A stretch of 64,000 bases of DNA. Origin: Balneolaceae bacterium. GTDB taxonomy: Bacteria > Bacteroidota > Rhodothermia > Balneolales > Balneolaceae. Positions 1 through 64,000 of this stretch are shown here, one piece after another. The translations under genes were made by a program, and so were the position numbers. The notes beneath the pieces were generated by a model that saw nothing but the letters and a program-made list of their open reading frames with translations, had not been told where the DNA came from and searched no databases. The stretch lies in NCBI GenBank assembly GCA_017795005.1, contig CP051242.1:1760976-1824975 (forward strand), read 5' to 3'. Position 1 is the first letter of the stretch, and every line of letters starts with the position of its first letter.

Positions 1-1242
1 GTTAAGCTGAATATTTGAGACCTCCATTTGTGTCTCATTCCCTTGATAATCAGTTACTGTTACAGACCCTTGAATTTCATTAGGAACCATTCCATTTCCC
101 CAAAGAACATATACTGATTGATCCCCAATTGTAAATTTAACCTGTGTTTCGCTTATAGCTTCTACGGTATCGAAGTAATCAACTTTTGAAATTAAAGTTC
201 TAAGTGCATAGTAAGCTTCCCTTTTTTCTTCCTGCCAGTTTTCATAATCCAAAACCTCAATAAGGGCGGCTTCAAGAAAGTCCGGAGAGTCAGCATCCGC
301 ATAAATATGAGCATAGAAAATTTTATCGGCCCCGGCTTCAAATGCTTTAACATATTGTTTAATGATTTGTTCAGCAACTTCTCTCTGAGAGTAAGACTGT
401 TCTCCATTTTGAGCAATTTCAACCTCAGTAACCCAGAAATTTTCTATTCCAAAAGTTGAAATTAAATTAGCCCACTGATTCGCTCTTAAATCAGTTACCT
501 GAGGAGGAGGAGTAATTGCATGTGTATTTGAAATATGAAAATACTCTGTTCCACCTAAGTTAAATACCTGTTCCCAGTATGTATCACCTACTCCAGTTGA
601 TCCTCCGTGTAAAATAATGGCATTTTCATCAGCAGCAATAATTGCTTCGTAGGTCCACCGAAGTACATCAAAATAATCAGACTCATTTCCTTTAAAAAAA
701 TTAAGTCCTTCCCAATCTGCAGATTCAGGTTCATTTATTGTTTCCCAGTATTTAATAGGGAGTGTAAGTCCGGGCATGTCATCTGTTCCGTCTCCATCGT
801 ACCTTTCAACCATAGCAATTACCCAGCTTTTATAAGCGGTAGAGTCGTTAGGTTTATATCTGCTTTCGGGCAGGTCTTTTTCAAATCCTCCGGAAGCCTC
901 CCAGTTAGCTTGTTCTCTCCAGAATACCTGATCCCATTCAGCATAAGGCCAAATAGTTACTAACATATGAACATTAGCTTCCTGCGCTGAACGGACTAAA
1001 GAGTCTGTTTTATTCCAATTATAGGAGCCTTGATCGGGTTCCACAATTTCCCAAACAAAAGGTCCCGGATGGGGGCGGTCAAGTAAAACTCCTAGGTTTG
1101 TATACTCTGTAAAGTAGTTTGGATTATAGGAAGGGTCTCCAGGGCCCAAAAAGCCAAAATGAGTATCTGTTACATTTTGAGCAAATAATGGCTGAATGGT
1201 TAATGTGAGAAATAATGATGAAAGTACCCCTAAATTTTTCAT
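1..1242 (-). CDS. Secreted clan GH-A glycoside hydrolase, C-terminus cut by window edge
   Basis: The reading frame starts at the ATG whose complement lies at 1240-1242 and stays open to base 1, giving 414 residues without a stop, so the C-terminus lies outside the window. Residues 1-22 form a signal peptide ending in PLFAQ, so the enzyme is exported. The body looks like a TIM-barrel glycosidase. W166-E-T-I-N170-E171-P172 is the Asn-Glu-Pro acid/base motif of clan GH-A, and E273 in FWVTEVEI, about 100 residues later, is a fitting nucleophile. The family within the clan (GH39-, GH5- or GH10-like) cannot be settled by eye, nor can the substrate. It is divergent from the oxidoreductase gene starting at 1369, with 126 bp between them. 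Confidence 0.75.
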   Translation of the reverse strand, partial: MKNLGVLSSLFLTLTIQPLFAQNVTDTHFGFLGPGDPSYNPNYFTEYTNLGVLLDRPHPGPFVWEIVEPDQGSYNWNKTDSLVRSAQEANVHMLVTIWPYAEWDQVFWREQANWEASGGFEKDLPESRYKPNDSTAYKSWVIAMVERYDGDGTDDMPGLTLPIKYWETINEPESADWEGLNFFKGNESDYFDVLRWTYEAIIAADENAIILHGGSTGVGDTYWEQVFNLGGTEYFHISNTHAITPPPQVTDLRANQWANLISTFGIENFWVTEVEIAQNGEQSYSQREVAEQIIKQYVKAFEAGADKIFYAHIYADADSPDFLEAALIEVLDYENWQEEKREAYYALRTLISKVDYFDTVEAISETQVKFTIGDQSVYVLWGNGMVPNEIQGSVTVTDYQGNETQMEVSNIQLN

Positions 1243-1368
1243 AGCTAACACATTGGTTAATAAAGATTTCAAATATGGGTATTACTTATTAAAAGTAAAG
1301 TGAGAATTTTTTAAGTAATAATTATTACTTGTTAGGAATGCCTCATAATAGCTTGATGTTAAGTAAGC

Positions 1369-2871
1369 ATGACTATACATCAGGATTACGACGCTATTAT
1401 TATTGGTTCAGGAATGGGGGGCATGAGTGCCGCCGCTATGCTTGCAAAAGATGGTTTTAAAGTACTTATTCTTGAAGCAGCTTTACATCCTGGAGGTTGT
1501 AGTTCTTCCTATCCCAGAAAAGGGTATGTGTTTGAATCCGGTGCCACCACGTTAATAGGTTTTGATGAAAATCAGCCATTACGAAAATTAGAGGAAGAGA
1601 CAGGTATTAACATTCCAAGAGTAGAATTAAACCCATCGATGAAAGTCAGATTAGGAGATGAAGTGATAACCCGATATAAAGATCGGTTTGAATGGATTGA
1701 GGAAGCAGTACGGGTTTTTGGAAACCGAAAAGGACAAAAGAAATTCTGGAATCTGGCTTTTGATTTGTCTGATATAGTTTGGAAGGTGTCTTTAAAGAAT
1801 CCTGCTTTTCCACCTTTGAATATTCAGGATTGGCTGAAACTTGCAACCTCAAATGCTCCAAAAGATGTATGGGTATTAAAATATGCATTTAAATCAGTGC
1901 TGGATATAGCAAAGAAGTGTGGTTTGAATTCAGAAAAATTTCTTCGTTTTCTGGACGAACAGTTAATGATAACAGCTCAGGCAAAATCCGGAGAAACACC
2001 GTTTCTTTTTGGAGCTCCCGGACTCACATACACCAACTATTCAAACTTTTATGTTCCGGGTGGCTTAATTCAAATGATCAACACTATCAAAAATTATGTT
2101 GAGCAAAAAGGGGGAACATTACATACTAAAGAAGCAGCCATTGAGATCAAACAAATAGAAAATGGGTTTCTGGTTAAAACTAAAAAGGATAAGGTGTATA
2201 AATCTCCTATCGTGATTTCAAATATTCCAATATGGAATATGGAGGATTTGACCTTTGGAAAAATGAAGTCCTATTTTCAGAAAGAATCTACAGGTTTTGA
2301 AAAGGCGTGGGGAGCAATTACTATGGGAATTGCAACAACCGATACTTACTCCGATAACTTAGGAATCCATCACCAGATTCATCTGCATAAGAAGAAAGTG
2401 CCTTACACCAATTCTGAATCAATTTTTGTGTCAATGTCTCAAACAGGAGATACAGATCGTGCTCCGGAAGGGGAAAGAACATTGAATGTATCATGTCACG
2501 CCGATCCTGAAAGTTGGTTTGCAATGGGGGATGATTATGTATCCAATAAAGAAGAGGTACAACAGTTTATCATTACACAGTTAAAAGAAAAACTACCTGG
2601 TTTTTCTGAGAGTGAAATCAAGATAGCTGACACTGCGACTCCTGTAAGCTGGGAAAACTGGGTGTACCGTAAAAAAGGCAGGGTAGGAGGAATACCCCAA
2701 AGTATGGCACGGAGCTTGCTCGATTGGACCCCAAATAAAACTCCATTTAAAGGATTATACTTAGTAGGTGATACTACATATCCCGGACAAGGAATTCCCG
2801 GCGTAACTTTAAGTGGGATCAACGTATATTATCGCGTTTTAAAAAATCACCCTAAACCTGTTTTCGTTTGA
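1369..2871 (+). CDS. FAD-dependent oxidoreductase, phytoene desaturase/CrtI-like
   Basis: This 500-residue protein belongs to the phytoene dehydrogenase-related flavoprotein family (COG1233). The N-terminal Rossmann motif GSGMGG is at residues 13-18, followed by the second-strand acid in LILEA and the HPGGCSSSY segment typical of the family. A C-terminal FAD-contact motif, LYLVGDTTYPGQGIPG, lies near residues 465-480. Family members desaturate, isomerise or oxidise carotenoids and other polyenes, but no crtB or other carotenoid gene is nearby, so the substrate is unknown. The ATG at 1369 is the first in frame and leaves the dinucleotide-binding motif at the usual distance. The next gene overlaps its stop codon, suggesting cotranscription with the rhomboid genes. 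Confidence 0.8.
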   Translation: MTIHQDYDAIIIGSGMGGMSAAAMLAKDGFKVLILEAALHPGGCSSSYPRKGYVFESGATTLIGFDENQPLRKLEEETGINIPRVELNPSMKVRLGDEVITRYKDRFEWIEEAVRVFGNRKGQKKFWNLAFDLSDIVWKVSLKNPAFPPLNIQDWLKLATSNAPKDVWVLKYAFKSVLDIAKKCGLNSEKFLRFLDEQLMITAQAKSGETPFLFGAPGLTYTNYSNFYVPGGLIQMINTIKNYVEQKGGTLHTKEAAIEIKQIENGFLVKTKKDKVYKSPIVISNIPIWNMEDLTFGKMKSYFQKESTGFEKAWGAITMGIATTDTYSDNLGIHHQIHLHKKKVPYTNSESIFVSMSQTGDTDRAPEGERTLNVSCHADPESWFAMGDDYVSNKEEVQQFIITQLKEKLPGFSESEIKIADTATPVSWENWVYRKKGRVGGIPQSMARSLLDWTPNKTPFKGLYLVGDTTYPGQGIPGVTLSGINVYYRVLKNHPKPVFV

Positions 2872-3512
2872 ATCAATTTCAGCCAAATACCCGATTTTCT
2901 GTATTCCCACCTGCAATTAAATATTTGCTTATCTGGAACGGTATCATCTTTCTGATTACCAAAAGTATGTTTACTGGTGGGTGGACTCCTATTGGGGAAA
3001 TAGTAGCTCAGTACTTTGCACTTTGGTCTTTAGACGGTGGAGGGAGCTTGCCATCATTTATGCCTTGGCAATTAGTTACTTATATGTTTCTTCATGCGGA
3101 TTTAAGTCACATTTTTTTCAATTTATTTGCTCTTTGGATTTTTGGTCAGGCAATTGAAAATCTATGGGGAACCAGGCGATTTATAATTTATTATTTCCTT
3201 ACCGGGATTGGAGCAGCCATAATTCATATGCTAGTTGGAGGATATTTTACATACACTATTGGCGCTTCCGGTGCTGTATTTGGAATCCTACTTGCATTTG
3301 GAATGATGTTTCCAAATCAATACATCATTTTATTATTTCCGCCGATTCCCATTAAAGCCAAATATTTTGTGGGAATTTATGGTGCTTTTGAACTGTTTTC
3401 AGGATTGTCCAGAGCGGACAGTGGCGTAGCTCACTTTGCACACTTAGGTGGTTTGGTTGTTGGTTTTACTTTGATCAAACTATGGAAAATAAAAAAGCCT
3501 TATGGTAACTAG
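2868..3512 (+). CDS. Rhomboid family intramembrane serine protease (first of a pair)
   Basis: This 214-residue polytopic membrane protein has the rhomboid hallmarks. HADLSHIFFNLFALW is the conserved His/Asn helix near residues 76-90. The serine motif G-A-S134-G lies in a membrane helix, and H192 in AHLGG completes the Ser-His dyad. The predicted role is cleavage of membrane proteins within the bilayer; substrates are unknown. The start is a TTG at 2868 that overlaps the TGA of the preceding gene, so translational coupling is likely. A second rhomboid begins 8 bases downstream. The length is that of a minimal six-helix rhomboid core. Confidence 0.88.
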   Translation: MNQFQPNTRFSVFPPAIKYLLIWNGIIFLITKSMFTGGWTPIGEIVAQYFALWSLDGGGSLPSFMPWQLVTYMFLHADLSHIFFNLFALWIFGQAIENLWGTRRFIIYYFLTGIGAAIIHMLVGGYFTYTIGASGAVFGILLAFGMMFPNQYIILLFPPIPIKAKYFVGIYGAFELFSGLSRADSGVAHFAHLGGLVVGFTLIKLWKIKKPYGN

Positions 3513-3520
3513 TTAAGAAA

Positions 3521-4387
3521 ATGGCTAATAATTCATTTGGATATTCAGTAAAAAGAGGTTTCGCAGGAATGCCTGATGCCCTACGTGCTATCATTGCACT
3601 AAATGCCATTGTGTTTGTAGGTCAGTTTATTTTTTATGCTTTCTTTGGGGTTGATCTTTCAAATTATCTGGGATTAAATACAAATATCATAGTCACTATT
3701 ACCCAACCATGGAGAATTGTGACATATATGTTTCTCCATTCAATGGGGAACTTGTTCCACTTTATCTTCAATATGCTTTGGTTATGGTGGATGGGAAGAC
3801 CTGTTGAAGAACGCTTAGGACCCAGAAGTTTTCTAACAGTCTACTTTGGTGCAGGACTAACTGGGGCACTTATTGATGTTTTATTAAGTCTTACCGCTCA
3901 AACAACATTAGTAATTGGCGCATCTGGGGCAGTGTTTGGTGTTATGGTTGCTTTCGCAATGCTTTTTCCAAGAACTCCGATTATGCTATTTCTTCTTCCA
4001 CCAATTGAGGCACGCTATGTAGTTGGGGGGCTCATTGCTTTAGATATTATTTTCCTGAATAGTGGCGGTCAGGTTGCTCGGTTAGTTCATTTAGGTGGGG
4101 CTCTTGGTGGTTTTCTGTTGATGAGAGCTCATAAGAATGGATTCGATTTAAGTTTGATACCCAGGTACCTCGAATTCATGTTCAGAAAATTAAAGCCTTC
4201 CCCTTCCTCAAAACCAGGGAAAAATAGAAAGAATAAGAATATGAGGATTGTAAGTGATGCAGATGTAATAGAAGAGGTTGAGCAAAGTGAGTTGGATGAG
4301 ATTTTAGAGAAAATTTCAAAGAAGGGATACGACGCTCTCTCAAAAGAAGAGAAAAGAAAATTATTTGAATTAAGTAAAAAAGATTAG
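3521..4387 (+). CDS. Rhomboid family protease with C-terminal DUF6576-like tail
   Basis: This 288-residue protein contains the rhomboid core, with the catalytic serine S136 in IGASGAVFG, H190 in VHLGG and the helix HSMGNLFHFIFN. Unlike its upstream neighbour it has a cytosolic tail of about 80 residues. The tail begins with a basic low-complexity stretch (SSKPGKNRKNKN) and ends in an acidic/basic helical segment, EILEKISKKGYDALSKEEK, matching the short DUF6576 module often attached to Bacteroidota rhomboids. It lies between the first rhomboid (8-bp gap) and ispG (5-bp gap). The tail may dock a partner or substrate, but this is inference. Confidence 0.88.
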   Translation: MANNSFGYSVKRGFAGMPDALRAIIALNAIVFVGQFIFYAFFGVDLSNYLGLNTNIIVTITQPWRIVTYMFLHSMGNLFHFIFNMLWLWWMGRPVEERLGPRSFLTVYFGAGLTGALIDVLLSLTAQTTLVIGASGAVFGVMVAFAMLFPRTPIMLFLLPPIEARYVVGGLIALDIIFLNSGGQVARLVHLGGALGGFLLMRAHKNGFDLSLIPRYLEFMFRKLKPSPSSKPGKNRKNKNMRIVSDADVIEEVEQSELDEILEKISKKGYDALSKEEKRKLFELSKKD

Positions 4388-4392
4388 GGTAA

Positions 4393-5613
4393 ATGGCAGC
4401 AATCAAAAGAAGAGATTCAATTCAGGTCATGGTTGGAGGTGTACCTGTTGGAGGAAAAGCTCCAATAGTGGTACAGTCTATGACTAATACCGATACCGCT
4501 GATATTGATGAAACAGTAGATCAGATCGATCATCTTCATCTGGCGGGATCTGAAATAGTTCGTATTACCGTAAATAATGACCTTGCGGCAAAAGCGGTTC
4601 CTCATATCAAAGAGAAGCTATTGAATCGCGGAGTAAATGTGCCCATCGTGGGCGACTTCCATTATAATGGCCATGTTTTGCTAACAAAGTATCCGGATAT
4701 GGCAGAATCGCTGGCTAAATTTAGAATTAATCCGGGCAATACAGGTACAAAAACAAGAGATAAGAATTTTACTACGATTGTTGAGCAGGCAATAAAATAT
4801 GATAAACCTGTTCGAATTGGGGTTAATTGGGGGTCATTAGATCAGCAATTATTGGCTGAAAAAATGGATGCAAACAATAAACTTTCAGAACCTAAATCTG
4901 CAAAAGAAGTGATGTTCGACACGATGGTGGAAAGTGCGAAACGTTCTTCTGAATTAGCAGAAGATGTAGGACTTGCTTCCAATAAAATTATTATCAGTTG
5001 TAAGATGTCCGGAGTACAAGATGTAATTGAAGTATACACCCGAATAGCAGACGTAGTATCGTATCCTTTGCATGTTGGGTTAACAGAAGCAGGTATGGGA
5101 ATGAAAGGAATGGTCGCGAGTTCAGCTGCGCTTTCAGTAATTTTACAAAGAGGAATTGGAGATACGATTAGGGTTTCACTTACTCCTCAGCCGGGTGCAG
5201 ATCGGGCATTAGAAGTACAGGTTGCTCAGCAGGTACTACAATCACTTGGTATAAGAAGTTTTCTTCCTCAGGTGACATCCTGTCCAGGCTGTGGTCGAAC
5301 CAAGAGTACTTATTTTCAAGAGTTAGCTGAAGAAATACAGGATTATATTGCTGAATCTATGCCGGTTTGGAAAGAAGTGTATCCCGGTGTCGAAGAAATG
5401 GATGTTGCTGTGATGGGTTGTGTTGTTAATGGCCCGGGAGAGTCGAGAGCTGCAAATATTGGAATTTCATTACCCGGGACATTTGAAGAGCCCAAAGCTC
5501 CTGTATATATAGATGGAGAACATTCTACTACCTTAAAAGGGGATGGGATCGGTAAAGAATTTCGTCAAATTCTTGATCGATATGTAGTTGATAATTACAG
5601 TAAAGAGAATTAA
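4393..5613 (+). CDS. ispG: 4-hydroxy-3-methylbut-2-enyl-diphosphate synthase (IspG/GcpE)
   Basis: IspG converts 2-C-methyl-D-erythritol 2,4-cyclodiphosphate to HMBPP in the MEP isoprenoid pathway, using a [4Fe-4S] cluster. The 406-residue sequence shows the N-terminal TIM-barrel start [14 protein letters not shown]. The cluster-binding cysteines are in TSCPGCGRT and [11 protein letters not shown], both in the C-terminal domain. The length fits the short bacterial form. It is 5 bp downstream of the second rhomboid and is probably the last gene of the operon beginning at 1369. The link to a CrtI-like flavoprotein in the same operon is consistent with isoprenoid metabolism. No clear terminator follows. 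Confidence 0.96.
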
Positions 5614-5682
5614 AAATCCTTTCTTCCATATTTAAAGCGTACGAAATACACTTGTGCGCAAAATTTGCCTTTCTTACATAAA

Positions 5683-5700
5683 AATGTAACCCCTTACATT
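5683..5700. promoter_or_regulatory. Upstream LacI-type operator-like inverted repeat
   Basis: The sequence AATGTAA-CCCC-TTACATT is an inverted repeat whose 7-bp arms share the ATGTAA/TTACAT half-sites of the perfect palindrome at 5871-5886, with a 4-nt centre. The two sites are 187 bp apart centre to centre, close to 18 helical turns. It is probably an auxiliary site for the LacI-family regulator encoded at 16525. Confidence 0.55.
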
Positions 5701-5716
5701 TTGAATTGGGTTGATT

Positions 5717-5732
5717 TAATAGATATCTATTA
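5717..5732. promoter_or_regulatory. 16-bp perfect AT-rich palindrome
   Basis: TAATAGATATCTATTA reads the same on both strands. It lies between the two LacI-type sites in the 313-bp gap ahead of the starch locus. It could bind another dimeric regulator, but AT-rich palindromes also arise by chance in AT-rich DNA. Confidence 0.25.
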
Positions 5733-5862
5733 TAGGGCTTATGATGCTAAACGCGTATATATAAAATTATTAATACAATATTAATAAATAGAAAAGCTTA
5801 AAATACTGTTTATTAAACATTAATATTCTATAAAAAAAAATCTTAGAAAAGCCCTTTTTTGG

Positions 5863-5891
5863 TTGAAAAAATGTAAGCGCTTACATATCAT
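5863..5891 (+). promoter_or_regulatory. Candidate promoter of the starch/maltodextrin operon
   Basis: TTGAAA at 5863-5868 and TATCAT at 5886-5891 are separated by exactly 17 bases and lie 35 bp upstream of the first start codon. The perfect LacI-type palindrome fills the spacer, so a bound repressor would block polymerase. Promoters in this phylum may follow a different consensus, so the -35/-10 reading is tentative. Confidence 0.45.
5871..5886. promoter_or_regulatory. LacI/CcpA-type operator, perfect palindrome
   Basis: ATGTAAGCGCTTACAT is a perfect 16-bp palindrome with the central CG and TGTAA/TTACA arms typical of LacI-family operators and cre sites. It sits 40 bp before the TonB receptor gene, inside the candidate promoter spacer. 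The locus encodes its own LacI-family protein at 16525-17514, the obvious candidate ligand-responsive binder. Confidence 0.75.
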
Positions 5892-5926
5892 ATTCATGTT
5901 ATAAAACACGAGTCACTAAAAGCGCT

Positions 5927-8614
5927 ATGAAATTTAAATTACTCTTCTCAGTTCTCACTTTAAGTTTAATATCAATTTCGGTTCAGGCACAATACGGTAA
6001 AATTAGAGGAGTGATTACTGACTCTGAAAACGGCGAAACGATTATAGGTGCTAGTGTTTTAATTGAAGGAACTACCAAAGGTGCAGCAACTAATATTGAT
6101 GGAGAGTATATCATCTTAGCCGTTTCTCCCGGGACTGTTTCACTTAGAGTTTCTTATATAGGTTACAACACTACTGTAATTGAAGATGTTAGAATAAATA
6201 TCGATTTAACCACTGAAATAAATATCCAGCTTTCCCCTGAAACAGTAGAAGGCGAGGAAGTGGTAGTTGTAGCGCAAAGGGAATTGGTAAGAAAAGATGT
6301 TACAGCTAGTCTTTCATCTGTTGGAGCAGAAGAAATTGAAGCTATTCCCGTAGAAAATTTTAGTGAAGTAGTTGAATTGCAAGCAGGTGTTGTAGACGGT
6401 CATTTTAGAGGTGGTAGAACTGGAGAAGTAGGATACTGGGTTGATGGAGTACCTGTCACCGACTCATTTGATGGTAGTTTATCTGCCGGGGTTGAGAATG
6501 CTAGTGTTCAGGAAGTTCAGGTCGTTACAGGTGCATTTAATGCAGAATATGGTCAGGCAATGAGCGGTATTGTTAACATTGTAACTAAAGATGGAGGGGA
6601 TGAATTTTCGGGAAGCTTCCATACTTTTGTTGGCGATTATGCCTCAACCCGTGATAATCTTTTCTTAAATATTGATGATGTTAACCCAGTAGCGGTACGT
6701 AACCTTGAAGCTAGTTTAGGTGGTCCAATCGTTAAAGAAAAGCTCTCCTTTTTTGGATCAGTTAGATATTTTAATAATGATGGCTGGTTATATGGAAGAC
6801 AAATATTTCGTGCAGAGGATGTTGGAATAAACAGCCTTAACCAAATTGCTTTGCTGGATACATCAGGAACTGGTAGTGGAGACATTGTTCAGATGAATCC
6901 TTATGAGAAAATTAATGGCCAACTTAAGCTAACCTGGAATGTTGCAAAAGGTCTTAAGATCGCTGTAAATGGTATTTATGGAATCGATGAATCAAGATCT
7001 GGATATGATCATTCAAATAAATTTTTACCGGATTACGGAAGAGATCAATTTTCCACAAACAGAAGTTTTTATGTAAAGGCCACTCATCTTTTATCTAATA
7101 CCACTTTTTATGATTTAAGCCTGTCTAATAACTACAAAAAATTCGAATCTTATGCATTTGAAGACCCTTTTGATTCAAGATACTTGCCAAATGATTATGC
7201 GGGATTCAGGGCATCAAATGTAACTTCAGGTTTTCGTGTAGGCGGTACCGATAATGGCAGATATGAAAGGGAAACTGATACCTATATTGCAAAGTTTGAT
7301 TTAACAAGTCAGGTTGATAATCAAAATCAGGTGAAGTTTGGCGTTGAATATAGAAAGCACAATCTAAAACAAAATGATTTTACATCTATTGTTGCTAATG
7401 AAACCAGTGGAGTTATTGGTCTTTTTGATAATGGATCTTATAATGTAGAACCGATTGAATTTTCAGCTTATTTACAGGATAAAATTGAAGTTGGGAGTCT
7501 GATTATTAATGCAGGTGTACGGTTTGATTATTTCGATGCCAAATTCAGAGTATTTACAGATCCAACAGATCCAAATGTAGTATTTCCCGAACGCCAACCT
7601 GATGATTTAAGCCTTGTGTATAAAGATTCAGATGCTACCTATAAAGTCAGTCCCCGGTTAGGTATTGCATTTCCTGTTAATGAAGGCGGGGTTGTTCATT
7701 TTTCATATGGACACTTTTTCCAGATACCAAATTTTTCAATTCTTTATTCAAATCCTTACTTCAGACTTAATAGTGGTGGATCCGGGCTTATTGGTTTATT
7801 GGGAAATGCTAATCTGGAACCTCAGAAAACTGTAAATGGTGAACTTGGGTATAAGCAAGAACTAGGCTCCAGTTCAGCAATTGAAATTACAGCGTTCTTC
7901 CGGGATATCAGAAACCTGGCTGGTACTGCAACTGATGCAATTCAAATTGAAGGTACCTCTGCCCGATACGGTATTATAACAAACTCAGATTTCGGTTTTA
8001 TTAAAGGGGTAGTACTTGCTTTCGACCAAAGCTTTGGAAGAAGTATATTTTTAACTGCAGATTACACTTTTCAGGTTGCTAAAGGAAACTCATCTGATCC
8101 AAGTCAGGCTTACAATGCTGCAGCTGCCACGGGAGTAATTGAAAAAATTATAATTCCTCTGGATTGGGATCAATTACATACTCTAAATATTACAGGTTCA
8201 TACAGAACGGATAATGGATGGGGTGCCGCGGCAATCTTTACAACGGGATCCGGATTCCCTTATACCAGAGATTATGCAAGTGAGATTACTGGTGCAGTAC
8301 CACCAAGTGAAATCGATCTAAATAGTCAGACCCGACCTTTTATATATAATCTTGATGTAAGTGTTACAAAAGATATTGAGCTGTCTGGTAAACAAAGTAT
8401 TCAATTATATGCCAGAGCAGATAATGTGTTAGATAGAGGAAATGAACGTGGAATTTTCGGAGAAACAGGTAGAGCCACTTATTCTTTATATCAAACTCAG
8501 GTTGATGTAAGAAATTTCTTTGGAGATCCTTTCTTCCTAAATCAAAACTATACCCGACCAGATTTTTATAATGAGCCAAGAAGGGTAGTATTTGGCTTCA
8601 GATATAGATTTTAA
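5927..8614 (+). CDS. TonB-dependent receptor, first gene of starch/maltodextrin locus
   Basis: This 895-residue outer-membrane receptor has a signal peptide (residues 1-21, ending SVQA). A carboxypeptidase-regulatory-like beta domain follows at about 23-107 (IRGVITDSENGETIIGASV). The plug domain, about 120-235, includes the conserved segment SVQEVQVVTGAFNAEYGQ, and a long beta-barrel ends in the aromatic terminus VFGFRYRF. Such receptors import large substrates using TonB energy. The genes that follow point to maltodextrins as the cargo. It resembles SusC in domain plan but has no SusD partner next to it. It is transcribed from the operator-controlled promoter at 5863-5891, and the next gene starts 22 bp after its stop. 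Confidence 0.85.
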   Translation: MKFKLLFSVLTLSLISISVQAQYGKIRGVITDSENGETIIGASVLIEGTTKGAATNIDGEYIILAVSPGTVSLRVSYIGYNTTVIEDVRINIDLTTEINIQLSPETVEGEEVVVVAQRELVRKDVTASLSSVGAEEIEAIPVENFSEVVELQAGVVDGHFRGGRTGEVGYWVDGVPVTDSFDGSLSAGVENASVQEVQVVTGAFNAEYGQAMSGIVNIVTKDGGDEFSGSFHTFVGDYASTRDNLFLNIDDVNPVAVRNLEASLGGPIVKEKLSFFGSVRYFNNDGWLYGRQIFRAEDVGINSLNQIALLDTSGTGSGDIVQMNPYEKINGQLKLTWNVAKGLKIAVNGIYGIDESRSGYDHSNKFLPDYGRDQFSTNRSFYVKATHLLSNTTFYDLSLSNNYKKFESYAFEDPFDSRYLPNDYAGFRASNVTSGFRVGGTDNGRYERETDTYIAKFDLTSQVDNQNQVKFGVEYRKHNLKQNDFTSIVANETSGVIGLFDNGSYNVEPIEFSAYLQDKIEVGSLIINAGVRFDYFDAKFRVFTDPTDPNVVFPERQPDDLSLVYKDSDATYKVSPRLGIAFPVNEGGVVHFSYGHFFQIPNFSILYSNPYFRLNSGGSGLIGLLGNANLEPQKTVNGELGYKQELGSSSAIEITAFFRDIRNLAGTATDAIQIEGTSARYGIITNSDFGFIKGVVLAFDQSFGRSIFLTADYTFQVAKGNSSDPSQAYNAAAATGVIEKIIIPLDWDQLHTLNITGSYRTDNGWGAAAIFTTGSGFPYTRDYASEITGAVPPSEIDLNSQTRPFIYNLDVSVTKDIELSGKQSIQLYARADNVLDRGNERGIFGETGRATYSLYQTQVDVRNFFGDPFFLNQNYTRPDFYNEPRRVVFGFRYRF

Positions 8615-8636
8615 TAAATATTTTAAGAAACATAAG

Positions 8637-11600
8637 ATGTTAAAAAAGTCAGTTCTAAGTTTAGTATTAACATTTGTTGTATCAGTTACTACGATAAATG
8701 CGCAACAAGCTACTATACCGGATTTCCTAAAAGATTCTCAATACCGATCCAGTAGAATTTTTGAAAAAAATTCTACATCTGATGGGAACAGAGTGTTAAT
8801 TACTTTCTTTAATAATGGATTGTTAGGTGGAGTAGGTGAGGCACGTGGTGAATGGCCAAGAGGATCCGGTGTAAATTATGTTGGGGATGTATCTCCTGTA
8901 ATTGCTTTAGAAATACCAGTAGATACAGATGGAGATGGTGTAGCCGATACTCTATTTCAGCATAGTTTAACTAACAGAGGTCCCAGGGCAGGTCAGGGTC
9001 CAAGAGCAGGTCAGGTTGATTTCTGGGGTTTTGAGCCAATGGCAGGTTTTGCTTTAAATGATGACGTAAATGACCGTCCTGCAATAAGTACAGATCCTAG
9101 TACTTGGCCAGAGAGATGGCCTGATCAGCCAGATTGGATAGATGGCAACGGTAATGCAGAGTGGAATGGTTTTTTTGGTCGGGATATTTTTAACGCCGAT
9201 TTTGAAACTTATTTCTGGGTTGATGATCATAATGATAAGTTCATGCAGAATCCTACGTTCAACCCTTTTGGGTTCCAACCAGATTCAACTGATCTGACCC
9301 GGGATGGACAGGGGCTGGCTATGAGTGTTCGAGGACTACAATGGAGTCAATTCCTGGCACAAGATGCAATGTTCTATATTTATGAACTTACTAATACAAG
9401 CACTACTACTTTTCCTCGGGTTTCTGTAGGATTGGTAGTTGGTACTGCTGCAGGTGAAAGTGCAATAAGTGGTAGTGGGGATACCCAGGATGATCTTGCT
9501 TTCTTTGATCAAGCTAATAGAATTGTGTATTCCTGGGATGCAGATGGAACCAATGGAGATGGTAATGATGTGGGTTATGTTGGATATGCTTTTATGGAAA
9601 GCCCTGGTGATCCAAATGATGGTATTGACAATGATGGAGATGGAGATCCAAACGAATTAAACATCGATGGATTTCCATATGTAAACCCTGCATTAGCAGG
9701 AACAAATAATACTTTTGTAAGTCAGGACTTCGAACCAAGAGTAATTAATGCCGGGGATCCACTAATACTAATAGATGCTCAAACCGGGGAGCGTTCTTTT
9801 GTCTTCATGGAAAATGGTCCAATGGAAGTAGTTTCCCAAGGCATTACCTATAATCTTACTCCAGGAATCACCCTTGAAGAATCAACAAAACAAATTACTA
9901 ACAGGGGAGATGTAGTTACTGTTACAAGAAAGGACTTAATAGATGAAGACTTAGATGGCATTATTGATGAAAATGCCCAGCTTCATTTTGAAAGAAGACA
10001 GCAGGCTATTACCGGAGATGTTATTACACTGCCAGCACTTAGATATAAAAACTATGTAGGTTTTGCAGAAGCTGTTGGAACTGGTACAGCTACAAGACAA
10101 GATTCCGTAGATTTTGGATTATTGAATCCTATGATTGACGAAGCCGGTGATGATGGCATCGATAATGATGGTGATTGGGATCCATTAACTGATGATGTAG
10201 GAGCGGATGGTAGATCCGGAACAGGTGATCAAGGCGAAGGTGATGGAGTGCCTTCTATTGGAGAACCGAATTTTGACAGACTTGATAAGGATGAAACGGA
10301 TCAGGTTGGTCTTTCAAGTTTCTATTACTTTACACCTCCCGGTGCGGTTAGATTAAATGAAGATGAAGTGGTTTGGGATGCAATGGCGCCTGGTTTCTTT
10401 ACTCCGAACTCACAATTAGCACAAGATCAGACTAACGGTGGTGTAGATGGAGATTTTATTTTCAGTTCAGGATACTTCAGACTGGAACCTGGTCAAACGT
10501 TAAGATTTTCTTTAGCACTTGTATATGGTGAAGACCTTGCCAACATCACAAACAATGTGAAAACTATACAGGAAATCTATGATCGTAACTATAATTTTGC
10601 GCGCCCACCTGAAAAACCAACGTTAAAAGCTGCAGTAGGCGACGAAAAAGTAACTTTATATTGGAATAGTATTGCTGAACAAAGTGTGGATCCGATTTTA
10701 GGTGAAGACTTTGAGGGATATAAGATTTACAAGAGTACAGAACCTAATTTCTTGGATCCTGATAGAATCACAGATGCGTTTGGAAATGATGCTCTACTAA
10801 AACCTATTGCACAATTTGATCTGGACAACGGCATTAATGGTCTTTGGCAGGCTGCGGAAGATACTTCTGCTGGAAACGAAGATCCTTCATATGTATTTAA
10901 TCCTGATTTAGCAGAAAGAGTAAGAGGGGTTCCGTTTAATCTTGGAGATGATACTGGTTTAGCTCATTCATTTGTTGATACTAATGTTGTGAATGGTCAA
11001 ACCTATTACTACGCATTAGTTAGTTATGACAGGGGAAGCATGGATTTTTACCCTGCAGAAAATAACTTTTCTGTTACTGTAAGAGAAGATGGATCAGTAA
11101 TTACAGACATAAATGTAGTTGAAGTAGAACCGAATACTTCAGTTCTGGGTTATCAGGCTGGAAATGTTGCCAGTGACGTGGTTCAAACATCCGGAGCTGC
11201 CACAGGAGATGTATTTATAGAAGTTCTGGATCCACTTTTCTTAGGAGATAATACACAGTATGAGATCACATTTGATGGTACTGATGTACTAAGCGCTACT
11301 TCTTATTCAGTTTTTGCTGATGGTAATTTGATACTGGAAGACGCAATTATAACAGATTCAGAATCCAACATCTTTGATGGTATGAGAGTTGTGTTCCAAA
11401 ATGATGAAAATCGTTATGATGTAGATAATTCCTCATGGAATAATCCCGAAGGAATGATAGAAGTACTGGTACGGGAAGGCACCTTAAGTAATAGCCCGTT
11501 CTGGCAATTTCAGGGAACCAGAGCTCCCTTCGATTACGAAATTATTTTTTCGGATCAGGTAATTGCAACATCACTTGATACTGTTAACGGATCTGGTTTT

Positions 11601-12269
11601 CAGGCAAGAAACACACCTTCAGTACAAACATTTTTTAATGTAAGAAATGCTACTACCGGGGAAGATGTGCCATTTGCACTTGATGAAACACAAGGTACTG
11701 CTGATGGAATCTTAGGTGACCGCGAGTTTATATACATTTATGATACTATTGACGACTCTTTACAAATGACCTATGAATTCAGAATCCGGTATGAAAGTGT
11801 AATTGGGCAAGGACGGGTTCCTACTGGTGATTTACCCGAAGATGGGGATATTTTTACTATTCGCACTTATAAGTCATTCAGGTCAAATGATATGTATGAG
11901 TATTCTACAAGTGCATCAAGTGTAGATAACGATGCTGCTAAATCTGAACTTGATTTAGTAAGAGTGGTTCCAAATCCATATGTGGCAGCTGCTAGCTGGG
12001 AAGGTAAGCTTCCCCCAACTGTAACAAGTGGTCGTGGCGAAAGAAAAATTCAATTTCAGAATGTTCCCCAGGGTTCTATTATCAGAATATTTAGTGTTAG
12101 GGGAGATTTAGTAAGAGAATTGAGACATGAAGATTCCATTGATCGTGGCTATGTGGATTGGGATTTAAAAACCAGAGAAAATCTGGAGGTGGCCTATGGA
12201 GTCTACTACTATCATTTGGAAGCTCCCGGAGTTGGTACTAAAACTGGAAAGATTGCACTTATCAAATAA
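8637..12269 (+). CDS. Large secreted protein with FN3-like domain and T9SS-type C-terminus
   Basis: This 1210-residue exported protein has no recognised enzyme domain. I chose the ATG at 8637 because it gives a clean signal peptide (MLKKSVLSLVLT to NAQ); an in-frame ATG at 8592 lies inside the receptor gene and would add a charged leader. Asp-rich, thrombospondin-3-like calcium motifs occur near residues 96 (DTDGDGVADT), 327 (DDGIDNDGDGDPNE) and 505. A fibronectin III-like segment begins near 656, with EGYKIYKSTEPN further on. The C-terminus (about 1108-1210, starting VRVVPNPYV) resembles a T9SS sorting domain of the VPNPY type. Its place between the receptor and a PorV-like protein suggests a surface substrate-capture role analogous to SusD, which is inference. 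Confidence 0.75.
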   Translation: MLKKSVLSLVLTFVVSVTTINAQQATIPDFLKDSQYRSSRIFEKNSTSDGNRVLITFFNNGLLGGVGEARGEWPRGSGVNYVGDVSPVIALEIPVDTDGDGVADTLFQHSLTNRGPRAGQGPRAGQVDFWGFEPMAGFALNDDVNDRPAISTDPSTWPERWPDQPDWIDGNGNAEWNGFFGRDIFNADFETYFWVDDHNDKFMQNPTFNPFGFQPDSTDLTRDGQGLAMSVRGLQWSQFLAQDAMFYIYELTNTSTTTFPRVSVGLVVGTAAGESAISGSGDTQDDLAFFDQANRIVYSWDADGTNGDGNDVGYVGYAFMESPGDPNDGIDNDGDGDPNELNIDGFPYVNPALAGTNNTFVSQDFEPRVINAGDPLILIDAQTGERSFVFMENGPMEVVSQGITYNLTPGITLEESTKQITNRGDVVTVTRKDLIDEDLDGIIDENAQLHFERRQQAITGDVITLPALRYKNYVGFAEAVGTGTATRQDSVDFGLLNPMIDEAGDDGIDNDGDWDPLTDDVGADGRSGTGDQGEGDGVPSIGEPNFDRLDKDETDQVGLSSFYYFTPPGAVRLNEDEVVWDAMAPGFFTPNSQLAQDQTNGGVDGDFIFSSGYFRLEPGQTLRFSLALVYGEDLANITNNVKTIQEIYDRNYNFARPPEKPTLKAAVGDEKVTLYWNSIAEQSVDPILGEDFEGYKIYKSTEPNFLDPDRITDAFGNDALLKPIAQFDLDNGINGLWQAAEDTSAGNEDPSYVFNPDLAERVRGVPFNLGDDTGLAHSFVDTNVVNGQTYYYALVSYDRGSMDFYPAENNFSVTVREDGSVITDINVVEVEPNTSVLGYQAGNVASDVVQTSGAATGDVFIEVLDPLFLGDNTQYEITFDGTDVLSATSYSVFADGNLILEDAIITDSESNIFDGMRVVFQNDENRYDVDNSSWNNPEGMIEVLVREGTLSNSPFWQFQGTRAPFDYEIIFSDQVIATSLDTVNGSGFQARNTPSVQTFFNVRNATTGEDVPFALDETQGTADGILGDREFIYIYDTIDDSLQMTYEFRIRYESVIGQGRVPTGDLPEDGDIFTIRTYKSFRSNDMYEYSTSASSVDNDAAKSELDLVRVVPNPYVAAASWEGKLPPTVTSGRGERKIQFQNVPQGSIIRIFSVRGDLVRELRHEDSIDRGYVDWDLKTRENLEVAYGVYYYHLEAPGVGTKTGKIALIK

Positions 12270-12275
12270 TTAACT

Positions 12276-13307
12276 ATGAATCTGTTAAAGAATACGTATA
12301 AAATCAGTGCACTTACTTTGATAACCTTAATTGGGTTTGTAGGTGAAAGTTTCGCTCAGGATAAGGTAGGAAGTACTGCTGCCCAGTTTTTGGGTATTAC
12401 ATCAGGTGCCAGAGGTTCGGCTATGGGTAGTGCATATGTAGCATTAAGTGATGATGCGAGTGGTATGTATTGGAATCCAGCAGGTATTTCAAGAACATCA
12501 AATAGTTTGGTCTCCTTTTCAAATATGAACTGGTTTGTGGATACACAAATTCAGGATGCGGCAGTTATCATTGATGGAGATGAAAAAGGAAAATTTGCTC
12601 TTTCTGTAAGAGGAATTAATTATGGCGAAATTGATGTAACTACCATTGAACGTCCTGAAGGAACTGGAGAGCGTTTTACTCCTAAAGATCTCACGTTAGG
12701 ATTTTCATATTCAAGGTTCGTAACTGAAAAATTCTCTATTGGAGCTACTGCAAGATATGTTCAACAAAAAATTTGGAACGAATCCGCACTTGGTTTTGCC
12801 ATTGATTTAGGCATGATATACACAACCGATTATCGCAACTTAAGGATAGGTATGTCTATTCTTAATTTTGGAACAGATATGAGCTTAAAAGGTGATGATC
12901 TTAGAAGAGCAATCGATATCGATGAGAGTATTGAAGGAAATAATGAACGATTGGAAGCTTTTCTCGGAGTAAAAGACTGGCCAATGCCACTTATTTTCAG
13001 AGTTGGTATTGCCATGGATGTAGTTGAGCTTGAAGACCACAAAGTTGTATTTGCACTGGATGCAAAACATCCCAACGATAACTCAGAAAGCCTGGATGTT
13101 GGAATTGAATATGGATTTAACAATCTAGTCTTTTTGAGAGGCGGGTATAAAAGCCTTTTCTCTTCCAGAACGGAAGATCAAAGCTTTACTGCCGGATTTG
13201 GTTTGGAATATGAATTCAGTGATCTGAAAGCAAATCTTGGCGCAGCATACATGACTCATGAATATTTAGACAATCCACTCATGTGGACTATTGAAATTGA
13301 ATTTTAG
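12276..13307 (+). CDS. PorV/PorQ-family outer membrane protein
   Basis: This 343-residue protein has a signal peptide (to SFAQ) and the N-terminal signature of the PorV/PorQ (UPF0164) family: GARGSAMGSAYVALSDDASG followed by MYWNPAGIS. The rest is an amphipathic beta-strand pattern ending in WTIEIEF, as expected for a FadL-like barrel. PorV shuttles T9SS cargo from the translocon to the attachment complex. Here the gene sits between two secreted proteins with T9SS-type C-termini, 6 bp after one and 37 bp before the other, suggesting a locus-dedicated paralogue rather than the housekeeping porV. No other T9SS component is in the window. Confidence 0.8.
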   Translation: MNLLKNTYKISALTLITLIGFVGESFAQDKVGSTAAQFLGITSGARGSAMGSAYVALSDDASGMYWNPAGISRTSNSLVSFSNMNWFVDTQIQDAAVIIDGDEKGKFALSVRGINYGEIDVTTIERPEGTGERFTPKDLTLGFSYSRFVTEKFSIGATARYVQQKIWNESALGFAIDLGMIYTTDYRNLRIGMSILNFGTDMSLKGDDLRRAIDIDESIEGNNERLEAFLGVKDWPMPLIFRVGIAMDVVELEDHKVVFALDAKHPNDNSESLDVGIEYGFNNLVFLRGGYKSLFSSRTEDQSFTAGFGLEYEFSDLKANLGAAYMTHEYLDNPLMWTIEIEF

Positions 13308-13344
13308 AAATCCAAAAATCCTAAAATAAATACATGGAGAAATA

Positions 13345-16300
13345 ATGATACAAACAATCAATAAATATTGGCTGAATTCATTTGTTGGAGCTTGCATTCT
13401 GCTTGTTCTGGCTATTGACGTTCAGGCTCAAAACTTAAATACTACCTGGGAGCGTAGTGCTCGTACAGGAGCTGCAGATGTAGCACCTGCCTGGTTTACA
13501 GTAGGTTCTGTAAGAGGTATGGCTTATGGTACTGTTGGAGGAAACGAACGAGTTTATGCAGCAGACCGAGCTAACACAACTATCAGAGTTATGGATGCTG
13601 CAACCGGAGCAGACGTTACTCCTGCAACTGCTTTCGACTTAGCTGGTGTAGGTGGTGGGACTTTTGCAATGAATGACGTTGAGGTTTCTGATGATGGAGT
13701 TATCTTTTTAGGAAACTTAACGACAGATGCAGCAGCTTCTCCATTCAGATTATATTGGTGGACCTCGGAAGGTGGAGCTTATGCGGATTCTCTTACAATT
13801 ACTACAGCAACAGCTCAACGGCTAGGAGATAAATTTACCGTAAAAGGTTCAGTATCAGATAACTCAATTGAAGTTTGGGTTCCTGCGGCAAGTTCTGATC
13901 CTGGAATTGTTCATGTTCTTACAACAACTGACAATGGGGCTACATGGGATGTAGATACAATTACCCTTTCTGGATCAAATACCTCTATTCCTGCTAACTC
14001 AGATGCTACTCCATTAGAGTTAGGCAGAGCTGGTGATTTTTACATTGTAGGAAACGGTACCTCTCCAAAAAGATATGATTCTACAGGAGCATATGTTGCA
14101 GATAGCCAATTTCCAGTTTCAGATTATACCGGATCAAGAAATGGTTTAAGTTCATTTATGCTTGATGGGGAAAGTCATTTATCAGTTTATACATATCGTC
14201 CTGATGGAACTGATACTGGTAATAAAACAGGTCAGGTATATATCTACAATGTATCTGATACTACTTCTCCAGTAACTGTTGGTGAATCTCCGTTAATGGG
14301 AGATGATGCAGATACTTTCAGTTCAATTCACGGCGAAGCCAATGTTCGTGTAAATATGGATGGCTCTGTTGATGTGTTTGCAATGGACGGTGTAAACGGT
14401 TTCGTTGCATATAATTTTGATCCAAACAGACCTTCTATGGCAGCTCCTGTTCCTACAGAAGACGCTGCAAGAGTTATTTCTCTATTTAGTGATGCATACA
14501 CTGATGTAACTGTGGATACCTGGAGAACAGATTGGTCTGCTGCTGATTTTGCAGATGATACTGTAGCAGGTAACGCTGTTAAAAGATATACAAACTTAGA
14601 TTTTGTTGGTATCGAAACAGTTGCTAACCAAGTTGATATTTCTGCAATGACAAATTTCAGATTTGATATTTGGACTCCAAACGCAACTACTTTCAGAGCT
14701 AAATTAGTAGACTTTGGAGCAAATGGTGCTTTTGGTGACGGCATGGGAAATGCTGGTGGTGATGATACCGAAGCTGAAGTAGCAGATACCACCATAGCAA
14801 TGATGCAAGGCAAGTGGGTATCAGTGGATATTCCTTTAAGTGAATTTGCAGCTATGACTGGTCGCGAGAATTTTGCTCAGTTGATTTTTAGCGCTCTTCC
14901 AACAGCACAAACTACTGTCTTTATTGATAACATTTTCTTCTACGAAGTAGAGAAATTTGACGTAACCTTCCAGGCAGATATGAGCGGTTTTATTGATTCC
15001 GCTGCATTCGTTCCAGGTGAGGACTATGTAACAGTAGCTGGTTCTATGAATGGCTGGGATGCTTCAGCAGATACTCTTACCGACGATAATCAGGATGGTA
15101 TCTATACTAAGACACTAAGATTACCTGCAGATACATATTTCTATAAGTTTGTTGTAGATGCTGGTCGTATTACCGGAGGTTACGAAGATGGTGACAACAG
15201 GGAAGTTGTTGTAACTGCTGACGTAGTTATCGAAGCAGATGAGCCTAATGTGCCTTATAGTGACTTAACAAATGCAACATTTGGTGAAGTTCAGCTATTC
15301 TTCCAGGTAAATATGGAAGTACAAACTATTAGCGGAAACTTTGATCCAAATAACTCTGAGCATAATGTTGTTGTTGCAGGTGGATTTAATGGTTGGAGTA
15401 CCACTGCAAATCCGCTTACCCCAGGTCAGACTGAAGGCGTTTATGAAACAACAATTACTATCAATCCTGCTGCTGTTCCACAAAGTTGGGCTTACAAGTT
15501 CGTTCTAAACAATGGCGAAACTGTTTGGGAAAGTGGTGCCGATAAAATAATTGAAGTTACAGAAGCTAACCTGTTTGAGGGTAAATATGTCGCAGTTAAT
15601 AATACTGGAACAGCACCTTTCTTCGATGGTATTACTTTAGACGATATTTTCGCTGAAGAAACTACAGTCGCTTTTGAAGTGGATCTTCGTCCAGCATTTT
15701 ACTTCCTTGCTGATAGTTCGAAATTACCAAATGATGTACAAACCGGAGGTGGAGGTACTACAAGTATTGACTTCCTTATCGGTAATGGACCGCTAATCGC
15801 GGGAACATGGGAAACTTGGGGCGCAGATTTAGGAAATGATGCTACAATAGTATTCACTGATGATGGTCAGGATGGTGATCTAGTAGCTGGTGATACTGTA
15901 TATACATTAAACAAAACATTCGCAGCTGGTGCAGCAAAGCAAGGTGCTTTTAAGCTTGGTGTGAATGGTGATGATAATGAAGGTGGATTCGGTGCTGATC
16001 ATAATATCAGAGTAGAATCAGACCGAGTATCATTGATTTTTGGTGCAGTAATACGTGCAGATTCTGTATATGACGATCTATATGACCCATACATTCTGGC
16101 TACCGAGTCAGGTCCTGTTGTTGTACGTCGTGGTGGTGAAGGTGACAATGGCGTTATTATCCCAACAGAGACTTTGGATGAACCAGGCAGATTTGCATTA
16201 GATCAAAACTATCCAAATCCATTCAACCCTACTACAACCATTAACTTTACTCTTGCACAAAGTTCTCAGGTTACACTTAAAGTGTACAACCTGTTAGGTC

Positions 16301-16449
16301 AGGAAGTAGCTACATTGGTTAATGGAAGATTAGGATCTGGTCCACATAGTGTTCAATTCAATGCTAGTGGTTTATCCTCAGGAATGTACCTATATCGAAT
16401 TGAGGCAGGTTCATTCGTACAAAACAAGAAAATGATGCTTATCAAATAA
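13345..16449 (+). CDS. Secreted starch-binding protein with T9SS type A sorting domain
   Basis: This 1034-residue exported protein starts at the ATG at 13345, preceded by GGAG. The signal peptide ends near residue 29 (DVQAQ). Residues about 30-380 look like a beta-propeller (RGMAYGTVGGNERVYAADR, similar to DUF4623-type domains). Residues about 390-535 resemble a carbohydrate-binding jelly roll. Two consecutive starch/glycogen-binding-like modules follow, marked by VAGSMNGWD and VAGGFNGWS with YFYKFVVD and WAYKFVLN. The C-terminal 87 residues are a T9SS sorting domain (NYPNPFNPTTTINF to KKMMLIK). It probably holds starch at the cell surface, a role like that of SusE/SusF. There is no catalytic domain. 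Confidence 0.8.
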   Translation: MIQTINKYWLNSFVGACILLVLAIDVQAQNLNTTWERSARTGAADVAPAWFTVGSVRGMAYGTVGGNERVYAADRANTTIRVMDAATGADVTPATAFDLAGVGGGTFAMNDVEVSDDGVIFLGNLTTDAAASPFRLYWWTSEGGAYADSLTITTATAQRLGDKFTVKGSVSDNSIEVWVPAASSDPGIVHVLTTTDNGATWDVDTITLSGSNTSIPANSDATPLELGRAGDFYIVGNGTSPKRYDSTGAYVADSQFPVSDYTGSRNGLSSFMLDGESHLSVYTYRPDGTDTGNKTGQVYIYNVSDTTSPVTVGESPLMGDDADTFSSIHGEANVRVNMDGSVDVFAMDGVNGFVAYNFDPNRPSMAAPVPTEDAARVISLFSDAYTDVTVDTWRTDWSAADFADDTVAGNAVKRYTNLDFVGIETVANQVDISAMTNFRFDIWTPNATTFRAKLVDFGANGAFGDGMGNAGGDDTEAEVADTTIAMMQGKWVSVDIPLSEFAAMTGRENFAQLIFSALPTAQTTVFIDNIFFYEVEKFDVTFQADMSGFIDSAAFVPGEDYVTVAGSMNGWDASADTLTDDNQDGIYTKTLRLPADTYFYKFVVDAGRITGGYEDGDNREVVVTADVVIEADEPNVPYSDLTNATFGEVQLFFQVNMEVQTISGNFDPNNSEHNVVVAGGFNGWSTTANPLTPGQTEGVYETTITINPAAVPQSWAYKFVLNNGETVWESGADKIIEVTEANLFEGKYVAVNNTGTAPFFDGITLDDIFAEETTVAFEVDLRPAFYFLADSSKLPNDVQTGGGGTTSIDFLIGNGPLIAGTWETWGADLGNDATIVFTDDGQDGDLVAGDTVYTLNKTFAAGAAKQGAFKLGVNGDDNEGGFGADHNIRVESDRVSLIFGAVIRADSVYDDLYDPYILATESGPVVVRRGGEGDNGVIIPTETLDEPGRFALDQNYPNPFNPTTTINFTLAQSSQVTLKVYNLLGQEVATLVNGRLGSGPHSVQFNASGLSSGMYLYRIEAGSFVQNKKMMLIK

Positions 16450-16476
16450 GCGTCTTATACTAAAGAATTATCTATT

Positions 16477-16502
16477 CGCAGGTACTTTGAAAGGTACCTG
16501 CG
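16477..16502 (+). terminator. Stem-loop between the surface-protein genes and lacI-type regulator
   Basis: CGCAGGTAC at 16477-16485 pairs with GTACCTGCG at 16494-16502 across an 8-nt loop. The tail (TATTTC) is only weakly U-rich, so it may act as a partial terminator or an mRNA-stabilising 3' end, separating strongly expressed surface genes from the regulator and enzymes. It is the only strong hairpin inside the operon. Confidence 0.45.
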
Positions 16503-16524
16503 TATTTCAAAAAAACAAGAGTTT

Positions 16525-17514
16525 GTGGCTTCTACTATATATGACATAGCTAAACAAGCAGGGGTAAGTATAGCCACTGTTTCAAGGGTTTTTAATCAAA
16601 GCAGTAGTGTTTCTGAACGTACCCGTAAAAAGGTTATGGACGTAGCTGAAGCTGTTGGTTATCATCCTCAAGCCTTTGCTCAAGGTCTGGCAAGTAAAAA
16701 AAACAACACAATTATGGTTGTTGTCCCTGTTATCTCAAATTACTTTTTTATGGAAGTATTAGGAGGTGTTCAGGACAAACTTGGCGAACTGGGATTTGAT
16801 CTTTCTATATTTAATGTTACCGCAGGAGATGATCTTTTTGAACAAGTAGAACACGTTCTTAAGCGTCGATGGGCTGAAGGGTATTTGTTTATCTCAATAC
16901 ATCTTGAAGATAAACAATGGAAACAACTCACCAGATACAATGTTCCTATTACACTAGTTGATGAACACTATCAAGAATTCGATTCTGTAAGTGTGGATAA
17001 TGTTCAAGGTGCTTATAGGGCTACCAAATCTCTTCTGGATAAAGGTTTTAGAAGAGTGGCAATGCTTTCTGCATTAAAATCTTCAAAGCCAATTCGAGAT
17101 CGACTCGTTGGATACAAAAAAGCATTAAGTGAAAAAGGAATAAACTTTTGTGAATCACTGATTATTTCAGGTGAGTCACTTTATCGTGACGGTTTTACTG
17201 AGCGTGGAGGCTACGAAGCAATGATTAAGATGTTGAATATGGATGATGTACCTGATGCTTGTTTTTGTGCTTCTGATATTCAGGCAGTTGGAGCCCTTAA
17301 AGCAATGAAAGATATGGGAGCATCGATGCCTATTATCGGATATGATGATATCGAACTTTCAGAATACATTGGGTTGTCCACAATTCGTCAACCAATGAGG
17401 GATATGGGTTTTTATGCTACACAAAATCTGGTTGAACGAATGAAGAATCATGATAAAGCAATCTCTCAAACTATTTATTCACCAGAGCTAATTCACCGCT
17501 CTTCAACTGATTAA
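16525..17514 (+). CDS. LacI-family transcriptional regulator of the starch locus
   Basis: This 329-residue regulator begins with a GTG at 16525. The LacI helix-turn-helix is at residues 3-47 (IYDIAKQAGVSIATVSRVFN), followed by the hinge region near YHPQAFAQGLASKK and a periplasmic-binding-protein-like effector domain (VDNVQGAYRAT, PIIGYDDIELSEY, STIRQP). It lies in the middle of the maltodextrin genes, so the effector is probably a maltose-type sugar. Its likely sites are the ATGTAA-N4-TTACAT palindromes at 5683-5700 and 5871-5886. The position of the main site within the promoter spacer suggests repression. The GH13 gene follows after 11 bp. Confidence 0.92.
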   Translation: MASTIYDIAKQAGVSIATVSRVFNQSSSVSERTRKKVMDVAEAVGYHPQAFAQGLASKKNNTIMVVVPVISNYFFMEVLGGVQDKLGELGFDLSIFNVTAGDDLFEQVEHVLKRRWAEGYLFISIHLEDKQWKQLTRYNVPITLVDEHYQEFDSVSVDNVQGAYRATKSLLDKGFRRVAMLSALKSSKPIRDRLVGYKKALSEKGINFCESLIISGESLYRDGFTERGGYEAMIKMLNMDDVPDACFCASDIQAVGALKAMKDMGASMPIIGYDDIELSEYIGLSTIRQPMRDMGFYATQNLVERMKNHDKAISQTIYSPELIHRSSTD

Positions 17515-17525
17515 TTATTAAATCA

Positions 17526-20417
17526 ATGAGAATTAAAATTTTTTTCAAAGCCCTGATTATAACCTCTTTTCTGACATTACCCGTGGTAGCGCAGGATTCT
17601 GTAGACGTAACTTTCAGATATTATCCTGAGAATACTGTAACACGGGTTATGCTTCCCGGAGAATTCAATGATTTTGGTCCTAATAATATGGGAGTAATCT
17701 CACCATCAGCACCTTCTTTAATGGAATATGATTTTGCTGGACAGTTTTGGTTTAAAACAATCAGACTGGAAGTTGGTGGAGGGGAATCGACTAACTCTGG
17801 CAATACCGGTTACAGGTATAAATTTCACGAACATTATGATGGATCTGGCAGTAACAATGCCTGGATTGCCGATCCGTTAAATCCAAATGTAGCTGTTGAA
17901 GGTTTTGGAGATTCCTGGGTCGAAATTACTCACCCGCTCATTTTTCAAATGCAACCAAGAAACAATGAGGTTTTTCAATTAGATGAACCTGATTTAATCG
18001 CCACCGTTGCAGGTAAAACTACAGACCCCATTAGCGAAGTAAATTCAAAAATTTACGTGAATGGTGTAGAGGCGGATAATTTTGAAGGGTACTATAATTC
18101 TACTCTTCAAATCCTGAATATTTCTTCGATTGCCGATCTTGGTATTGAGTTACAGGAAGGTTCTAATACAATTAAAATAATGGCAGTCTCCGAAAATGGG
18201 GATACCATATCAGATTCTACTCAGTTTGCCTTCATAGGTCAACCTCAATCATTATTGGAATCGAGACCGGCAGGGCTAAGAGATGGAATTACTTATAGTG
18301 AAGATGGGACTTCAGTTACCGTATCCCTTTTTGCACCAAAGAAAGAATATGCATTTGTAATTGGAGATTTTAATGACTGGGCTGTTGATCTCGAATACCA
18401 AATGAAAAAAGACTCAATTAATGTCGACAGTGTTTACTTCTGGTATGAAATAACAGGTCTGACTCCAGATCAGGAGTATGGATTTCAATATTTAATAGAT
18501 GGAGAAATTCGAATTGCAGATCCATATTCACAATTGGTTCTTGATGAATTCAACGATCCTTTTATTCCTGAATCTGTTTTTCCAAATCTAAAAGAATATC
18601 CTGAAGGAAAGACTTCTCAGTATGTAACAGTTCTTACTCCTGGAAAAGAAGAATATGTTTGGGAAGCCCCTGATTTTGAACGACCTGATAATGACGAATT
18701 AATGATTTATGAGCTTCTGCTCAGAGACTTTATTGCAGATCATAGCTATCAAACACTGTTAGATACGCTTGATTACCTGTCAAACCTTGGAATTAATGCT
18801 ATTGAATTAATGCCTGTTAATGAGTTCGATGGAAATGAGAGTTGGGGATATAATCCAAGTTTGCATTATGCTTTAGACAAGTACTACGGAACACCGGAAT
18901 CATTTAAAGACTTTGTTGATGAATGCCATAAAAGAGGCATTGTTGTTTTGCTTGATGTAGTGCTAAATCATGCCAGCGGGCAAAATCCATTAGTAAGATT
19001 ATATAACTCCGGAGGGACATCTGGTCCAACGGCAGACAATCCCTATTTCTTTACAGAAGGACAGCATCCGGCAAATGTATTCAACGATATGAATCACTAT
19101 TACCCTGGTACCGAGTACTACTCAAAAAGAGTAATGGAAGAGTGGTTGACTGAATACAATGTAGATGGATTCCGCTTCGATTTAAGTAAAGGTTTTATAG
19201 GGCCAAATACTAACTGGGATGCCTATAATCCAGCTCGAATAGCATTATGGAAAAGATATGCTGATCATATTTGGTCAATCGATCCGGGTGCTTATGTAAT
19301 ACTTGAACATTTTGGTGGTGATCAGGAAGAAAACGAATTATCAGAATATGGTAAAGGAATGATGTTCTGGGGCGGTGCCGGAATTAATCACAATTACAAT
19401 GAAGCAACCATGGGCTATCACGAGGGTGGTAAGTCCAACCTTAATATTGTAATGCCTCAATTTAATGGTTTTAGCAGAAATCATATGATTGGATATTTTG
19501 AAAGTCATGATGAACAATGGCTAATGTTTAAAAACAGAAGCTTTGGTAATTCTTCCGGAGGGTATAGTACAAGAACTTTAAGTACAGCTTTAGATAGAAT
19601 GGAACTTGCCGGAGCTTTCTTTTTTACTCTACCAGGACCAAAAATGATCTGGCAATTCGTTGAACTTGGTTATGGATATGGAGATGCAGGAGAAGAATGC
19701 CTGAAGCCCGGCGACGGTGGAAATGGTGATTGTCCTTCAGCGGCACCTGGCCGAACCGGCAATAAACCAATTCGATGGGACTACTACTCAGATCCGGACA
19801 GGAAAGATTTATACAACGCGTATTCAGAAATGATGAAGCTAAGATATGAGAGTCCGGTTTTTACTCGTCCTGAAGGTTCTTTTTATGCTTTATCAGGGGC
19901 AGTTAAATATTTCCGCTTAACTCATTCCGATACTGATGTAGTAGTTATAGGTAATTTCGGAGTTACTGCTACAAATCAGGATGTAGATTTTACCAAAGAT
20001 GGAATTTGGTATGATTACTTTGGCGCTAGTACTATTGATGTATCGAATCAATCATCTAATATGGACCTGGCACCGGGTGAATTTAAAATCTTCACAACCA
20101 AACAATTTAACTTCAGTACTTCTACCGATGATATTACGGGCAATGATGGACCAAGAGAGTTCAAATTGTATCAGAACTATCCAAACCCATTTAACCCAAC
20201 AACAACCATCAACTACGATGTAGCTCAGAGCGGTTTAGTTACTATTGAGATATATGATATAGTAGGACGTAAAGTTGCAGAGTTGGTGAATGGGGTTAAG
20301 GCTGCAGGCACCTATAGTGTTCAGTTTGATGCAAGTAATTTAAGTAGTGGTGTTTACTTTGCACGATTGCAAGCTGGTAATAATGTTCAAATGCAAAAAA
20401 TGACATTGCTTAAATAA
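17526..20417 (+). CDS. GH13 alpha-amylase-family enzyme, T9SS cargo
   Basis: This 963-residue secreted glucanase has a signal peptide to VVAQ and beta-sandwich N-terminal modules at about 25-245. A CBM48-like domain lies around 250-350 (VSLFAPKKEYAFVIGDFNDW). The GH13 barrel follows, about 385-780, with DVVLNHA as region I. The catalytic residues are nucleophile D552 (DGFRFD), acid/base E594 (VILEHFGG) and transition-state D662 (FESHDEQW). The last 87 residues are a T9SS sorting domain (NYPNPFNPTTTINY), so the enzyme should be surface-anchored or released. It most likely cuts alpha-1,4 or alpha-1,6 bonds in starch; exact specificity (amylase, pullulanase-like or branching-type) is unresolved. 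It overlaps the next gene by 1 bp. Confidence 0.9.
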   Translation: MRIKIFFKALIITSFLTLPVVAQDSVDVTFRYYPENTVTRVMLPGEFNDFGPNNMGVISPSAPSLMEYDFAGQFWFKTIRLEVGGGESTNSGNTGYRYKFHEHYDGSGSNNAWIADPLNPNVAVEGFGDSWVEITHPLIFQMQPRNNEVFQLDEPDLIATVAGKTTDPISEVNSKIYVNGVEADNFEGYYNSTLQILNISSIADLGIELQEGSNTIKIMAVSENGDTISDSTQFAFIGQPQSLLESRPAGLRDGITYSEDGTSVTVSLFAPKKEYAFVIGDFNDWAVDLEYQMKKDSINVDSVYFWYEITGLTPDQEYGFQYLIDGEIRIADPYSQLVLDEFNDPFIPESVFPNLKEYPEGKTSQYVTVLTPGKEEYVWEAPDFERPDNDELMIYELLLRDFIADHSYQTLLDTLDYLSNLGINAIELMPVNEFDGNESWGYNPSLHYALDKYYGTPESFKDFVDECHKRGIVVLLDVVLNHASGQNPLVRLYNSGGTSGPTADNPYFFTEGQHPANVFNDMNHYYPGTEYYSKRVMEEWLTEYNVDGFRFDLSKGFIGPNTNWDAYNPARIALWKRYADHIWSIDPGAYVILEHFGGDQEENELSEYGKGMMFWGGAGINHNYNEATMGYHEGGKSNLNIVMPQFNGFSRNHMIGYFESHDEQWLMFKNRSFGNSSGGYSTRTLSTALDRMELAGAFFFTLPGPKMIWQFVELGYGYGDAGEECLKPGDGGNGDCPSAAPGRTGNKPIRWDYYSDPDRKDLYNAYSEMMKLRYESPVFTRPEGSFYALSGAVKYFRLTHSDTDVVVIGNFGVTATNQDVDFTKDGIWYDYFGASTIDVSNQSSNMDLAPGEFKIFTTKQFNFSTSTDDITGNDGPREFKLYQNYPNPFNPTTTINYDVAQSGLVTIEIYDIVGRKVAELVNGVKAAGTYSVQFDASNLSSGVYFARLQAGNNVQMQKMTLLK

Positions 20418-22768
20418 TGAGAAGAGCCTCTTTTTTGTTAGTATTTTCGCTATTCATTGCGTGTCAAAAACCTGTTGAATTTCAGGGATCGCAAATAATA
20501 GGATTGGCAAGTGCCATAAACCTTGGTTTTGAATCCACTGTTATTGTTATCGAAGATTTTTTTATTGACGCCTCCAAAGTTGAAAATGTAATTGCTCCCG
20601 AAGGTTTGAAAGCTTCTCTAGATAAAAATGAAGGTACAATCGTTCTTACTGGTAGCATTTCCAATCCAATCGATTTACTTACCATTTCTGCTTCCGGAGA
20701 AGAATATTCGATACTGTTAAAGAAATCTACCAAAGAAGAAGTTGAGCTGGTTTTTGACCCTGAGGGAAAAGAATACCAACTGGTTCAGTTAAAGGGAGAA
20801 ATGAACAACTGGAATCCATCGTCTACTGAGTTAGTGAAAGAAGGTGATGTTTGGAAAACCTCCATGCTAATTAATAAAGGGGTATACCAATACTTGTTTG
20901 TGTTAGATGGTGTCGAAACCCTGGATTCATCAAATCCTAACAGCGTTTCCAACGGGATGGGAGGTCGTAATTCTTTATTGACTGTTGGAAATTCAGAGGT
21001 AATAAAACCAAAATTGGTTACAACATCCTTTACAGACTCTAAAGTAATTTTAGAGAATCGCTCGGCAAATGGTACGATTGTTTTTTGGCAGAATAAAAAT
21101 CTTGAAGTGACAGATACAGATCTTGGTTTAGAAGTTACAGTTCCAAAGGAAGCTAAAGAGTTGGAAAGAAGTTATATCAGAGCATGGTCATATAACGAAA
21201 ATGAAATATCAAATGATGTTCTGATCCCTCTTCAAAATGGGAAAGTAGTCGAGAATACAGATCAACTCACCCGACATGATTTCCATAGCTGGAATATGTA
21301 TTTCGTGTTAATCGACCGATTTAAAGATGGGAATGAAGGTAATACCAGAAAGGTAGACGATCCTGATATTCATCCTAAAGCAAATTATTATGGGGGAGAT
21401 TTTGCCGGAATTACTGAAACGATCAAAAGCGGGTACTTCGATAAAATTGGAGTAAATACTTTATGGCTTTCACCGATTACTCAAAATCCGGAAACAGCCT
21501 ATGGATTGTGGGATCAGGGAGGTCCCGTGACAAAATTTTCCGGCTATCATGGATATTGGCCTGTTTCGTCTTCAAAAACTGATAATCGTTTTGGATCAGC
21601 AGATGAATTCAGAGAATTGCTGGATGTTGCTCATGAAAATGGGATGAATGTTATTTTAGATTATGTGGCAAATCATGTGCATGAATTGCATCCTGTCTAC
21701 CAAAATAACCCTGAATGGGCAACCGATTTATATCTTCCGGATGGAAGATTAAATACTGAGCTATGGGATGAACAAAGGCTTACTACCTGGTTTGATACGT
21801 TCATGCCTACACTGGATTTCTCAAAACCAGAGGTGATTGAAACCATGACCGATTCCGCTCTTTATTGGGTTACTGAATTTGATTTAGATGGATTTCGCCA
21901 CGATGCAACCAAGCATATTCAACTGGAGTTCTGGAGAACATTAACCAGAAAGGTAAAAGAAGAAGTAACGTTAAAATCCGGAAAGCAGGTCTATCAGGTT
22001 GGAGAGACATACGGAAGTCGTGAATTGATTGCCAGTTATATTAACTCAGGTATGCTCGATTCCCAGTTTGATTTTGGTATGTATGACGCTGCTGTAAATG
22101 CATTTGGTCAAAATAATTCCTTTAAAGGTCTTAGTGATCAACTACAGGAGAGCTTTAACTACTACGGTTATCATAATTTAATGGGATACATATCCGGAAA
22201 TCACGATAAGGCCCGGTTTATTACCTACACCAGCGGTGAGGTGAAATGGAGCGAAGATGCTAAGTTAGCCGGTTGGACGAGAGAAATTGGTGATCCTCAG
22301 GAATTTGCGTACGACAAATTAAGTATGCTTCATGCCTGGAATATGACCATCCCGGGAATCCCGGTAACCTATCAGGGGGATGAATTTGGTCAACCGGGAG
22401 CGAATGATCCTGATAACAGAAGATGGATGGAATTTGAAGACGAAGAACTAAACACGTTCGAACTTAAAAACAGAAATCTTTTTGGCGTGCTTACAGAGCT
22501 CAGAAATAATAGTATGCCTCTGCTATATGGTGATTTTATATTCCATCTATCTGAAGATGATGTTATGGCATATTCCAGAGCATATTTTGAGCAGCAGGTA
22601 ATTGTGGTTTTCAATAAGTCTAATACAACGAAAACTATTTCAGTCTCTTTACGCGAAGGCTTTGATTACGATCAATTGATTACTTCATTTGGTAATGAGT
22701 TTGAGATAAATGGCTCGAATTTATCCGTTACATTGCCGGCAAATTCATTTGAAATTTTAACACTTTAA
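20417..22768 (+). CDS. GH13 lipoprotein, neopullulanase/cyclomaltodextrinase-like
   Basis: This 783-residue lipoprotein carries a short signal ending in the lipobox LFIAC, so it is membrane-anchored at about Cys16. N-terminal beta domains include a glycogen-binding-like segment, LKGEMNNWNPSS (about 125-180), followed by a GH13 barrel from about 290. The catalytic residues are D496 (DGFRHD), E530 (QVGETYG) and D597 (SGNHDKAR). Families with this plan hydrolyse maltodextrins, cyclodextrins or pullulan. The start codon overlaps the stop of the preceding GH13 gene (TAATG), indicating translational coupling. It probably trims imported oligosaccharides, though which membrane and face it occupies cannot be read from the sequence. 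Confidence 0.88.
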   Translation: MRRASFLLVFSLFIACQKPVEFQGSQIIGLASAINLGFESTVIVIEDFFIDASKVENVIAPEGLKASLDKNEGTIVLTGSISNPIDLLTISASGEEYSILLKKSTKEEVELVFDPEGKEYQLVQLKGEMNNWNPSSTELVKEGDVWKTSMLINKGVYQYLFVLDGVETLDSSNPNSVSNGMGGRNSLLTVGNSEVIKPKLVTTSFTDSKVILENRSANGTIVFWQNKNLEVTDTDLGLEVTVPKEAKELERSYIRAWSYNENEISNDVLIPLQNGKVVENTDQLTRHDFHSWNMYFVLIDRFKDGNEGNTRKVDDPDIHPKANYYGGDFAGITETIKSGYFDKIGVNTLWLSPITQNPETAYGLWDQGGPVTKFSGYHGYWPVSSSKTDNRFGSADEFRELLDVAHENGMNVILDYVANHVHELHPVYQNNPEWATDLYLPDGRLNTELWDEQRLTTWFDTFMPTLDFSKPEVIETMTDSALYWVTEFDLDGFRHDATKHIQLEFWRTLTRKVKEEVTLKSGKQVYQVGETYGSRELIASYINSGMLDSQFDFGMYDAAVNAFGQNNSFKGLSDQLQESFNYYGYHNLMGYISGNHDKARFITYTSGEVKWSEDAKLAGWTREIGDPQEFAYDKLSMLHAWNMTIPGIPVTYQGDEFGQPGANDPDNRRWMEFEDEELNTFELKNRNLFGVLTELRNNSMPLLYGDFIFHLSEDDVMAYSRAYFEQQVIVVFNKSNTTKTISVSLREGFDYDQLITSFGNEFEINGSNLSVTLPANSFEILTL

Positions 22769-22778
22769 GATTCTTTCC

Positions 22779-24155
22779 ATGAAAATTAATCCAGTAAAAC
22801 TGTTAGCCTTAGTTTTAATATCAGGTTCTGTTTATTTGGGCTGTTCCGCTCCTGAAAAACAAGAGTCTTCGCCAGGTTTAAGTACAGTAGAACATCCCGA
22901 GTGGAGTAAAAATGCTAATATTTATGAGGTAAATATTCGTCAATATTCCAAAGAAGGCACTTTTAACGCCTTCAAAGAAGATCTTCCAAGATTAAAAGAT
23001 ATGGGCGTAAAAATCCTCTGGTTAATGCCTATCCAACCTATTGGAGAATTGAACCGAAAAGGTACTTTGGGAAGCTACTATTCTATAAAAGATTATAAAG
23101 ATGTTAATCCTGAATTCGGGACAAAAGAAGATTTTAAAGCCTTGGTTGATGAAGCTCATGAAATGGGTTTTAAAGTTATTCTGGATTGGGTTGCCAACCA
23201 TTCAGCATGGGATAATCCATGGACTGAAAATAAAGACTGGTATACGCTAACCGAAGAAGGAAATTTTCAGCCACCGGTTGAAGACTGGAGTGACGTGATT
23301 GACTTAAACTATGATAATCCTGATATGCGTGCGGCTATGACAGATGCTTTGGTATACTGGGTTGAAGAGTTCAATATTGATGGCTACCGATGTGATGTAG
23401 CGGGAATGGTTCCAACTGATTTCTGGATTGATGCGATTGCAGCGATGGAAGAGATTAAGGATGTGTTTATGTTAGCGGAAGACGGTGATCCTGAACTTTT
23501 GATGGATGCTTTTGATATGAATTATGCATGGGAATATGCGCATATAATTCGTGAAATTGCTAAAGGTGAGCAGAGTTTTGCTGATCTGGATTCTTTGTTT
23601 GCCAGAGATGCTAAAAGATTCCCTGAAAATGCTTACAGAATGTACTTCACTTCTAATCATGATGAAAACTCATGGAATGGAACTGATCCCGGTATGTATG
23701 GAGAAAACTTCGAAAACTTTGCTGTTCTCTCGGCAACCGTTCAGGGAATGCCATTGATTTATAATGGACAGGAATCAGTGTTGGATAAGCAGCTCGAATT
23801 TTTTGAAAAAGATGAGATAGAATGGAAAGAGTATGGCTATCAGGATTTCTATAAAGTATTACTCGAATTAAATACTACAAATGAAGCACTTTGGAACGGT
23901 TCTTACGGTGGTGACTTTAACAGAATTTCATCTCCGGAAGAAACTTATGCATTCTCAAGAAAAAAGAACCAACATGAGGTAATAGTGGCTATTAATAACT
24001 CAGATGAAGTACAAGAATTCTCGGTTCCAATGTGGTCGTCTGATACTTATATAAAACTTGGTGCTACAGAAGGTGAAATGAAAGGCTCAGGCGCGGGTTC
24101 TACGTATGAATTCGAACTTCCACCACACCGTTGGTTTATTTTAGCTACTAAATAA
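22779..24155 (+). CDS. GH13 alpha-amylase lipoprotein
   Basis: This 458-residue lipoprotein has a lipobox-type signal (VYLGC, about Cys22) followed almost directly by a compact GH13 barrel starting YEVNIRQYSKEG. The catalytic residues are D206 (DGYRCD), E234 (MLAEDGD) and D295 (TSNHDENSW), and WVANHSAWDNPW marks region I. The small size without accessory domains suggests an alpha-amylase or glucosidase acting on short maltodextrins. It sits 10 bp after the neopullulanase-like gene and 14 bp before the transporter, so periplasmic action just before uptake is the simplest reading. Confidence 0.9.
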   Translation: MKINPVKLLALVLISGSVYLGCSAPEKQESSPGLSTVEHPEWSKNANIYEVNIRQYSKEGTFNAFKEDLPRLKDMGVKILWLMPIQPIGELNRKGTLGSYYSIKDYKDVNPEFGTKEDFKALVDEAHEMGFKVILDWVANHSAWDNPWTENKDWYTLTEEGNFQPPVEDWSDVIDLNYDNPDMRAAMTDALVYWVEEFNIDGYRCDVAGMVPTDFWIDAIAAMEEIKDVFMLAEDGDPELLMDAFDMNYAWEYAHIIREIAKGEQSFADLDSLFARDAKRFPENAYRMYFTSNHDENSWNGTDPGMYGENFENFAVLSATVQGMPLIYNGQESVLDKQLEFFEKDEIEWKEYGYQDFYKVLLELNTTNEALWNGSYGGDFNRISSPEETYAFSRKKNQHEVIVAINNSDEVQEFSVPMWSSDTYIKLGATEGEMKGSGAGSTYEFELPPHRWFILATK

Positions 24156-24169
24156 TTCAGGACTCAATC

Positions 24170-25684
24170 ATGTCTAATTCAGTTCAGAAAAAACCCAGAC
24201 TAAATTTTCTTCAACTCTGGAATATGAGTTTCGGATTCCTTGGCATCCAAATGGGCTTCGCTTTACAAAACGCTAATACCAGTAGAATCTTTGAAACACT
24301 AGGTGCAGATACTTCTAGTCTTGCTATATACTGGTTAGCTGCTCCTGTAACCGGTTTAATTGTTCAACCTATTATTGGGTATTATTCTGATAGAACCTGG
24401 TTACCAAAATGGGGAAGGAGACGTCCATATTTTGCACTTGGAGCAATAACAGGAGCCATCGCACTAGTAGCGATGCCTAATTCAGCAGCGCTATGGATAG
24501 CGGTTGGTGTACTATGGATTATGGATGCTTCTATTAACATTACAATGGAACCATTCAGAGCATTTGTTGGCGATTTGTTACCTGAGGAACAACGAACTTC
24601 AGGGTTCGCAATGCAGAGTTTCTTCATTGGAATTGGAGCATTAGTAGCGTCTTTCCTTCCATGGATTTTTGCAAATTGGTTAAATATCCCAAATACAGCA
24701 CCTGAAGGTGTTATACCTCCATCGGTTAAATACTCTTTCTATATTGGAGCTGCGATGTATTTTATCACGGTAATGTGGACGGTGTTTACCACTAAAGAAT
24801 ATCCGCCTGAAGTAGACGAAGATCATGACGAACCCGCTATGGCAAGTGATCAGGAATCTATGTTTGCCGGGAAGTTTAACCGAATAGGTCTTATGTATCT
24901 GGGTTCAGGTGCAATATTTTCGGCTTTTGTAGCAATAGCAGGAATTGATCAGCAACTCCATGTATTAGGTGGCGGATTGATACTATTTGGATTAGTTCAT
25001 TTTATTGGATCATCTCTGACAAAGAGTGGTAGAACAAGATCAGCCCTAGTTCACATTGTAAAGGATTTTAATACCATGCCTAAAACTATGGTGCAATTGG
25101 CAGTAGTACAGTTTTTCACGTGGTTTGCATTATTTTCTATGTGGATTTATACCACATCCGCAGTGACTTCACATATTTACGGAACAACAGATACTACTTC
25201 CTTACTCTATAATCAGGGGGCTGATATGGTAAGTAATTTATTTGGTGGATATAATGGTATTGCAGCTTTAGCTGCAATAATGCTTCCATGGATTGCCCGA
25301 AAAACCAGCCGAAAAGTAACTCATATGATGGCTCTGGTAATAGGAGGAATAGGATTAATTTCAATTTACTTCATTACAAATCCTAGTATGCTATGGTTAA
25401 GTATGGTTGGAGTTGGAATTGCATGGGCAAGTATTTTATCTATGCCATACGCGATTTTATCAGGATCTATTCCGGCCGATAAAATGGGATACTATATGGG
25501 AGTGTTCAACTTTTTTATAGTGATTCCACAAATTCTTGCAGCATCTGTACTTGGGTTTATACTTACAACGCTTTTTGGTGGACAAACCATTTTGATATTA
25601 GTACTAGGTGGTGTTTCTATGATACTATCAGGTATTTTATGTCTGCGGGTTGATGATGAGGGAGAATCTGAAGCTGCTGCTTGA
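24170..25684 (+). CDS. MFS sugar transporter, maltose/sucrose (SLC45/GPH-like) type
   Basis: This 504-residue inner-membrane carrier has about twelve hydrophobic segments. The N-terminus (LWNMSFGFLGIQMGFALQNA) and the loop IGYYSDRTWLPKWGRRRPY match maltose/sucrose MFS carriers common in Bacteroidota polysaccharide loci. It would import maltose or short maltodextrins produced by the GH13 enzymes by cation symport. It is the last gene of the locus, 14 bp after the amylase gene and 35 bp before a strong intrinsic terminator. The number and placement of helices were judged by eye only. Confidence 0.88.
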   Translation: MSNSVQKKPRLNFLQLWNMSFGFLGIQMGFALQNANTSRIFETLGADTSSLAIYWLAAPVTGLIVQPIIGYYSDRTWLPKWGRRRPYFALGAITGAIALVAMPNSAALWIAVGVLWIMDASINITMEPFRAFVGDLLPEEQRTSGFAMQSFFIGIGALVASFLPWIFANWLNIPNTAPEGVIPPSVKYSFYIGAAMYFITVMWTVFTTKEYPPEVDEDHDEPAMASDQESMFAGKFNRIGLMYLGSGAIFSAFVAIAGIDQQLHVLGGGLILFGLVHFIGSSLTKSGRTRSALVHIVKDFNTMPKTMVQLAVVQFFTWFALFSMWIYTTSAVTSHIYGTTDTTSLLYNQGADMVSNLFGGYNGIAALAAIMLPWIARKTSRKVTHMMALVIGGIGLISIYFITNPSMLWLSMVGVGIAWASILSMPYAILSGSIPADKMGYYMGVFNFFIVIPQILAASVLGFILTTLFGGQTILILVLGGVSMILSGILCLRVDDEGESEAAA

Positions 25685-25719
25685 TTAATCTTACCGTAAA
25701 AATGAAAAGAATATTTCTC

Positions 25720-25748
25720 AAAGCACTGATACTTATCAGTGCTTTTTT
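25720..25748 (+). terminator. Intrinsic terminator of the starch locus
   Basis: AAAGCACTGATA at 25720-25731 pairs with the complement ending at 25745 around a very tight loop, and six T residues follow. It closes the transcription unit that starts near 5890. Confidence 0.88.
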
Positions 25749-25796
25749 ATTTGATTTTAGTACCTATTAGGATCATAACTTTCTTAATTTATAAGC

Positions 25797-26318
25797 ATGA
25801 AATTAGATCAAAAATATTTTGTGCCTTTTATTCTGGTATGCGCTGCTTTTACCATGCTCTTTATCGTAATCTCTTCGTTTAATTTTACCGAACAAAGACA
25901 AGAAAGGTTTACGGAATACACCATGGGCTACGAAGAATTACTCACAAAATCTCATCCATATATCAATAAAAGTGATAGTCTGAAACTGGGAGATTTACAG
26001 GGAAGCCAGACTGTCGTGCTTTTCTGGGCTTCCTGGTCTGAGAAATCAGCTGAAATAATGAACGAGTTTAATGAAGTACTGGCACTAAGACCTGATTTAA
26101 ACATTGTGGCTGCATTAGTTAAAGATGCAACTGAAAGTATTGTCGATTCAACTCTTAGCTACGATTTCATTTACATAGATGGCACAATTCTGTTTAATGA
26201 ACTTAGGGCGCCAGGAATTCCTAGTTTTATTTTACTGGATGAAAATGGAGCACTGATTTCTACTCATGTTGGATTTAAAGAAGGAGAAGTTTCGAATCTT
26301 TTAATTCAAGGACCATAG
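25797..26318 (+). CDS. Membrane-anchored thioredoxin-fold protein lacking the CxxC motif
   Basis: This 173-residue protein has an N-terminal membrane helix (residues 8-28) and a TlpA/thioredoxin-like domain. The strand and active-site loop VVLFWASWSEKS align with the usual WAxWCxxC, but both cysteines are replaced (Ser-Glu-Lys-Ser). The cis-proline loop APGIPSFILLDENG is retained. It therefore cannot act as a dithiol oxidoreductase in the usual way and may bind peptides or another protein. It ends where the GTG of the next gene begins (1-base overlap), so it is coupled to the pabC-like and folC genes. Confidence 0.75.
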   Translation: MKLDQKYFVPFILVCAAFTMLFIVISSFNFTEQRQERFTEYTMGYEELLTKSHPYINKSDSLKLGDLQGSQTVVLFWASWSEKSAEIMNEFNEVLALRPDLNIVAALVKDATESIVDSTLSYDFIYIDGTILFNELRAPGIPSFILLDENGALISTHVGFKEGEVSNLLIQGP

Positions 26319-27166
26319 TGAAAGAATATGTCATCTTTAATGGAAATTTAATCCAAAAGGATGAAGTTTTAATCTCTCCGGATAATCGTGGGATGATGTA
26401 TGGAGACGGTTGCTTTGATACTTTCAGAGCATATAAGGGAACGTTTCTACACCTGGAGGATCATTTCAATAGAACGAAAGCTGCAGCAGAGTTTCTGGGT
26501 ATAAAAGTAGTTTTTGACTTGGATGGATTTAAAGCGAAAATAATAGAACTTCTGGAGGCTAATAATCTATTAAATGAGGATGCAATCGTGCGTGTTCAAT
26601 GCTGGCGGGATGGAAGAAGAGGCTATTTCACTCGTTCAGATGAAGCCAATTGGTATACAACCAGTGTTCCTTATTCGATTTCTAAGGCGCCCATATCTCT
26701 GGCTACTGTGAATGTTAATACAATTCCATTCGAAGCCTTAGACCGAAGATTTAAGTTCTCAAACGGGATTAATTATATCCTTGCAGCAAAAGAGGCTCGT
26801 GAAAAAGAAGCTGATGACGTACTCATGTGTACAGTAGATGGTAAAATCAGTGAAACTACCATCGCCAATATTTTCTGGATAAAAGATAATAAACTATATA
26901 CTCCGGCCTTAAATTGTGACCTTTTTCCCGGAATTACACGAAAAGTTTTGATTGGATTAATCCATGAAATTATTGGTCTGGAAATTAATGAAGGTGAATT
27001 TGATCCAAAAGAGATTCTTAAAGCCGATGCAGTATTTGTTACTAATTCTATTAGGGAAATAGTTTCGGTATACAGAATAGATGAAACCAAATTTGATATC
27101 ACTCATCATTTGATCAGTGTGGTCGAAAAACTTTATTCGAATTATAAAAATAGTAATCTGAACTAA
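26318..27166 (+). CDS. pabC: Class IV aminotransferase, probable aminodeoxychorismate lyase
   Basis: This 282-residue fold-type IV PLP enzyme starts at a GTG overlapping the preceding stop. The entry motif SPDNRGMMYGDGCFDTFRAYKG and the exit motif GKISETTIANIFWI are typical of the BCAT/PabC/DAAT family. K146 in RRFKFSNGINY is the predicted PLP lysine. Branched-chain aminotransferases share the fold, but folC follows without a gap, which favours 4-amino-4-deoxychorismate lyase, the enzyme making p-aminobenzoate for folate. The name rests mainly on this context. Confidence 0.6.
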   Translation: MKEYVIFNGNLIQKDEVLISPDNRGMMYGDGCFDTFRAYKGTFLHLEDHFNRTKAAAEFLGIKVVFDLDGFKAKIIELLEANNLLNEDAIVRVQCWRDGRRGYFTRSDEANWYTTSVPYSISKAPISLATVNVNTIPFEALDRRFKFSNGINYILAAKEAREKEADDVLMCTVDGKISETTIANIFWIKDNKLYTPALNCDLFPGITRKVLIGLIHEIIGLEINEGEFDPKEILKADAVFVTNSIREIVSVYRIDETKFDITHHLISVVEKLYSNYKNSNLN

Positions 27167-28426
27167 ATGCCCGGTATAAATACCATCACGGATGTTTGGA
27201 ATTACCTGAATTCTATTCCCATATTTTCAAAAGTTGGGGATAAGGCCAGCAACTTTGGTCTGGAAAATATCACCCGCTTTTGTCAGCAAATTGGTAATCC
27301 TCAGGATAGCTTCAAAAGCATTCATGTTGCAGGTACAAATGGGAAAGGGAGTACCTGCTATTTATTAGAATCAGTGTATAAGCAAGCTGGATATAAAACA
27401 GGCATGTTTACATCTCCTCATTTGCTTAGATATAATGAAAGGGTAAGAATATCAGGTCTGGAAATTTCCGATAATCAAATACTTGAGTTCTTTCAGAAAG
27501 CAGAGGCTATATTAAAAGAAATTCCATTAACCTATTTCGAAATTAGTACTGCGTTAGCATTCTGGTGCTTCGTACAGGAGAGAGTAGATATTGCAATTAT
27601 CGAAACCGGACTCGGTGGAAGGCTGGACTCCACAAATATCATTACCCCGGAATTGTCTGTAATTACCAGTATTGGGAGAGATCACCAGCAGATTTTGGGA
27701 AATACCCTCGCTGAAATAGCTTCCGAAAAAGCCGGAATCATTAAACAAGAAAAACCACTGGTAGTTGGGAATCTTGATACGGAATCGCTTAACGTCATAG
27801 AAAATAAAGCTAAGGAGTCGAATTCAAAGCTAATCAATAGTAATGAACTAACACCTTTTTTTGAAAACGGAAAGGTTCATTTGAAAAATGAACACCTTTC
27901 TTTCAAAACAAATTTTATCGAACCAATAAATGCATGGAATGTAGCTATGTGTTATGCAACCACATCTGCACTTCAGGATATGTTTCCGATATCAGAAAGT
28001 GATATAAAAAATGCCTTAGAATCATTTAAAGGTGTGCCGGCGAGGTTTGAAAAACTCCTTTCTGATAAGCAATGGTATTTTTCAGGATCTCATAATGAAC
28101 AGGCAATTGATGCTATGTTAGAAGTAGTTTCAAATCTAAAGGCATCACAAAAAATATTAATTCTGTCTTTAATGAAAGATAAGGCAACTCCTGAAGTACT
28201 TTCGAAGTTTAGCGTTTTTGATGCAATTTATTACTACGAACAGGAAGGGGAGAGAGCGGCAAAAAAAGTAGATATTGAAAAGTATGTAACGGTTAAAAAT
28301 ATTGATGAATTCAATTATGAAATGATTTTCAAGGAATTTGATACAGAGTTAGTAATTTGTGCAGGAAGTTTTTACTTTTACCCGACAATAAAGCGGTGGC
28401 TAAATAATAACGTTGATAAATCTTAA
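27167..28426 (+). CDS. folC: Bifunctional folylpolyglutamate/dihydrofolate synthase
   Basis: FolC adds glutamate to dihydropteroate and to folates, using ATP. The 419-residue protein shows the Mur-ligase-type P-loop HVAGTNGKGST (about 47-57). The family motifs LLRYNERVRISG and IIETGLGGRLDSTN follow, along with a long substrate region SVITSIGRDHQQILG. The length is standard. It begins immediately after the pabC-like gene, so the two form a folate pair. A 118-bp gap separates it from rho, without a visible terminator. Confidence 0.93.
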   Translation: MPGINTITDVWNYLNSIPIFSKVGDKASNFGLENITRFCQQIGNPQDSFKSIHVAGTNGKGSTCYLLESVYKQAGYKTGMFTSPHLLRYNERVRISGLEISDNQILEFFQKAEAILKEIPLTYFEISTALAFWCFVQERVDIAIIETGLGGRLDSTNIITPELSVITSIGRDHQQILGNTLAEIASEKAGIIKQEKPLVVGNLDTESLNVIENKAKESNSKLINSNELTPFFENGKVHLKNEHLSFKTNFIEPINAWNVAMCYATTSALQDMFPISESDIKNALESFKGVPARFEKLLSDKQWYFSGSHNEQAIDAMLEVVSNLKASQKILILSLMKDKATPEVLSKFSVFDAIYYYEQEGERAAKKVDIEKYVTVKNIDEFNYEMIFKEFDTELVICAGSFYFYPTIKRWLNNNVDKS

Positions 28427-28544
28427 CCACCTACTCTTTTTCATCCTTACCTGATTGAGTGCTTTAATACATTATCCAAGGATTGATAATTGGCATTCAC
28501 CCCAAATTCAGTAAGAACAATTTTTGCAATAGCACACATATTTT

Positions 28545-30200
28545 ATGTCAGATAATACGACAGGCAAGCTTACATCAGAAGAGCTGGAATCTCTATCATC
28601 TAAAAAATTACCCGAATTACAGGTAATTGCTAAATCCGTTGGCGTTAAAAGGGTTACCGGAGTAAAGAAAGGTGAACTCATTACTATGATTACGGAATTG
28701 TCCCAAAAATCAAATGAAAATGGAAGTTCAGAGCAGCCAAGAAGAAAGAAAAACAGAATTTCTAAAAAAGAGCGTATTGTAATTCCTGATGAAGTGGAAA
28801 ATAATGAACAACCTCAGGAAGAAGATGAGAAAGAGGAAGTGAGAAGAACGAGTCAAAAAGACGAAGAAATGACTACCTATGGTAGTACTTCTCACATCGT
28901 ATCCTATAAAAAAGAAAATCAGGAAGAGAAAGAAAAAGAGAAACAGAGAAAGCAGCAGCAAAATCAGAGAAACCAGAATAGGAATAACAACCGAAACAAC
29001 AATCGCAGACACGAACACGATCAGCTTCCGACTTCTGATGCATCTACATTACAGGAACGGCTGGATGAAATCTCTGACCAGCTTGGGCCCTATTTAATTA
29101 ATGAAGGTACGCTTGAAATTCTACCGGATGGATATGGTTTTCTTCGCTCTGTAAATTATAATTACAAAGCGAGTCCTGATGATATCTATGTTTCTCCATC
29201 TCAAATTAAGAGATTTAGACTTCGACAAGGAGATTGTGTAATTGGGATAATCAGACCTCCAAAAGTAGGGGAACGCTATTTCGCTTTGTTAAGAGTAGAA
29301 GGTGTTAACGGTCGCATTCCAACAGATATGGATAATCGTGGTAATTTTGATGAATTATTACCGATCCATCCTGATAGCAGATACAAACTGGAATATTCCC
29401 CGAATGAGTACACAACTCGTTTCATCGATATGTTCGCTCCGGTTGGTAAAGGTCAAAGGCAGCTAATTGTTGCTCAACCTAAAACCGGAAAGACAACGAT
29501 TCTAAGAAATATTGCAAATGCAGTTTCTCACAACCATCCGGAAGCAAAAATTCTGATTTTACTGATAGATGAACGTCCGGAGGAAGTTACCGAAATGGAA
29601 CGTACGGTTGAAGGAGCTGAAGTTGTTGCCTCTACTTTTGATGAAAAACCGGAAAATCATATCGGGCTTTCAGAAATAGTATTTGAAAAAGCTAAACGCT
29701 TAGTTGAAAGCGGTCATGATGTGCTTCTTCTTCTTGATTCCATTACCCGACTTGCAAGAGCATACAACGTAGGAGCAGGGAACAAAGGTCGTACTATGAC
29801 CGGTGGTGTAGACTCAGAGGCTCTTAAAGTACCACGTCAGTTATTCAGTTCCGCAAGAAATATTGAAGGGGGAGGATCGCTTACCATAATCGCTACAGCT
29901 TTAGTAGAAACTGGTTCCCGAATGGATGATGTGATTTTTGAAGAATTCAAAGGAACCGGAAACTCTGAAATTGTTCTGGATCGCCGAATTTCAGACCGCA
30001 GAATTTACCCTGCTATTGATGTATTCCGAAGTGGAACCCGAAGAGAGGAGCTTCTTGTAAGTGATGCAGAAAGAGAAAAAGTGGTTCTTCTTCGCAGGTA
30101 TATGACCAATATGAATTCTTTTGAAGCTGCAGAATTCCTGCTCGAAAAAGTGAAAGGAACTAAAAATAATGAAGAGTTTCTGATCTCTATGAATAAGTAA
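28545..30200 (+). CDS. rho: Transcription termination factor Rho with low-complexity insert
   Basis: Rho is the hexameric RNA-dependent ATPase that ends transcription. The 551-residue protein has an N-terminal Rho_N helical module (about 10-50, [18 protein letters not shown]). A charged and Asn/Gln/Arg-rich insert follows at about 55-165. Next come the RNA-binding cold-shock-like domain ([13 protein letters not shown]) and the ATPase core with Walker A PKTGKTT, the [11 protein letters not shown]-like motif and [16 protein letters not shown]. coli Rho is about 419 residues, so the extra length is the insert, a common feature in Bacteroidota where such regions are disordered. It appears monocistronic. 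Confidence 0.96.
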
Positions 30201-30255
30201 ATCAATTACTTAAATACCGGGAACTTTTATGATGTCTTTTTGAGTTATTTGGTCA

Positions 30256-30564
30256 ATGACTCTGAAAAAACATAGCGCTTCTATTTTTGTGGGGGTTTTA
30301 CTCTCATTCATTCTGGTTGAGGTATCTCATCATTATGGTGGATTTGTTGGTGAAATCTTCGTTGAATATTCCGAGGATGTTCCCTTTACACCATTTTCTA
30401 CCCCAGAATTCATAGAAGAAACTGCTAAGGAAGATTATATTCATTCAGAGGATATACCTGAAGTAAATATTTCTCTTTCTAAAGCCAATAAATCTAATAT
30501 TCAACTTACGGATTGTTTATTTGAGCAAAACGTGATTGTACCCCCACCCGATTTTATCCTGTGA
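30256..30564 (+). CDS. Small hypothetical protein with N-terminal membrane segment
   Basis: I do not recognise this 102-residue protein. Residues about 8-24 (ASIFVGVLLSFILVEVS) form a membrane segment or uncleaved signal. The rest is acidic and rich in Pro, Glu and Ser, ending in VIVPPPDFIL. It starts 55 bp after rho and has no homologous partner in the window. Its coding status is likely but not certain: codon composition resembles the neighbours and no competing frame is better. Confidence 0.45.
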   Translation: MTLKKHSASIFVGVLLSFILVEVSHHYGGFVGEIFVEYSEDVPFTPFSTPEFIEETAKEDYIHSEDIPEVNISLSKANKSNIQLTDCLFEQNVIVPPPDFIL

Positions 30565-30757
30565 ATCCGTTCTGGAATCACACTATTGAGAATCAGAATT
30601 AATTGAAATTTTTATCTACGCCATCTAGGAGTGTAGAACTTTAAATTCTGACCTCACCTTCTGAAGCCTATCGGAATCACACTTCACACTTAAAATTATC
30701 CTCAGATTTTAGCTCTGAAAGCTGACTGTTATCTCAATTTAAATCTGATGATCCCTC

Positions 30758-30785
30758 GTGACCTATCATAAGGTTACACCTTTTT
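30758..30785 (+). terminator. Weak terminator-like hairpin
   Basis: GTGACCT at 30758-30764 can pair with AGGTTAC at 30771-30777, including one G-T wobble, around a 6-nt loop, and five T residues follow after three bases. It lies in the 262-bp gap between the small membrane protein and the exported protein at 30827. It may end upstream transcription. Confidence 0.3.
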
Positions 30786-30826
30786 GAACAATTCAAACAA
30801 CTAAAAACACCTAAATACAAATAAAA

Positions 30827-31423
30827 ATGAAAAACTTAAACTTAATATCAAGATTTCAAATTTTTGCACTATCTGTAATCCTTTCTTTTGGATTTATTAC
30901 TAATTCACAGGCATTTATTAATGACGAAATCACTCTAAAAACAGATGATGTCTCAACAATTACTGAAGCCGAAGTACGTGCAGCACAGAAAGCATGGGGT
31001 GAAGGCATTGTAAGAATCGGAAAAGTTTACACTGAGAAAGGCGATTACACAAAAGCAGCTGTAGATCATATTAACAGATTCTACAACTACCAGGAAGGAA
31101 CAGTGTTATTTAAACCTACGCTAGCAGCTGATAAGCAATTCCGAACAGATTTTGAAGGTGCTTTATCTTACTTCATTGGTGATAATGCTAACTACCCGGA
31201 AGATGGCGGTTTTGCAATCAAGCCATGGACCAATGTACGATGGGAAAATATTGGTACAAAAATCATTGGCAATATGGCTATAGCAATGGGTAACTATTAC
31301 TTCACTCCAGCAGATGGTGGTGCTGATGTTAAGGTTGAATATTCTTTTGCTTACACTAAAAATGGAATGGGAGAGTTAAAAATTATTCTCCATGGTTCTC
31401 ACATACCTTACGCAGGAAGCTAA
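30827..31423 (+). CDS. Exported SnoaL/NTF2-like protein
   Basis: This 198-residue protein has a signal peptide (residues 1-29, ending NSQA). Its body is a family of about 190 residues found in marine bacteria, sometimes labelled phosphoribosyl-AMP cyclohydrolase in automatic annotation, although no HisI metal-binding motif is visible. EVRAAQKAWGEGIVRIG begins the helical part; WTNVRWENIGTKIIGNMAIAMGNYYF and KVEYSFAYTKNGMGELKIILHGSH match the curved sheet of an NTF2/SnoaL fold. The function is unknown. It is probably monocistronic, with its own terminator at 31471. Confidence 0.65.
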   Translation: MKNLNLISRFQIFALSVILSFGFITNSQAFINDEITLKTDDVSTITEAEVRAAQKAWGEGIVRIGKVYTEKGDYTKAAVDHINRFYNYQEGTVLFKPTLAADKQFRTDFEGALSYFIGDNANYPEDGGFAIKPWTNVRWENIGTKIIGNMAIAMGNYYFTPADGGADVKVEYSFAYTKNGMGELKIILHGSHIPYAGS

Positions 31424-31470
31424 TTTGAGAGTTGATTAACTTCATAAAAAGTTATCTCATAATAGAAATA

Positions 31471-31501
31471 AGCTCTGTTGAGAAATCGGCAGGGCTTTTT
31501 T
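31471..31501 (+). terminator. Intrinsic terminator after the SnoaL-like gene
   Basis: AGCTCTG at 31471-31477 pairs with CAGGGCT at 31490-31496 (one G-T pair) and is followed by a run of T. It lies between convergent genes and touches the stop codon of the minus-strand hydrolase. Confidence 0.75.
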
Positions 31502-32348
31502 ATTTCACATCCAAAAGTGCATATCTATTTTCTTCATCCTGAACCAGTACTCCGTTTTTAACATGAATGGAGTGATAAAAGAACAAAGCGGCTTTTTCTT
31601 TAACTGCTTGTCTTAGAATGAGTGTTTTGGCTTTTTTTGATTGGATGGGATCAATATCCATCTGTTTCATTACATATTGATTCAGGTGGAATTCACTTGG
31701 TACAAGGTCACCTAAAAAATAGGCTGTTTCATCAGCATCCTGAATTTTTACAATTTGATGTCCGGGTGTATGTCCACCTGTCTTTATTAAGGTGATTCCC
31801 GGTACCAACTCAAAGTAGGTATCGGTAATTAACACCAGTTTTTCTTCAGCATGTAGTTTGTAAAGTTCATCCATGTTGTAGTCACCACCTTTAACAGGAT
31901 TTGCTTCCCCAACCCGTTGAATTGCATAATGCCATTCCAGTTTTTGGACAAAGTAGTTAGCATTTGACAAGGTGGGTTGAGTTGTTGCTGAATCATCAAC
32001 AAAAGTAGAACCCGCAGCATGGTCAAAATGTAAGTGACTAAGAACCACGTGCGTTACATCATCAGGAGTGAGTCCAAAAATATCGAGATTGGTTTTTAAA
32101 TTTGAGGTATCTGTATATGTGCTTTTTGCATCCAGTCCCCATCCAAGACCAGTATCGATAAGAATTACCCGATTTCCATCACGAATCAATAATGGATCAA
32201 TACCAATATGAGTGGCATTTCTTGGAACTTCAGATTCGGTTTTCTTTGAAGTGATATTTCCGGCATCAATCTTCTGGAAGGTGCCATCCTCAAAAACATC
32301 AAAAATACCTTCACTTAACTGTTCAACTTCAAAACGACCAATCTTCAT
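31500..32348 (-). CDS. MBL-fold metallo-hydrolase
   Basis: This protein of about 282 residues belongs to the metallo-beta-lactamase fold superfamily. HLHFDHAAGS supplies the HxHxDH zinc site, GGHTPGHQIVKI gives the next histidines, and YFLGDLVPSEFH the bridging aspartate. The arrangement is like that of lactonase-type members, but the substrate cannot be read from the sequence. I chose the start at 32348 (MKIGRFEVEQLSEG). An upstream ATG at 32387 would add 13 residues translated from the hairpin at 32359-32385 and is unlikely. It is divergent from the oxidoreductase gene at 32465. Confidence 0.85.
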   Translation of the reverse strand: MKIGRFEVEQLSEGIFDVFEDGTFQKIDAGNITSKKTESEVPRNATHIGIDPLLIRDGNRVILIDTGLGWGLDAKSTYTDTSNLKTNLDIFGLTPDDVTHVVLSHLHFDHAAGSTFVDDSATTQPTLSNANYFVQKLEWHYAIQRVGEANPVKGGDYNMDELYKLHAEEKLVLITDTYFELVPGITLIKTGGHTPGHQIVKIQDADETAYFLGDLVPSEFHLNQYVMKQMDIDPIQSKKAKTLILRQAVKEKAALFFYHSIHVKNGVLVQDEENRYALLDVK

Positions 32349-32358
32349 AGTATACCTT

Positions 32359-32385
32359 GTCATTCTAAGCTTAGCTTTGAATGAC
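32359..32385. repeat. 27-bp hairpin element between divergent genes
   Basis: GTCATTC at 32359-32365 and GAATGAC at 32379-32385 are perfect complements, with inner arms AAGC and GCTT around TTA. The ends match the GTCATTC/GAATGAC termini of the longer repeats at 57211 and 57664, suggesting a short relative of the same palindromic family or a degenerate copy. It lies in the 116-bp divergent promoter region. Confidence 0.5.
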
Positions 32386-32464
32386 ACTTTTAGTTTTATG
32401 GTTTCATGTTCGAATACAACTTAATAAAACTTACCTTTCAATCAATTCCTTTTATCTTCCTTTT

Positions 32465-34066
32465 ATGAATTCATATGACGCTATTATTATCGGTTCAGGG
32501 CATAATGGTCTTACTACCGGGTGTTATCTATCAAAAAAAGGATATAAGGTTTTAGTTCTTGAGCGCAGAGAAACTATTGGCGGAGCAGTTTGTACCGAAA
32601 GAATGTTTCAGACCAAAGAGAATCCAAATGGTTTTTTGATGGATGTGGGTTCTTCAGTTCACATAATGATCCACCAAACCGGAATTATTGAAGAACTTGA
32701 GCTCACCAAATATGGACTTGAGTATATCGATATGGATCCGATTATGTCCTATCCGGTACCAACCGGAAAAGGTGTAATTCATTTCTGGAAAGATGTAGAT
32801 CGTACCCTGGAATCTATTTCTAAAGTAGCCCCGGAGGATGTGAAAAATTATAAAGAGTTCATCGATTTCTGGGGCAAGATTAATAAGGGAGTACTCAAAG
32901 CGTTCATGACGGCTCCAACTACGGGTGGAATTGTAACAGAAATGGCTAAAGCACAGATTAAAGATGGTGCTATGTTTAAAAAAGGGGAACAGGCGGCCGG
33001 GCTTCAAAAAATACTTTCAAGTTATGGAAAGGTGGTAGACGATGCCTTTGAAAATCCTTATATGAAAGCAGCACTTTTATGGTTTGCAGCTCAATCGGGT
33101 CCCTTACCTGACCATTCTGCTACCGGAGACTTTGCAGGATGGCAATCGATGTTACACGAAAGTGGAGCAAAGCACCCAAAAGGAGGGAGCGGGATGCTTA
33201 CTCAGGCCATGAAAAAATTGATTGAAGCTCATGGAGGGGAAGTAAAAGCTAATCATCCGGTAGAAAAAATACTTATCGAAAATGGGAGAGCAATTGGAGT
33301 TCGAACTGAATCAGGAGATGAATTCAGAGCTTCGATAGTTGTATCCAATGCTCATGTGCAAACAACTATGATGAAAATGGTTGGAAGGGAACATTTGGAT
33401 GATTCTTTGTTTACAAAAGTTAAAAATATACATGTGGGTAACGGGTTCGGAATGGTGATAAGATGTGCTGTTGAAGAATTACCTATTTACACCGCAGCTC
33501 CGGAGGACCCTTATATTCATAATGGAATACAATTAATGGCGCCATCTGTTCAGTACATGAATAATGCAATAGGAGATTACATGCAGAAACGTCCACCCGA
33601 AAAGCCGGCGGTTCTGGCTATGACGTTTTCAAAAATTGATCCCGAAGTTGCAAAAGATGGAAAGCATACTATGTTTGTTTGGGCACAATGGCATCCCTAT
33701 GAATTATCAAATGGGTTACGCTGGGATGATATAAGAGAACAAGAAGCCAGGAAAATATATGATGTAGTGGTAGATTATGCTCCTAATATGAAAGGCAAAC
33801 TAATCGATTGGTACATTCAGTCTCCTCTCGATATCGAACGAAAGCATGGCTTGCTGAAAGGAAACGTAATGCATGTTGAAATGAGCTTTGATCAGATGTT
33901 TATGTTTCGTCCAATCCCCGAAATGAGCCGTTACGAAACACCCATAAAAAACCTTTATCTTTCAAGTGCCTCATGTCATCCGGGAGGAGGAGTGTTCGGA
34001 GCAGCTGGACATAATGCTGCTCAGGTTATTTTAAAGAATTCAAAAAAGAGGAAGTGGTTTAGTTGA
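32465..34066 (+). CDS. FAD-dependent oxidoreductase, PYROXD2/CrtI-like
   Basis: This 533-residue flavoprotein is in the phytoene dehydrogenase-related family. The dinucleotide motif GSGHNG is at residues 9-14 (YDAIIIGSGHNGLTTG), with LVLERRETIGGAVCTE as the second FAD contact. The C-terminal signature LYLSSASCHPGGGVFGAAGHNAA is near the end. The long insert and the HPGGGVFGAAGHNAA ending resemble PYROXD2-type proteins rather than carotenoid desaturases. The start at 32465 (MNSYDA) places the Rossmann fold at the N-terminus; an upstream ATG at 32381 falls in the hairpin region. It overlaps alr by 4 bp. The substrate is unknown. Confidence 0.82.
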   Translation: MNSYDAIIIGSGHNGLTTGCYLSKKGYKVLVLERRETIGGAVCTERMFQTKENPNGFLMDVGSSVHIMIHQTGIIEELELTKYGLEYIDMDPIMSYPVPTGKGVIHFWKDVDRTLESISKVAPEDVKNYKEFIDFWGKINKGVLKAFMTAPTTGGIVTEMAKAQIKDGAMFKKGEQAAGLQKILSSYGKVVDDAFENPYMKAALLWFAAQSGPLPDHSATGDFAGWQSMLHESGAKHPKGGSGMLTQAMKKLIEAHGGEVKANHPVEKILIENGRAIGVRTESGDEFRASIVVSNAHVQTTMMKMVGREHLDDSLFTKVKNIHVGNGFGMVIRCAVEELPIYTAAPEDPYIHNGIQLMAPSVQYMNNAIGDYMQKRPPEKPAVLAMTFSKIDPEVAKDGKHTMFVWAQWHPYELSNGLRWDDIREQEARKIYDVVVDYAPNMKGKLIDWYIQSPLDIERKHGLLKGNVMHVEMSFDQMFMFRPIPEMSRYETPIKNLYLSSASCHPGGGVFGAAGHNAAQVILKNSKKRKWFS

Positions 34067-35130
34067 GCGCAAAAGCTGTTATTCATTTATCAAAACTTGA
34101 TCATAATCTGGATGCTATAGAAAGCAGGTTAAAACCAGGGGTTCAAAAAATGGCTGTGGTTAAGGATAATGCCTATGGACATGGAGTTATTCCTTTGGCA
34201 AATCATATAAAGAATAGGATTGAATGGTTTTGTGTTGCTAGAGCTCTTGAAGGAAAGGAATTGAGAGAGGCGGGAATTAAAAATCCTATTCTAGTTTTTG
34301 AAGCTCCTTTGGCTGAGACTGCGTCACTTTACAGTAAGTATAATTTAACAGCTACGGTAGTTGATAAGAATTCTTTTGCTCTACTTCCGAAAGGAACAGA
34401 TTATCATATTAATATTGATACGGGTATGCATCGTTTAGGTGTGTTACCAGAGGATGTATCGGAGTTGCAGGTAGAAATTGAAAGATATTCCTCAAAACTT
34501 AAATGTACTGGTATTTATACTCACTTCTTTAAAGCCGACGATCCCGAAAATCCGGAAGTACACCTTCAATTAGACAAGTTTACAAGAGTTAGAAACAAAT
34601 TTCCTTCTGAATTACTTACTCATACTGCGAATACAGGAGCTATTTTTCATTACCAGGATTTGGATTTACAGTTTGATGCCGTTCGTCCGGGAGTTTGTTT
34701 ATATGGTTTTGGAGCAGGAGAAGTGGAGGTGCCGGACCTGGAACCAATTATGGATTTGAAATCCTTTTTGATGCAGATAAAAAAAGTTAAAAAAGGAGAA
34801 TCTGTTAGTTATGGAGGTAAGTGGATAGCTCCTGCAAATGGATATATTGGGATCATTCCAGCAGGTTATGGTGATGGAATTCCTCGAATTTTAACAAACT
34901 CTATCCAACTTTTAATTGGGGATACTTTATACGATCAGGTTGGGGTAATCAGTATGGACTATTCAATTGTTTACCTTAAAGAGAATGAATTTCCTACTGG
35001 TACCGAAGTATATTTTTTAAAAGCCAAGGAACTTAAAGCTAGCCATTGGGCAAAAATTGCAAAAACAATCCCTTATGAAATAACTACCGGGCTAAGGAAA
35101 AGGGTAGTTAAAGAGTTTAATACTCTATAG
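34063..35130 (+). CDS. alr: Alanine racemase
   Basis: Alr interconverts L- and D-alanine for peptidoglycan. The 355-residue protein starts at a TTG overlapping the TGA of the previous gene. K34 in MAVVKDNAYGHG is the PLP lysine, and HINIDTGMHRLGV and SVSYGGKWIA (catalytic tyrosine region) match the family. The C-terminal beta domain contains GVISMDYS where MD(M/Q) is usual, a small variation. It converges on the FKBP gene, and the two coding regions overlap by 14 bp at their 3' ends. Confidence 0.93.
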   Translation: MSAKAVIHLSKLDHNLDAIESRLKPGVQKMAVVKDNAYGHGVIPLANHIKNRIEWFCVARALEGKELREAGIKNPILVFEAPLAETASLYSKYNLTATVVDKNSFALLPKGTDYHINIDTGMHRLGVLPEDVSELQVEIERYSSKLKCTGIYTHFFKADDPENPEVHLQLDKFTRVRNKFPSELLTHTANTGAIFHYQDLDLQFDAVRPGVCLYGFGAGEVEVPDLEPIMDLKSFLMQIKKVKKGESVSYGGKWIAPANGYIGIIPAGYGDGIPRILTNSIQLLIGDTLYDQVGVISMDYSIVYLKENEFPTGTEVYFLKAKELKASHWAKIAKTIPYEITTGLRKRVVKEFNTL

Positions 35131-35614
35131 ATTCCAATTCTATATCATAAACTAAAGTACCCGAAGATCTGGTGTGTAAATCTGAAGAAATTACAAGAAC
35201 TCTTCGTTCACCAACATGCATACCTAAAATTCCTTCAACAAATCCTTCCCCTTTAGAACTTGTGCCTCGACTATTTATGTATGTACCTAAATCTGTAATT
35301 CGGTCAGGTGTCGTTTTGCCATTTGCATAAGAGCTTTCAAAAACTTCACCAGCTTGAGTTCGACCTGAATAATAAATGTCAATATCATCCCGGATTACTA
35401 CTTCAAACGACGTTGAATCCCCTTCAGTAATTACATAATAGATTAAACCTGACTCAGTTGTCACTTTAGTAACTCCCTGTGCTGTTGTATCAGGAAGATC
35501 CGGAACGTCAGAATAATCATTTTGAAATAAAATAGGATCTTCGTTGCAAGCACTTAAAACGAAACCGGTAATAATTAGGAAAGTAAAAATTCTCAAAGTT
35601 TTGATGAAAGTCAT
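35117..35614 (-). CDS. FKBP-type peptidyl-prolyl isomerase lipoprotein
   Basis: This 165-residue lipoprotein has the signal ITGFVLSAC (lipid-modified Cys about 22). Its FKBP domain starts with VTTESGLIYYVITEGDST. DDIDIYYSGRTQAGEVFESSY matches the VxYxGxLxDGxxFDSSY signature, and GFVEGILGMHVGERRVLVISSDLHTRS the second half, where the usual GYG is shortened. It probably assists folding of exported proteins. The end of the gene overlaps alr on the other strand. A 111-bp gap separates it from tatC. Confidence 0.82.
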   Translation of the reverse strand: MTFIKTLRIFTFLIITGFVLSACNEDPILFQNDYSDVPDLPDTTAQGVTKVTTESGLIYYVITEGDSTSFEVVIRDDIDIYYSGRTQAGEVFESSYANGKTTPDRITDLGTYINSRGTSSKGEGFVEGILGMHVGERRVLVISSDLHTRSSGTLVYDIELESIEY

Positions 35615-35725
35615 TGGTTGTGTGTAGTAGTTCTGAATATCTTCGTTAAACCGATTAACAGGTAATTTATTTTATTATTTTAGCATTTAAAGATACGATT
35701 TCAGCTAAAAAAAAACTGATTGGAT

Positions 35726-36586
35726 TTACTTTGATTCAGCTTCTCCAAAAGCTTCTTGAAGTTCTTTTTCTCTTCTTTTGCCGGCAATACGACTTACCCA
35801 TATTGAGAACTCATAAAGTACTGCCAAAGGCATTGCGATAAGTACCTGAGAGATTGGATCTGGAGGAGTTAATAAGGCGGCCATCACTAAACAAACAATT
35901 AATGCATGACGTCTGTACTTCCTGAGAAATTCGGGGGTAAGAATGCCAATCTTTGATAATGCATAACTAATGATCGGTATTTGAAAAATTATTCCACATG
36001 AAACTACCCACATCGCCAACGAACTAAAGTATTCATTGATATCAAAGTCGTTTCGTACAATCCCGGAATCAGAAATATTAAATGAAGCAAAGAACTGGAG
36101 GGCAAATGGGACAAGTATCAAATAACCAAAAGCTACCCCAACTAAAAAGAAGAAAGTTATAAATAGAGCACTGACAATAGTTTTCCATTTTTCTTTGCTT
36201 TCAAGCGCAGGTTCGATAAATGCCCACATCTGATATATAAAGATGGGTGATCCAATTAAGAAACCAGAAACAAAGAGCATACCCCAGAAAGTAAAAAACT
36301 GACCGGGTAATTTTCTGCTTTGAAGGGTCAGATCGATAGCATCCACCTTTATAACATCATACATAAAAAAACTAGCCTTGGTAGGTCCAAGGAGTACGGT
36401 GTCTATTACAAAGTCTGAAAAGATAAACGCTACAATTACACCAACTACTATCCCAATTAATCCTTTGATAATTCTCCAGCGAAGCTCTTCCAAATGTTCT
36501 AAAAAAGACATTTGGTCGGTTCTGTCTGGTGGCTTTACCGCTTTTGGCGGAGCTTCACCCATGATTTGTCGGTCTCCGGTGTTCAA
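35726..36586 (-). CDS. tatC: Sec-independent protein translocase TatC
   Basis: TatC is the twin-arginine signal receptor of the Tat pathway in the inner membrane. The 286-residue protein has six hydrophobic segments and the N-terminal signature MSFLEHLEELRWRIIKG. The first periplasmic loop is long. Conserved RRHALIVCLVMAALLTPPDPISQ lies before the last helices. The residues ahead of MSFLEH (about 26) are not part of the core, so a later start is possible. It follows glyA by 9 bp and is probably cotranscribed with rpiB and glyA. No tatA is nearby. Confidence 0.93.
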   Translation of the reverse strand: MNTGDRQIMGEAPPKAVKPPDRTDQMSFLEHLEELRWRIIKGLIGIVVGVIVAFIFSDFVIDTVLLGPTKASFFMYDVIKVDAIDLTLQSRKLPGQFFTFWGMLFVSGFLIGSPIFIYQMWAFIEPALESKEKWKTIVSALFITFFFLVGVAFGYLILVPFALQFFASFNISDSGIVRNDFDINEYFSSLAMWVVSCGIIFQIPIISYALSKIGILTPEFLRKYRRHALIVCLVMAALLTPPDPISQVLIAMPLAVLYEFSIWVSRIAGKRREKELQEAFGEAESK

Positions 36587-36595
36587 TAGATTTAA

Positions 36596-37894
36596 TTAAG
36601 CAGTTACAAAATCATATAAAGGAAAACGTTCACAAAGATCATTCACTTCACCTTCAACTTGCTTGTGAATATCTTCGTTACCAGAGTTTTGAATCACTTT
36701 GTCTATTAGAAATGCGATGTATTCAAATTCGGCTTCCTGAAGTCCACGAGTGGTCATGGCTGGAGCTCCAATTCGAATCCCTGAAGTCACAAAAGGACTC
36801 TCAGTATCGAATGGAACCATATTTTTATTAACGGTGATTGCCGCTTTACCCAAAGCTTCTTCAGCTATTTTCCCGGTAACTCCTTTGTTTCTCAGATCAA
36901 TGAGAATAAGGTGGTTGTCTGTTCCACCACTAACAATATCATATCCAAGTTCAACAAATTTAGCCGCTAAAGCTTTAGCGTTCTTTTGTACTTGAATTTG
37001 ATATTCTTTGAAAGAATCTTCCAGCGCTTCCCCATATGCTACTGCTTTAGCTGCAATAATATGCATCAACGGACCGCCTTGAGTTCCGGGGAATACAGCA
37101 GAATCGAGCACTTCACTCCAATTCTTTGTACGTCCTGATTTTGGAGCAACTACCCCTAAGTTGTTCTCTCCATCTTTACCAACTAATATCATTCCACCTC
37201 TTGGTCCGCGAAGTGTTTTATGCGTGGTAGTAGTAACCACATGTGCATGGGGAAGAGGATCATTTAAAAGTTTAGTAGCGATGAGGCCAGCAGTATGTGC
37301 CATATCCATCCAAAGTAATGCACCTACTTCGTCGGCAATAGAGCGAAAAGCTTCGTAATCATAATCTCTGGAATAAGCTGATGCACCGATTGAAATCATT
37401 TTAGGTTTTACGGCTTTAGCTTTATCACGGATTTTATTGTAATCAAGTCTGCCAGTTTCTTTCTCGACTCCATAAAACTCCGGTTTAAAATAAATACCGG
37501 AAAAGTTAACAGGAGATCCATGAGTTAAATGCCCACCATGTGATAAATCAAAACCCAAGAGAGTATCTCCAGGTTTCATTAATGCCAGATATACAGCTGC
37601 ATTAGCAGTGGCTCCTGAATGAGGTTGTACATTAACCCAATCAGCACCAAAAAGTTCTTTTGCTCTATCCCGGGCAATATCTTCAATCACATCAGCCCAT
37701 TCGCAACCCCCATAATATCTTTTTCCAGGATAGCCTTCTGCGTACTTATTTGTAAGGTTACTTCCATTAGCTTGAAGAACTGCCCGACTTACAAAATTTT
37801 CTGAGGCAATAAGTTCCAGATTAGTATTCTGACGTCTCGTTTCTTTTTCTAGTAATTCAAAGATCTTTGGGTCCTGCTCCTGGATAGATTTCAT
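36596..37894 (-). CDS. glyA: Serine hydroxymethyltransferase
   Basis: GlyA converts serine and tetrahydrofolate to glycine and 5,10-methylene-THF with PLP. The 432-residue protein shows [30 protein letters not shown] and [15 protein letters not shown] near the N-terminus. The PLP lysine is in [16 protein letters not shown], and [24 protein letters not shown] is near the C-terminus. Length and motifs are standard. Its ATG overlaps the TAA of rpiB by one base (TAATG), so the two are coupled. Confidence 0.97.
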
Positions 37895-38349
37895 TAACTA
37901 GGGTTATTTTGAGTTAGTGATTCAATTTTTTTTATTCGACGTTCATGTCTGCCACCTTCAAAGTTGGTACCAAACCAGGCTTTTATGATGGCTTCGATTT
38001 CTTTTTCATCTTCCTCAAGTTCACGACCTGGAAGACATAAGATATTGGCATCGTTATGCAGACGGGTTAAACCAGAAATTTTTTCATTCCAAACCAGGGC
38101 GGCTCTTATTTTGGGATATTTATTCGCAGTCATACAAACGCCTTGTCCACTACCACAGACAAGTATGCCTTGCTCATATTCTCCAGTATTTACCCGTTCC
38201 GAAACCTGAGCTGCAAAATCAGCATAATCTACAGATTCATCAGTATGAGTACCAAAATCGAGGGGGGTATGCCCGAGTTTCTCTAAAATTTTTTTGGTAA
38301 TGTTTTTTGCTTTAAACCCGGCGTGATCGCTCGCAATGGGAATGATCAT
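37894..38349 (-). CDS. rpiB: Ribose-5-phosphate isomerase B
   Basis: RpiB interconverts ribose-5-phosphate and ribulose-5-phosphate in the pentose phosphate pathway. The 151-residue protein begins [38 protein letters not shown] contains the active-site cysteine, and [16 protein letters not shown] is equally typical. The length fits the LacA/RpiB family. It is the first gene of the rpiB-glyA-tatC unit and is divergent from the IMPase-family gene at 38450, leaving 100 bp for both promoters. Confidence 0.94.
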
Positions 38350-38449
38350 TTATCTTAATTTGATATGAATGATTAGGCAACAAATATCTTCAAAAAATCA
38401 CTTAGTTTAAAGGTGAATTAAGAATTTTGAATAAAAGGGAAGTCAATTC

Positions 38450-39259
38450 ATGAAATATCTCAAAGAATTGGAAATAACCAGAAAAGCAGCAGGGGAAGCA
38501 GCAAAAATAATCAGAGAATTTGCAGCGAATGAAAGTTTTAATGTGGAGCTCAAAAGAAAAAATGATTTAGTAACGGATGCCGATCTGGCATCAGAAAACA
38601 AAATTCTGGAAATCATTAAAAATGAATTCCCTGAGGATCATTTCTTAGCAGAAGAATCAAATACACATTCAGAGCTTCCAGATGGCAGAGTCTGGATAAT
38701 TGACCCGATTGATGGAACCACTAATTTTTCACATGGATTTCCTCCTTTTTGTGTATCGATAGGCTTTTGGGAGAATAAAGAACCCAAAGTTGGACTTGTG
38801 CTGGAAGTTGCGAACGATGAGTGGTTTTGGGCAGTGGAAGGAGAAGGAGCGTGGCTTGGAGAAGAAAGGATTACTATTTCAAAGACAACTGACCCTTCTA
38901 AATCCTTAATTGGTACAGGGTTTCCATATAGTCAGTTCGAATTAGTTGATCCCTATCTTAAGGTGTTAAAAAACCTGATGCAGAAAACTCATGGCATCAG
39001 AAGGGCTGGATCTGCTGCATATGACTTATGTTGTGTAGCTTCAGGGAGATTAGATGCGTTTTATGAATATGGATTGAATCCTTGGGATATAGCCGCTGGA
39101 ATGGTGATAATTAAAGAAGCAGGTGGGGTGTATACGGATTGGACTGGAGAACAAAATCACCTTTTTGGAAAACGTATTATTACAGGTAATCCTGCACTAT
39201 GTAAATTTCTTGAAAGTGAGTTAAGAGCTTGCTTTGATGAAGAAGAGTTAAAAGGGTAA
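38450..39259 (+). CDS. Inositol monophosphatase family phosphatase (SuhB-like)
   Basis: This 269-residue enzyme is a lithium-sensitive, Mg-dependent phosphatase of the IMPase fold. The metal site is seen in LAEESN, WIIDPIDGTTNFSHGFPPF and NPWDIAAGMVIIKEAGG. Substrates may be inositol-1-phosphate, histidinol phosphate or sugar phosphates; the sequence alone does not decide. A second, more divergent family member lies at 57754-58578. The last 12 bases overlap the end of the convergent DUF1330-like gene. Confidence 0.85.
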   Translation: MKYLKELEITRKAAGEAAKIIREFAANESFNVELKRKNDLVTDADLASENKILEIIKNEFPEDHFLAEESNTHSELPDGRVWIIDPIDGTTNFSHGFPPFCVSIGFWENKEPKVGLVLEVANDEWFWAVEGEGAWLGEERITISKTTDPSKSLIGTGFPYSQFELVDPYLKVLKNLMQKTHGIRRAGSAAYDLCCVASGRLDAFYEYGLNPWDIAAGMVIIKEAGGVYTDWTGEQNHLFGKRIITGNPALCKFLESELRACFDEEELKG

Positions 39260-39676
39260 GTCATTTTCCACGATCGGTAATAAACGAGAATCTTCCAGTG
39301 AAGCTGTTCTATGACCAGCAATTAAGAGATACTCTCTATTCTGTGCGAATGACATGAATTTAGAAACCGATTGATGTTCTACTAATAAAATTGAATCCCA
39401 CTTTTCTTCTTCTGGCCCTATTATAAAGTGATTACTTTCTCCATAAAATAGAACTTTACTTTCCACTTCATTCAGGAAAGGCAACGCTAATTCCATATAA
39501 AGATCATACGCTTGTTTTCCAGTAAGTGGGATATCAGGTGCTATAATCTTTAAATTAGTGTAATCGGCTTTATCTTTAAACCTGAGCATATTCAGCATTA
39601 CAATTTTGCCTTTATCTTTAAACTCGAGGTAGAATCTTTTTCCAGAGTTCTGTGTGACATTTAGATAGGTTTTCAT
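39248..39676 (-). CDS. DUF1330-like protein
   Basis: This 142-residue cytosolic protein shows the dimeric alpha/beta-barrel pattern of DUF1330. IVMLNMLRFKDKADY forms the first strand, TGKQAYDLYMELALPFLNEVESKVLFYGES the helix and second strand, and WDSILLVEHQSVSKFMSFAQNREYL the second half. The function is unknown for the family. It lies between, and on the opposite strand to, the SuhB-like gene and aguB. Confidence 0.65.
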   Translation of the reverse strand: MKTYLNVTQNSGKRFYLEFKDKGKIVMLNMLRFKDKADYTNLKIIAPDIPLTGKQAYDLYMELALPFLNEVESKVLFYGESNHFIIGPEEEKWDSILLVEHQSVSKFMSFAQNREYLLIAGHRTASLEDSRLLPIVENDLPF

Positions 39677-39785
39677 AAGAGCGGTAGACTTTGAATGTTA
39701 AAAACAGAAATCAGAGGGTATTAAACTTCTATTCCATCACCAGTTAATATTGCATATTTTCTGATCAAACAAATAAGGAGATTTT

Positions 39786-40670
39786 GTGTCGGAAAGAAAT
39801 GTACAAGTAGGGATAGTTCAGATGAGTTGCTCATCAAATCCCGAAGAAAATTTGGCTAAGGCAATTCAAAGAATTAAGGAAGCCACAGCAAAAGGTGCAC
39901 AGATTATATGTTTACAGGAATTATTCAGGTCTTTGTATTTCTGCGATATGGAAAACTATGACAATTTTAAATTAGCCGAATCCATACCGGGTCCTAGCAC
40001 TGATACACTTTCAAAAGTAGCTAAAGAATTAGGAGTTGTTATTATAGCTTCCTTATTTGAGAAAAGAGCGGAGGGTTTATATCACAATACAACAGCGGTT
40101 TTAGATGCTGATGGTAGTTATTTAGGGAAATATCGTAAGATGCATATTCCTGATGATCCGGGTTATTATGAGAAATTCTACTTCACTCCCGGAGATACAG
40201 GTTATAAAGTATTTGAAACAAAGTTTGCAAAAATTGGTGTGTTGATTTGCTGGGATCAATGGTATCCCGAAGCTGCACGAATTACATCACTAAAGGGTGC
40301 TGAAATGTTGTTTTATCCCACAGCTATTGGTTGGCATAAGGATCAAGATAATCATACAAATGAGGAGCAATATCAGGCATGGCAGACCATTCAAAGATCC
40401 CACTCGGTGGCAAATGGAGTTCCGGTTATATCGGTTAACAGAATTGGAGCAGAAGGTGATATGAATTTCTGGGGTGGATCTTTTATTACAAATTCTTTTG
40501 GAAGGATTTTATATAAGGCTTCTCACAAAAAAGAAGAAGTACATGTAGAATCACTTTCTATGAATTCTTCCAACGAGTATCGAACTCACTGGCCTTTCTT
40601 ACGAGACCGGCGAATAGATTCTTATCAGCCTCTTACAAAACGGTTCCTGGATGAAGATGAATCTAATTGA
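39786..40670 (+). CDS. aguB: N-carbamoylputrescine amidase
   Basis: AguB hydrolyses N-carbamoylputrescine to putrescine, CO2 and ammonia. The 294-residue nitrilase-superfamily protein has the Glu-Lys-Cys triad in LQELFRSLYF, KYRKMHIPDDPGYYEKFYF and LICWDQWYPEAARI (Cys155). The start is a GTG with a good AAGGAG site upstream. The gene overlaps aguA by 20 bp, and the pair gives a two-step agmatine-to-putrescine route. No arginine decarboxylase gene is in the window. Confidence 0.94.
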   Translation: MSERNVQVGIVQMSCSSNPEENLAKAIQRIKEATAKGAQIICLQELFRSLYFCDMENYDNFKLAESIPGPSTDTLSKVAKELGVVIIASLFEKRAEGLYHNTTAVLDADGSYLGKYRKMHIPDDPGYYEKFYFTPGDTGYKVFETKFAKIGVLICWDQWYPEAARITSLKGAEMLFYPTAIGWHKDQDNHTNEEQYQAWQTIQRSHSVANGVPVISVNRIGAEGDMNFWGGSFITNSFGRILYKASHKKEEVHVESLSMNSSNEYRTHWPFLRDRRIDSYQPLTKRFLDEDESN

Positions 40671-41763
40671 AGCTCCTTCAGAATTAGAGGATATGATCAG
40701 ATTTGAAGGGATTCCCGCACAAAAAGGCTTTCATTTTCCAGCTGAATGGGAAGAACATGAAGCTACCTGGTTAAGTTGGCCACATAATCCCAATACCTGG
40801 CCCGGAAAAATGAATAAAATCTGGCCCGCTTATCTAGAGTTTATTAAAGTTTTGTCTTTTAGTGAAAAGGTGAAAATTAATGTATCCGATATAGAGATGG
40901 CTAAAGAGGCTTTCTCTAAAATTCAAAAGTATGGAGCTGAGTTGGACCAGATTTATTTTTATTTGAATCCAACAAACGATGCCTGGTGCAGAGATCATGG
41001 CCCTGCTTTTTTGGTGAATGATGACCGAACTGAAAAGATCATTATTGATTGGGGGTACAATGCATGGGGATGTAAATATCCTCCATTTGATTTAGATGAT
41101 GTAATTCCGACTCGAATTGCAGCTCAACTTGGATTGAAGGTTACAGAACCAGGAATTGTAATGGAGGGAGGATCAGTCGATTTTAATGGTGCCGGAGCAG
41201 TATTAACCACGACTTCATGTTTACTAAATAAAAATCGAAATCCGCATCTATCCAAAGAACAAATAGAGCAATATTTGAGAGAATATTATGGGGTTCAAAA
41301 AATTCTTTGGCTTGGAGATGGGATTGTAGGAGACGACACGGATGGGCATATCGATGACATAACTCGTTTTATAAGTGAAGATGCAGTTGTAACTGTGGTT
41401 GAGGGAGACAAGGACGATGAAAACTATCTTCCGCTAAGAGAAAACCGTGAACTCCTCGAATCGTTAACCATTAACGATTCAACGAATAACGAATCCAAAT
41501 TAACGATTATCGACATACCAATGCCCAAACCCTTATACTATGAAGGGCAACGACTTCCGGCTTCTTACGCTAATTTCTATATTTCCAATGAGCATGTTAT
41601 AGTACCGGTTTTCAATTCTAAAAATGAACAGGAAGCGCTGTCGATTTTAGAAGGGTGCTTTCCAAAAAGACAAGTAGTAGGAATAGATTCTACTCATCTT
41701 GTTTGGGGTTTAGGAAGTTTCCATTGTTTAAGTCAGCAGGAGCCAAAAATAAAGCCCGAATAA
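40651..41763 (+). CDS. aguA: Agmatine deiminase
   Basis: AguA converts agmatine to N-carbamoylputrescine. The 370-residue protein has the family signatures WEEHEATWLSWPHNPNTWPG, NDAWCRDHGPAFLV, VMEGGSVDFNGAGAVLTT and DGHIDD. The active-site Cys359 is in SFHCLSQQEP. ATGs at 40651 and 40657 are both possible starts within the end of aguB. Residues about 271-288 (LTINDSTNNESKLTIID) are encoded by a degenerate 7-bp repeat and form an insert in a surface loop before the conserved IPMPKP segment. The core catalytic residues are intact, so activity is expected. Confidence 0.94.
   Translation: MKMNLIEAPSELEDMIRFEGIPAQKGFHFPAEWEEHEATWLSWPHNPNTWPGKMNKIWPAYLEFIKVLSFSEKVKINVSDIEMAKEAFSKIQKYGAELDQIYFYLNPTNDAWCRDHGPAFLVNDDRTEKIIIDWGYNAWGCKYPPFDLDDVIPTRIAAQLGLKVTEPGIVMEGGSVDFNGAGAVLTTTSCLLNKNRNPHLSKEQIEQYLREYYGVQKILWLGDGIVGDDTDGHIDDITRFISEDAVVTVVEGDKDDENYLPLRENRELLESLTINDSTNNESKLTIIDIPMPKPLYYEGQRLPASYANFYISNEHVIVPVFNSKNEQEALSILEGCFPKRQVVGIDSTHLVWGLGSFHCLSQQEPKIKPE
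41463..41512 (+). repeat. Degenerate ATTAACG heptamer repeat inside aguA
   Basis: Seven consecutive units related to ATTAACG (one of them 8 nt, several with substitutions) occupy these 50 bases. The translation resembles the LTINDQRLTIND-type peptides produced by such repeats in other Bacteroidota genomes. The reading frame of aguA passes through without interruption. Confidence 0.6.
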
Positions 41764-41778
41764 GATTAATCCGGGCTT
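41752..41778 (-). terminator. Hairpin between aguA and the SDR gene
   Basis: AAGCCCG at 41752-41758 pairs with CGGGCTT at 41772-41778 around 13 nt. Read on the minus strand it is followed by TATTTTT, so it best fits termination of the SDR gene. It overlaps the aguA stop codon and may serve both convergent genes. Confidence 0.65.
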
Positions 41779-41786
41779 GGTAAGTA

Positions 41787-42659
41787 TTAGTTTTTAGTTG
41801 GGCCATCCCATTCAGGGATACCAAACCCTTCCAAAGCCGCTTTTCTTATGGGTTCAACTGCATCATTTAAAGACTGGAATCCAAAATCCAAACCTGAAAT
41901 GGTTCTTAATGGCCTGGTTCCCGGTTCCATATTGATAAGCTTTTCAAAATCTTCTACTACAACTCTGGGATTAGTTGGAGCATTTTCATCTTCGAAAAGG
42001 GTAGTTACCTGATTTACAAATCCTTCACCAAATTCACCTACATGGCTATAGGCAGCTGCTGTTTCAGGATTAGAGGGGGATTTCATATTGCCAAAAAAGT
42101 TGGTCTCGAATGGACCTGGTTCTACTAGTACAACGTCAATACCGAGAGGAGCCAGCTCATAACGCATTGCTTCGCTTAAGCCTTCAAGTCCCCATTTGCT
42201 GGCATTATATACACCAAAACCAGGGAAAGCAGCTCTTCCAGCTGTAGAACTTACCTGAATAATAAGTCCGGATTTTTGAGCTCTCATTTTCGGTAAAACT
42301 GCATTAGCAACACGTACCGGTCCGGCAATGTTTAAATCCAATTGAGCAAGTACGTCATCCCCAGAAAATGCTTCAACAGGTCCGCCAAAACCATTACCTG
42401 CATTGTTAATAAGTACGTCAATTGAGTCAACTTGTTCGATAGCTTCTTCAATGCTTGCATCATCAGTTACATCCAATTCAAGAACTTGAATGGATAAATC
42501 GTTTTCAGAAGCATAGTTGGATAACTGTTTTGCTGCTTCAGAATTCTTGCCATTCACATTCCGCATAGTTGCATATACATGATGACCTTTTTCTGCTAAA
42601 TATTTAGAGGCATCAAATCCAAATCCGGAACTGGTACCTGTAATAAGTATCTTTTTCAT
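41787..42659 (-). CDS. SDR family oxidoreductase
   Basis: This 290-residue short-chain dehydrogenase has the NAD(P)-binding motif TGTSSGFG at residues 7-14, VLINNAGNGFGGP, the catalytic serine in QVSSTAGRAAFPGF and the YNASK active-site pair. ATMRN after the second strand suggests NADP preference. The substrate is unknown. It is a single gene, divergent from the aromatic amino acid hydroxylase with 283 bp between them. Confidence 0.85.
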   Translation of the reverse strand: MKKILITGTSSGFGFDASKYLAEKGHHVYATMRNVNGKNSEAAKQLSNYASENDLSIQVLELDVTDDASIEEAIEQVDSIDVLINNAGNGFGGPVEAFSGDDVLAQLDLNIAGPVRVANAVLPKMRAQKSGLIIQVSSTAGRAAFPGFGVYNASKWGLEGLSEAMRYELAPLGIDVVLVEPGPFETNFFGNMKSPSNPETAAAYSHVGEFGEGFVNQVTTLFEDENAPTNPRVVVEDFEKLINMEPGTRPLRTISGLDFGFQSLNDAVEPIRKAALEGFGIPEWDGPTKN

Positions 42660-42784
42660 AATAATTGTATAAATAGTTTGGTAAATAATTTTATAAGTAC
42701 TCAGCTTTCAGTTGAAATAATATTGATTAAAAAACTGAATACTCCTGAACTAGTACAAGAATCGTGCTAAAAATCTAAAAAGTC

Positions 42785-42812
42785 TGATAGGCACTTTTGA
42801 TAGGTTTGATAG
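42785..42812. promoter_or_regulatory. TGATAG direct repeats ahead of the hydroxylase gene
   Basis: TGATAGG occurs at 42785-42791 and 42798-42804, and TGATAG again at 42807-42812. Spacing is 13 and 9 bases. They lie about 130 bp before the hydroxylase start in a 283-bp divergent region and could be regulator contacts, but no cognate regulator is visible. Confidence 0.25.
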
Positions 42813-42942
42813 AGAGCTGATTGTTTTAATTACATCTCATCATTAACACATACTTAACAACATTTCACTTCAAAATAATTCAAAAAAGCGCTACCATTAA
42901 TATCAAATTCATCTCTACACGCCTTAAAAGTGAAATCATACA

Positions 42943-44703
42943 ATGGCTCAATTTGAACTAAACGAAGTTACCAGTAAGCTTCCCAGGCATTTACATAAGT
43001 TTATAGTGACTCAGCCTTATGATGAATACACGGCTCAGAATCAGGCTGTGTGGAGATATGTGATGCGAATGAATGTAGATTATCTTAGTAAAGTTGCTCA
43101 CGGATCGTATGTGGATGGCTTAGCGGTGACAGGAATTACAGTAGAAGATATTCCCCGTATGGAGGGAATGAACAGAATTTTGAAAGATATCGGATGGGCA
43201 GCAGTTTCTGTAGATGGATTTATTCCCCCAAATGCATTCATGGAATTCCAGGCATATAACGTTCTTGTTATCGCCTCAGATATGCGAACTATAGATCATA
43301 TTGAATACACTCCAGCGCCAGACATTATTCACGAAGCTGCAGGTCATGCACCTATAATAGCTAATCCTGAATATGCAGAGTACCTAAGAAGATTTGGAGA
43401 AATTGGAAGTAAGGCTATTTCCTCTTCTGAAGATTATGAAATGTATGAAGCAATAAGGCTTCTATCTATACTAAAAGAAGATCCAAATTCGTCTGAAGAA
43501 GAAGTTACCGCTGCTCAAAGACAGGTTGAAGAACTCCAGAACAATATGAACGAGCTTTCGGAAATGGCTAAAATCCGAAATTTACATTGGTGGACGGTCG
43601 AATACGGTTTAATAGGAGATGTAGAAAATCCAAAAATATATGGAGCAGGACTTCTTTCATCTATAGGAGAGAGCAAAGCTTGTTTACAATCTTCGGTTAA
43701 AAAAATTCCATATTCAATTGACGCAGCATATCAGAATTTTGACATAACAAGTCAACAACCTCAGCTATACGTGACTCCCGACTTTGCGTATTTGGGTCAG
43801 GTTCTTGAAGAATTCGCAAATACCATGGCAATAAGAACAGGGGGAATAGAAGGGGTCAGGAAGTTAATCGACTCAAAAGGTCTGGGTACTATTGAACTAA
43901 GTACCGGAATTCAGATTTCAGGAAACTTTGATGAGGTAATAGAAGACGAAAAGGGCAGAGTAGCTTATATACAAACCAAAGGTGAAACTGCACTTGCTAA
44001 CCGTGATAAAGAATTGATAAGTCATGGAACACTAAATCACCCGGATGGATATGGCAGTCCGGTTGGGAAACTCAAAGGAATAAATCTTCCTATAGAAGAT
44101 ATGGCACCAAGGGATCTTGAGGCTTATGGGATATATGAGGGAAAAACAAAGAGGTTTGAGTTTGAAAGCGGGGTTATAGTTGAAGGTAGAATTATTACGG
44201 GAACAAGAGATTTAAGAGGTAAAATCCTTCTAATTACGCTGGAAGATTGTACGGTTACCTATAGATCAAAAATTCTCTTTAAACCCGAGTGGGGTGTTTT
44301 TGATATGGCAATCGGGAAAGAAGTGATTTCAGCTTACGCCGGGCCGGCTGATGTACTTTCATTTGGAGATGTAGGTAAGGTTTCGGAAACCAAAACACAC
44401 AAAATAGTTTATTCCCAACAACAAAAGGCTTTGTATAAATTGTATGATGAAGTAAGGCTAAAAAGAGAAAATAATACCTTCGATTCTGAATGTATTGAGA
44501 GAATATTTATTCAATTAAAATCTGACTATTCAAATGATTGGCTACTCGCTCTTGAATTATATGAACTGGCAGTTAAAGAAGAATTATCAATTCAGGACGA
44601 TCTTCTTAATTATCTGGAAGACAAGAAAAATGAACCTTCTTTGAGTAAGCTAATCGAAAATGGGTTAGAACTTATCAGAAAAGATGAGTTGCAAAAGGTT
44701 TAA
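42943..44703 (+). CDS. Aromatic amino acid hydroxylase, long form (phenylalanine hydroxylase-like)
   Basis: This 586-residue protein contains a pterin-dependent hydroxylase domain in its first half. Iron ligands are H130 and H135 (PDIIHEAAGHAP) and E220 (WWTVEYGLIG), and the order fits phenylalanine 4-monooxygenase. The usual bacterial enzyme has 270-300 residues. Here an additional C-terminal half of about 280 residues follows, starting around TRGIEGV-type sequence near residue 300. It contains beta-rich segments (LSTGIQISGNFDEVIED, VIVEGRIITGTRDLRGKILLITLEDCTV) and then a helical tail. Long forms occur in Bacteroidota, but I know no assigned role for the extension. The likely product is tyrosine; pigment or catabolic roles are possible. 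Confidence 0.87.
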   Translation: MAQFELNEVTSKLPRHLHKFIVTQPYDEYTAQNQAVWRYVMRMNVDYLSKVAHGSYVDGLAVTGITVEDIPRMEGMNRILKDIGWAAVSVDGFIPPNAFMEFQAYNVLVIASDMRTIDHIEYTPAPDIIHEAAGHAPIIANPEYAEYLRRFGEIGSKAISSSEDYEMYEAIRLLSILKEDPNSSEEEVTAAQRQVEELQNNMNELSEMAKIRNLHWWTVEYGLIGDVENPKIYGAGLLSSIGESKACLQSSVKKIPYSIDAAYQNFDITSQQPQLYVTPDFAYLGQVLEEFANTMAIRTGGIEGVRKLIDSKGLGTIELSTGIQISGNFDEVIEDEKGRVAYIQTKGETALANRDKELISHGTLNHPDGYGSPVGKLKGINLPIEDMAPRDLEAYGIYEGKTKRFEFESGVIVEGRIITGTRDLRGKILLITLEDCTVTYRSKILFKPEWGVFDMAIGKEVISAYAGPADVLSFGDVGKVSETKTHKIVYSQQQKALYKLYDEVRLKRENNTFDSECIERIFIQLKSDYSNDWLLALELYELAVKEELSIQDDLLNYLEDKKNEPSLSKLIENGLELIRKDELQKV

Positions 44704-44719
44704 TTAAAAGCCAAAAATT

Positions 44720-46261
44720 TTAAAAAAATCTTCCAGAGTTACTCACAAAAGCAATTTTCTTGCTATCAGGTGACCAGCTTGGAACATTTATTGTTCCCTG
44801 ACCACCATAAACATATGCGATTATTTTTGGTTCTCCACCTTCGATTGGCATTAATCGAAGCGTAACATTTTTATAAAAAGGATGTTGAGAAGGTTGCACA
44901 TCAGTTCCGAAACTCATGAAAACAATCCATTTTCCATCCGGTGAAACATGAGGGAACCAGTTATTATAATTTTCATCAAATGTCATTTGGGTTTCTTCCG
45001 AACCATCTGCTTTCATCCTCCAAAGCTGCATGTTTCCGGTTCGATCGGAATTGAAATAAATAAACTCTCCATCCGGGGAATATTCAGATCCATCATCTAA
45101 ACCGGGAGTATCGGTTAGTTGAATTTCTTCCCCGGTTTCGATATCGGCAGCATGGATATCATATTTTCCATTACGTTGCCCTGTAAAAATTACGGTTTTC
45201 TTATCTGGTGATATTCCATGGAGATATGAAGCTCCGATACCTGACTTCGTTACTTGTTTAGGATTATCACTACCATCAACAGGAAGAGTATAAATAGTTG
45301 AAGTATTTTCATCCTCAGGGTTATGGTGACTTATTGCCAACATACTTCCATCAAAAGACAGCACATGATCATTATTGTTATTGGTTGCGAATCCGGTGTT
45401 GAGTTGTGTTATTTCACCTGAATCAAAATGATAATTGTATAGATATCCATTTGAGTTGTAGATTAGTTTTTTGCCATCTACCGTCCAGTTTGGAGCCTGA
45501 ACAGAATGCTCAGAATCAAAAAGAATTGTTCTATTCCCTGTTTCCAAATCAAGAACTTCCATTCGACTACCAAGATATTGTTGGTATTGAACTAAATCTT
45601 CTGGGGCAGGTTTAATTATTCGCACATTTCTAAAAACAGCCTTTTCAATCACATCCGGATTGTGAGCACACACATATATTCCAGCTAATACCTCGTTTCT
45701 TAAAGATACATCAGAAGTTTCAAGTACAGTAAAAGGGTTCCCTTTCTTAGCTACCGAAAAGAAATAGGTATTTCCTATCCGAGCCAATTGAATAACGTTT
45801 GTAGAACTGTCGGGTGAAACAATTTGCTCAGTTTCTGTTTTGAAATCTTTACGAAATTGCAGCGAAACCAGTCCATCTCCATGTACTGTTCCGTTTACCA
45901 TTGCAGAATGAGGAGATAAACTATTTCTTACCGTCCATCCAATTTTTCGGTGAGGATCAACACCTTCTCCAATAAATTCTACTTCAGCTCTAAGAATAAA
46001 ATCGCCCTGAACAGCCTTCCACAAAAATCGCATTTCATCTGTATCAGCCCACATATTGAAACCAGAGCCTGTCAGTGTATATTCTTCTGTTTCCGGATTG
46101 TATTCTACCGTTCCTGGATGCTTTACATCACCAACATCAGTAGTGTTATCAAATATTCCAAGATTATCAGACCCAAAACTGGATAGATTTTTTTCATAAG
46201 ACATAGAGGATACCCAGGTTATGATCAAAAAGATTGGAAATAGTATTTTTGAATATTTCAT
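44720..46261 (-). CDS. Exported TolB-like beta-propeller protein
   Basis: This 513-residue protein has a signal-like hydrophobic N-terminus (KILFPIFLIITWVSS). Residues about 35-215 resemble a concanavalin-like/DUF1349 lectin fold (GFNMWADTDEMRFLWKAVQGDFILRAEVEF). Residues about 230-513 contain WD40-like PD40/TolB repeats: NWTVDGKKLIYNSNG, GISPDKKTVIFTGQ, EYSPDGEFIYFNSDRTGNMQLW, HVSPDGKWIVFMSFG and SWSPDSKKIAFVSNSG. Such proteins are often periplasmic, with roles in binding or sugar metabolism, but the function is unknown. It lies downstream of bshB1 on the same strand after a 127-bp gap with small hairpins. Confidence 0.75.
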   Translation of the reverse strand: MKYSKILFPIFLIITWVSSMSYEKNLSSFGSDNLGIFDNTTDVGDVKHPGTVEYNPETEEYTLTGSGFNMWADTDEMRFLWKAVQGDFILRAEVEFIGEGVDPHRKIGWTVRNSLSPHSAMVNGTVHGDGLVSLQFRKDFKTETEQIVSPDSSTNVIQLARIGNTYFFSVAKKGNPFTVLETSDVSLRNEVLAGIYVCAHNPDVIEKAVFRNVRIIKPAPEDLVQYQQYLGSRMEVLDLETGNRTILFDSEHSVQAPNWTVDGKKLIYNSNGYLYNYHFDSGEITQLNTGFATNNNNDHVLSFDGSMLAISHHNPEDENTSTIYTLPVDGSDNPKQVTKSGIGASYLHGISPDKKTVIFTGQRNGKYDIHAADIETGEEIQLTDTPGLDDGSEYSPDGEFIYFNSDRTGNMQLWRMKADGSEETQMTFDENYNNWFPHVSPDGKWIVFMSFGTDVQPSQHPFYKNVTLRLMPIEGGEPKIIAYVYGGQGTINVPSWSPDSKKIAFVSNSGRFF

Positions 46262-46304
46262 ATCAATAGGAAAGTATTGTTAATTCCCTGTAGCTCAGGA
46301 AGTA

Positions 46305-46340
46305 ACCGAATTATTTTCGGTAATTATCAGAATATGATAA
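46305..46340. promoter_or_regulatory. Two adjacent small hairpins
   Basis: ACCGAA/TTCGGT (46305-46321) and TTATCA/TGATAA (46324-46340) form two 6-bp stems with 5-nt loops, 2 bases apart. They lie 44-79 bp upstream of the TolB-like gene and downstream of bshB1. No T-run follows on either strand, so an operator or mRNA leader structure is as likely as termination. Confidence 0.3.
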
Positions 46341-46388
46341 AATGAATTGATTAATCCTATTGGCTCATTTTAAGCTATCAGAAAAGAT

Positions 46389-47099
46389 TCAAAAGAAGCT
46401 TGAAAAATTATGCAAACCTATTGGTCCATTTACAACTTTAAAAGGTTCACCAAATTCAAAGCCTCCTAAATGCCCAAAATAGCGAGCCCTTGCTTCGAGT
46501 TGCTTAAAATAACTGGTAGAAGAAATATATGTTTCCGGTTCTTTACCGGGATTCTCAACGTTGAATTGCGTTGAAAAAGCTAAAATTGCTTTCTTTTTTG
46601 TTCCCCAATGGTCAGTGATATTAAAAATAAAGTCAGGTTCAAAAGGGCGGTCCTGCATGTATTGGAAAATCTTTTTGGGTCTCCAGGCCTCTAAACCCTT
46701 AGTATCAATTTTTGTTAAACCTGAATAAAAGAGGGCATCAATACATAATTGAGTTGCTTTCCCGTGATCCGGGTGTCTGTCGTATGATGCACCAATCAGA
46801 CAAATTTCCGGGCGACACTTCCGTATCTCTTCAATTACTTTAAGTTGATTACTCCGGGAATTTTCAAGGATCGAGTCTTCCAAATCCAGATTGGTTCTAT
46901 ATGAAATACCAAGAATTTCTGAGGCTTTAGAAACTTCTTCAGCACGAGTTTTGATTGTACCTCTGGTACCCATTTCACCTTTAGTAAGATCGATGATACC
47001 GACTGATTTCCCCTGTGCTATTAATGAAGCGATCGTGCCTCCGCAATTAAGTTCGGCATCATCCGGGTGGGCAGCAAAAACTAGAATATCTAAATGCAT
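46389..47099 (-). CDS. bshB1: Bacillithiol biosynthesis deacetylase BshB1
   Basis: BshB1 removes acetate from GlcNAc-malate in bacillithiol synthesis. The 236-residue protein has the LmbE/PIG-L zinc motif AHPDDAELNCGG (residues about 10-21), the loop TKGEMGTRGTIKTRAEE and YDRHPDHGKA, all close to characterised BshB1. Length is standard. It implies that the organism uses bacillithiol rather than glutathione; bshA and bshC would be elsewhere. It is divergent from the permease gene at 47242. Confidence 0.92.
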   Translation of the reverse strand: MHLDILVFAAHPDDAELNCGGTIASLIAQGKSVGIIDLTKGEMGTRGTIKTRAEEVSKASEILGISYRTNLDLEDSILENSRSNQLKVIEEIRKCRPEICLIGASYDRHPDHGKATQLCIDALFYSGLTKIDTKGLEAWRPKKIFQYMQDRPFEPDFIFNITDHWGTKKKAILAFSTQFNVENPGKEPETYISSTSYFKQLEARARYFGHLGGFEFGEPFKVVNGPIGLHNFSSFF

Positions 47100-47241
47100 T
47101 TTTTCATGTTAAGGTACTAACTTTTATTGATGTTCTTAAAACCTGAGAGAAGTGCATCAAAAAAATGAATATTTTTCAATAAAATGAAACGAATGATAAT
47201 TAATTCCGTAATTGGTTCATTGTTAATTTGCCCAATCTAGT

Positions 47242-48474
47242 ATGAGATTTATAAACAGCTTAATCGAAGGTTTAAAAGTAGCTCTGAGAGCTCTCGGTAT
47301 TAACAAGGTAAGATCTATTCTTACTGCAATCTGTATCATTATTGGCGTAACCATGGTGACATTAGTTGATGCCGTCACTACAGGGATGGATATTAAGTTT
47401 AATGAGAGTATGGCAATGATGGGGCAGAATGTTGTATATGTGGAGAAGTGGCCTTGGGGCATAGGCGGAGGTGAATATAAATGGTGGGAATATCGAAATC
47501 GTCGTGAAATGGAACTAGAGTATGCAGAATCGATTGAAGATTATAGCCGACTAGCCGAAAGTGTTTCAACTCTTGCAGGAAGAGGGACTACACTTAGGTA
47601 TAAAGATAAAAGTGCAAATGGGGTAAGTACAATTGGGGCTTCTTCAAATTATCTTGATTTTCAAGGGCTAAGCTTAATAGATGGCAGGATGTTTACAGAG
47701 GAGGAGAATCGTACAGGGTCTAATGTTCTGGTAATAGGAAAGACAATACAAGAGGTCCTTTTTGAAAATGAGTATCCCTTGGGAAAAGTGATTAGAATTG
47801 GAGGTCAAAAATTTACAGTAATTGGAGTTCTTGAAGAACAAGGAAGTTTTCTAGGCTTACAAGATGTTGATAATCAGGTTCTAATGCCGATAGGTGCATA
47901 TGGGCAAATTTATGGGCTTAGGTGGGGTATACAAATAGGTGTCAAATTCCCTACCGAAGAAGCTTTGCTGGAGGGAGAATATGAGGTGGAAGGTATTATG
48001 CGTAGGGTACGGCAACTTGAAGCTACCGAAGAAAACGATTTCGCGATAAATAAGCCTGAGGCCTTTAAAGAAGTATTAGAAGGGATTAAAGGTGGGATTT
48101 ATTTGGTCGGTTTTTCTTTAACATTTTTGTCACTATTAATTGGTGGTATTGGGGTTATGAATATCATGTTCGTATCAGTAAGGGAGAGAACCAAAGAAAT
48201 AGGTATAAGAAAAGCAGTAGGTGCTAAATCATGGGAAATTCTTTCTCAGTTTTTAATAGAGGCAGTTGTTATTTGTATATTGGGTGGAATTATTGGGTTT
48301 ATTTTTTCTGCAATTTTGACTTTAGTTGTCAATCAATACTTTATTGCAGTGATTAATTTTGGAGTTGTATTATTTGCCTTTTCACTGTGTACTTTAATTG
48401 GCCTGGTATTCGGTTTTATTCCTGCATATAGAGCTGCTAAATCAGATCCAATTGAATCCTTAAGGTTTGAATAA
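47242..48474 (+). CDS. MacB-like ABC transporter permease (first of two)
   Basis: This 410-residue permease has an N-terminal membrane helix (RSILTAICIIIGVTMVTLVDA), a large periplasmic MacB core domain and a C-terminal FtsX module with three helices. The FtsX signature is GVMNIMFVSVRERTKEIGIRKAVGAK, and the protein ends with PAYRAAKSDPIESLRFE. There is no ATPase domain, unlike E. coli MacB. The ATPase is probably the protein encoded at 53700. It overlaps the second permease by one base. Substrates may be peptides, lipoproteins or toxins. Confidence 0.88.
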   Translation: MRFINSLIEGLKVALRALGINKVRSILTAICIIIGVTMVTLVDAVTTGMDIKFNESMAMMGQNVVYVEKWPWGIGGGEYKWWEYRNRREMELEYAESIEDYSRLAESVSTLAGRGTTLRYKDKSANGVSTIGASSNYLDFQGLSLIDGRMFTEEENRTGSNVLVIGKTIQEVLFENEYPLGKVIRIGGQKFTVIGVLEEQGSFLGLQDVDNQVLMPIGAYGQIYGLRWGIQIGVKFPTEEALLEGEYEVEGIMRRVRQLEATEENDFAINKPEAFKEVLEGIKGGIYLVGFSLTFLSLLIGGIGVMNIMFVSVRERTKEIGIRKAVGAKSWEILSQFLIEAVVICILGGIIGFIFSAILTLVVNQYFIAVINFGVVLFAFSLCTLIGLVFGFIPAYRAAKSDPIESLRFE

Positions 48475-49700
48475 TGAATATTAAAGAAACAGTAAGTCAG
48501 TCTTTCGATTCAATAAAAGCGAATAAGATTCGCTCTTTTCTAACTCTTCTTGCCCTTATTATTGGAGTGTTTTCAGTAATAGTAAGCACAACTGCTGTTG
48601 CTGTACTTGATAACTATTTCACTTCTTCACTTAGTTTTATGGGGAGCGAGGTAATCCAGGTTTCAAGAACCCCATCAGTTCAGCTCGGTAATACAGATGA
48701 AAGTGTAAGAAATAGAAAGTCAATAACTTTTGATATTGCAGAGGATTTACAAGAACAAATTAGTTTTGGAGAGGGGGTTAGTCCTAATGAAACTTTTAGT
48801 GGAACTAAAATTCAATATGGTGAAGAAGAAACGCAACCAAATGTACCGGTTCGGGGAAGTAATGAAAACTATCTCGAGAATAATGCTTTTGAGCTAGCGG
48901 ATGGAAGGAATTTTACCTCAGAAGATATTCAATATGCAAGGCAGAATGTAATTCTTGGAAAAGATATACAAACCAAACTTTTTAAAAATGAATATCCATT
49001 GGGTAAAACGGTAAGAATTGATGGAAAACAGTATACCGTTATTGGATTACTTCAGTCGAAAGGTAAAATATTTGGTCAATCATTCGATAATTTTGTTTTA
49101 ATTCCATATACAACAGGGCTGAATATTTACGGCGGTGGAAACAGAAATATCAATATTCAAGTCCGGGCACAAAATATTAAGTTGATTGACGATACTGTTG
49201 AGGAAATTACTGGTATTATGCGTGTATTAAGAAAAGTATTGCCAGGGGAAGAAAACGATTTCGAAATTTCAACTAATGAGTCTTTATCAGGTACCTTTGA
49301 TTCATTTACTGGAGCACTTTATGTAGCTGGATTTGCTATAGGTTTTATAACCTTGTTAGGTGCAGGAATTGGAGTAATGAATATCATGCTTGTTTCAGTT
49401 ACTGAGAGAACAAAAGAAATTGGAGTAAGGAAGGCAGTGGGAGCTACCCGTAAAGCAATAGTAAATCAATTCTTAATGGAAGCTATTTTTATATGTCAAT
49501 TAGGAGGGCTAATTGGCATGATACTAGGTATTCTGGGAGGAAATGGGATGGCTTTATTAATAAACGCAGACCCGGTGATTCCTGTTTTTTCCGTGCTGCT
49601 TGGTTTTTTTGGGATGCTAATTATTGGTCTTGTTTTTGGAGTATATCCCGCTTTTAAAGCTGCCAAACTCGATCCGATTGAAAGTCTGCGCTACGAATAA
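48474..49700 (+). CDS. MacB-like ABC transporter permease (second of two)
   Basis: This 408-residue paralogue of the preceding gene has the same layout: a first helix (FLTLLALIIGVFSVIVSTTA), the MacB core domain and an FtsX module with GVMNIMLVSVTERTKEIGVRKAVGAT, ending PAFKAAKLDPIESLRYE. The two probably form a heterodimer with two copies of one ATPase. The gap to the next small gene is 78 bp. Divergence between the two permeases is greatest in the periplasmic domain, suggesting asymmetric partner or substrate contacts. Confidence 0.88.
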   Translation: MNIKETVSQSFDSIKANKIRSFLTLLALIIGVFSVIVSTTAVAVLDNYFTSSLSFMGSEVIQVSRTPSVQLGNTDESVRNRKSITFDIAEDLQEQISFGEGVSPNETFSGTKIQYGEEETQPNVPVRGSNENYLENNAFELADGRNFTSEDIQYARQNVILGKDIQTKLFKNEYPLGKTVRIDGKQYTVIGLLQSKGKIFGQSFDNFVLIPYTTGLNIYGGGNRNINIQVRAQNIKLIDDTVEEITGIMRVLRKVLPGEENDFEISTNESLSGTFDSFTGALYVAGFAIGFITLLGAGIGVMNIMLVSVTERTKEIGVRKAVGATRKAIVNQFLMEAIFICQLGGLIGMILGILGGNGMALLINADPVIPVFSVLLGFFGMLIIGLVFGVYPAFKAAKLDPIESLRYE

Positions 49701-49778
49701 GAATTTGGTGCGGAACGAATTACCGTTTCTTGTATATTTATATTATAGTGTTTAAAAATAATATCAACAGGGCAAAAT

Positions 49779-49991
49779 ATGAACGAAGAGATTATTTCCA
49801 ACCTAAATGAGCGACTGGATCGCGCTATTGATAAGGGCAGAGATATTCTGGCTGATGAAGAATTCCAGCAACGTGTAGAGGAAGTTAAGGAACAAGCAGA
49901 AGAGACTATTCGTCAGCATCCACTTATCAGTGTGGCTGCTGGAGTTGCAGTAGGATTTATTTTGGCTCGTCTTTTTAGTTCTGACGATTAA
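49779..49991 (+). CDS. Small YqjD/ElaB-like membrane protein
   Basis: This 70-residue protein has an amphipathic, charged coiled-coil N-terminus (NERLDRAIDKGRDILADEEFQQRVEEVKEQAEE). It continues with the YqjD/ElaB-type C-terminal anchor: TIRQHPLISVAAGVAVGFILARLFSSDD. In E. coli this family is membrane-bound and ribosome-associated. It starts a three-gene cluster of small membrane proteins (gaps of 1 bp) resembling yqjD-yqjE. Confidence 0.72.
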   Translation: MNEEIISNLNERLDRAIDKGRDILADEEFQQRVEEVKEQAEETIRQHPLISVAAGVAVGFILARLFSSDD

Positions 49992-49992
49992 C

Positions 49993-50406
49993 ATGGACCA
50001 AATAGGATCAAGAATAAAGCAAATTACCTCTGAATTAAAAGAGTACATGGAAACCAGAATTGATTTACTGGTTTTAAATGTTGGGGAACAGGTTACAGCC
50101 TGGATAGGTCTTTCTACTCAAAAAGTAATTGGCTTTTTTACCATCAGTTGCGGTCTTATTTTTGCATCAATTGCTTTAGCAATATACTTGGGGGATGTAC
50201 TGGAAAATCAGGCCTTAGGATATTTGATAGTTTCTGCTCCTTTGATACTTCTTGGTATGATTTTAGCTTTCTTTAAACCCTTCGGGATAGCAGGTTCCGT
50301 TCAGAAACAATTGATGGCAGGAATTTTAAAAGCGCTGGAAGAAGACAAATCATCTACAAAAACATTGAAATTGCCAGAACCGAAAGAGAAGGAGACATCT
50401 GAATAA
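49993..50406 (+). CDS. Phage holin family / YqjE-like membrane protein
   Basis: This 137-residue protein has an N-terminal amphipathic helix (SELKEYMETRIDLLVLNVGEQ) and two membrane helices (about 38-60 and 70-94). Its tail is charged and cytosolic. The pattern matches the Holin-X/YqjE family, which despite the name is chromosomal and not a lysis gene. It is 1 bp after the YqjD-like gene and 1 bp before a third small gene. Confidence 0.7.
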   Translation: MDQIGSRIKQITSELKEYMETRIDLLVLNVGEQVTAWIGLSTQKVIGFFTISCGLIFASIALAIYLGDVLENQALGYLIVSAPLILLGMILAFFKPFGIAGSVQKQLMAGILKALEEDKSSTKTLKLPEPKEKETSE

Positions 50407-50407
50407 C

Positions 50408-50764
50408 ATGGCTAAATCACTCAATAAAATAGAGAAGAAGAAAGAAGAGTTGAAAGCTAATCTTAACCGTATCCAAAGTGACTTAGATAATTCTTTGGTA
50501 GAAGTAAAAGAGGATGTAGCTCAGTCTCTCTCGCCAAAAGAAATAGTAAAAAAATATCCTCTCCATATTGTCGGAGCTTCAGTTGTGATTGGTTTCCTGC
50601 TCGGTTCTAAAGGTTCACGAAAAGTCTCAAAAACACCTTCCTCAGGTAATACTATAGTAGATTCAATAGGTCGGTCAATCAAAAAAAGGTTAGCACAAAA
50701 GGCAATTGACACTGCCATGGATTTCTTTGAGGGAAAACTTTCAGAAAGAAAAGAAGAAGAATAG
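50408..50764 (+). CDS. Small membrane protein with coiled coil, YqjD-like
   Basis: This 118-residue protein has a basic coiled-coil N-terminus (LNKIEKKKEELKANLNRIQSDLDNSL), a single hydrophobic segment (LHIVGASVVIGFLLGS, about 51-66) and a basic C-terminal helix. It resembles the other YqjD-like gene in plan but not closely in sequence. It ends the cluster of three, with 122 bp to the tolC-like gene. Confidence 0.62.
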   Translation: MAKSLNKIEKKKEELKANLNRIQSDLDNSLVEVKEDVAQSLSPKEIVKKYPLHIVGASVVIGFLLGSKGSRKVSKTPSSGNTIVDSIGRSIKKRLAQKAIDTAMDFFEGKLSERKEEE

Positions 50765-50886
50765 CCCATCCGGATATTTCACTCTTAAAAGTAAAAGGAT
50801 ATAAAAATCAGAAAAGCAGGAAATTTCTGTAACTATTTTAATAGTTCATCGTGCAAGCACACCGTCAACTTAAAAGAATAAGAAAC

Positions 50887-52263
50887 ATGAAAAAAATCAT
50901 CTCGCTCGCACTTCTGGCGATGCTTACCTATTCAGGTACTACACTAGGGCAAACAGTTCAAAGGATTACACTTCAGGACGCAATCGAAATCGCTTTGGAG
51001 AATAACTATCTGTTAAAACAGGCGGAAAATAATCTGGAATTAGCAGAAGAAAGCATAAGAAGTGAATACGCTGACTTTCTTCCTGATGTAAGCGGAAGTT
51101 TGAGCGGATCAAGAAATACGGGGCAGCAGTTCATTGCCGATCGTTTTAGTGAAGGATTAGATCCGTTTGTGAACCTGACTTCTCAATCGGTAAGTGGTAA
51201 CCTGCGTGCTGGAATCGATATTTTTAACGGCTTCAATAACATTAACACGCTTAGAGCAAGTGAAGAAACAAAATTATCAAGAGAAGAAAGTCTTCAAAGA
51301 GCAAAAGAAAATGTGATTTTTAATGCTGCAACACGTTTTCTTCAGGTAATTTTAGATAAGGAGTTATTAGAAATAGCTAAAGGAAACCTTGAGACTTCAA
51401 GAACTCAGTTAGAACAAGTGGTGGCACAAGTAGAAGTTGGATCGAGACCGGCTGTTGATCAGTACAATCAGGAAGCCCAGGTTGCTACAGATGAATTAAC
51501 AGTAACTCAAAGAGAGAACAGCCTAAGTCTGAACCGTTTATTATTAATCCGTCAGCTTCAAATTGATCCTTTAGGAAATTACGAATTCGTGATTCCTGAG
51601 ATTGATGAGGACAGAGCTTTTAATTCTTCGAGTAGCTATATACTTAGAGACCTTATTGATGAAGCTTTAGTTGGCCGATCTGATATCAGAAGTGAAGAGG
51701 CTAGTATTAACGCTTTGAAATATCAGTTGAAAATTGCTCAAGGTGGTTTATTACCTTCATTAAGTGCGAGCGCTAGTATTTCTTCCAGATATAGTGACCA
51801 GTATTCCTTAGGAGGTGAGGATGTAAGTTTCTCAGATCAGTTCTTTGATCAACAGGTAAACCGAGGGTTTGGATTATCATTGTCTATTCCAATTTTTCAG
51901 AATTGGAATCGAATGTATAATATACAATCAAACAAAGTACAGCTAAAAAATGCTCAACTGGCACTGGATAACAGTAAACTTCAGGTAGTTCAGGAAGTAA
52001 CTCAGGCATTTAATGATTACTCATCTTACACAAAACAGCTTGAAGCGTCTCAAAAATCATTAATTGCTTCAGAAAAAGCTTTTGAGACTCAACAAGAAAG
52101 ATACAATGTGGGAGCAAGTACATTAATCGAACTAAGTCAGGCTCAGTCTACTTATGTTGAAGCACAATCAAATTATACTCAGGCAATTTACAACCTGATT
52201 TTTCAGGAAAAACTACTCGATTTCTACTTAGGTAAGTTAAGTGGCGACGATATCGAATTCTAA
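50887..52263 (+). CDS. TolC-family outer membrane efflux protein
   Basis: This protein of about 458 residues carries a signal peptide (MKKIISLALLAML to TLGQ). Two homologous halves each begin with helical repeats such as ITLQDAIEIALENNYLLKQAENNLELAEE and end with QSTYVEAQSNYTQAIYNLI. This is the trimeric outer-membrane/periplasmic tunnel of tripartite pumps. I chose 50887 because it gives a proper signal sequence; a GTG at 50851 would add 12 residues. The adaptor gene follows after 26 bp. Confidence 0.9.
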   Translation: MKKIISLALLAMLTYSGTTLGQTVQRITLQDAIEIALENNYLLKQAENNLELAEESIRSEYADFLPDVSGSLSGSRNTGQQFIADRFSEGLDPFVNLTSQSVSGNLRAGIDIFNGFNNINTLRASEETKLSREESLQRAKENVIFNAATRFLQVILDKELLEIAKGNLETSRTQLEQVVAQVEVGSRPAVDQYNQEAQVATDELTVTQRENSLSLNRLLLIRQLQIDPLGNYEFVIPEIDEDRAFNSSSSYILRDLIDEALVGRSDIRSEEASINALKYQLKIAQGGLLPSLSASASISSRYSDQYSLGGEDVSFSDQFFDQQVNRGFGLSLSIPIFQNWNRMYNIQSNKVQLKNAQLALDNSKLQVVQEVTQAFNDYSSYTKQLEASQKSLIASEKAFETQQERYNVGASTLIELSQAQSTYVEAQSNYTQAIYNLIFQEKLLDFYLGKLSGDDIEF

Positions 52264-52289
52264 ATTGAAATTCATTCCAGGGTAAGGAA

Positions 52290-53684
52290 ATGGCAAATAA
52301 AAAATCATCTTCAAAAAAAACACTCTTCTGGATAGGGGGAATCATAATAGTTCTTTTAATTGCAGGAGCTGGCTTAAAAGCAACTGGTGTAATTGGGGGA
52401 GAACCTCAGGGAACCAATGTTGAAACAGCAAAAGCAAAGTTAAAGACAATTACACAAGTTGTTTCGGCTTCAGGTAAAATTCAGCCCGAAGTTGAAGTTA
52501 TTATCCGACCCGATGTTTCCGGTGAGATTATTAATCTTGCCGTTAAAGAAGGTGATTTTGTCCGAAAAGGAGATTTATTGGTTCGCATTAAACCTGATAT
52601 TTATCAGGCTCAGATAGACAACTTAAACGCTGCATTACTTACTCAGAAAGCAAGACTGGAGCAAACCAGAGCTAGTCTGATCCAAGCTGAAGCCGCTCAC
52701 ACCAGAGACAAAGAGCTGTTTGAGAAGAAAGTTATTTCTGAAATGGATTATATCCAGACGAAATCAAACTGGGATTCCCAAAAAGCGAGCTTAAAAGCAG
52801 CAGAATATCAGATTCAAAGTGCTGAAGCACAGCTTCGTCAGGCTCAGGAAGAGCTTGAGCAAACTGTAATTCGTGCACCTCAGGATGGAACTGTTACTGG
52901 TCTGGCTATCGAAGAAGGGGAAAGAGTATTAGGAAACTCCCAGATGGCAGGTACAGAAATGATGCGTGTTTCCCTTCTGGACAGAATGGAAGTTCTGGTG
53001 GAAGTAAATGAGAATGACATTGTAAATGTATCTCTTACTGATACAACCAGAATTGAAGTGGATGCATACCCTGAGAGAAGATTTAATGGTATAGTAACCG
53101 AGATTGCGAACTCAGCTCAGATTACGGGTGCCGGATCGAACGAACAGGTTACTAATTACCAGGTTAAGGTTAGAATTGTTACTCCTCACAACCTGGGACT
53201 TTCAGGAGGTGAATTAGTTCAGAATCAGACTCCGGAAAATCCGGGAAAGGCATTTGTTCCAAATTTCAAACCAGGAATGTCTGCGACAGTGGATATTGAA
53301 ACTCAAACAGCTATTAATGTAGTTTCGGTGCCTATTCAGGCAGTAACTGTAAGAGATTTTGCACAAGATAAGCCAAAAGAGGAAGAAGAATCGTCTAATG
53401 AAGAGACTGAAGCCGATGTTCAATTAGCATCTGCACAGGATACTAATGATGATTTGGTGATTAAACGTGAAGATTTTAGAAAAGTAGTGTTTAAAGTAGT
53501 TGACGGACAAGCGGTACGCGTTGAAGTTGAAACTGGAATCAGTGACAATACTCATATGCAGATTACGAATGGTCTGGAAGCAGGTGACGAAATTGTAATT
53601 GGCAGCTACAGAACACTATCCAGAAATTTAAATGACGGTGATAAAGTAACCGTAACAAATAGCACAGAAACTTCCAGCGATTAA
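52290..53684 (+). CDS. MacA/HlyD-type periplasmic adaptor subunit
   Basis: This 464-residue membrane-fusion protein has an N-terminal membrane anchor (FWIGGIIIVLLIAGAGLKATG). The lipoyl half-motifs are IRPDVSGEIINLAVKEGDFV and TVIRAPQDGTVTGLAIEEGERV, split by a coiled-coil hairpin (about 105-190). Beta-barrel and membrane-proximal domains follow. An acidic insert (KPKEEEESSNEETEADVQ, about 364-380) is unusual. It links the TolC-like tunnel to the ABC permeases. ATPase gene 15 bp downstream. Confidence 0.9.
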   Translation: MANKKSSSKKTLFWIGGIIIVLLIAGAGLKATGVIGGEPQGTNVETAKAKLKTITQVVSASGKIQPEVEVIIRPDVSGEIINLAVKEGDFVRKGDLLVRIKPDIYQAQIDNLNAALLTQKARLEQTRASLIQAEAAHTRDKELFEKKVISEMDYIQTKSNWDSQKASLKAAEYQIQSAEAQLRQAQEELEQTVIRAPQDGTVTGLAIEEGERVLGNSQMAGTEMMRVSLLDRMEVLVEVNENDIVNVSLTDTTRIEVDAYPERRFNGIVTEIANSAQITGAGSNEQVTNYQVKVRIVTPHNLGLSGGELVQNQTPENPGKAFVPNFKPGMSATVDIETQTAINVVSVPIQAVTVRDFAQDKPKEEEESSNEETEADVQLASAQDTNDDLVIKREDFRKVVFKVVDGQAVRVEVETGISDNTHMQITNGLEAGDEIVIGSYRTLSRNLNDGDKVTVTNSTETSSD

Positions 53685-53699
53685 TTTAGGGCAAAACAA

Positions 53700-54425
53700 A
53701 TGAGCGATAACCGACCTGTAATTGAGATAACAGATCTAACACGTACTTATCAAATGGGGGAGACACTGGTGAGAGCATTAGCGGGTGTTTCTTTCAATGT
53801 GAATGAGAACGAATATATTTCCATTATGGGACCTTCTGGTTCCGGAAAATCGACCCTAATGAATATGATTGGTTGTCTTGATACTCCAAGTTCAGGAGAA
53901 TATATCCTGAATGGAAACAGAGTAAGCCAGATGGATGATGCAGAACTGGCTGAAGTAAGGAATCGTGAAATCGGTTTTGTTTTTCAGACGTTCAACCTGT
54001 TACCACGAACCAGTTGTCTGGCAAATGTTGAGTTACCCCTTATTTATGCGGGAATGAAGTCTTCTGAGCGAAAGGAAAGAGCTGCTGAAGTACTTTCTAA
54101 AGTAGGACTTGGTGATCGAATGGATCATAAGCCAAATGAACTCTCAGGTGGTCAGCGCCAGCGTGTGGCTATTGCCCGTGCATTGGTTAATAATCCTTCC
54201 ATACTACTTGCTGATGAGCCTACAGGTAACCTGGACACCAAAACTGGAGACGAAATTATGCTTTTGTTTGAAGAGCTTTATCGTCAGGGAAATACAATTA
54301 TTCTGGTTACCCATGAAAATGAAATCTCAGAATATTCCAGAAGGGTAGTCAGACTAAGAGATGGTTTGATTGAATCGGATACTCCGGTGGAACACCCCAC
54401 ATTAGCCGGAAAAGAATTAGTATAA
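53700..54425 (+). CDS. MacB/LolD-type ABC transporter ATP-binding protein
   Basis: This 241-residue ATPase has Walker [10 protein letters not shown], the Q-loop FQTFNLLPR, the signature [15 protein letters not shown], Walker [13 protein letters not shown] and the H-loop VTHE. It belongs to the MacB/LolD/FtsE group that works with FtsX-fold permeases, and the two at 47242 and 48474 are the natural partners although they are 4 kb away. The gene ends 5 bp before a strong terminator. Confidence 0.93.
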
Positions 54426-54454
54426 AAAAAGGCGCTCATTTGAGCGCCTTTTTT
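54424..54454 (+). terminator. Strong intrinsic terminator after the ABC ATPase gene
   Basis: GGCGCTCA (54431-54438) and TGAGCGCC (54441-54448) form an 8-bp perfect GC-rich stem, flanked by seven A on one side and six T on the other. The symmetry allows bidirectional use with the convergent DUF6588-like gene. Confidence 0.92.
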
Positions 54455-54474
54455 GTTTTAATAAGTTTCTTCTT

Positions 54475-55581
54475 TTATCGGAATGTAATTCCAAATCCTG
54501 CATTGAAAGAAGAATATGTTGCGGCAGTATAGTTAGCAAATATTTTAATTACTGCTATTTTAAACTGAACTCCGCCGAACGCTCGAACTGAGTTTTCTCC
54601 ACTAATTGTGATGTCCAGAGGATCTACAATAGCTTCAATTTTCTTTGTCTGAGTCTCAGTAGTTCCATTATAGTCGTCATTTACAGAAGTAATTGGATAT
54701 GATCCTGGAGTAGCGATGGTAGTTTCTGAGGTTTCATAACCAACTCCTACATAAGCGCTTATGAAAGGAAGCTTTTTCCCAACAATAGCATTTACAGTAA
54801 ATCCATTAGATTCGAAATCAAGACTTTGACCTTCCCAGGTTGAAGCAGGGAAATCATTTTTGATATCAGCTCCGGATTCAGGATTTACGTCAAATGGAGT
54901 GGTTAAGGTAAGATTAGTAAAACCAGCCTGAAGAGAAATATCAACAGGAATTAGTTTACCACCAGGAATCCATTGATTTAGCCCATGCTTAACACCTAAA
55001 CCAAATAAAGCAACATTTCCTAAATCATCTCCAAGACTTGTTTCAGGGATAAATCTGATAGATAAATCTGTACTTTTAATTAAACCAATAGAAGCCTGAA
55101 CCATAGGAGATGGAACGTATTCAAATCCAACTCCGGCCGGCATATTAAACTCTGTTAGCAGTTCTTCTGTATTTGTTATCGGATTAGTGTAATAAATACC
55201 TAATTGTGTATTAGTTTGATCTTCGCCATTAATTGTAGGGGTAACTGCATCTCCACCTGTTCTTTCCAAAGTAGTAAATCCAACTTCATCTACATTAAAA
55301 GACAAACCGGAAGAGGGGACTACGGCTACACCCACATTTAAACTAACATCGAAACCAAGTTTTTTGTGCGTTCCGGCAGTTGAAAACCAACCGGTATTCA
55401 TACCTGCACCAAATCCTTTTCCAAATGGATCTAAATAATTTTTCATTAGTAAATTTGCGTCAGCTGCTCCAGCCTTAAGAATTGCTCCTGCATCTCCCAA
55501 TTGAGCTTGTACGGGTGAAGATAATGCAAACACACCGAGTAAAAGAGAACCTGTGATGAGTTTTTGTAGTGATTTATTCAT
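54475..55581 (-). CDS. DUF6588-like outer membrane beta-barrel protein
   Basis: This 368-residue protein has a signal peptide ending SSPVQAQ. The N-terminal helix GAADANLLMKNYLDPFGKGFGAGMNTGWFSTA is followed by alternating beta-strands ending NAGFGITFR, as in outer-membrane proteins. The N-terminal motif matches DUF6588, a Bacteroidota family of unknown function. It is monocistronic and convergent with the ABC ATPase gene. Confidence 0.65.
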   Translation of the reverse strand: MNKSLQKLITGSLLLGVFALSSPVQAQLGDAGAILKAGAADANLLMKNYLDPFGKGFGAGMNTGWFSTAGTHKKLGFDVSLNVGVAVVPSSGLSFNVDEVGFTTLERTGGDAVTPTINGEDQTNTQLGIYYTNPITNTEELLTEFNMPAGVGFEYVPSPMVQASIGLIKSTDLSIRFIPETSLGDDLGNVALFGLGVKHGLNQWIPGGKLIPVDISLQAGFTNLTLTTPFDVNPESGADIKNDFPASTWEGQSLDFESNGFTVNAIVGKKLPFISAYVGVGYETSETTIATPGSYPITSVNDDYNGTTETQTKKIEAIVDPLDITISGENSVRAFGGVQFKIAVIKIFANYTAATYSSFNAGFGITFR

Positions 55582-55671
55582 AGTGAATCCTATTACTTAT
55601 TAAGATTTCCCCAATATTAGCAATAAAATTCCGAAATCTAATACCTAATTTGAGGTATTTAACAGATTGTG

Positions 55672-56577
55672 CTACAAAGACTCCAGCATTTTTATATACG
55701 AGTCATACCTGCTTGCATCAACCTTTCCCTGCTCAAATGCTTCCATAACTCCGCATTGCGGTTCATGGAGGTGTGTGCAAGTATTAAATTTACAGTGCTG
55801 TCGGGGTTCCAGCATTTCAGGGAAGTACAACGAAAGCTCCCATGGTTCTATGTTGAACAATCCAAACTCACGAATTCCCGGAGTATCAGCTAAGTATCCC
55901 CCGTTTGATAGCTTTATTAATTTTGCAAAAGTTGTTGTATGCTTTCCTTTATTAGAATATGAAGAAACTTCAGCTGTTTTTTCAGAATAACTGGAATCAA
56001 TGGAGTTAAGTAAGGATGTTTTACCCACTCCTGATGGACCGATAAATACAGACGTTTTTCCGGCCAGTTCCTGCTTTAAAGACTCGAGACAATCGGGATC
56101 GTGAGCAATAGTTGTAAAAACTTTATATCCCAATCCTTCATATAGGTCCTGAAGATCTTCAATCAAAGCTTCATCACCTTTTTTTGCCAGATCCAGTTTA
56201 TTGATAATAATTCCGGCAGGCACTTCATAAGCTTCACAGGTCACTAAAAACCGATCAATAAACCCTTCTTTTAATTTAGGTTGTTTTATAGACTGAACTA
56301 CAAACGCAATATCCAGATTGGAAACCAGAATATGTTCACCCTTACGTCCGTGTGTAGCCTGTCGCGTGATATAATTATCCCGTTCATGAATCTCTTCTAT
56401 GGTTCCGGAACCATCTTCATTGATGGAAATATCCACCCAGTCGCCAACAGCAATGGGATTGGTAACTTCTTTTTCTTCTAATCTGAAACGACCGGGAAGG
56501 CGGCTTTGAATGATATCTTCACCCACAGCCACTTTATACCAGCTACCTGTTGATTGTATAACTCTGCCTTTTTGCAT
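55672..56577 (-). CDS. rsgA: Ribosome small subunit-dependent GTPase A
   Basis: RsgA is a circularly permuted GTPase that checks maturation of the 30S subunit. The protein of about 301 residues has an N-terminal OB fold (GRVIQSTGSWYKVAVGEDI). G4 IINKLDLA comes before G1 GPSGVGKTSLLN and G3 DTPGIREFG, the permuted order. A C-terminal zinc site, CKFNTCTHLHEPQCGV, completes it. I place the start at 56577 (MQKGRV); an upstream ATG at 56610 adds 11 unrelated residues. The 120 bp upstream hold the heptamer repeat. Confidence 0.94.
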   Translation of the reverse strand: MQKGRVIQSTGSWYKVAVGEDIIQSRLPGRFRLEEKEVTNPIAVGDWVDISINEDGSGTIEEIHERDNYITRQATHGRKGEHILVSNLDIAFVVQSIKQPKLKEGFIDRFLVTCEAYEVPAGIIINKLDLAKKGDEALIEDLQDLYEGLGYKVFTTIAHDPDCLESLKQELAGKTSVFIGPSGVGKTSLLNSIDSSYSEKTAEVSSYSNKGKHTTTFAKLIKLSNGGYLADTPGIREFGLFNIEPWELSLYFPEMLEPRQHCKFNTCTHLHEPQCGVMEAFEQGKVDASRYDSYIKMLESL

Positions 56578-56642
56578 CCCCAAAAATACGCAAGAGTTGT
56601 ATATAGACAAGAATTAGTTTTTAAGATTTTCAACACTATCTT

Positions 56643-56684
56643 CCAACCTCCAACCTCCAACCTCCAACCTCCAACCTCCAACCT
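56643..56684. repeat. Perfect heptamer tandem repeat, 6 x CCAACCT
   Basis: Six uninterrupted copies of CCAACCT lie between rsgA (minus) and the NTF2-like gene (plus), ending 13 bases before the ATG at 56698. The unit is not a multiple of three and is perfectly conserved, so copy number is probably unstable. Open frames through it encode VGGWRLE-type peptides that are not real genes. Confidence 0.92.
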
Positions 56685-56697
56685 CCGGGTAACAATT

Positions 56698-57165
56698 ATG
56701 AAAATAATCCTACTGGTTTCTATTCTCTTCTTTTCGATAAATGCTCAAAGTCAAACTTCGGAAATAGATGCTTTTTAAAAAGAAACTTCCCGTACGGTTG
56801 AAGAAGGAGATTTCGAAGGGTATTCAGCAACCTTTCACGAAGAAGCTATTCTGGTAAATGGAATGGGACCAAGCAGTTATCCGATTTCGGTTGCATTATC
56901 AGGATGGAAGCAAGGTTTTGATGATACGAAAGCCGGTAAAATGAATGCCAGTGTTGAATTCAGGTTCTCTGAGAGGATTCATAGCGAAAGTACTGCTCAT
57001 GAAACCGGTATCTTTAATTATTCATGGCAAAATGATGGGGAAGAAATGCAATCCGTTTTGATCCACTTTCAGGCATTACTCACGAAAGTTGAAGACGAGT
57101 GGAAAATGCTGATGGAATATCAGATTTCTATAGCCACAGAAGAAGAGTGGATGGCACTTGATTAA
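56698..57165 (+). pseudogene. Exported NTF2/SnoaL-like gene broken by one in-frame TAA
   Basis: An ATG at 56698 opens a signal peptide (IILLVSILFFSINAQSQ), and the frame continues without shift to the stop at 57163-57165, except for a single TAA at 56776-56778 (codon 27). Downstream the frame reads like a DUF4440/SnoaL-type domain (EEGDFEGYSATFHEEAILVNG, FQALLTKVEDEWKMLMEYQ). A C-to-T change would turn CAA (Gln) into TAA. Intact length would be 155 residues. A restart at the ATG at 56863 would give a 100-residue fragment without signal. A sequencing error is also possible. Confidence 0.75.
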
Positions 57166-57210
57166 GTTTTTGGTTCTTTAGCTAGCCTAAATTCCAGCAT
57201 TTAATATTTA

Positions 57211-57296
57211 GTCATTCCCGCGAAGGCGGGAATCTAGGGCAGGGATAAAGCTCAGAACCTTAAATAACTCCAGATCCCTGCCTTCGCAGGGATGAC
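57211..57296 (+). repeat. Palindromic 86-bp repeat, left copy flanking GIY-YIG gene
   Basis: The element starts GTCATTCC and ends GGGATGAC; its 24-bp ends are inverted repeats of each other at 20 of 24 positions. Each end is itself a hairpin: ATTCCCGC/GCGGGAAT around GAAG (57214-57233), and ATCCCTGC/GCAGGGAT around CTTC. It is 84% identical (72/86) to the copy at 57664, with the same length and orientation. The centre, AAGCTCAGAACCTTAA, is unchanged between copies. It ends 48 bp before the GIY-YIG start codon. Confidence 0.9.
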
Positions 57297-57344
57297 TAAC
57301 AAAGAAAATTGTAAGGTGTATAGTTGAGAGTGATCTAACCATGC

Positions 57345-57653
57345 ATGAAAGAACCTTGTGTTTACATACTTTCAAATGCTCAAAGAACCGTTTTATATAC
57401 TGGCGTTACCAGCGATTTAGTAAACAGGGTATATCAGCATAAAAAAGGAGAAGGATCTAAATTCACATCAAAGTTTCGAGCTAATTTCCTGCTGTACTAT
57501 GAACATCATCAAACCATGTATCAGGCTATCCAAAGAGAGAAACATATTAAAAAATGGAAAAGAGAGTGGAAGTTGAATCTGATCCGATCATTAAATCCAG
57601 AGCTCAAAGATTTATGGAATGAAATTTTACCAAAAGGAAGGTTTCATTTTTAG
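57345..57653 (+). CDS. Single-domain GIY-YIG nuclease family protein
   Basis: This 102-residue protein is a stand-alone GIY-YIG domain. VYILSNAQRTVLYTGVT carries the two Tyr motifs (VYI and YTG), SDLVNRVYQHKKG the conserved Arg region, and EHHQTMYQAIQREKHIKKWKREWK the conserved Glu and basic helix. Members cut or nick DNA in a metal-dependent way, and the biological role of the short UPF0213/YhbQ-like group is poorly known. It lies between two direct copies of an 86-bp palindromic repeat, 48 bp and 10 bp from its ends. An alternative ATG at 57341 is out of frame. Confidence 0.88.
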   Translation: MKEPCVYILSNAQRTVLYTGVTSDLVNRVYQHKKGEGSKFTSKFRANFLLYYEHHQTMYQAIQREKHIKKWKREWKLNLIRSLNPELKDLWNEILPKGRFHF

Positions 57654-57663
57654 TAGATACTCT

Positions 57664-57749
57664 GTCATTCCTGCGGATGCAGGAATCTAGAGCTTGGAAA
57701 AAGCTCAGAACCTTAATTTACTCTGGATCCCTACCTTCGTAGGGATGAC
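57664..57749 (+). repeat. Palindromic 86-bp repeat, right copy flanking GIY-YIG gene
   Basis: This copy has the same length and orientation as the one at 57211. Stems are ATTCCTGC/GCAGGAAT around GGAT, and ATCCCTAC/GTAGGGAT around CTTC. Relative to the left copy, changed bases in each stem occur as pairs that keep the pairing (C-G to T-A and G-C to A-T). It begins 10 bp after the GIY-YIG stop and ends 4 bp before the stop codon of the minus-strand IMPase-family gene, for which it may also act as a 3' hairpin. Confidence 0.9.
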
Positions 57750-57753
57750 GTGT

Positions 57754-58578
57754 TTAATCTCCAAAACTCGAATAGAAAACACCCTCATGGTGCATAAAGG
57801 TGCTGCCTTTTCTATTTAAATCAAGTTTACCACCTTCAAAATTTGTTGCCCGTAATCCCAGTTCCTGAAAAATACAGGCTGTAGAAGCGAAATCCCAGAT
57901 GCTTCCTCCACCGACTTCTTTTTTGGGAAATTTGATCATACAAGCAGGTCCGTTTTCTAAAACCCGTATTCCATTCATCACAGATGCACCGCCAGATAGT
58001 TCTTTAAATCCATTCAGATTTAAATCTTCTACTATCTTATGAATCAAATCCATCATTTCCGGCAGGCGGGGAGTGTCCTTTAGTTTTTTGTCAGTGACGT
58101 AAGTCAGGAAGTCATTATTTGGTTCAGGATTCCATCGTTCTCCATTTTTAAAAACACTGGAACCTTTCGCTGCAGTATATAGTGTCTTCGTCATAGGATC
58201 AAAAATAACCCCGATACATGGAGTGCCATCTCTGGCAACCAATGCAATCGAAACCGAAAATCCAGGTTCATTATTAATGAAATTCAGTGTTCCATCAATA
58301 GGGTCAATGCACCAGAAATAATCCTTTTCAAACCGACTTCCATCTTCTTCCGTCTCTTCAGTAAGTACCCCGAGATCGAACTCCTCACAGGTTGGAAGTA
58401 AATAGGATAGGATCAAATCTTCCGCTTCTTTATCAACTTTAGTAACCACCTGGGAAGCGATGTTTTTAATGCCTTCTTTGTGTTCTACTTCAAGCTCTTC
58501 ATTCAGATATGACAGAATGAGATTTCCGGCTGCTTTGGCTGCTTCTATCGCTATGTTGGAGAGATGCTCTAAGTTCAT
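57754..58578 (-). CDS. Inositol monophosphatase family protein, CysQ/IMPase-like
   Basis: This 274-residue enzyme has the IMPase metal motifs LTEETEEDG, CIDPIDGTLNFINNEPGFSVSIALV and IWDFASTACIFQELG. Sequence between motifs differs much from the SuhB-like protein at 38450, so a separate substrate, such as a sugar or nucleotide phosphate, is likely. The start at 58578 is the first ATG giving a full family N-terminus. It lies 30 bp downstream of the DUF3667 gene on the same strand. Confidence 0.82.
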   Translation of the reverse strand: MNLEHLSNIAIEAAKAAGNLILSYLNEELEVEHKEGIKNIASQVVTKVDKEAEDLILSYLLPTCEEFDLGVLTEETEEDGSRFEKDYFWCIDPIDGTLNFINNEPGFSVSIALVARDGTPCIGVIFDPMTKTLYTAAKGSSVFKNGERWNPEPNNDFLTYVTDKKLKDTPRLPEMMDLIHKIVEDLNLNGFKELSGGASVMNGIRVLENGPACMIKFPKKEVGGGSIWDFASTACIFQELGLRATNFEGGKLDLNRKGSTFMHHEGVFYSSFGD

Positions 58579-58608
58579 TATAGGATATTTGTACTGCTTT
58601 TTTAAAAC

Positions 58609-59451
58609 TTAAGTAACCCAAAGTGTCACAAAAAGGATGATTAACCGGTAGATTAAATTTGCTAGAATGATCGAAATCATAACTCCAGTTCCTAAAACTA
58701 TTGACCAATGCCACTTTACATCCATGAATTTTTTAATGCTTAAAATGGAATATAAAACGGGCAAAACCATTGTGAAGAATAAACCTAAGATGTCTATTAC
58801 TATGGAATCATCGGTAATCGGGAGAGCATCTCCGATCAGCTTTATCCATCCAATTTGAGTCCAACTAAATATGAAAATAGAGAAGATATGAAATACGAAA
58901 ATGAGGTTATCGAAGTAGAATTTGCGTTTACTAAAAGTCATCATATACACAAAAAGTGCAATTATAGGTATATTCAAAATCATAATAGATTTAGAAATAT
59001 TGTCGCTGGCAGTTTGATATAGTTGACTATAACTACCAAAATCCAGACCTGTGCTCTCAATTTTATTTTCAACCCAGGGTAGTGTCCATTCGCTATATAA
59101 TTGACTGTACATTTGATCATAGAGAGCGAGTGAATAATCTGAGAGCGGATTAACAAAAAAGTAAATAAGATTAAAAAATAAGAAAAGAGTAATGGGTGAA
59201 AGGAATTTATTTCGTTTACCCTCTAAGTATTCAACGGTCATACATCCTGGAAATCTGATCAAGTACCAGACACTTACAAAAAAGCGATTATCCAAAAAGA
59301 ATACGTTGCTCAATAGCTCAGTGAATAAGTGTTTCACTGTACGATTTGAACTATCAATCACTTTTTGGCCACAATTGTGACAGTATTGACCTGTGAGTTG
59401 AGAGCTACAGTTTTTGCAGATTATACTTTCTAATTCTTTTTCTGAATTCAC
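58609..59451 (-). CDS. DUF3667 membrane protein with zinc ribbon
   Basis: This 280-residue protein starts with a zinc ribbon (CKNC at about 13-16 and CHNC at 24-27). The DUF3667 segment TVKHLFTELLSNVFFLDNRFF follows, with GKRNKFLSPITLFLFFNLIYFFV. Four to five membrane helices follow. The family is typical of Bacteroidota and its function is unknown. It precedes the IMPase-family gene on the same strand. Confidence 0.83.
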   Translation of the reverse strand: MNSEKELESIICKNCSSQLTGQYCHNCGQKVIDSSNRTVKHLFTELLSNVFFLDNRFFVSVWYLIRFPGCMTVEYLEGKRNKFLSPITLFLFFNLIYFFVNPLSDYSLALYDQMYSQLYSEWTLPWVENKIESTGLDFGSYSQLYQTASDNISKSIMILNIPIIALFVYMMTFSKRKFYFDNLIFVFHIFSIFIFSWTQIGWIKLIGDALPITDDSIVIDILGLFFTMVLPVLYSILSIKKFMDVKWHWSIVLGTGVMISIILANLIYRLIILFVTLWVT

Positions 59452-59563
59452 TCGCGTTGGAATGTCGTTTATTACTTAGTAAACAGCTCCGAATGTACAG
59501 GGAGAAATACGATTTTCATAACAATTAACGTGTTTGAGTAACTGAGAAGTGATTAGAGTGCAT

Positions 59564-60511
59564 CTAAAGATTAGCGAGTACTTCTTCAGTTACCCGTTCA
59601 CTATAGCTGTTGATTTTCCAGTGTCCCGGGCTCCAACCCTTCAAGAATCGATGGAAATCAGCCCATGCCACCCGGTACAACGACCTCCATTCCTGCTCGA
59701 GTTCTTTGTTCTCGTTTTCCAGCTCATCCTGAAAAAACCGGAAATAAGTATCCAGAATTTGATCTTCCAGTCGTTCGCTTTCCGTTTCATTTAATACACT
59801 TCCAATGAAATAGGCTACATCTTTCATCCCACAGCCACCGCCCACATATTGGAAATCGACTGCAGCAACTTCTCCATTTTCCCCAAAACAAAAATTGGCC
59901 AGTTTGGCGTCTCCATGTACAAAGGTTTGATAGGTACAGGAGTTCAGTTTTTGATCGATCAGTGGAGCCGCTTCTTTTAATCGCTGATCGGTTAGTTCTT
60001 CTAATTCCTGTGGACGCGTTTCCAGGTGCCAGTAGGTTCCGATGTCCCAAAGTCCTTCAGATTCTTTTCCTAAAAAGCTTGCATGGAATTTCGCCAGCCA
60101 CTGTAAACACGAGCTTATTTCATTCCAGGATAATGATCGTTTGCGAAGGGGGAATCCGGAGGCGTCCAGATCTTCCATTACCATAAACACTTCATCTTCC
60201 TGATGAGTTTCCGCATAACAGTGGGGGAGACGAGCTGAACTTAAAGCACTATACTGTTCATACCAATTCGTTTCTACATGGTAGGATTTCACTTTCCGCT
60301 GGTGACCAATATCCGTATTCCATCCTCTGGGATGATTATTCTGAGCTTTCAATTGAACATGTTTTACAATCACGCTGTCTACATCTGCTCCAACTAATTC
60401 TACTCTTTTGATGGTACCATATCCACTCCATAACTCCTGAATAGTTTCTTTTTCTATACACTTAGAAGCCCTGGTACTATTACAAATAATTGAGCGGAAA
60501 AATGAGTTCAT
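59564..60511 (-). CDS. APH/CHK-like small-molecule kinase
   Basis: This 315-residue protein has the aminoglycoside-phosphotransferase/ecdysteroid-kinase-like fold. [13 protein letters not shown] is the Brenner-type HxD(x)4N catalytic loop, and [24 protein letters not shown] is the DFQ metal motif. [17 protein letters not shown] marks the hinge. It resembles the CHK/DUF1679 kinases that phosphorylate alcohols, but the substrate is unknown. It appears to be a single gene. The start at 60511 is the first in-frame ATG. Confidence 0.72.
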
Positions 60512-60596
60512 AACTACTAAAGTTGGGCTAAGTCAACATTTATATATCCAGTATAAAATTGAACAAACCAGAAGCTCAAAGTCGAATTGGTTATTA

Positions 60597-62294
60597 TCAT
60601 ACTAATAATTCAGTGTCTTTTTCAGTTTCGATAAAATAAGCCAGTGGGTTAAAAATAAAGTCCTTGGAAATATTGAAAAGGACTCTTGGAATGATCCTGA
60701 AATTAGCCCCCCTCGACTTTAATGCGAGATACAGAGTAATTGAAAAACTGACTAAAAAATTTACAAAGCCAATGAGTAAGGCTCCACAAAGAGCGAATAC
60801 AATGATTTGAACCTCAAAGCTAACACTGAAAATTGAGTAACCAACATACGATGAACTAAAAGCAATATGTCTGATATCAACATCCAGTGGCAGAAAGTTG
60901 CTTAACAAAAAAGCGGAGCCAAGAAAAAAGCCTAGGCTTATATTACCAAGTAATGCACCGGCTTTTTTTTCAAAAAAATGGGCAAACCCCGAACTGTAAA
61001 AAAATAACCCATTATTCCGGATTCGATGTGCAATGTTGGAATCCACCACTTTGTTATCTACATAGCCTGAAATGAGTCCGGACAAGGCGAGAAAAAAACC
61101 GGCGGTCGCTGCATAAAAAAGAAGTGGGAAAGAGGGGAGTACTGTTTCAATTAGATACTCAGCTTCCACTAGCTGAGTTAAGGAGGTGACATCAAAAAAA
61201 CGCAATCCTAGCATTAATACACTGGCTAGAGTTAATGCCATCAGGAAATTTCCGATAATTGAAATAAACTGACTCCGAAAAACCCTTCTCACCAGTACAG
61301 TAATATGGCGGAGTGAATCAATGCGCAGGTCTTCATTATTATCGATGTGTTTAGCTATGGTTGAAGCAGTCATAGCAGGTTGCTTCGTTGCAATAATTCC
61401 GCCCACTTGTTTTACTATAACAAAACAAAGAGCATAGTTTATGCTGAACAGGTATGCATAATTCAGCTGGCTGAACTGAAAGGATTCAATAAATAACTTG
61501 ATGAATGCGAAAACAGCGATAATAGCTCCTCCCAGTAAGGATCTGTTGAAAAAACTCCAATACTCCTTTTTTGTCCCTGCAATATAGGCTTCACCTTTGT
61601 TAGAAGTGTGTTCGACTATTTCGAGAGCTACTAAATCGGAGTTTCTTCGAAGATAATTAGCAATGCTATCTTTGTTTTTTGCGTATTCAATATAATCCTG
61701 AAATAGCTTTATCCAGGACTCCTCAGAGGTAATATTCAGTTTTAGACTCAACAACTCTTTTATACGTTCAGAATATTCCAGTATCCTTCTTGAACTAAGA
61801 GTAAGATGAAAGTTTGTACCAATTTTACGCTTGTTTTTTCGTAACTCAACAATCAATTCTTCAATAGTGTAAAGGGACTGAATTAAATTTTCTGAGTGTG
61901 TTGAATTGAAGTCGGTCAGATCATTGACTTTTTCCAGCAATGATTCGAAGGGTTTGACGTCTAACTCCAGTGCGGCATACTTGGCTTTTATATCACTATC
62001 CAGACCAAATGCCACAATTTTTGTACACAGTGCTTTTATGCTTTTATTCAGTTGGTACGAGACGGAACTTTCTTCAATAGTGCTTAAGTCCAATACAGAT
62101 AAAGCATCCTTTAAAGAGCTAGCTTTATACAAAAGCACATATTCAATAGTGTCTGAATTCGGGACTTTGGGGATTACTTTTCTGACTATTCGTTTGATTA
62201 GACCGGAACTAAATCCATATTCCTCCATTTCTGTGAATTTGGTAAAGAAAGAATAAAAATTCAGAGGAGTACTATTCATTGATTTAGTGTTCAA
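60597..62294 (-). CDS. Gcr/SpecificRecomb-like multi-pass membrane protein
   Basis: This 565-residue protein has a soluble helical N-terminal half (about 1-240). At least six membrane helices follow, among them LLGGAIIAVFAFIKLFI, FISIIGNFLMALTLASVLML and LLFYAATAGFFLALSGLISG. The segment NYALCFVIVKQVGGIIATKQPAMTA and the later GYVDNKVVDSNIAHRIRNN match what I remember of the SpecificRecomb family (Gcr, COG4389). That family is named site-specific recombinase, but it looks like an integral membrane protein with no recombinase motif. The function is unknown. The assignment rests on short motif recall. Confidence 0.55.
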   Translation of the reverse strand: MNTKSMNSTPLNFYSFFTKFTEMEEYGFSSGLIKRIVRKVIPKVPNSDTIEYVLLYKASSLKDALSVLDLSTIEESSVSYQLNKSIKALCTKIVAFGLDSDIKAKYAALELDVKPFESLLEKVNDLTDFNSTHSENLIQSLYTIEELIVELRKNKRKIGTNFHLTLSSRRILEYSERIKELLSLKLNITSEESWIKLFQDYIEYAKNKDSIANYLRRNSDLVALEIVEHTSNKGEAYIAGTKKEYWSFFNRSLLGGAIIAVFAFIKLFIESFQFSQLNYAYLFSINYALCFVIVKQVGGIIATKQPAMTASTIAKHIDNNEDLRIDSLRHITVLVRRVFRSQFISIIGNFLMALTLASVLMLGLRFFDVTSLTQLVEAEYLIETVLPSFPLLFYAATAGFFLALSGLISGYVDNKVVDSNIAHRIRNNGLFFYSSGFAHFFEKKAGALLGNISLGFFLGSAFLLSNFLPLDVDIRHIAFSSSYVGYSIFSVSFEVQIIVFALCGALLIGFVNFLVSFSITLYLALKSRGANFRIIPRVLFNISKDFIFNPLAYFIETEKDTELLV

Positions 62295-62546
62295 AAAAGA
62301 AGCCTGTTAATTTAGAACTTTCCGGTTTATTGAAATGGTTCTGATATCTTCTTTTCTAAGATACTGAAGATGATTGTAAATCAACTCAACTACTCAAATG
62401 AAATAATACGTTCCATTTAGTAAAAGAGGAATCATATAGTTTTGATATAAATGTAGGGGGATACTCGGGTATAAATTGAAGTGAATTCTTTTTCATCAAA
62501 AAAAAGATTTCATATCAGAATCTATTCATAGACTACTAGATTCTAT
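62295..62546. other. Gene-free AT-rich spacer
   Basis: The interval between the membrane-protein gene and the lon terminator holds no open frame of note and no strong hairpin. It probably carries the promoter of the minus-strand membrane-protein gene. Nothing else is seen. Confidence 0.6.
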
Positions 62547-62577
62547 AAAAAAGCCCAGACAAGATTGCCGGGGCTTC
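62547..62577 (-). terminator. Intrinsic terminator of lon
   Basis: On the minus strand AAGCCC (complement of 62571-62576) pairs with GGGCTT (complement of 62551-62556), and the stem is followed by a run of T (complement of the A-run ending at 62552). It lies 25 bp after the lon stop codon. Confidence 0.8.
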
Positions 62578-62601
62578 ATTCAAATCTGAAACAGGTTGAA
62601 A

Positions 62602-64000
62602 TTAGCTCGAAACAGAAACCTGTTCTGTTTTGCCGTTCTTTCCGGTAACGGCTGACTTATGGGCATCGCTTACTTTAAAGAATTCAGCCGGATTGTTTAC
62701 CGCATCTTTCTCCAGAATAATATCCAACAGCGATTCCATGCGCTCCAGGTATTCCACTTCCAGATTGCCGATTACATCTTCTTCAATATCAGCGACGTCT
62801 TTTTCGTTCTTTTTTGGGAGCAGTACTTTTTTAATACCGGCGCGTTTTGCAGCCAGCACTTTTTCTTTAATTCCACCTACCGGAAGCACCATACCACGTA
62901 GGGTAATTTCTCCGGTTAATGCCACGGTTCCTTTCACTTTTCGTTGGGTGAAGATGGATGCTATGGCACTCATTAAAGAAACTCCGGCGGAAGGTCCGTC
63001 TTTTGGAACAGCACCGGCAGGTACGTGAATGTGTAAATCCCAGTATTTGAAAGCTTCTTCCGGGATTCCGATTTCTTCAGCATGGGCTTTTAGATAAGAG
63101 ATCGCCAGCATCGCCGATTCTTTCATCACATCGCCCAACTGTCCGGTAATATTCAGTTTTCCGGAACCTTTGGAAACACTTGCCTCAATAAAGAGGATGT
63201 CCCCACCAAAAGGAGTCCATGCCAAACCGGTTGCCACTCCCGGAACCGTAGTTCTTTCGGCTACATCACTGAAGAACTTTTGCTTTCCAAGGAAATCTTC
63301 AACATCGGATTTAGTCACTTTAAATTCTTCCAGTTCGCCGGATGCCACTTTAGCAGCTACACCGCGACATACCGCTCCAACCTGACGATCCAGATTTCGA
63401 ACTCCGGATTCACGTGTATATTCATCGATGATACGTTTAATAGCAGTATCATCGATCACAATCTGATCCTCTTTCAGACCATTTTCTTTGATCTGTTTTG
63501 GAATCAGATATTTCTTGGCAATCTCTGTCTTTTCCTCAAGAGTATATCCACTGATATTAATAATCTCCATTCGGTCTCTAAGCGGAGCAGGAATAGTTTC
63601 CAGAGAGTTTGCTGTAGCTATGAAAAGGACTTTAGATAAATCGTATTCAAGCTCCAGATAATTATCACTGAAAGTATCGTTTTGCTCTGGATCAAGAACC
63701 TCAAGCAGGGCAGAAGTAGGATCACCACGATAGTCGGCACCTACTTTATCGATTTCGTCCAGCATAATCACCGGATTTCCTTTACCAGCTTTTTTCATAG
63801 AGCGAATGATTCTACCGGGAAGTGCTCCGATATATGTTCTACGGTGACCGCGAATCTCAGCTTCGTCTCTGATTCCACCTAAGCTGAATCGTTCAAATTC
63901 ACGATTTAACGCTCTTGCAATAGATTTTCCAAGCGAAGTCTTACCTACTCCCGGAGGTCCGTAGAAACAAAGAATAGGCGCTTTCATATCCTTTTTAAGC
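62602..64000 (-). CDS. lon: ATP-dependent protease Lon, N-terminus beyond window edge
   Basis: The visible 466 residues cover the AAA+ and protease domains of Lon, which degrades misfolded and regulatory proteins. Walker A is GPPGVGKTSLG, Walker B VIMLDEIDKVG, and sensor and arginine-finger segments follow (FIATANSLETIPAPLRDRMEII). The catalytic serine is in PKDGPSAGVSLM, and the lysine in GGIKEKVLAAKRAGIKKV. The reading frame continues through 64000 (residues LKKD before MKAP), so an ATG at 63987 is internal and not the start. The N-terminal substrate-binding domain is outside the window. Confidence 0.96.
   Translation of the reverse strand, partial: LKKDMKAPILCFYGPPGVGKTSLGKSIARALNREFERFSLGGIRDEAEIRGHRRTYIGALPGRIIRSMKKAGKGNPVIMLDEIDKVGADYRGDPTSALLEVLDPEQNDTFSDNYLELEYDLSKVLFIATANSLETIPAPLRDRMEIINISGYTLEEKTEIAKKYLIPKQIKENGLKEDQIVIDDTAIKRIIDEYTRESGVRNLDRQVGAVCRGVAAKVASGELEEFKVTKSDVEDFLGKQKFFSDVAERTTVPGVATGLAWTPFGGDILFIEASVSKGSGKLNITGQLGDVMKESAMLAISYLKAHAEEIGIPEEAFKYWDLHIHVPAGAVPKDGPSAGVSLMSAIASIFTQRKVKGTVALTGEITLRGMVLPVGGIKEKVLAAKRAGIKKVLLPKKNEKDVADIEEDVIGNLEVEYLERMESLLDIILEKDAVNNPAEFFKVSDAHKSAVTGKNGKTEQVSVSS

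Follow-up and report, generated by a model that had tools for sequence, protein, structure and literature searches.

Free-standing GIY-YIG homing endonucleases are well known, and to our knowledge no nuclease of the GIY-YIG class is known to act as a transposase. In pathogenic Neisseria, a GIY-YIG nuclease family named Ssn, said to have been described in Nature Communications in 2025, is reportedly a site-specific single-stranded nuclease associated with a repeat called NTS, and a Neisseria GIY-YIG protein is said to modulate natural transformation. Among short palindromic repeats, dRS3 represents the CGTC-1 class of the CGTC-tagged REPs (Di Nocera et al., 2013, PMC3733652). The same survey reported no dedicated enzyme for CGTC-type REPs and no transposase gene flanked by CGTC repeats, and it left open what spreads them.

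The locus described here most likely combines a single-domain GIY-YIG nuclease gene with hairpin repeats that its product recognizes, and probably belongs with the GIY-YIG/dRS3 pair of Neisseria (Ssn/NTS). The window analyzed is a stretch of 64,000 nucleotides from a Balneolaceae bacterium whose 3.75-Mb genome is a single contig. In it, the gene (57345–57653, plus strand; a 309-bp ORF for 102 aa, PF01541) lies between two 86-bp repeats on the plus strand that share one orientation and are identical at 72 of 86 positions, the left (57211–57296) at a distance of 48 bp and the right (57664–57749) at 10 bp. Each is a GTC-tagged, REP-like dimer consisting of GTC, an 8-bp stem with a 4-nt loop, a spacer, and a second 8-bp stem with a 4-nt loop followed by GAC. 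In the left repeat, hairpin 1 (57211–57234, plus strand) is composed of GTC, ATTCCCGC/GAAG/GCGGGAAT, and C, with the A-type loop GCGNAGGC, and hairpin 2 (57273–57296, GTCATCCCTGCGAAGGCAGGGATC) has its tag on the minus strand; the right repeat contains hairpin 3 (57664–57687, plus strand, GTCATTCCTGCGGATGCAGGAATC) and hairpin 4 (57726–57749, minus strand, GTCATCCCTACGAAGGTAGGGATC). The window tags are AGTC and TGTC. Between the two copies, compensating changes occur at positions 9/18 (C-G to T-A) and 70/77 (G-C to A-T), and the core AAGCTCAGAACCTTAA is invariant. The initial annotation had described both the bracketing of a lone GIY-YIG gene and the paired stem changes around a constant core; the former proved exact to the base, and the latter was confirmed. 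Just upstream, a short tandem array with the 7-base unit CCAACCT (56646–56690) precedes a small secreted-protein-like frame (56700–57165), which has a stop at 56776–56778 and is an apparent pseudogene adjoining the repeat-gene-repeat unit.

The protein has little beyond its GIY-YIG domain, which covers residues 4–78 of 102 (64 bits). Residues Y7, Y18, G20, R28, H32, E65, and N84 are conserved in at least 96% of 143 homologues, and the active-site residues of the window protein are intact. Among named homologues, the nearest comes from a Balneola sp. MAG (71%), and the nearest solved structures are the UPF0213 GIY-YIG proteins 1ywl and 1zg2, which match weakly (E 0.001–0.004). PADLOC gave no match that would file the window system among defence systems. 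A phage origin was rejected, the phage matches being weak and partial only. A homologue was also found in two Neisseria gonorrhoeae records (NZ_CP119140.1 and NZ_CP119142.1); these records of about 2.17 Mb are labelled as plasmids and look like misfiled chromosomes. The gonococcal homologue (L289), which we take to be the published Ssn, is identical to the window protein at 45 of 94 positions (48%) and lies in a dRS3 repeat cluster with the window-type hairpin GTCATTCCCGCGNAGGCGGGAATC. The hairpin pattern had 186 raw matches in the 2.17-Mb gonococcal record, compared with 32 for the reversed control.

In the window genome, the hairpin pattern occurs at 16 sites, as against 0 for the reversed pattern, and this count is above chance. 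Four of the sites are the window hairpins; the remaining copies are mostly double hairpins of 70–100 bp, none of which adjoins the GIY-YIG genes found there. The initial annotation had named copies scattered with no link to GIY-YIG genes as evidence that would count against it. Most window-genome copies do lie away from such genes; their position is as expected of non-autonomous copies, yet it is that counter-evidence in its weakest form. The genome contains eight GIY-YIG matches: one UvrC-sized (639-aa frame), one in a 296-aa frame, and six small. Five of the six small genes, the window gene included, are bracketed by a repeat pair of their own family (flank scores 52–119). Two of these five paralogues (L011 and L012) contain an in-frame stop, which suggests turnover and decay of such genes. 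The sixth small gene (L016, G000:C1:1012316–1012579) is tRNA-associated and forms, with L335–L352, a second GIY-YIG subfamily. Among 17 of these loci scanned with ARAGORN, 8 have tRNA-Gly(GCC), and others have tRNA-Val, -Ser, or -Met nearby. A second tRNA 3′ part recurs downstream of the gene, with a short GTC-preceded hairpin in place of the T arm (e.g., GTCGTCCCGCTGAGGCGGGAAGTC), so that these loci look like a tRNA-derived version of the repeat bracketing.

The survey covered 80 homologous loci in named genomes spanning many phyla, plus about 100 in relatives. The upstream and downstream flanks matched each other in 114 of 161 loci; among segments lying 1 kb away, the figure was 0 of 143, and among mismatched pairs, 5%. 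Within the named genomes, 40 of 78 flank pairs exceeded the 99th percentile of mismatched pairs. About 29% of the homologous loci had no matching flanks at the threshold used. The density of GTC-preceded hairpins was 2.7/kb within 200 bp on both sides of the GIY-YIG genes, 0.33/kb at 200–500 bp, and 0.12/kb beyond, i.e., about 22-fold higher close to the genes than far off, whereas hairpins preceded by other triplets stayed at 0–0.5/kb throughout. The earlier proposal that this type of repeat is tied to single-domain GIY-YIG genes is therefore strongly supported. Chance and plain terminators are rejected on the density profile together with the two-sided flank matching. It is true that intergenic inverted repeats are common and that REPs often lie downstream of genes (PMC3733652), but it is hardly credible that ordinary intergenic hairpins, such as terminators or mRNA stabilizers, flank this small gene by chance, given that the two-sided matching is gone 1 kb away (0/143), that the GTC tag is specific, and that the loop is matched to the protein clade. 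Hairpins were present both upstream and downstream of the gene in 49 loci; in 32 of these, the nearest tags pointed outward, with a median span of 398 bp. The window belongs to a rarer class (9 of 49) in which the nearest hairpins have inward tags, and its gene is flanked by complete double hairpins in direct orientation.

Repeats and genes were also tabulated by genome. B-type repeats co-occurred with the gene in 9 of 9 versus 2 of 50 genomes, a comparison that is partly circular because a flanked gene itself brings two repeats; for A-type repeats, the figures were 4 of 4 versus 5 of 55, from a hand-made table uncorrected for relatedness. A-type repeats are abundant in four genomes (G011, G018, G026, and G032) in which a close A-type gene was not found, and repeats of the window family persist in genomes with no close copy of the gene. 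In G011, four A-type hairpins spaced about 395 bp apart (G011:C12:19008–20216) have no detectable GIY-YIG gene, and a tblastn search of the A-repeat clusters of this genome found none. On plasmid p1 of Planktothrix agardhii, a homologue with flanking GTC-type repeats (L294) has an MmeI-type restriction-modification gene on one side and the DISARM gene drmA on the other. Because the pairing recurs across many bacterial phyla with repeat and enzyme mutually matched, gene and repeat together resemble a single small selfish unit that is possibly mobile.

The matching of repeat and enzyme was observed in both stems and loops. Protein identity was correlated with stem-arm distance (Mantel rho −0.41; the lowest of 1,000 permutations was −0.15). 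The loop labels required 20 changes on the protein tree, compared with 38.9 when shuffled (0 of 200 shuffles were as low), in a tree of 103 columns for 164 rows in which many forks are open and near-copies inflate the clustering. The loop classes (GCGNAGGC, GAACTTGTTTC, and CTTGA types) track this tree across phyla, and the GAACTTGTTTC-like loop occurs in two separate protein clades, one from Bacteroidota/Balneolota and the other from Sphingobium-like bacteria. In a search for covariation in which the tag and loop were fixed and the arm positions were free, 137 of 159 copies with the A (window) loop were fully paired, versus 41 with shuffled partners, as were 61 of 64 copies with the B (second) loop, versus 17.5. 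One stem position of the window hairpin showed each of the four Watson-Crick pairs. The covariation, thin as evidence from the two window copies alone, is strong over the 159 hairpin copies. Because the stems vary by compensating changes while the loops stay fixed, the simplest reading is that the recognized object appears to be a folded strand, of DNA or RNA; such changes could also result if one arm were corrected by the other.

Mobility was assessed from filled and empty sites. One GIY-YIG locus provided an exact pair, filled in G018 and empty in G028, two species of one genus whose flanks are 91–92% identical there. The filled site reads AAAGGAC, the unit GTCATCC...gene...GGATGAC, and GTCAATTAAATGG; the empty site reads AAGGATGAAGTCATTTAGATGG. 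The inserted unit measures about 432 bp, has the outward GTC tags of its two hairpins as its limits, lies beside GTCA, and is a paralogue with the B-type loop, related to the window copy but distinct from it. As regards the marks of an insertion sequence or MITE, the ends at this one site are inverted, and there is no target-site duplication beyond the ambiguous GTCA. Among non-syntenic, dissimilar loci, the point at which DNA homology stopped was no more than 5 nt from the outer tag in 15 of 35 cases upstream and 15 of 33 downstream, most clearly in L098/L099 (about 405 bp) and L084/L085 (380 bp), a pattern that can also arise with separately inserted repeats. The initial suggestion that repeat-gene-repeat is carried as a unit thus gains support from one exact empty/filled pair and from the frequent termination of homology at the tips of the repeats, but no empty site was found for the window copy: at the neighbouring suhB, the gene order of relatives lacking the gene and repeat differs, and therefore no clean joint was obtained.

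Other sites of this kind were less informative. A second G018 locus (L193) is absent from G028, but its joint is uninformative, as the insertion falls within a palindrome of about 55 bp that is duplicated. A comparison of G018:C15:469909–470592 with G028:C33:227925–228059 reveals an insertion that includes a GIY-YIG unit and is flanked by duplicates of another palindrome (CCTGTAGGGGGAATTCATGAATTCCCCCTACAGG, about 55 bp), which may be a mobile repeat of a different kind. Three sites (L188, L037, and L174) are rearranged between the two genomes, and the L042 site is empty in G007, where divergence is too great to place the joint. Comparisons of plasmid strains yielded no second strain. Where G018 and G028 differ in a gene-less double hairpin, they differ over the whole intergenic stretch, and no clean joint was obtained. 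In G018, these double hairpins are asymmetric, with the loop GCGNAGGC at one end and CGGCGNATGCC at the other; because locus L064 has the identical two ends around a gene, we read the gene-less double hairpins as non-autonomous copies.

Some of the same comparisons bear on homing or gene conversion. Here, standing repeats would be the targets; a solo repeat would be nicked, the gene would be copied in by recombination between repeats, and recombination between direct repeats would in turn leave a solo repeat. Locus L013 of the window genome is a repeat-gene-repeat in direct orientation, and its relative G001 has a single decayed solo repeat and no gene; the window pair is likewise direct, and free-standing homing endonucleases of the GIY-YIG type are familiar. 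Against this, the clean empty site of G028 lacks a repeat and shows just GTCA next to the joint, and the ends of the G018 unit are inverted, not direct. Occupation by a homing endonuclease destroys the recognition site in an allele; L013 and G001 do contrast a repeat-gene-repeat with a solo repeat, but the repeats are still intact in the occupied sites. We regard homing as possible but doubtful, and prefer a probable mobile unit made of an Ssn-like nuclease gene and GTC-tagged REP repeats.

In such a unit, a repeat that becomes single-stranded, on the lagging strand, in a repair tract, or in DNA acquired by transformation, would fold into a hairpin. The nuclease would recognize the unpaired GTC tag and the loop at the hairpin apex, not the letters of the stem, and we infer that it would nick at the tag or close to it. 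Where hairpins with outward tags stand at both ends of a gene, the whole could then be excised or copied as a unit of roughly 350–550 bp, which we suppose to be joined beside another GTC site. Gene-less double hairpins would be non-autonomous copies of the two ends of the unit, and the window copy would be a variant whose gene has a whole double hairpin on each side, the two in direct orientation.

Alternatively, another enzyme, such as a RAYT, might move the repeats, with the GIY-YIG protein acting as a passenger or as a brake on the uptake or recombination of repeat-marked DNA. The reported effect of the Neisseria protein on natural transformation would fit such a role, as would the persistence of repeats with no close copy of the gene. 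This is rather improbable, however, given that the match between gene and loop holds across phyla, that the GIY-YIG gene lies inside the inserted G018 unit, and that no transposase gene flanked by CGTC repeats was reported (Di Nocera et al., 2013, PMC3733652). A more specific form of the preferred reading is that Ssn-type GIY-YIG nucleases are the missing dedicated mobilizers of CGTC-REPs, that repeat-gene-repeat is an autonomous element of about 350–550 bp with the gene-less double hairpins as its non-autonomous derivatives, that the loop and tag of a folded single strand are recognized, and that matched enzyme/loop pairs diversify within one genome; taken together, we give these propositions an even chance. 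A direct test is within reach, given that enzyme lineages and loops are matched in different phyla and that one unit is exactly inserted. If the reading is true, repeat-gene-repeat units would be among the smallest self-mobilizing units of bacteria, and every enzyme with its loop would offer a sequence-specific cutter of single strands, ready for use.

Compared with free-standing GIY-YIG homing endonucleases, the system shares a small GIY-YIG nuclease and apparent selfish spread, but the window protein has no extra DNA-binding domain, and its apparent target is a folded hairpin repeat rather than a unique gene sequence. CGTC-REPs are interspersed palindromes of 20–40 bp that form head-to-head dimers, have an unpaired CGTC at one end (PMC3733652), and resemble the hairpins of 23–24 nt found here at 16 sites and in dimers of 70–100 bp. 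In the hairpins studied here, GTC is always present, but the base before it is A or T in the window and C in many other phyla, and the partner is a GIY-YIG gene. As in REP/RAYT systems (REPtrons), a gene is flanked by its own hairpin repeat and accompanied by scattered gene-less copies. RAYTs are HUH tyrosine transposases of the IS200/IS605 type with the tag GTAG rather than GTC, whereas the window protein matches PF01541 only; the data support a system that works like a REPtron, and we withhold membership because a tyrosine transposase is absent. We file the window system as Ssn-like on the strength of the homology and repeat tests run here. As with Ssn, the protein is a single-domain GIY-YIG homologue of the Neisseria protein, 48% identical to a gonococcal protein that itself lies among repeats with the hairpin GTCATTCCCGCGNAGGCGGGAATC, and its cognate repeat occurs both around the gene and in many genomic copies. 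In contrast to Neisseria, with well over 100 repeats, the window genome has about 16 hairpins, its gene is bracketed by direct double hairpins, and at least five parallel enzyme-repeat pairs occur in this single genome.
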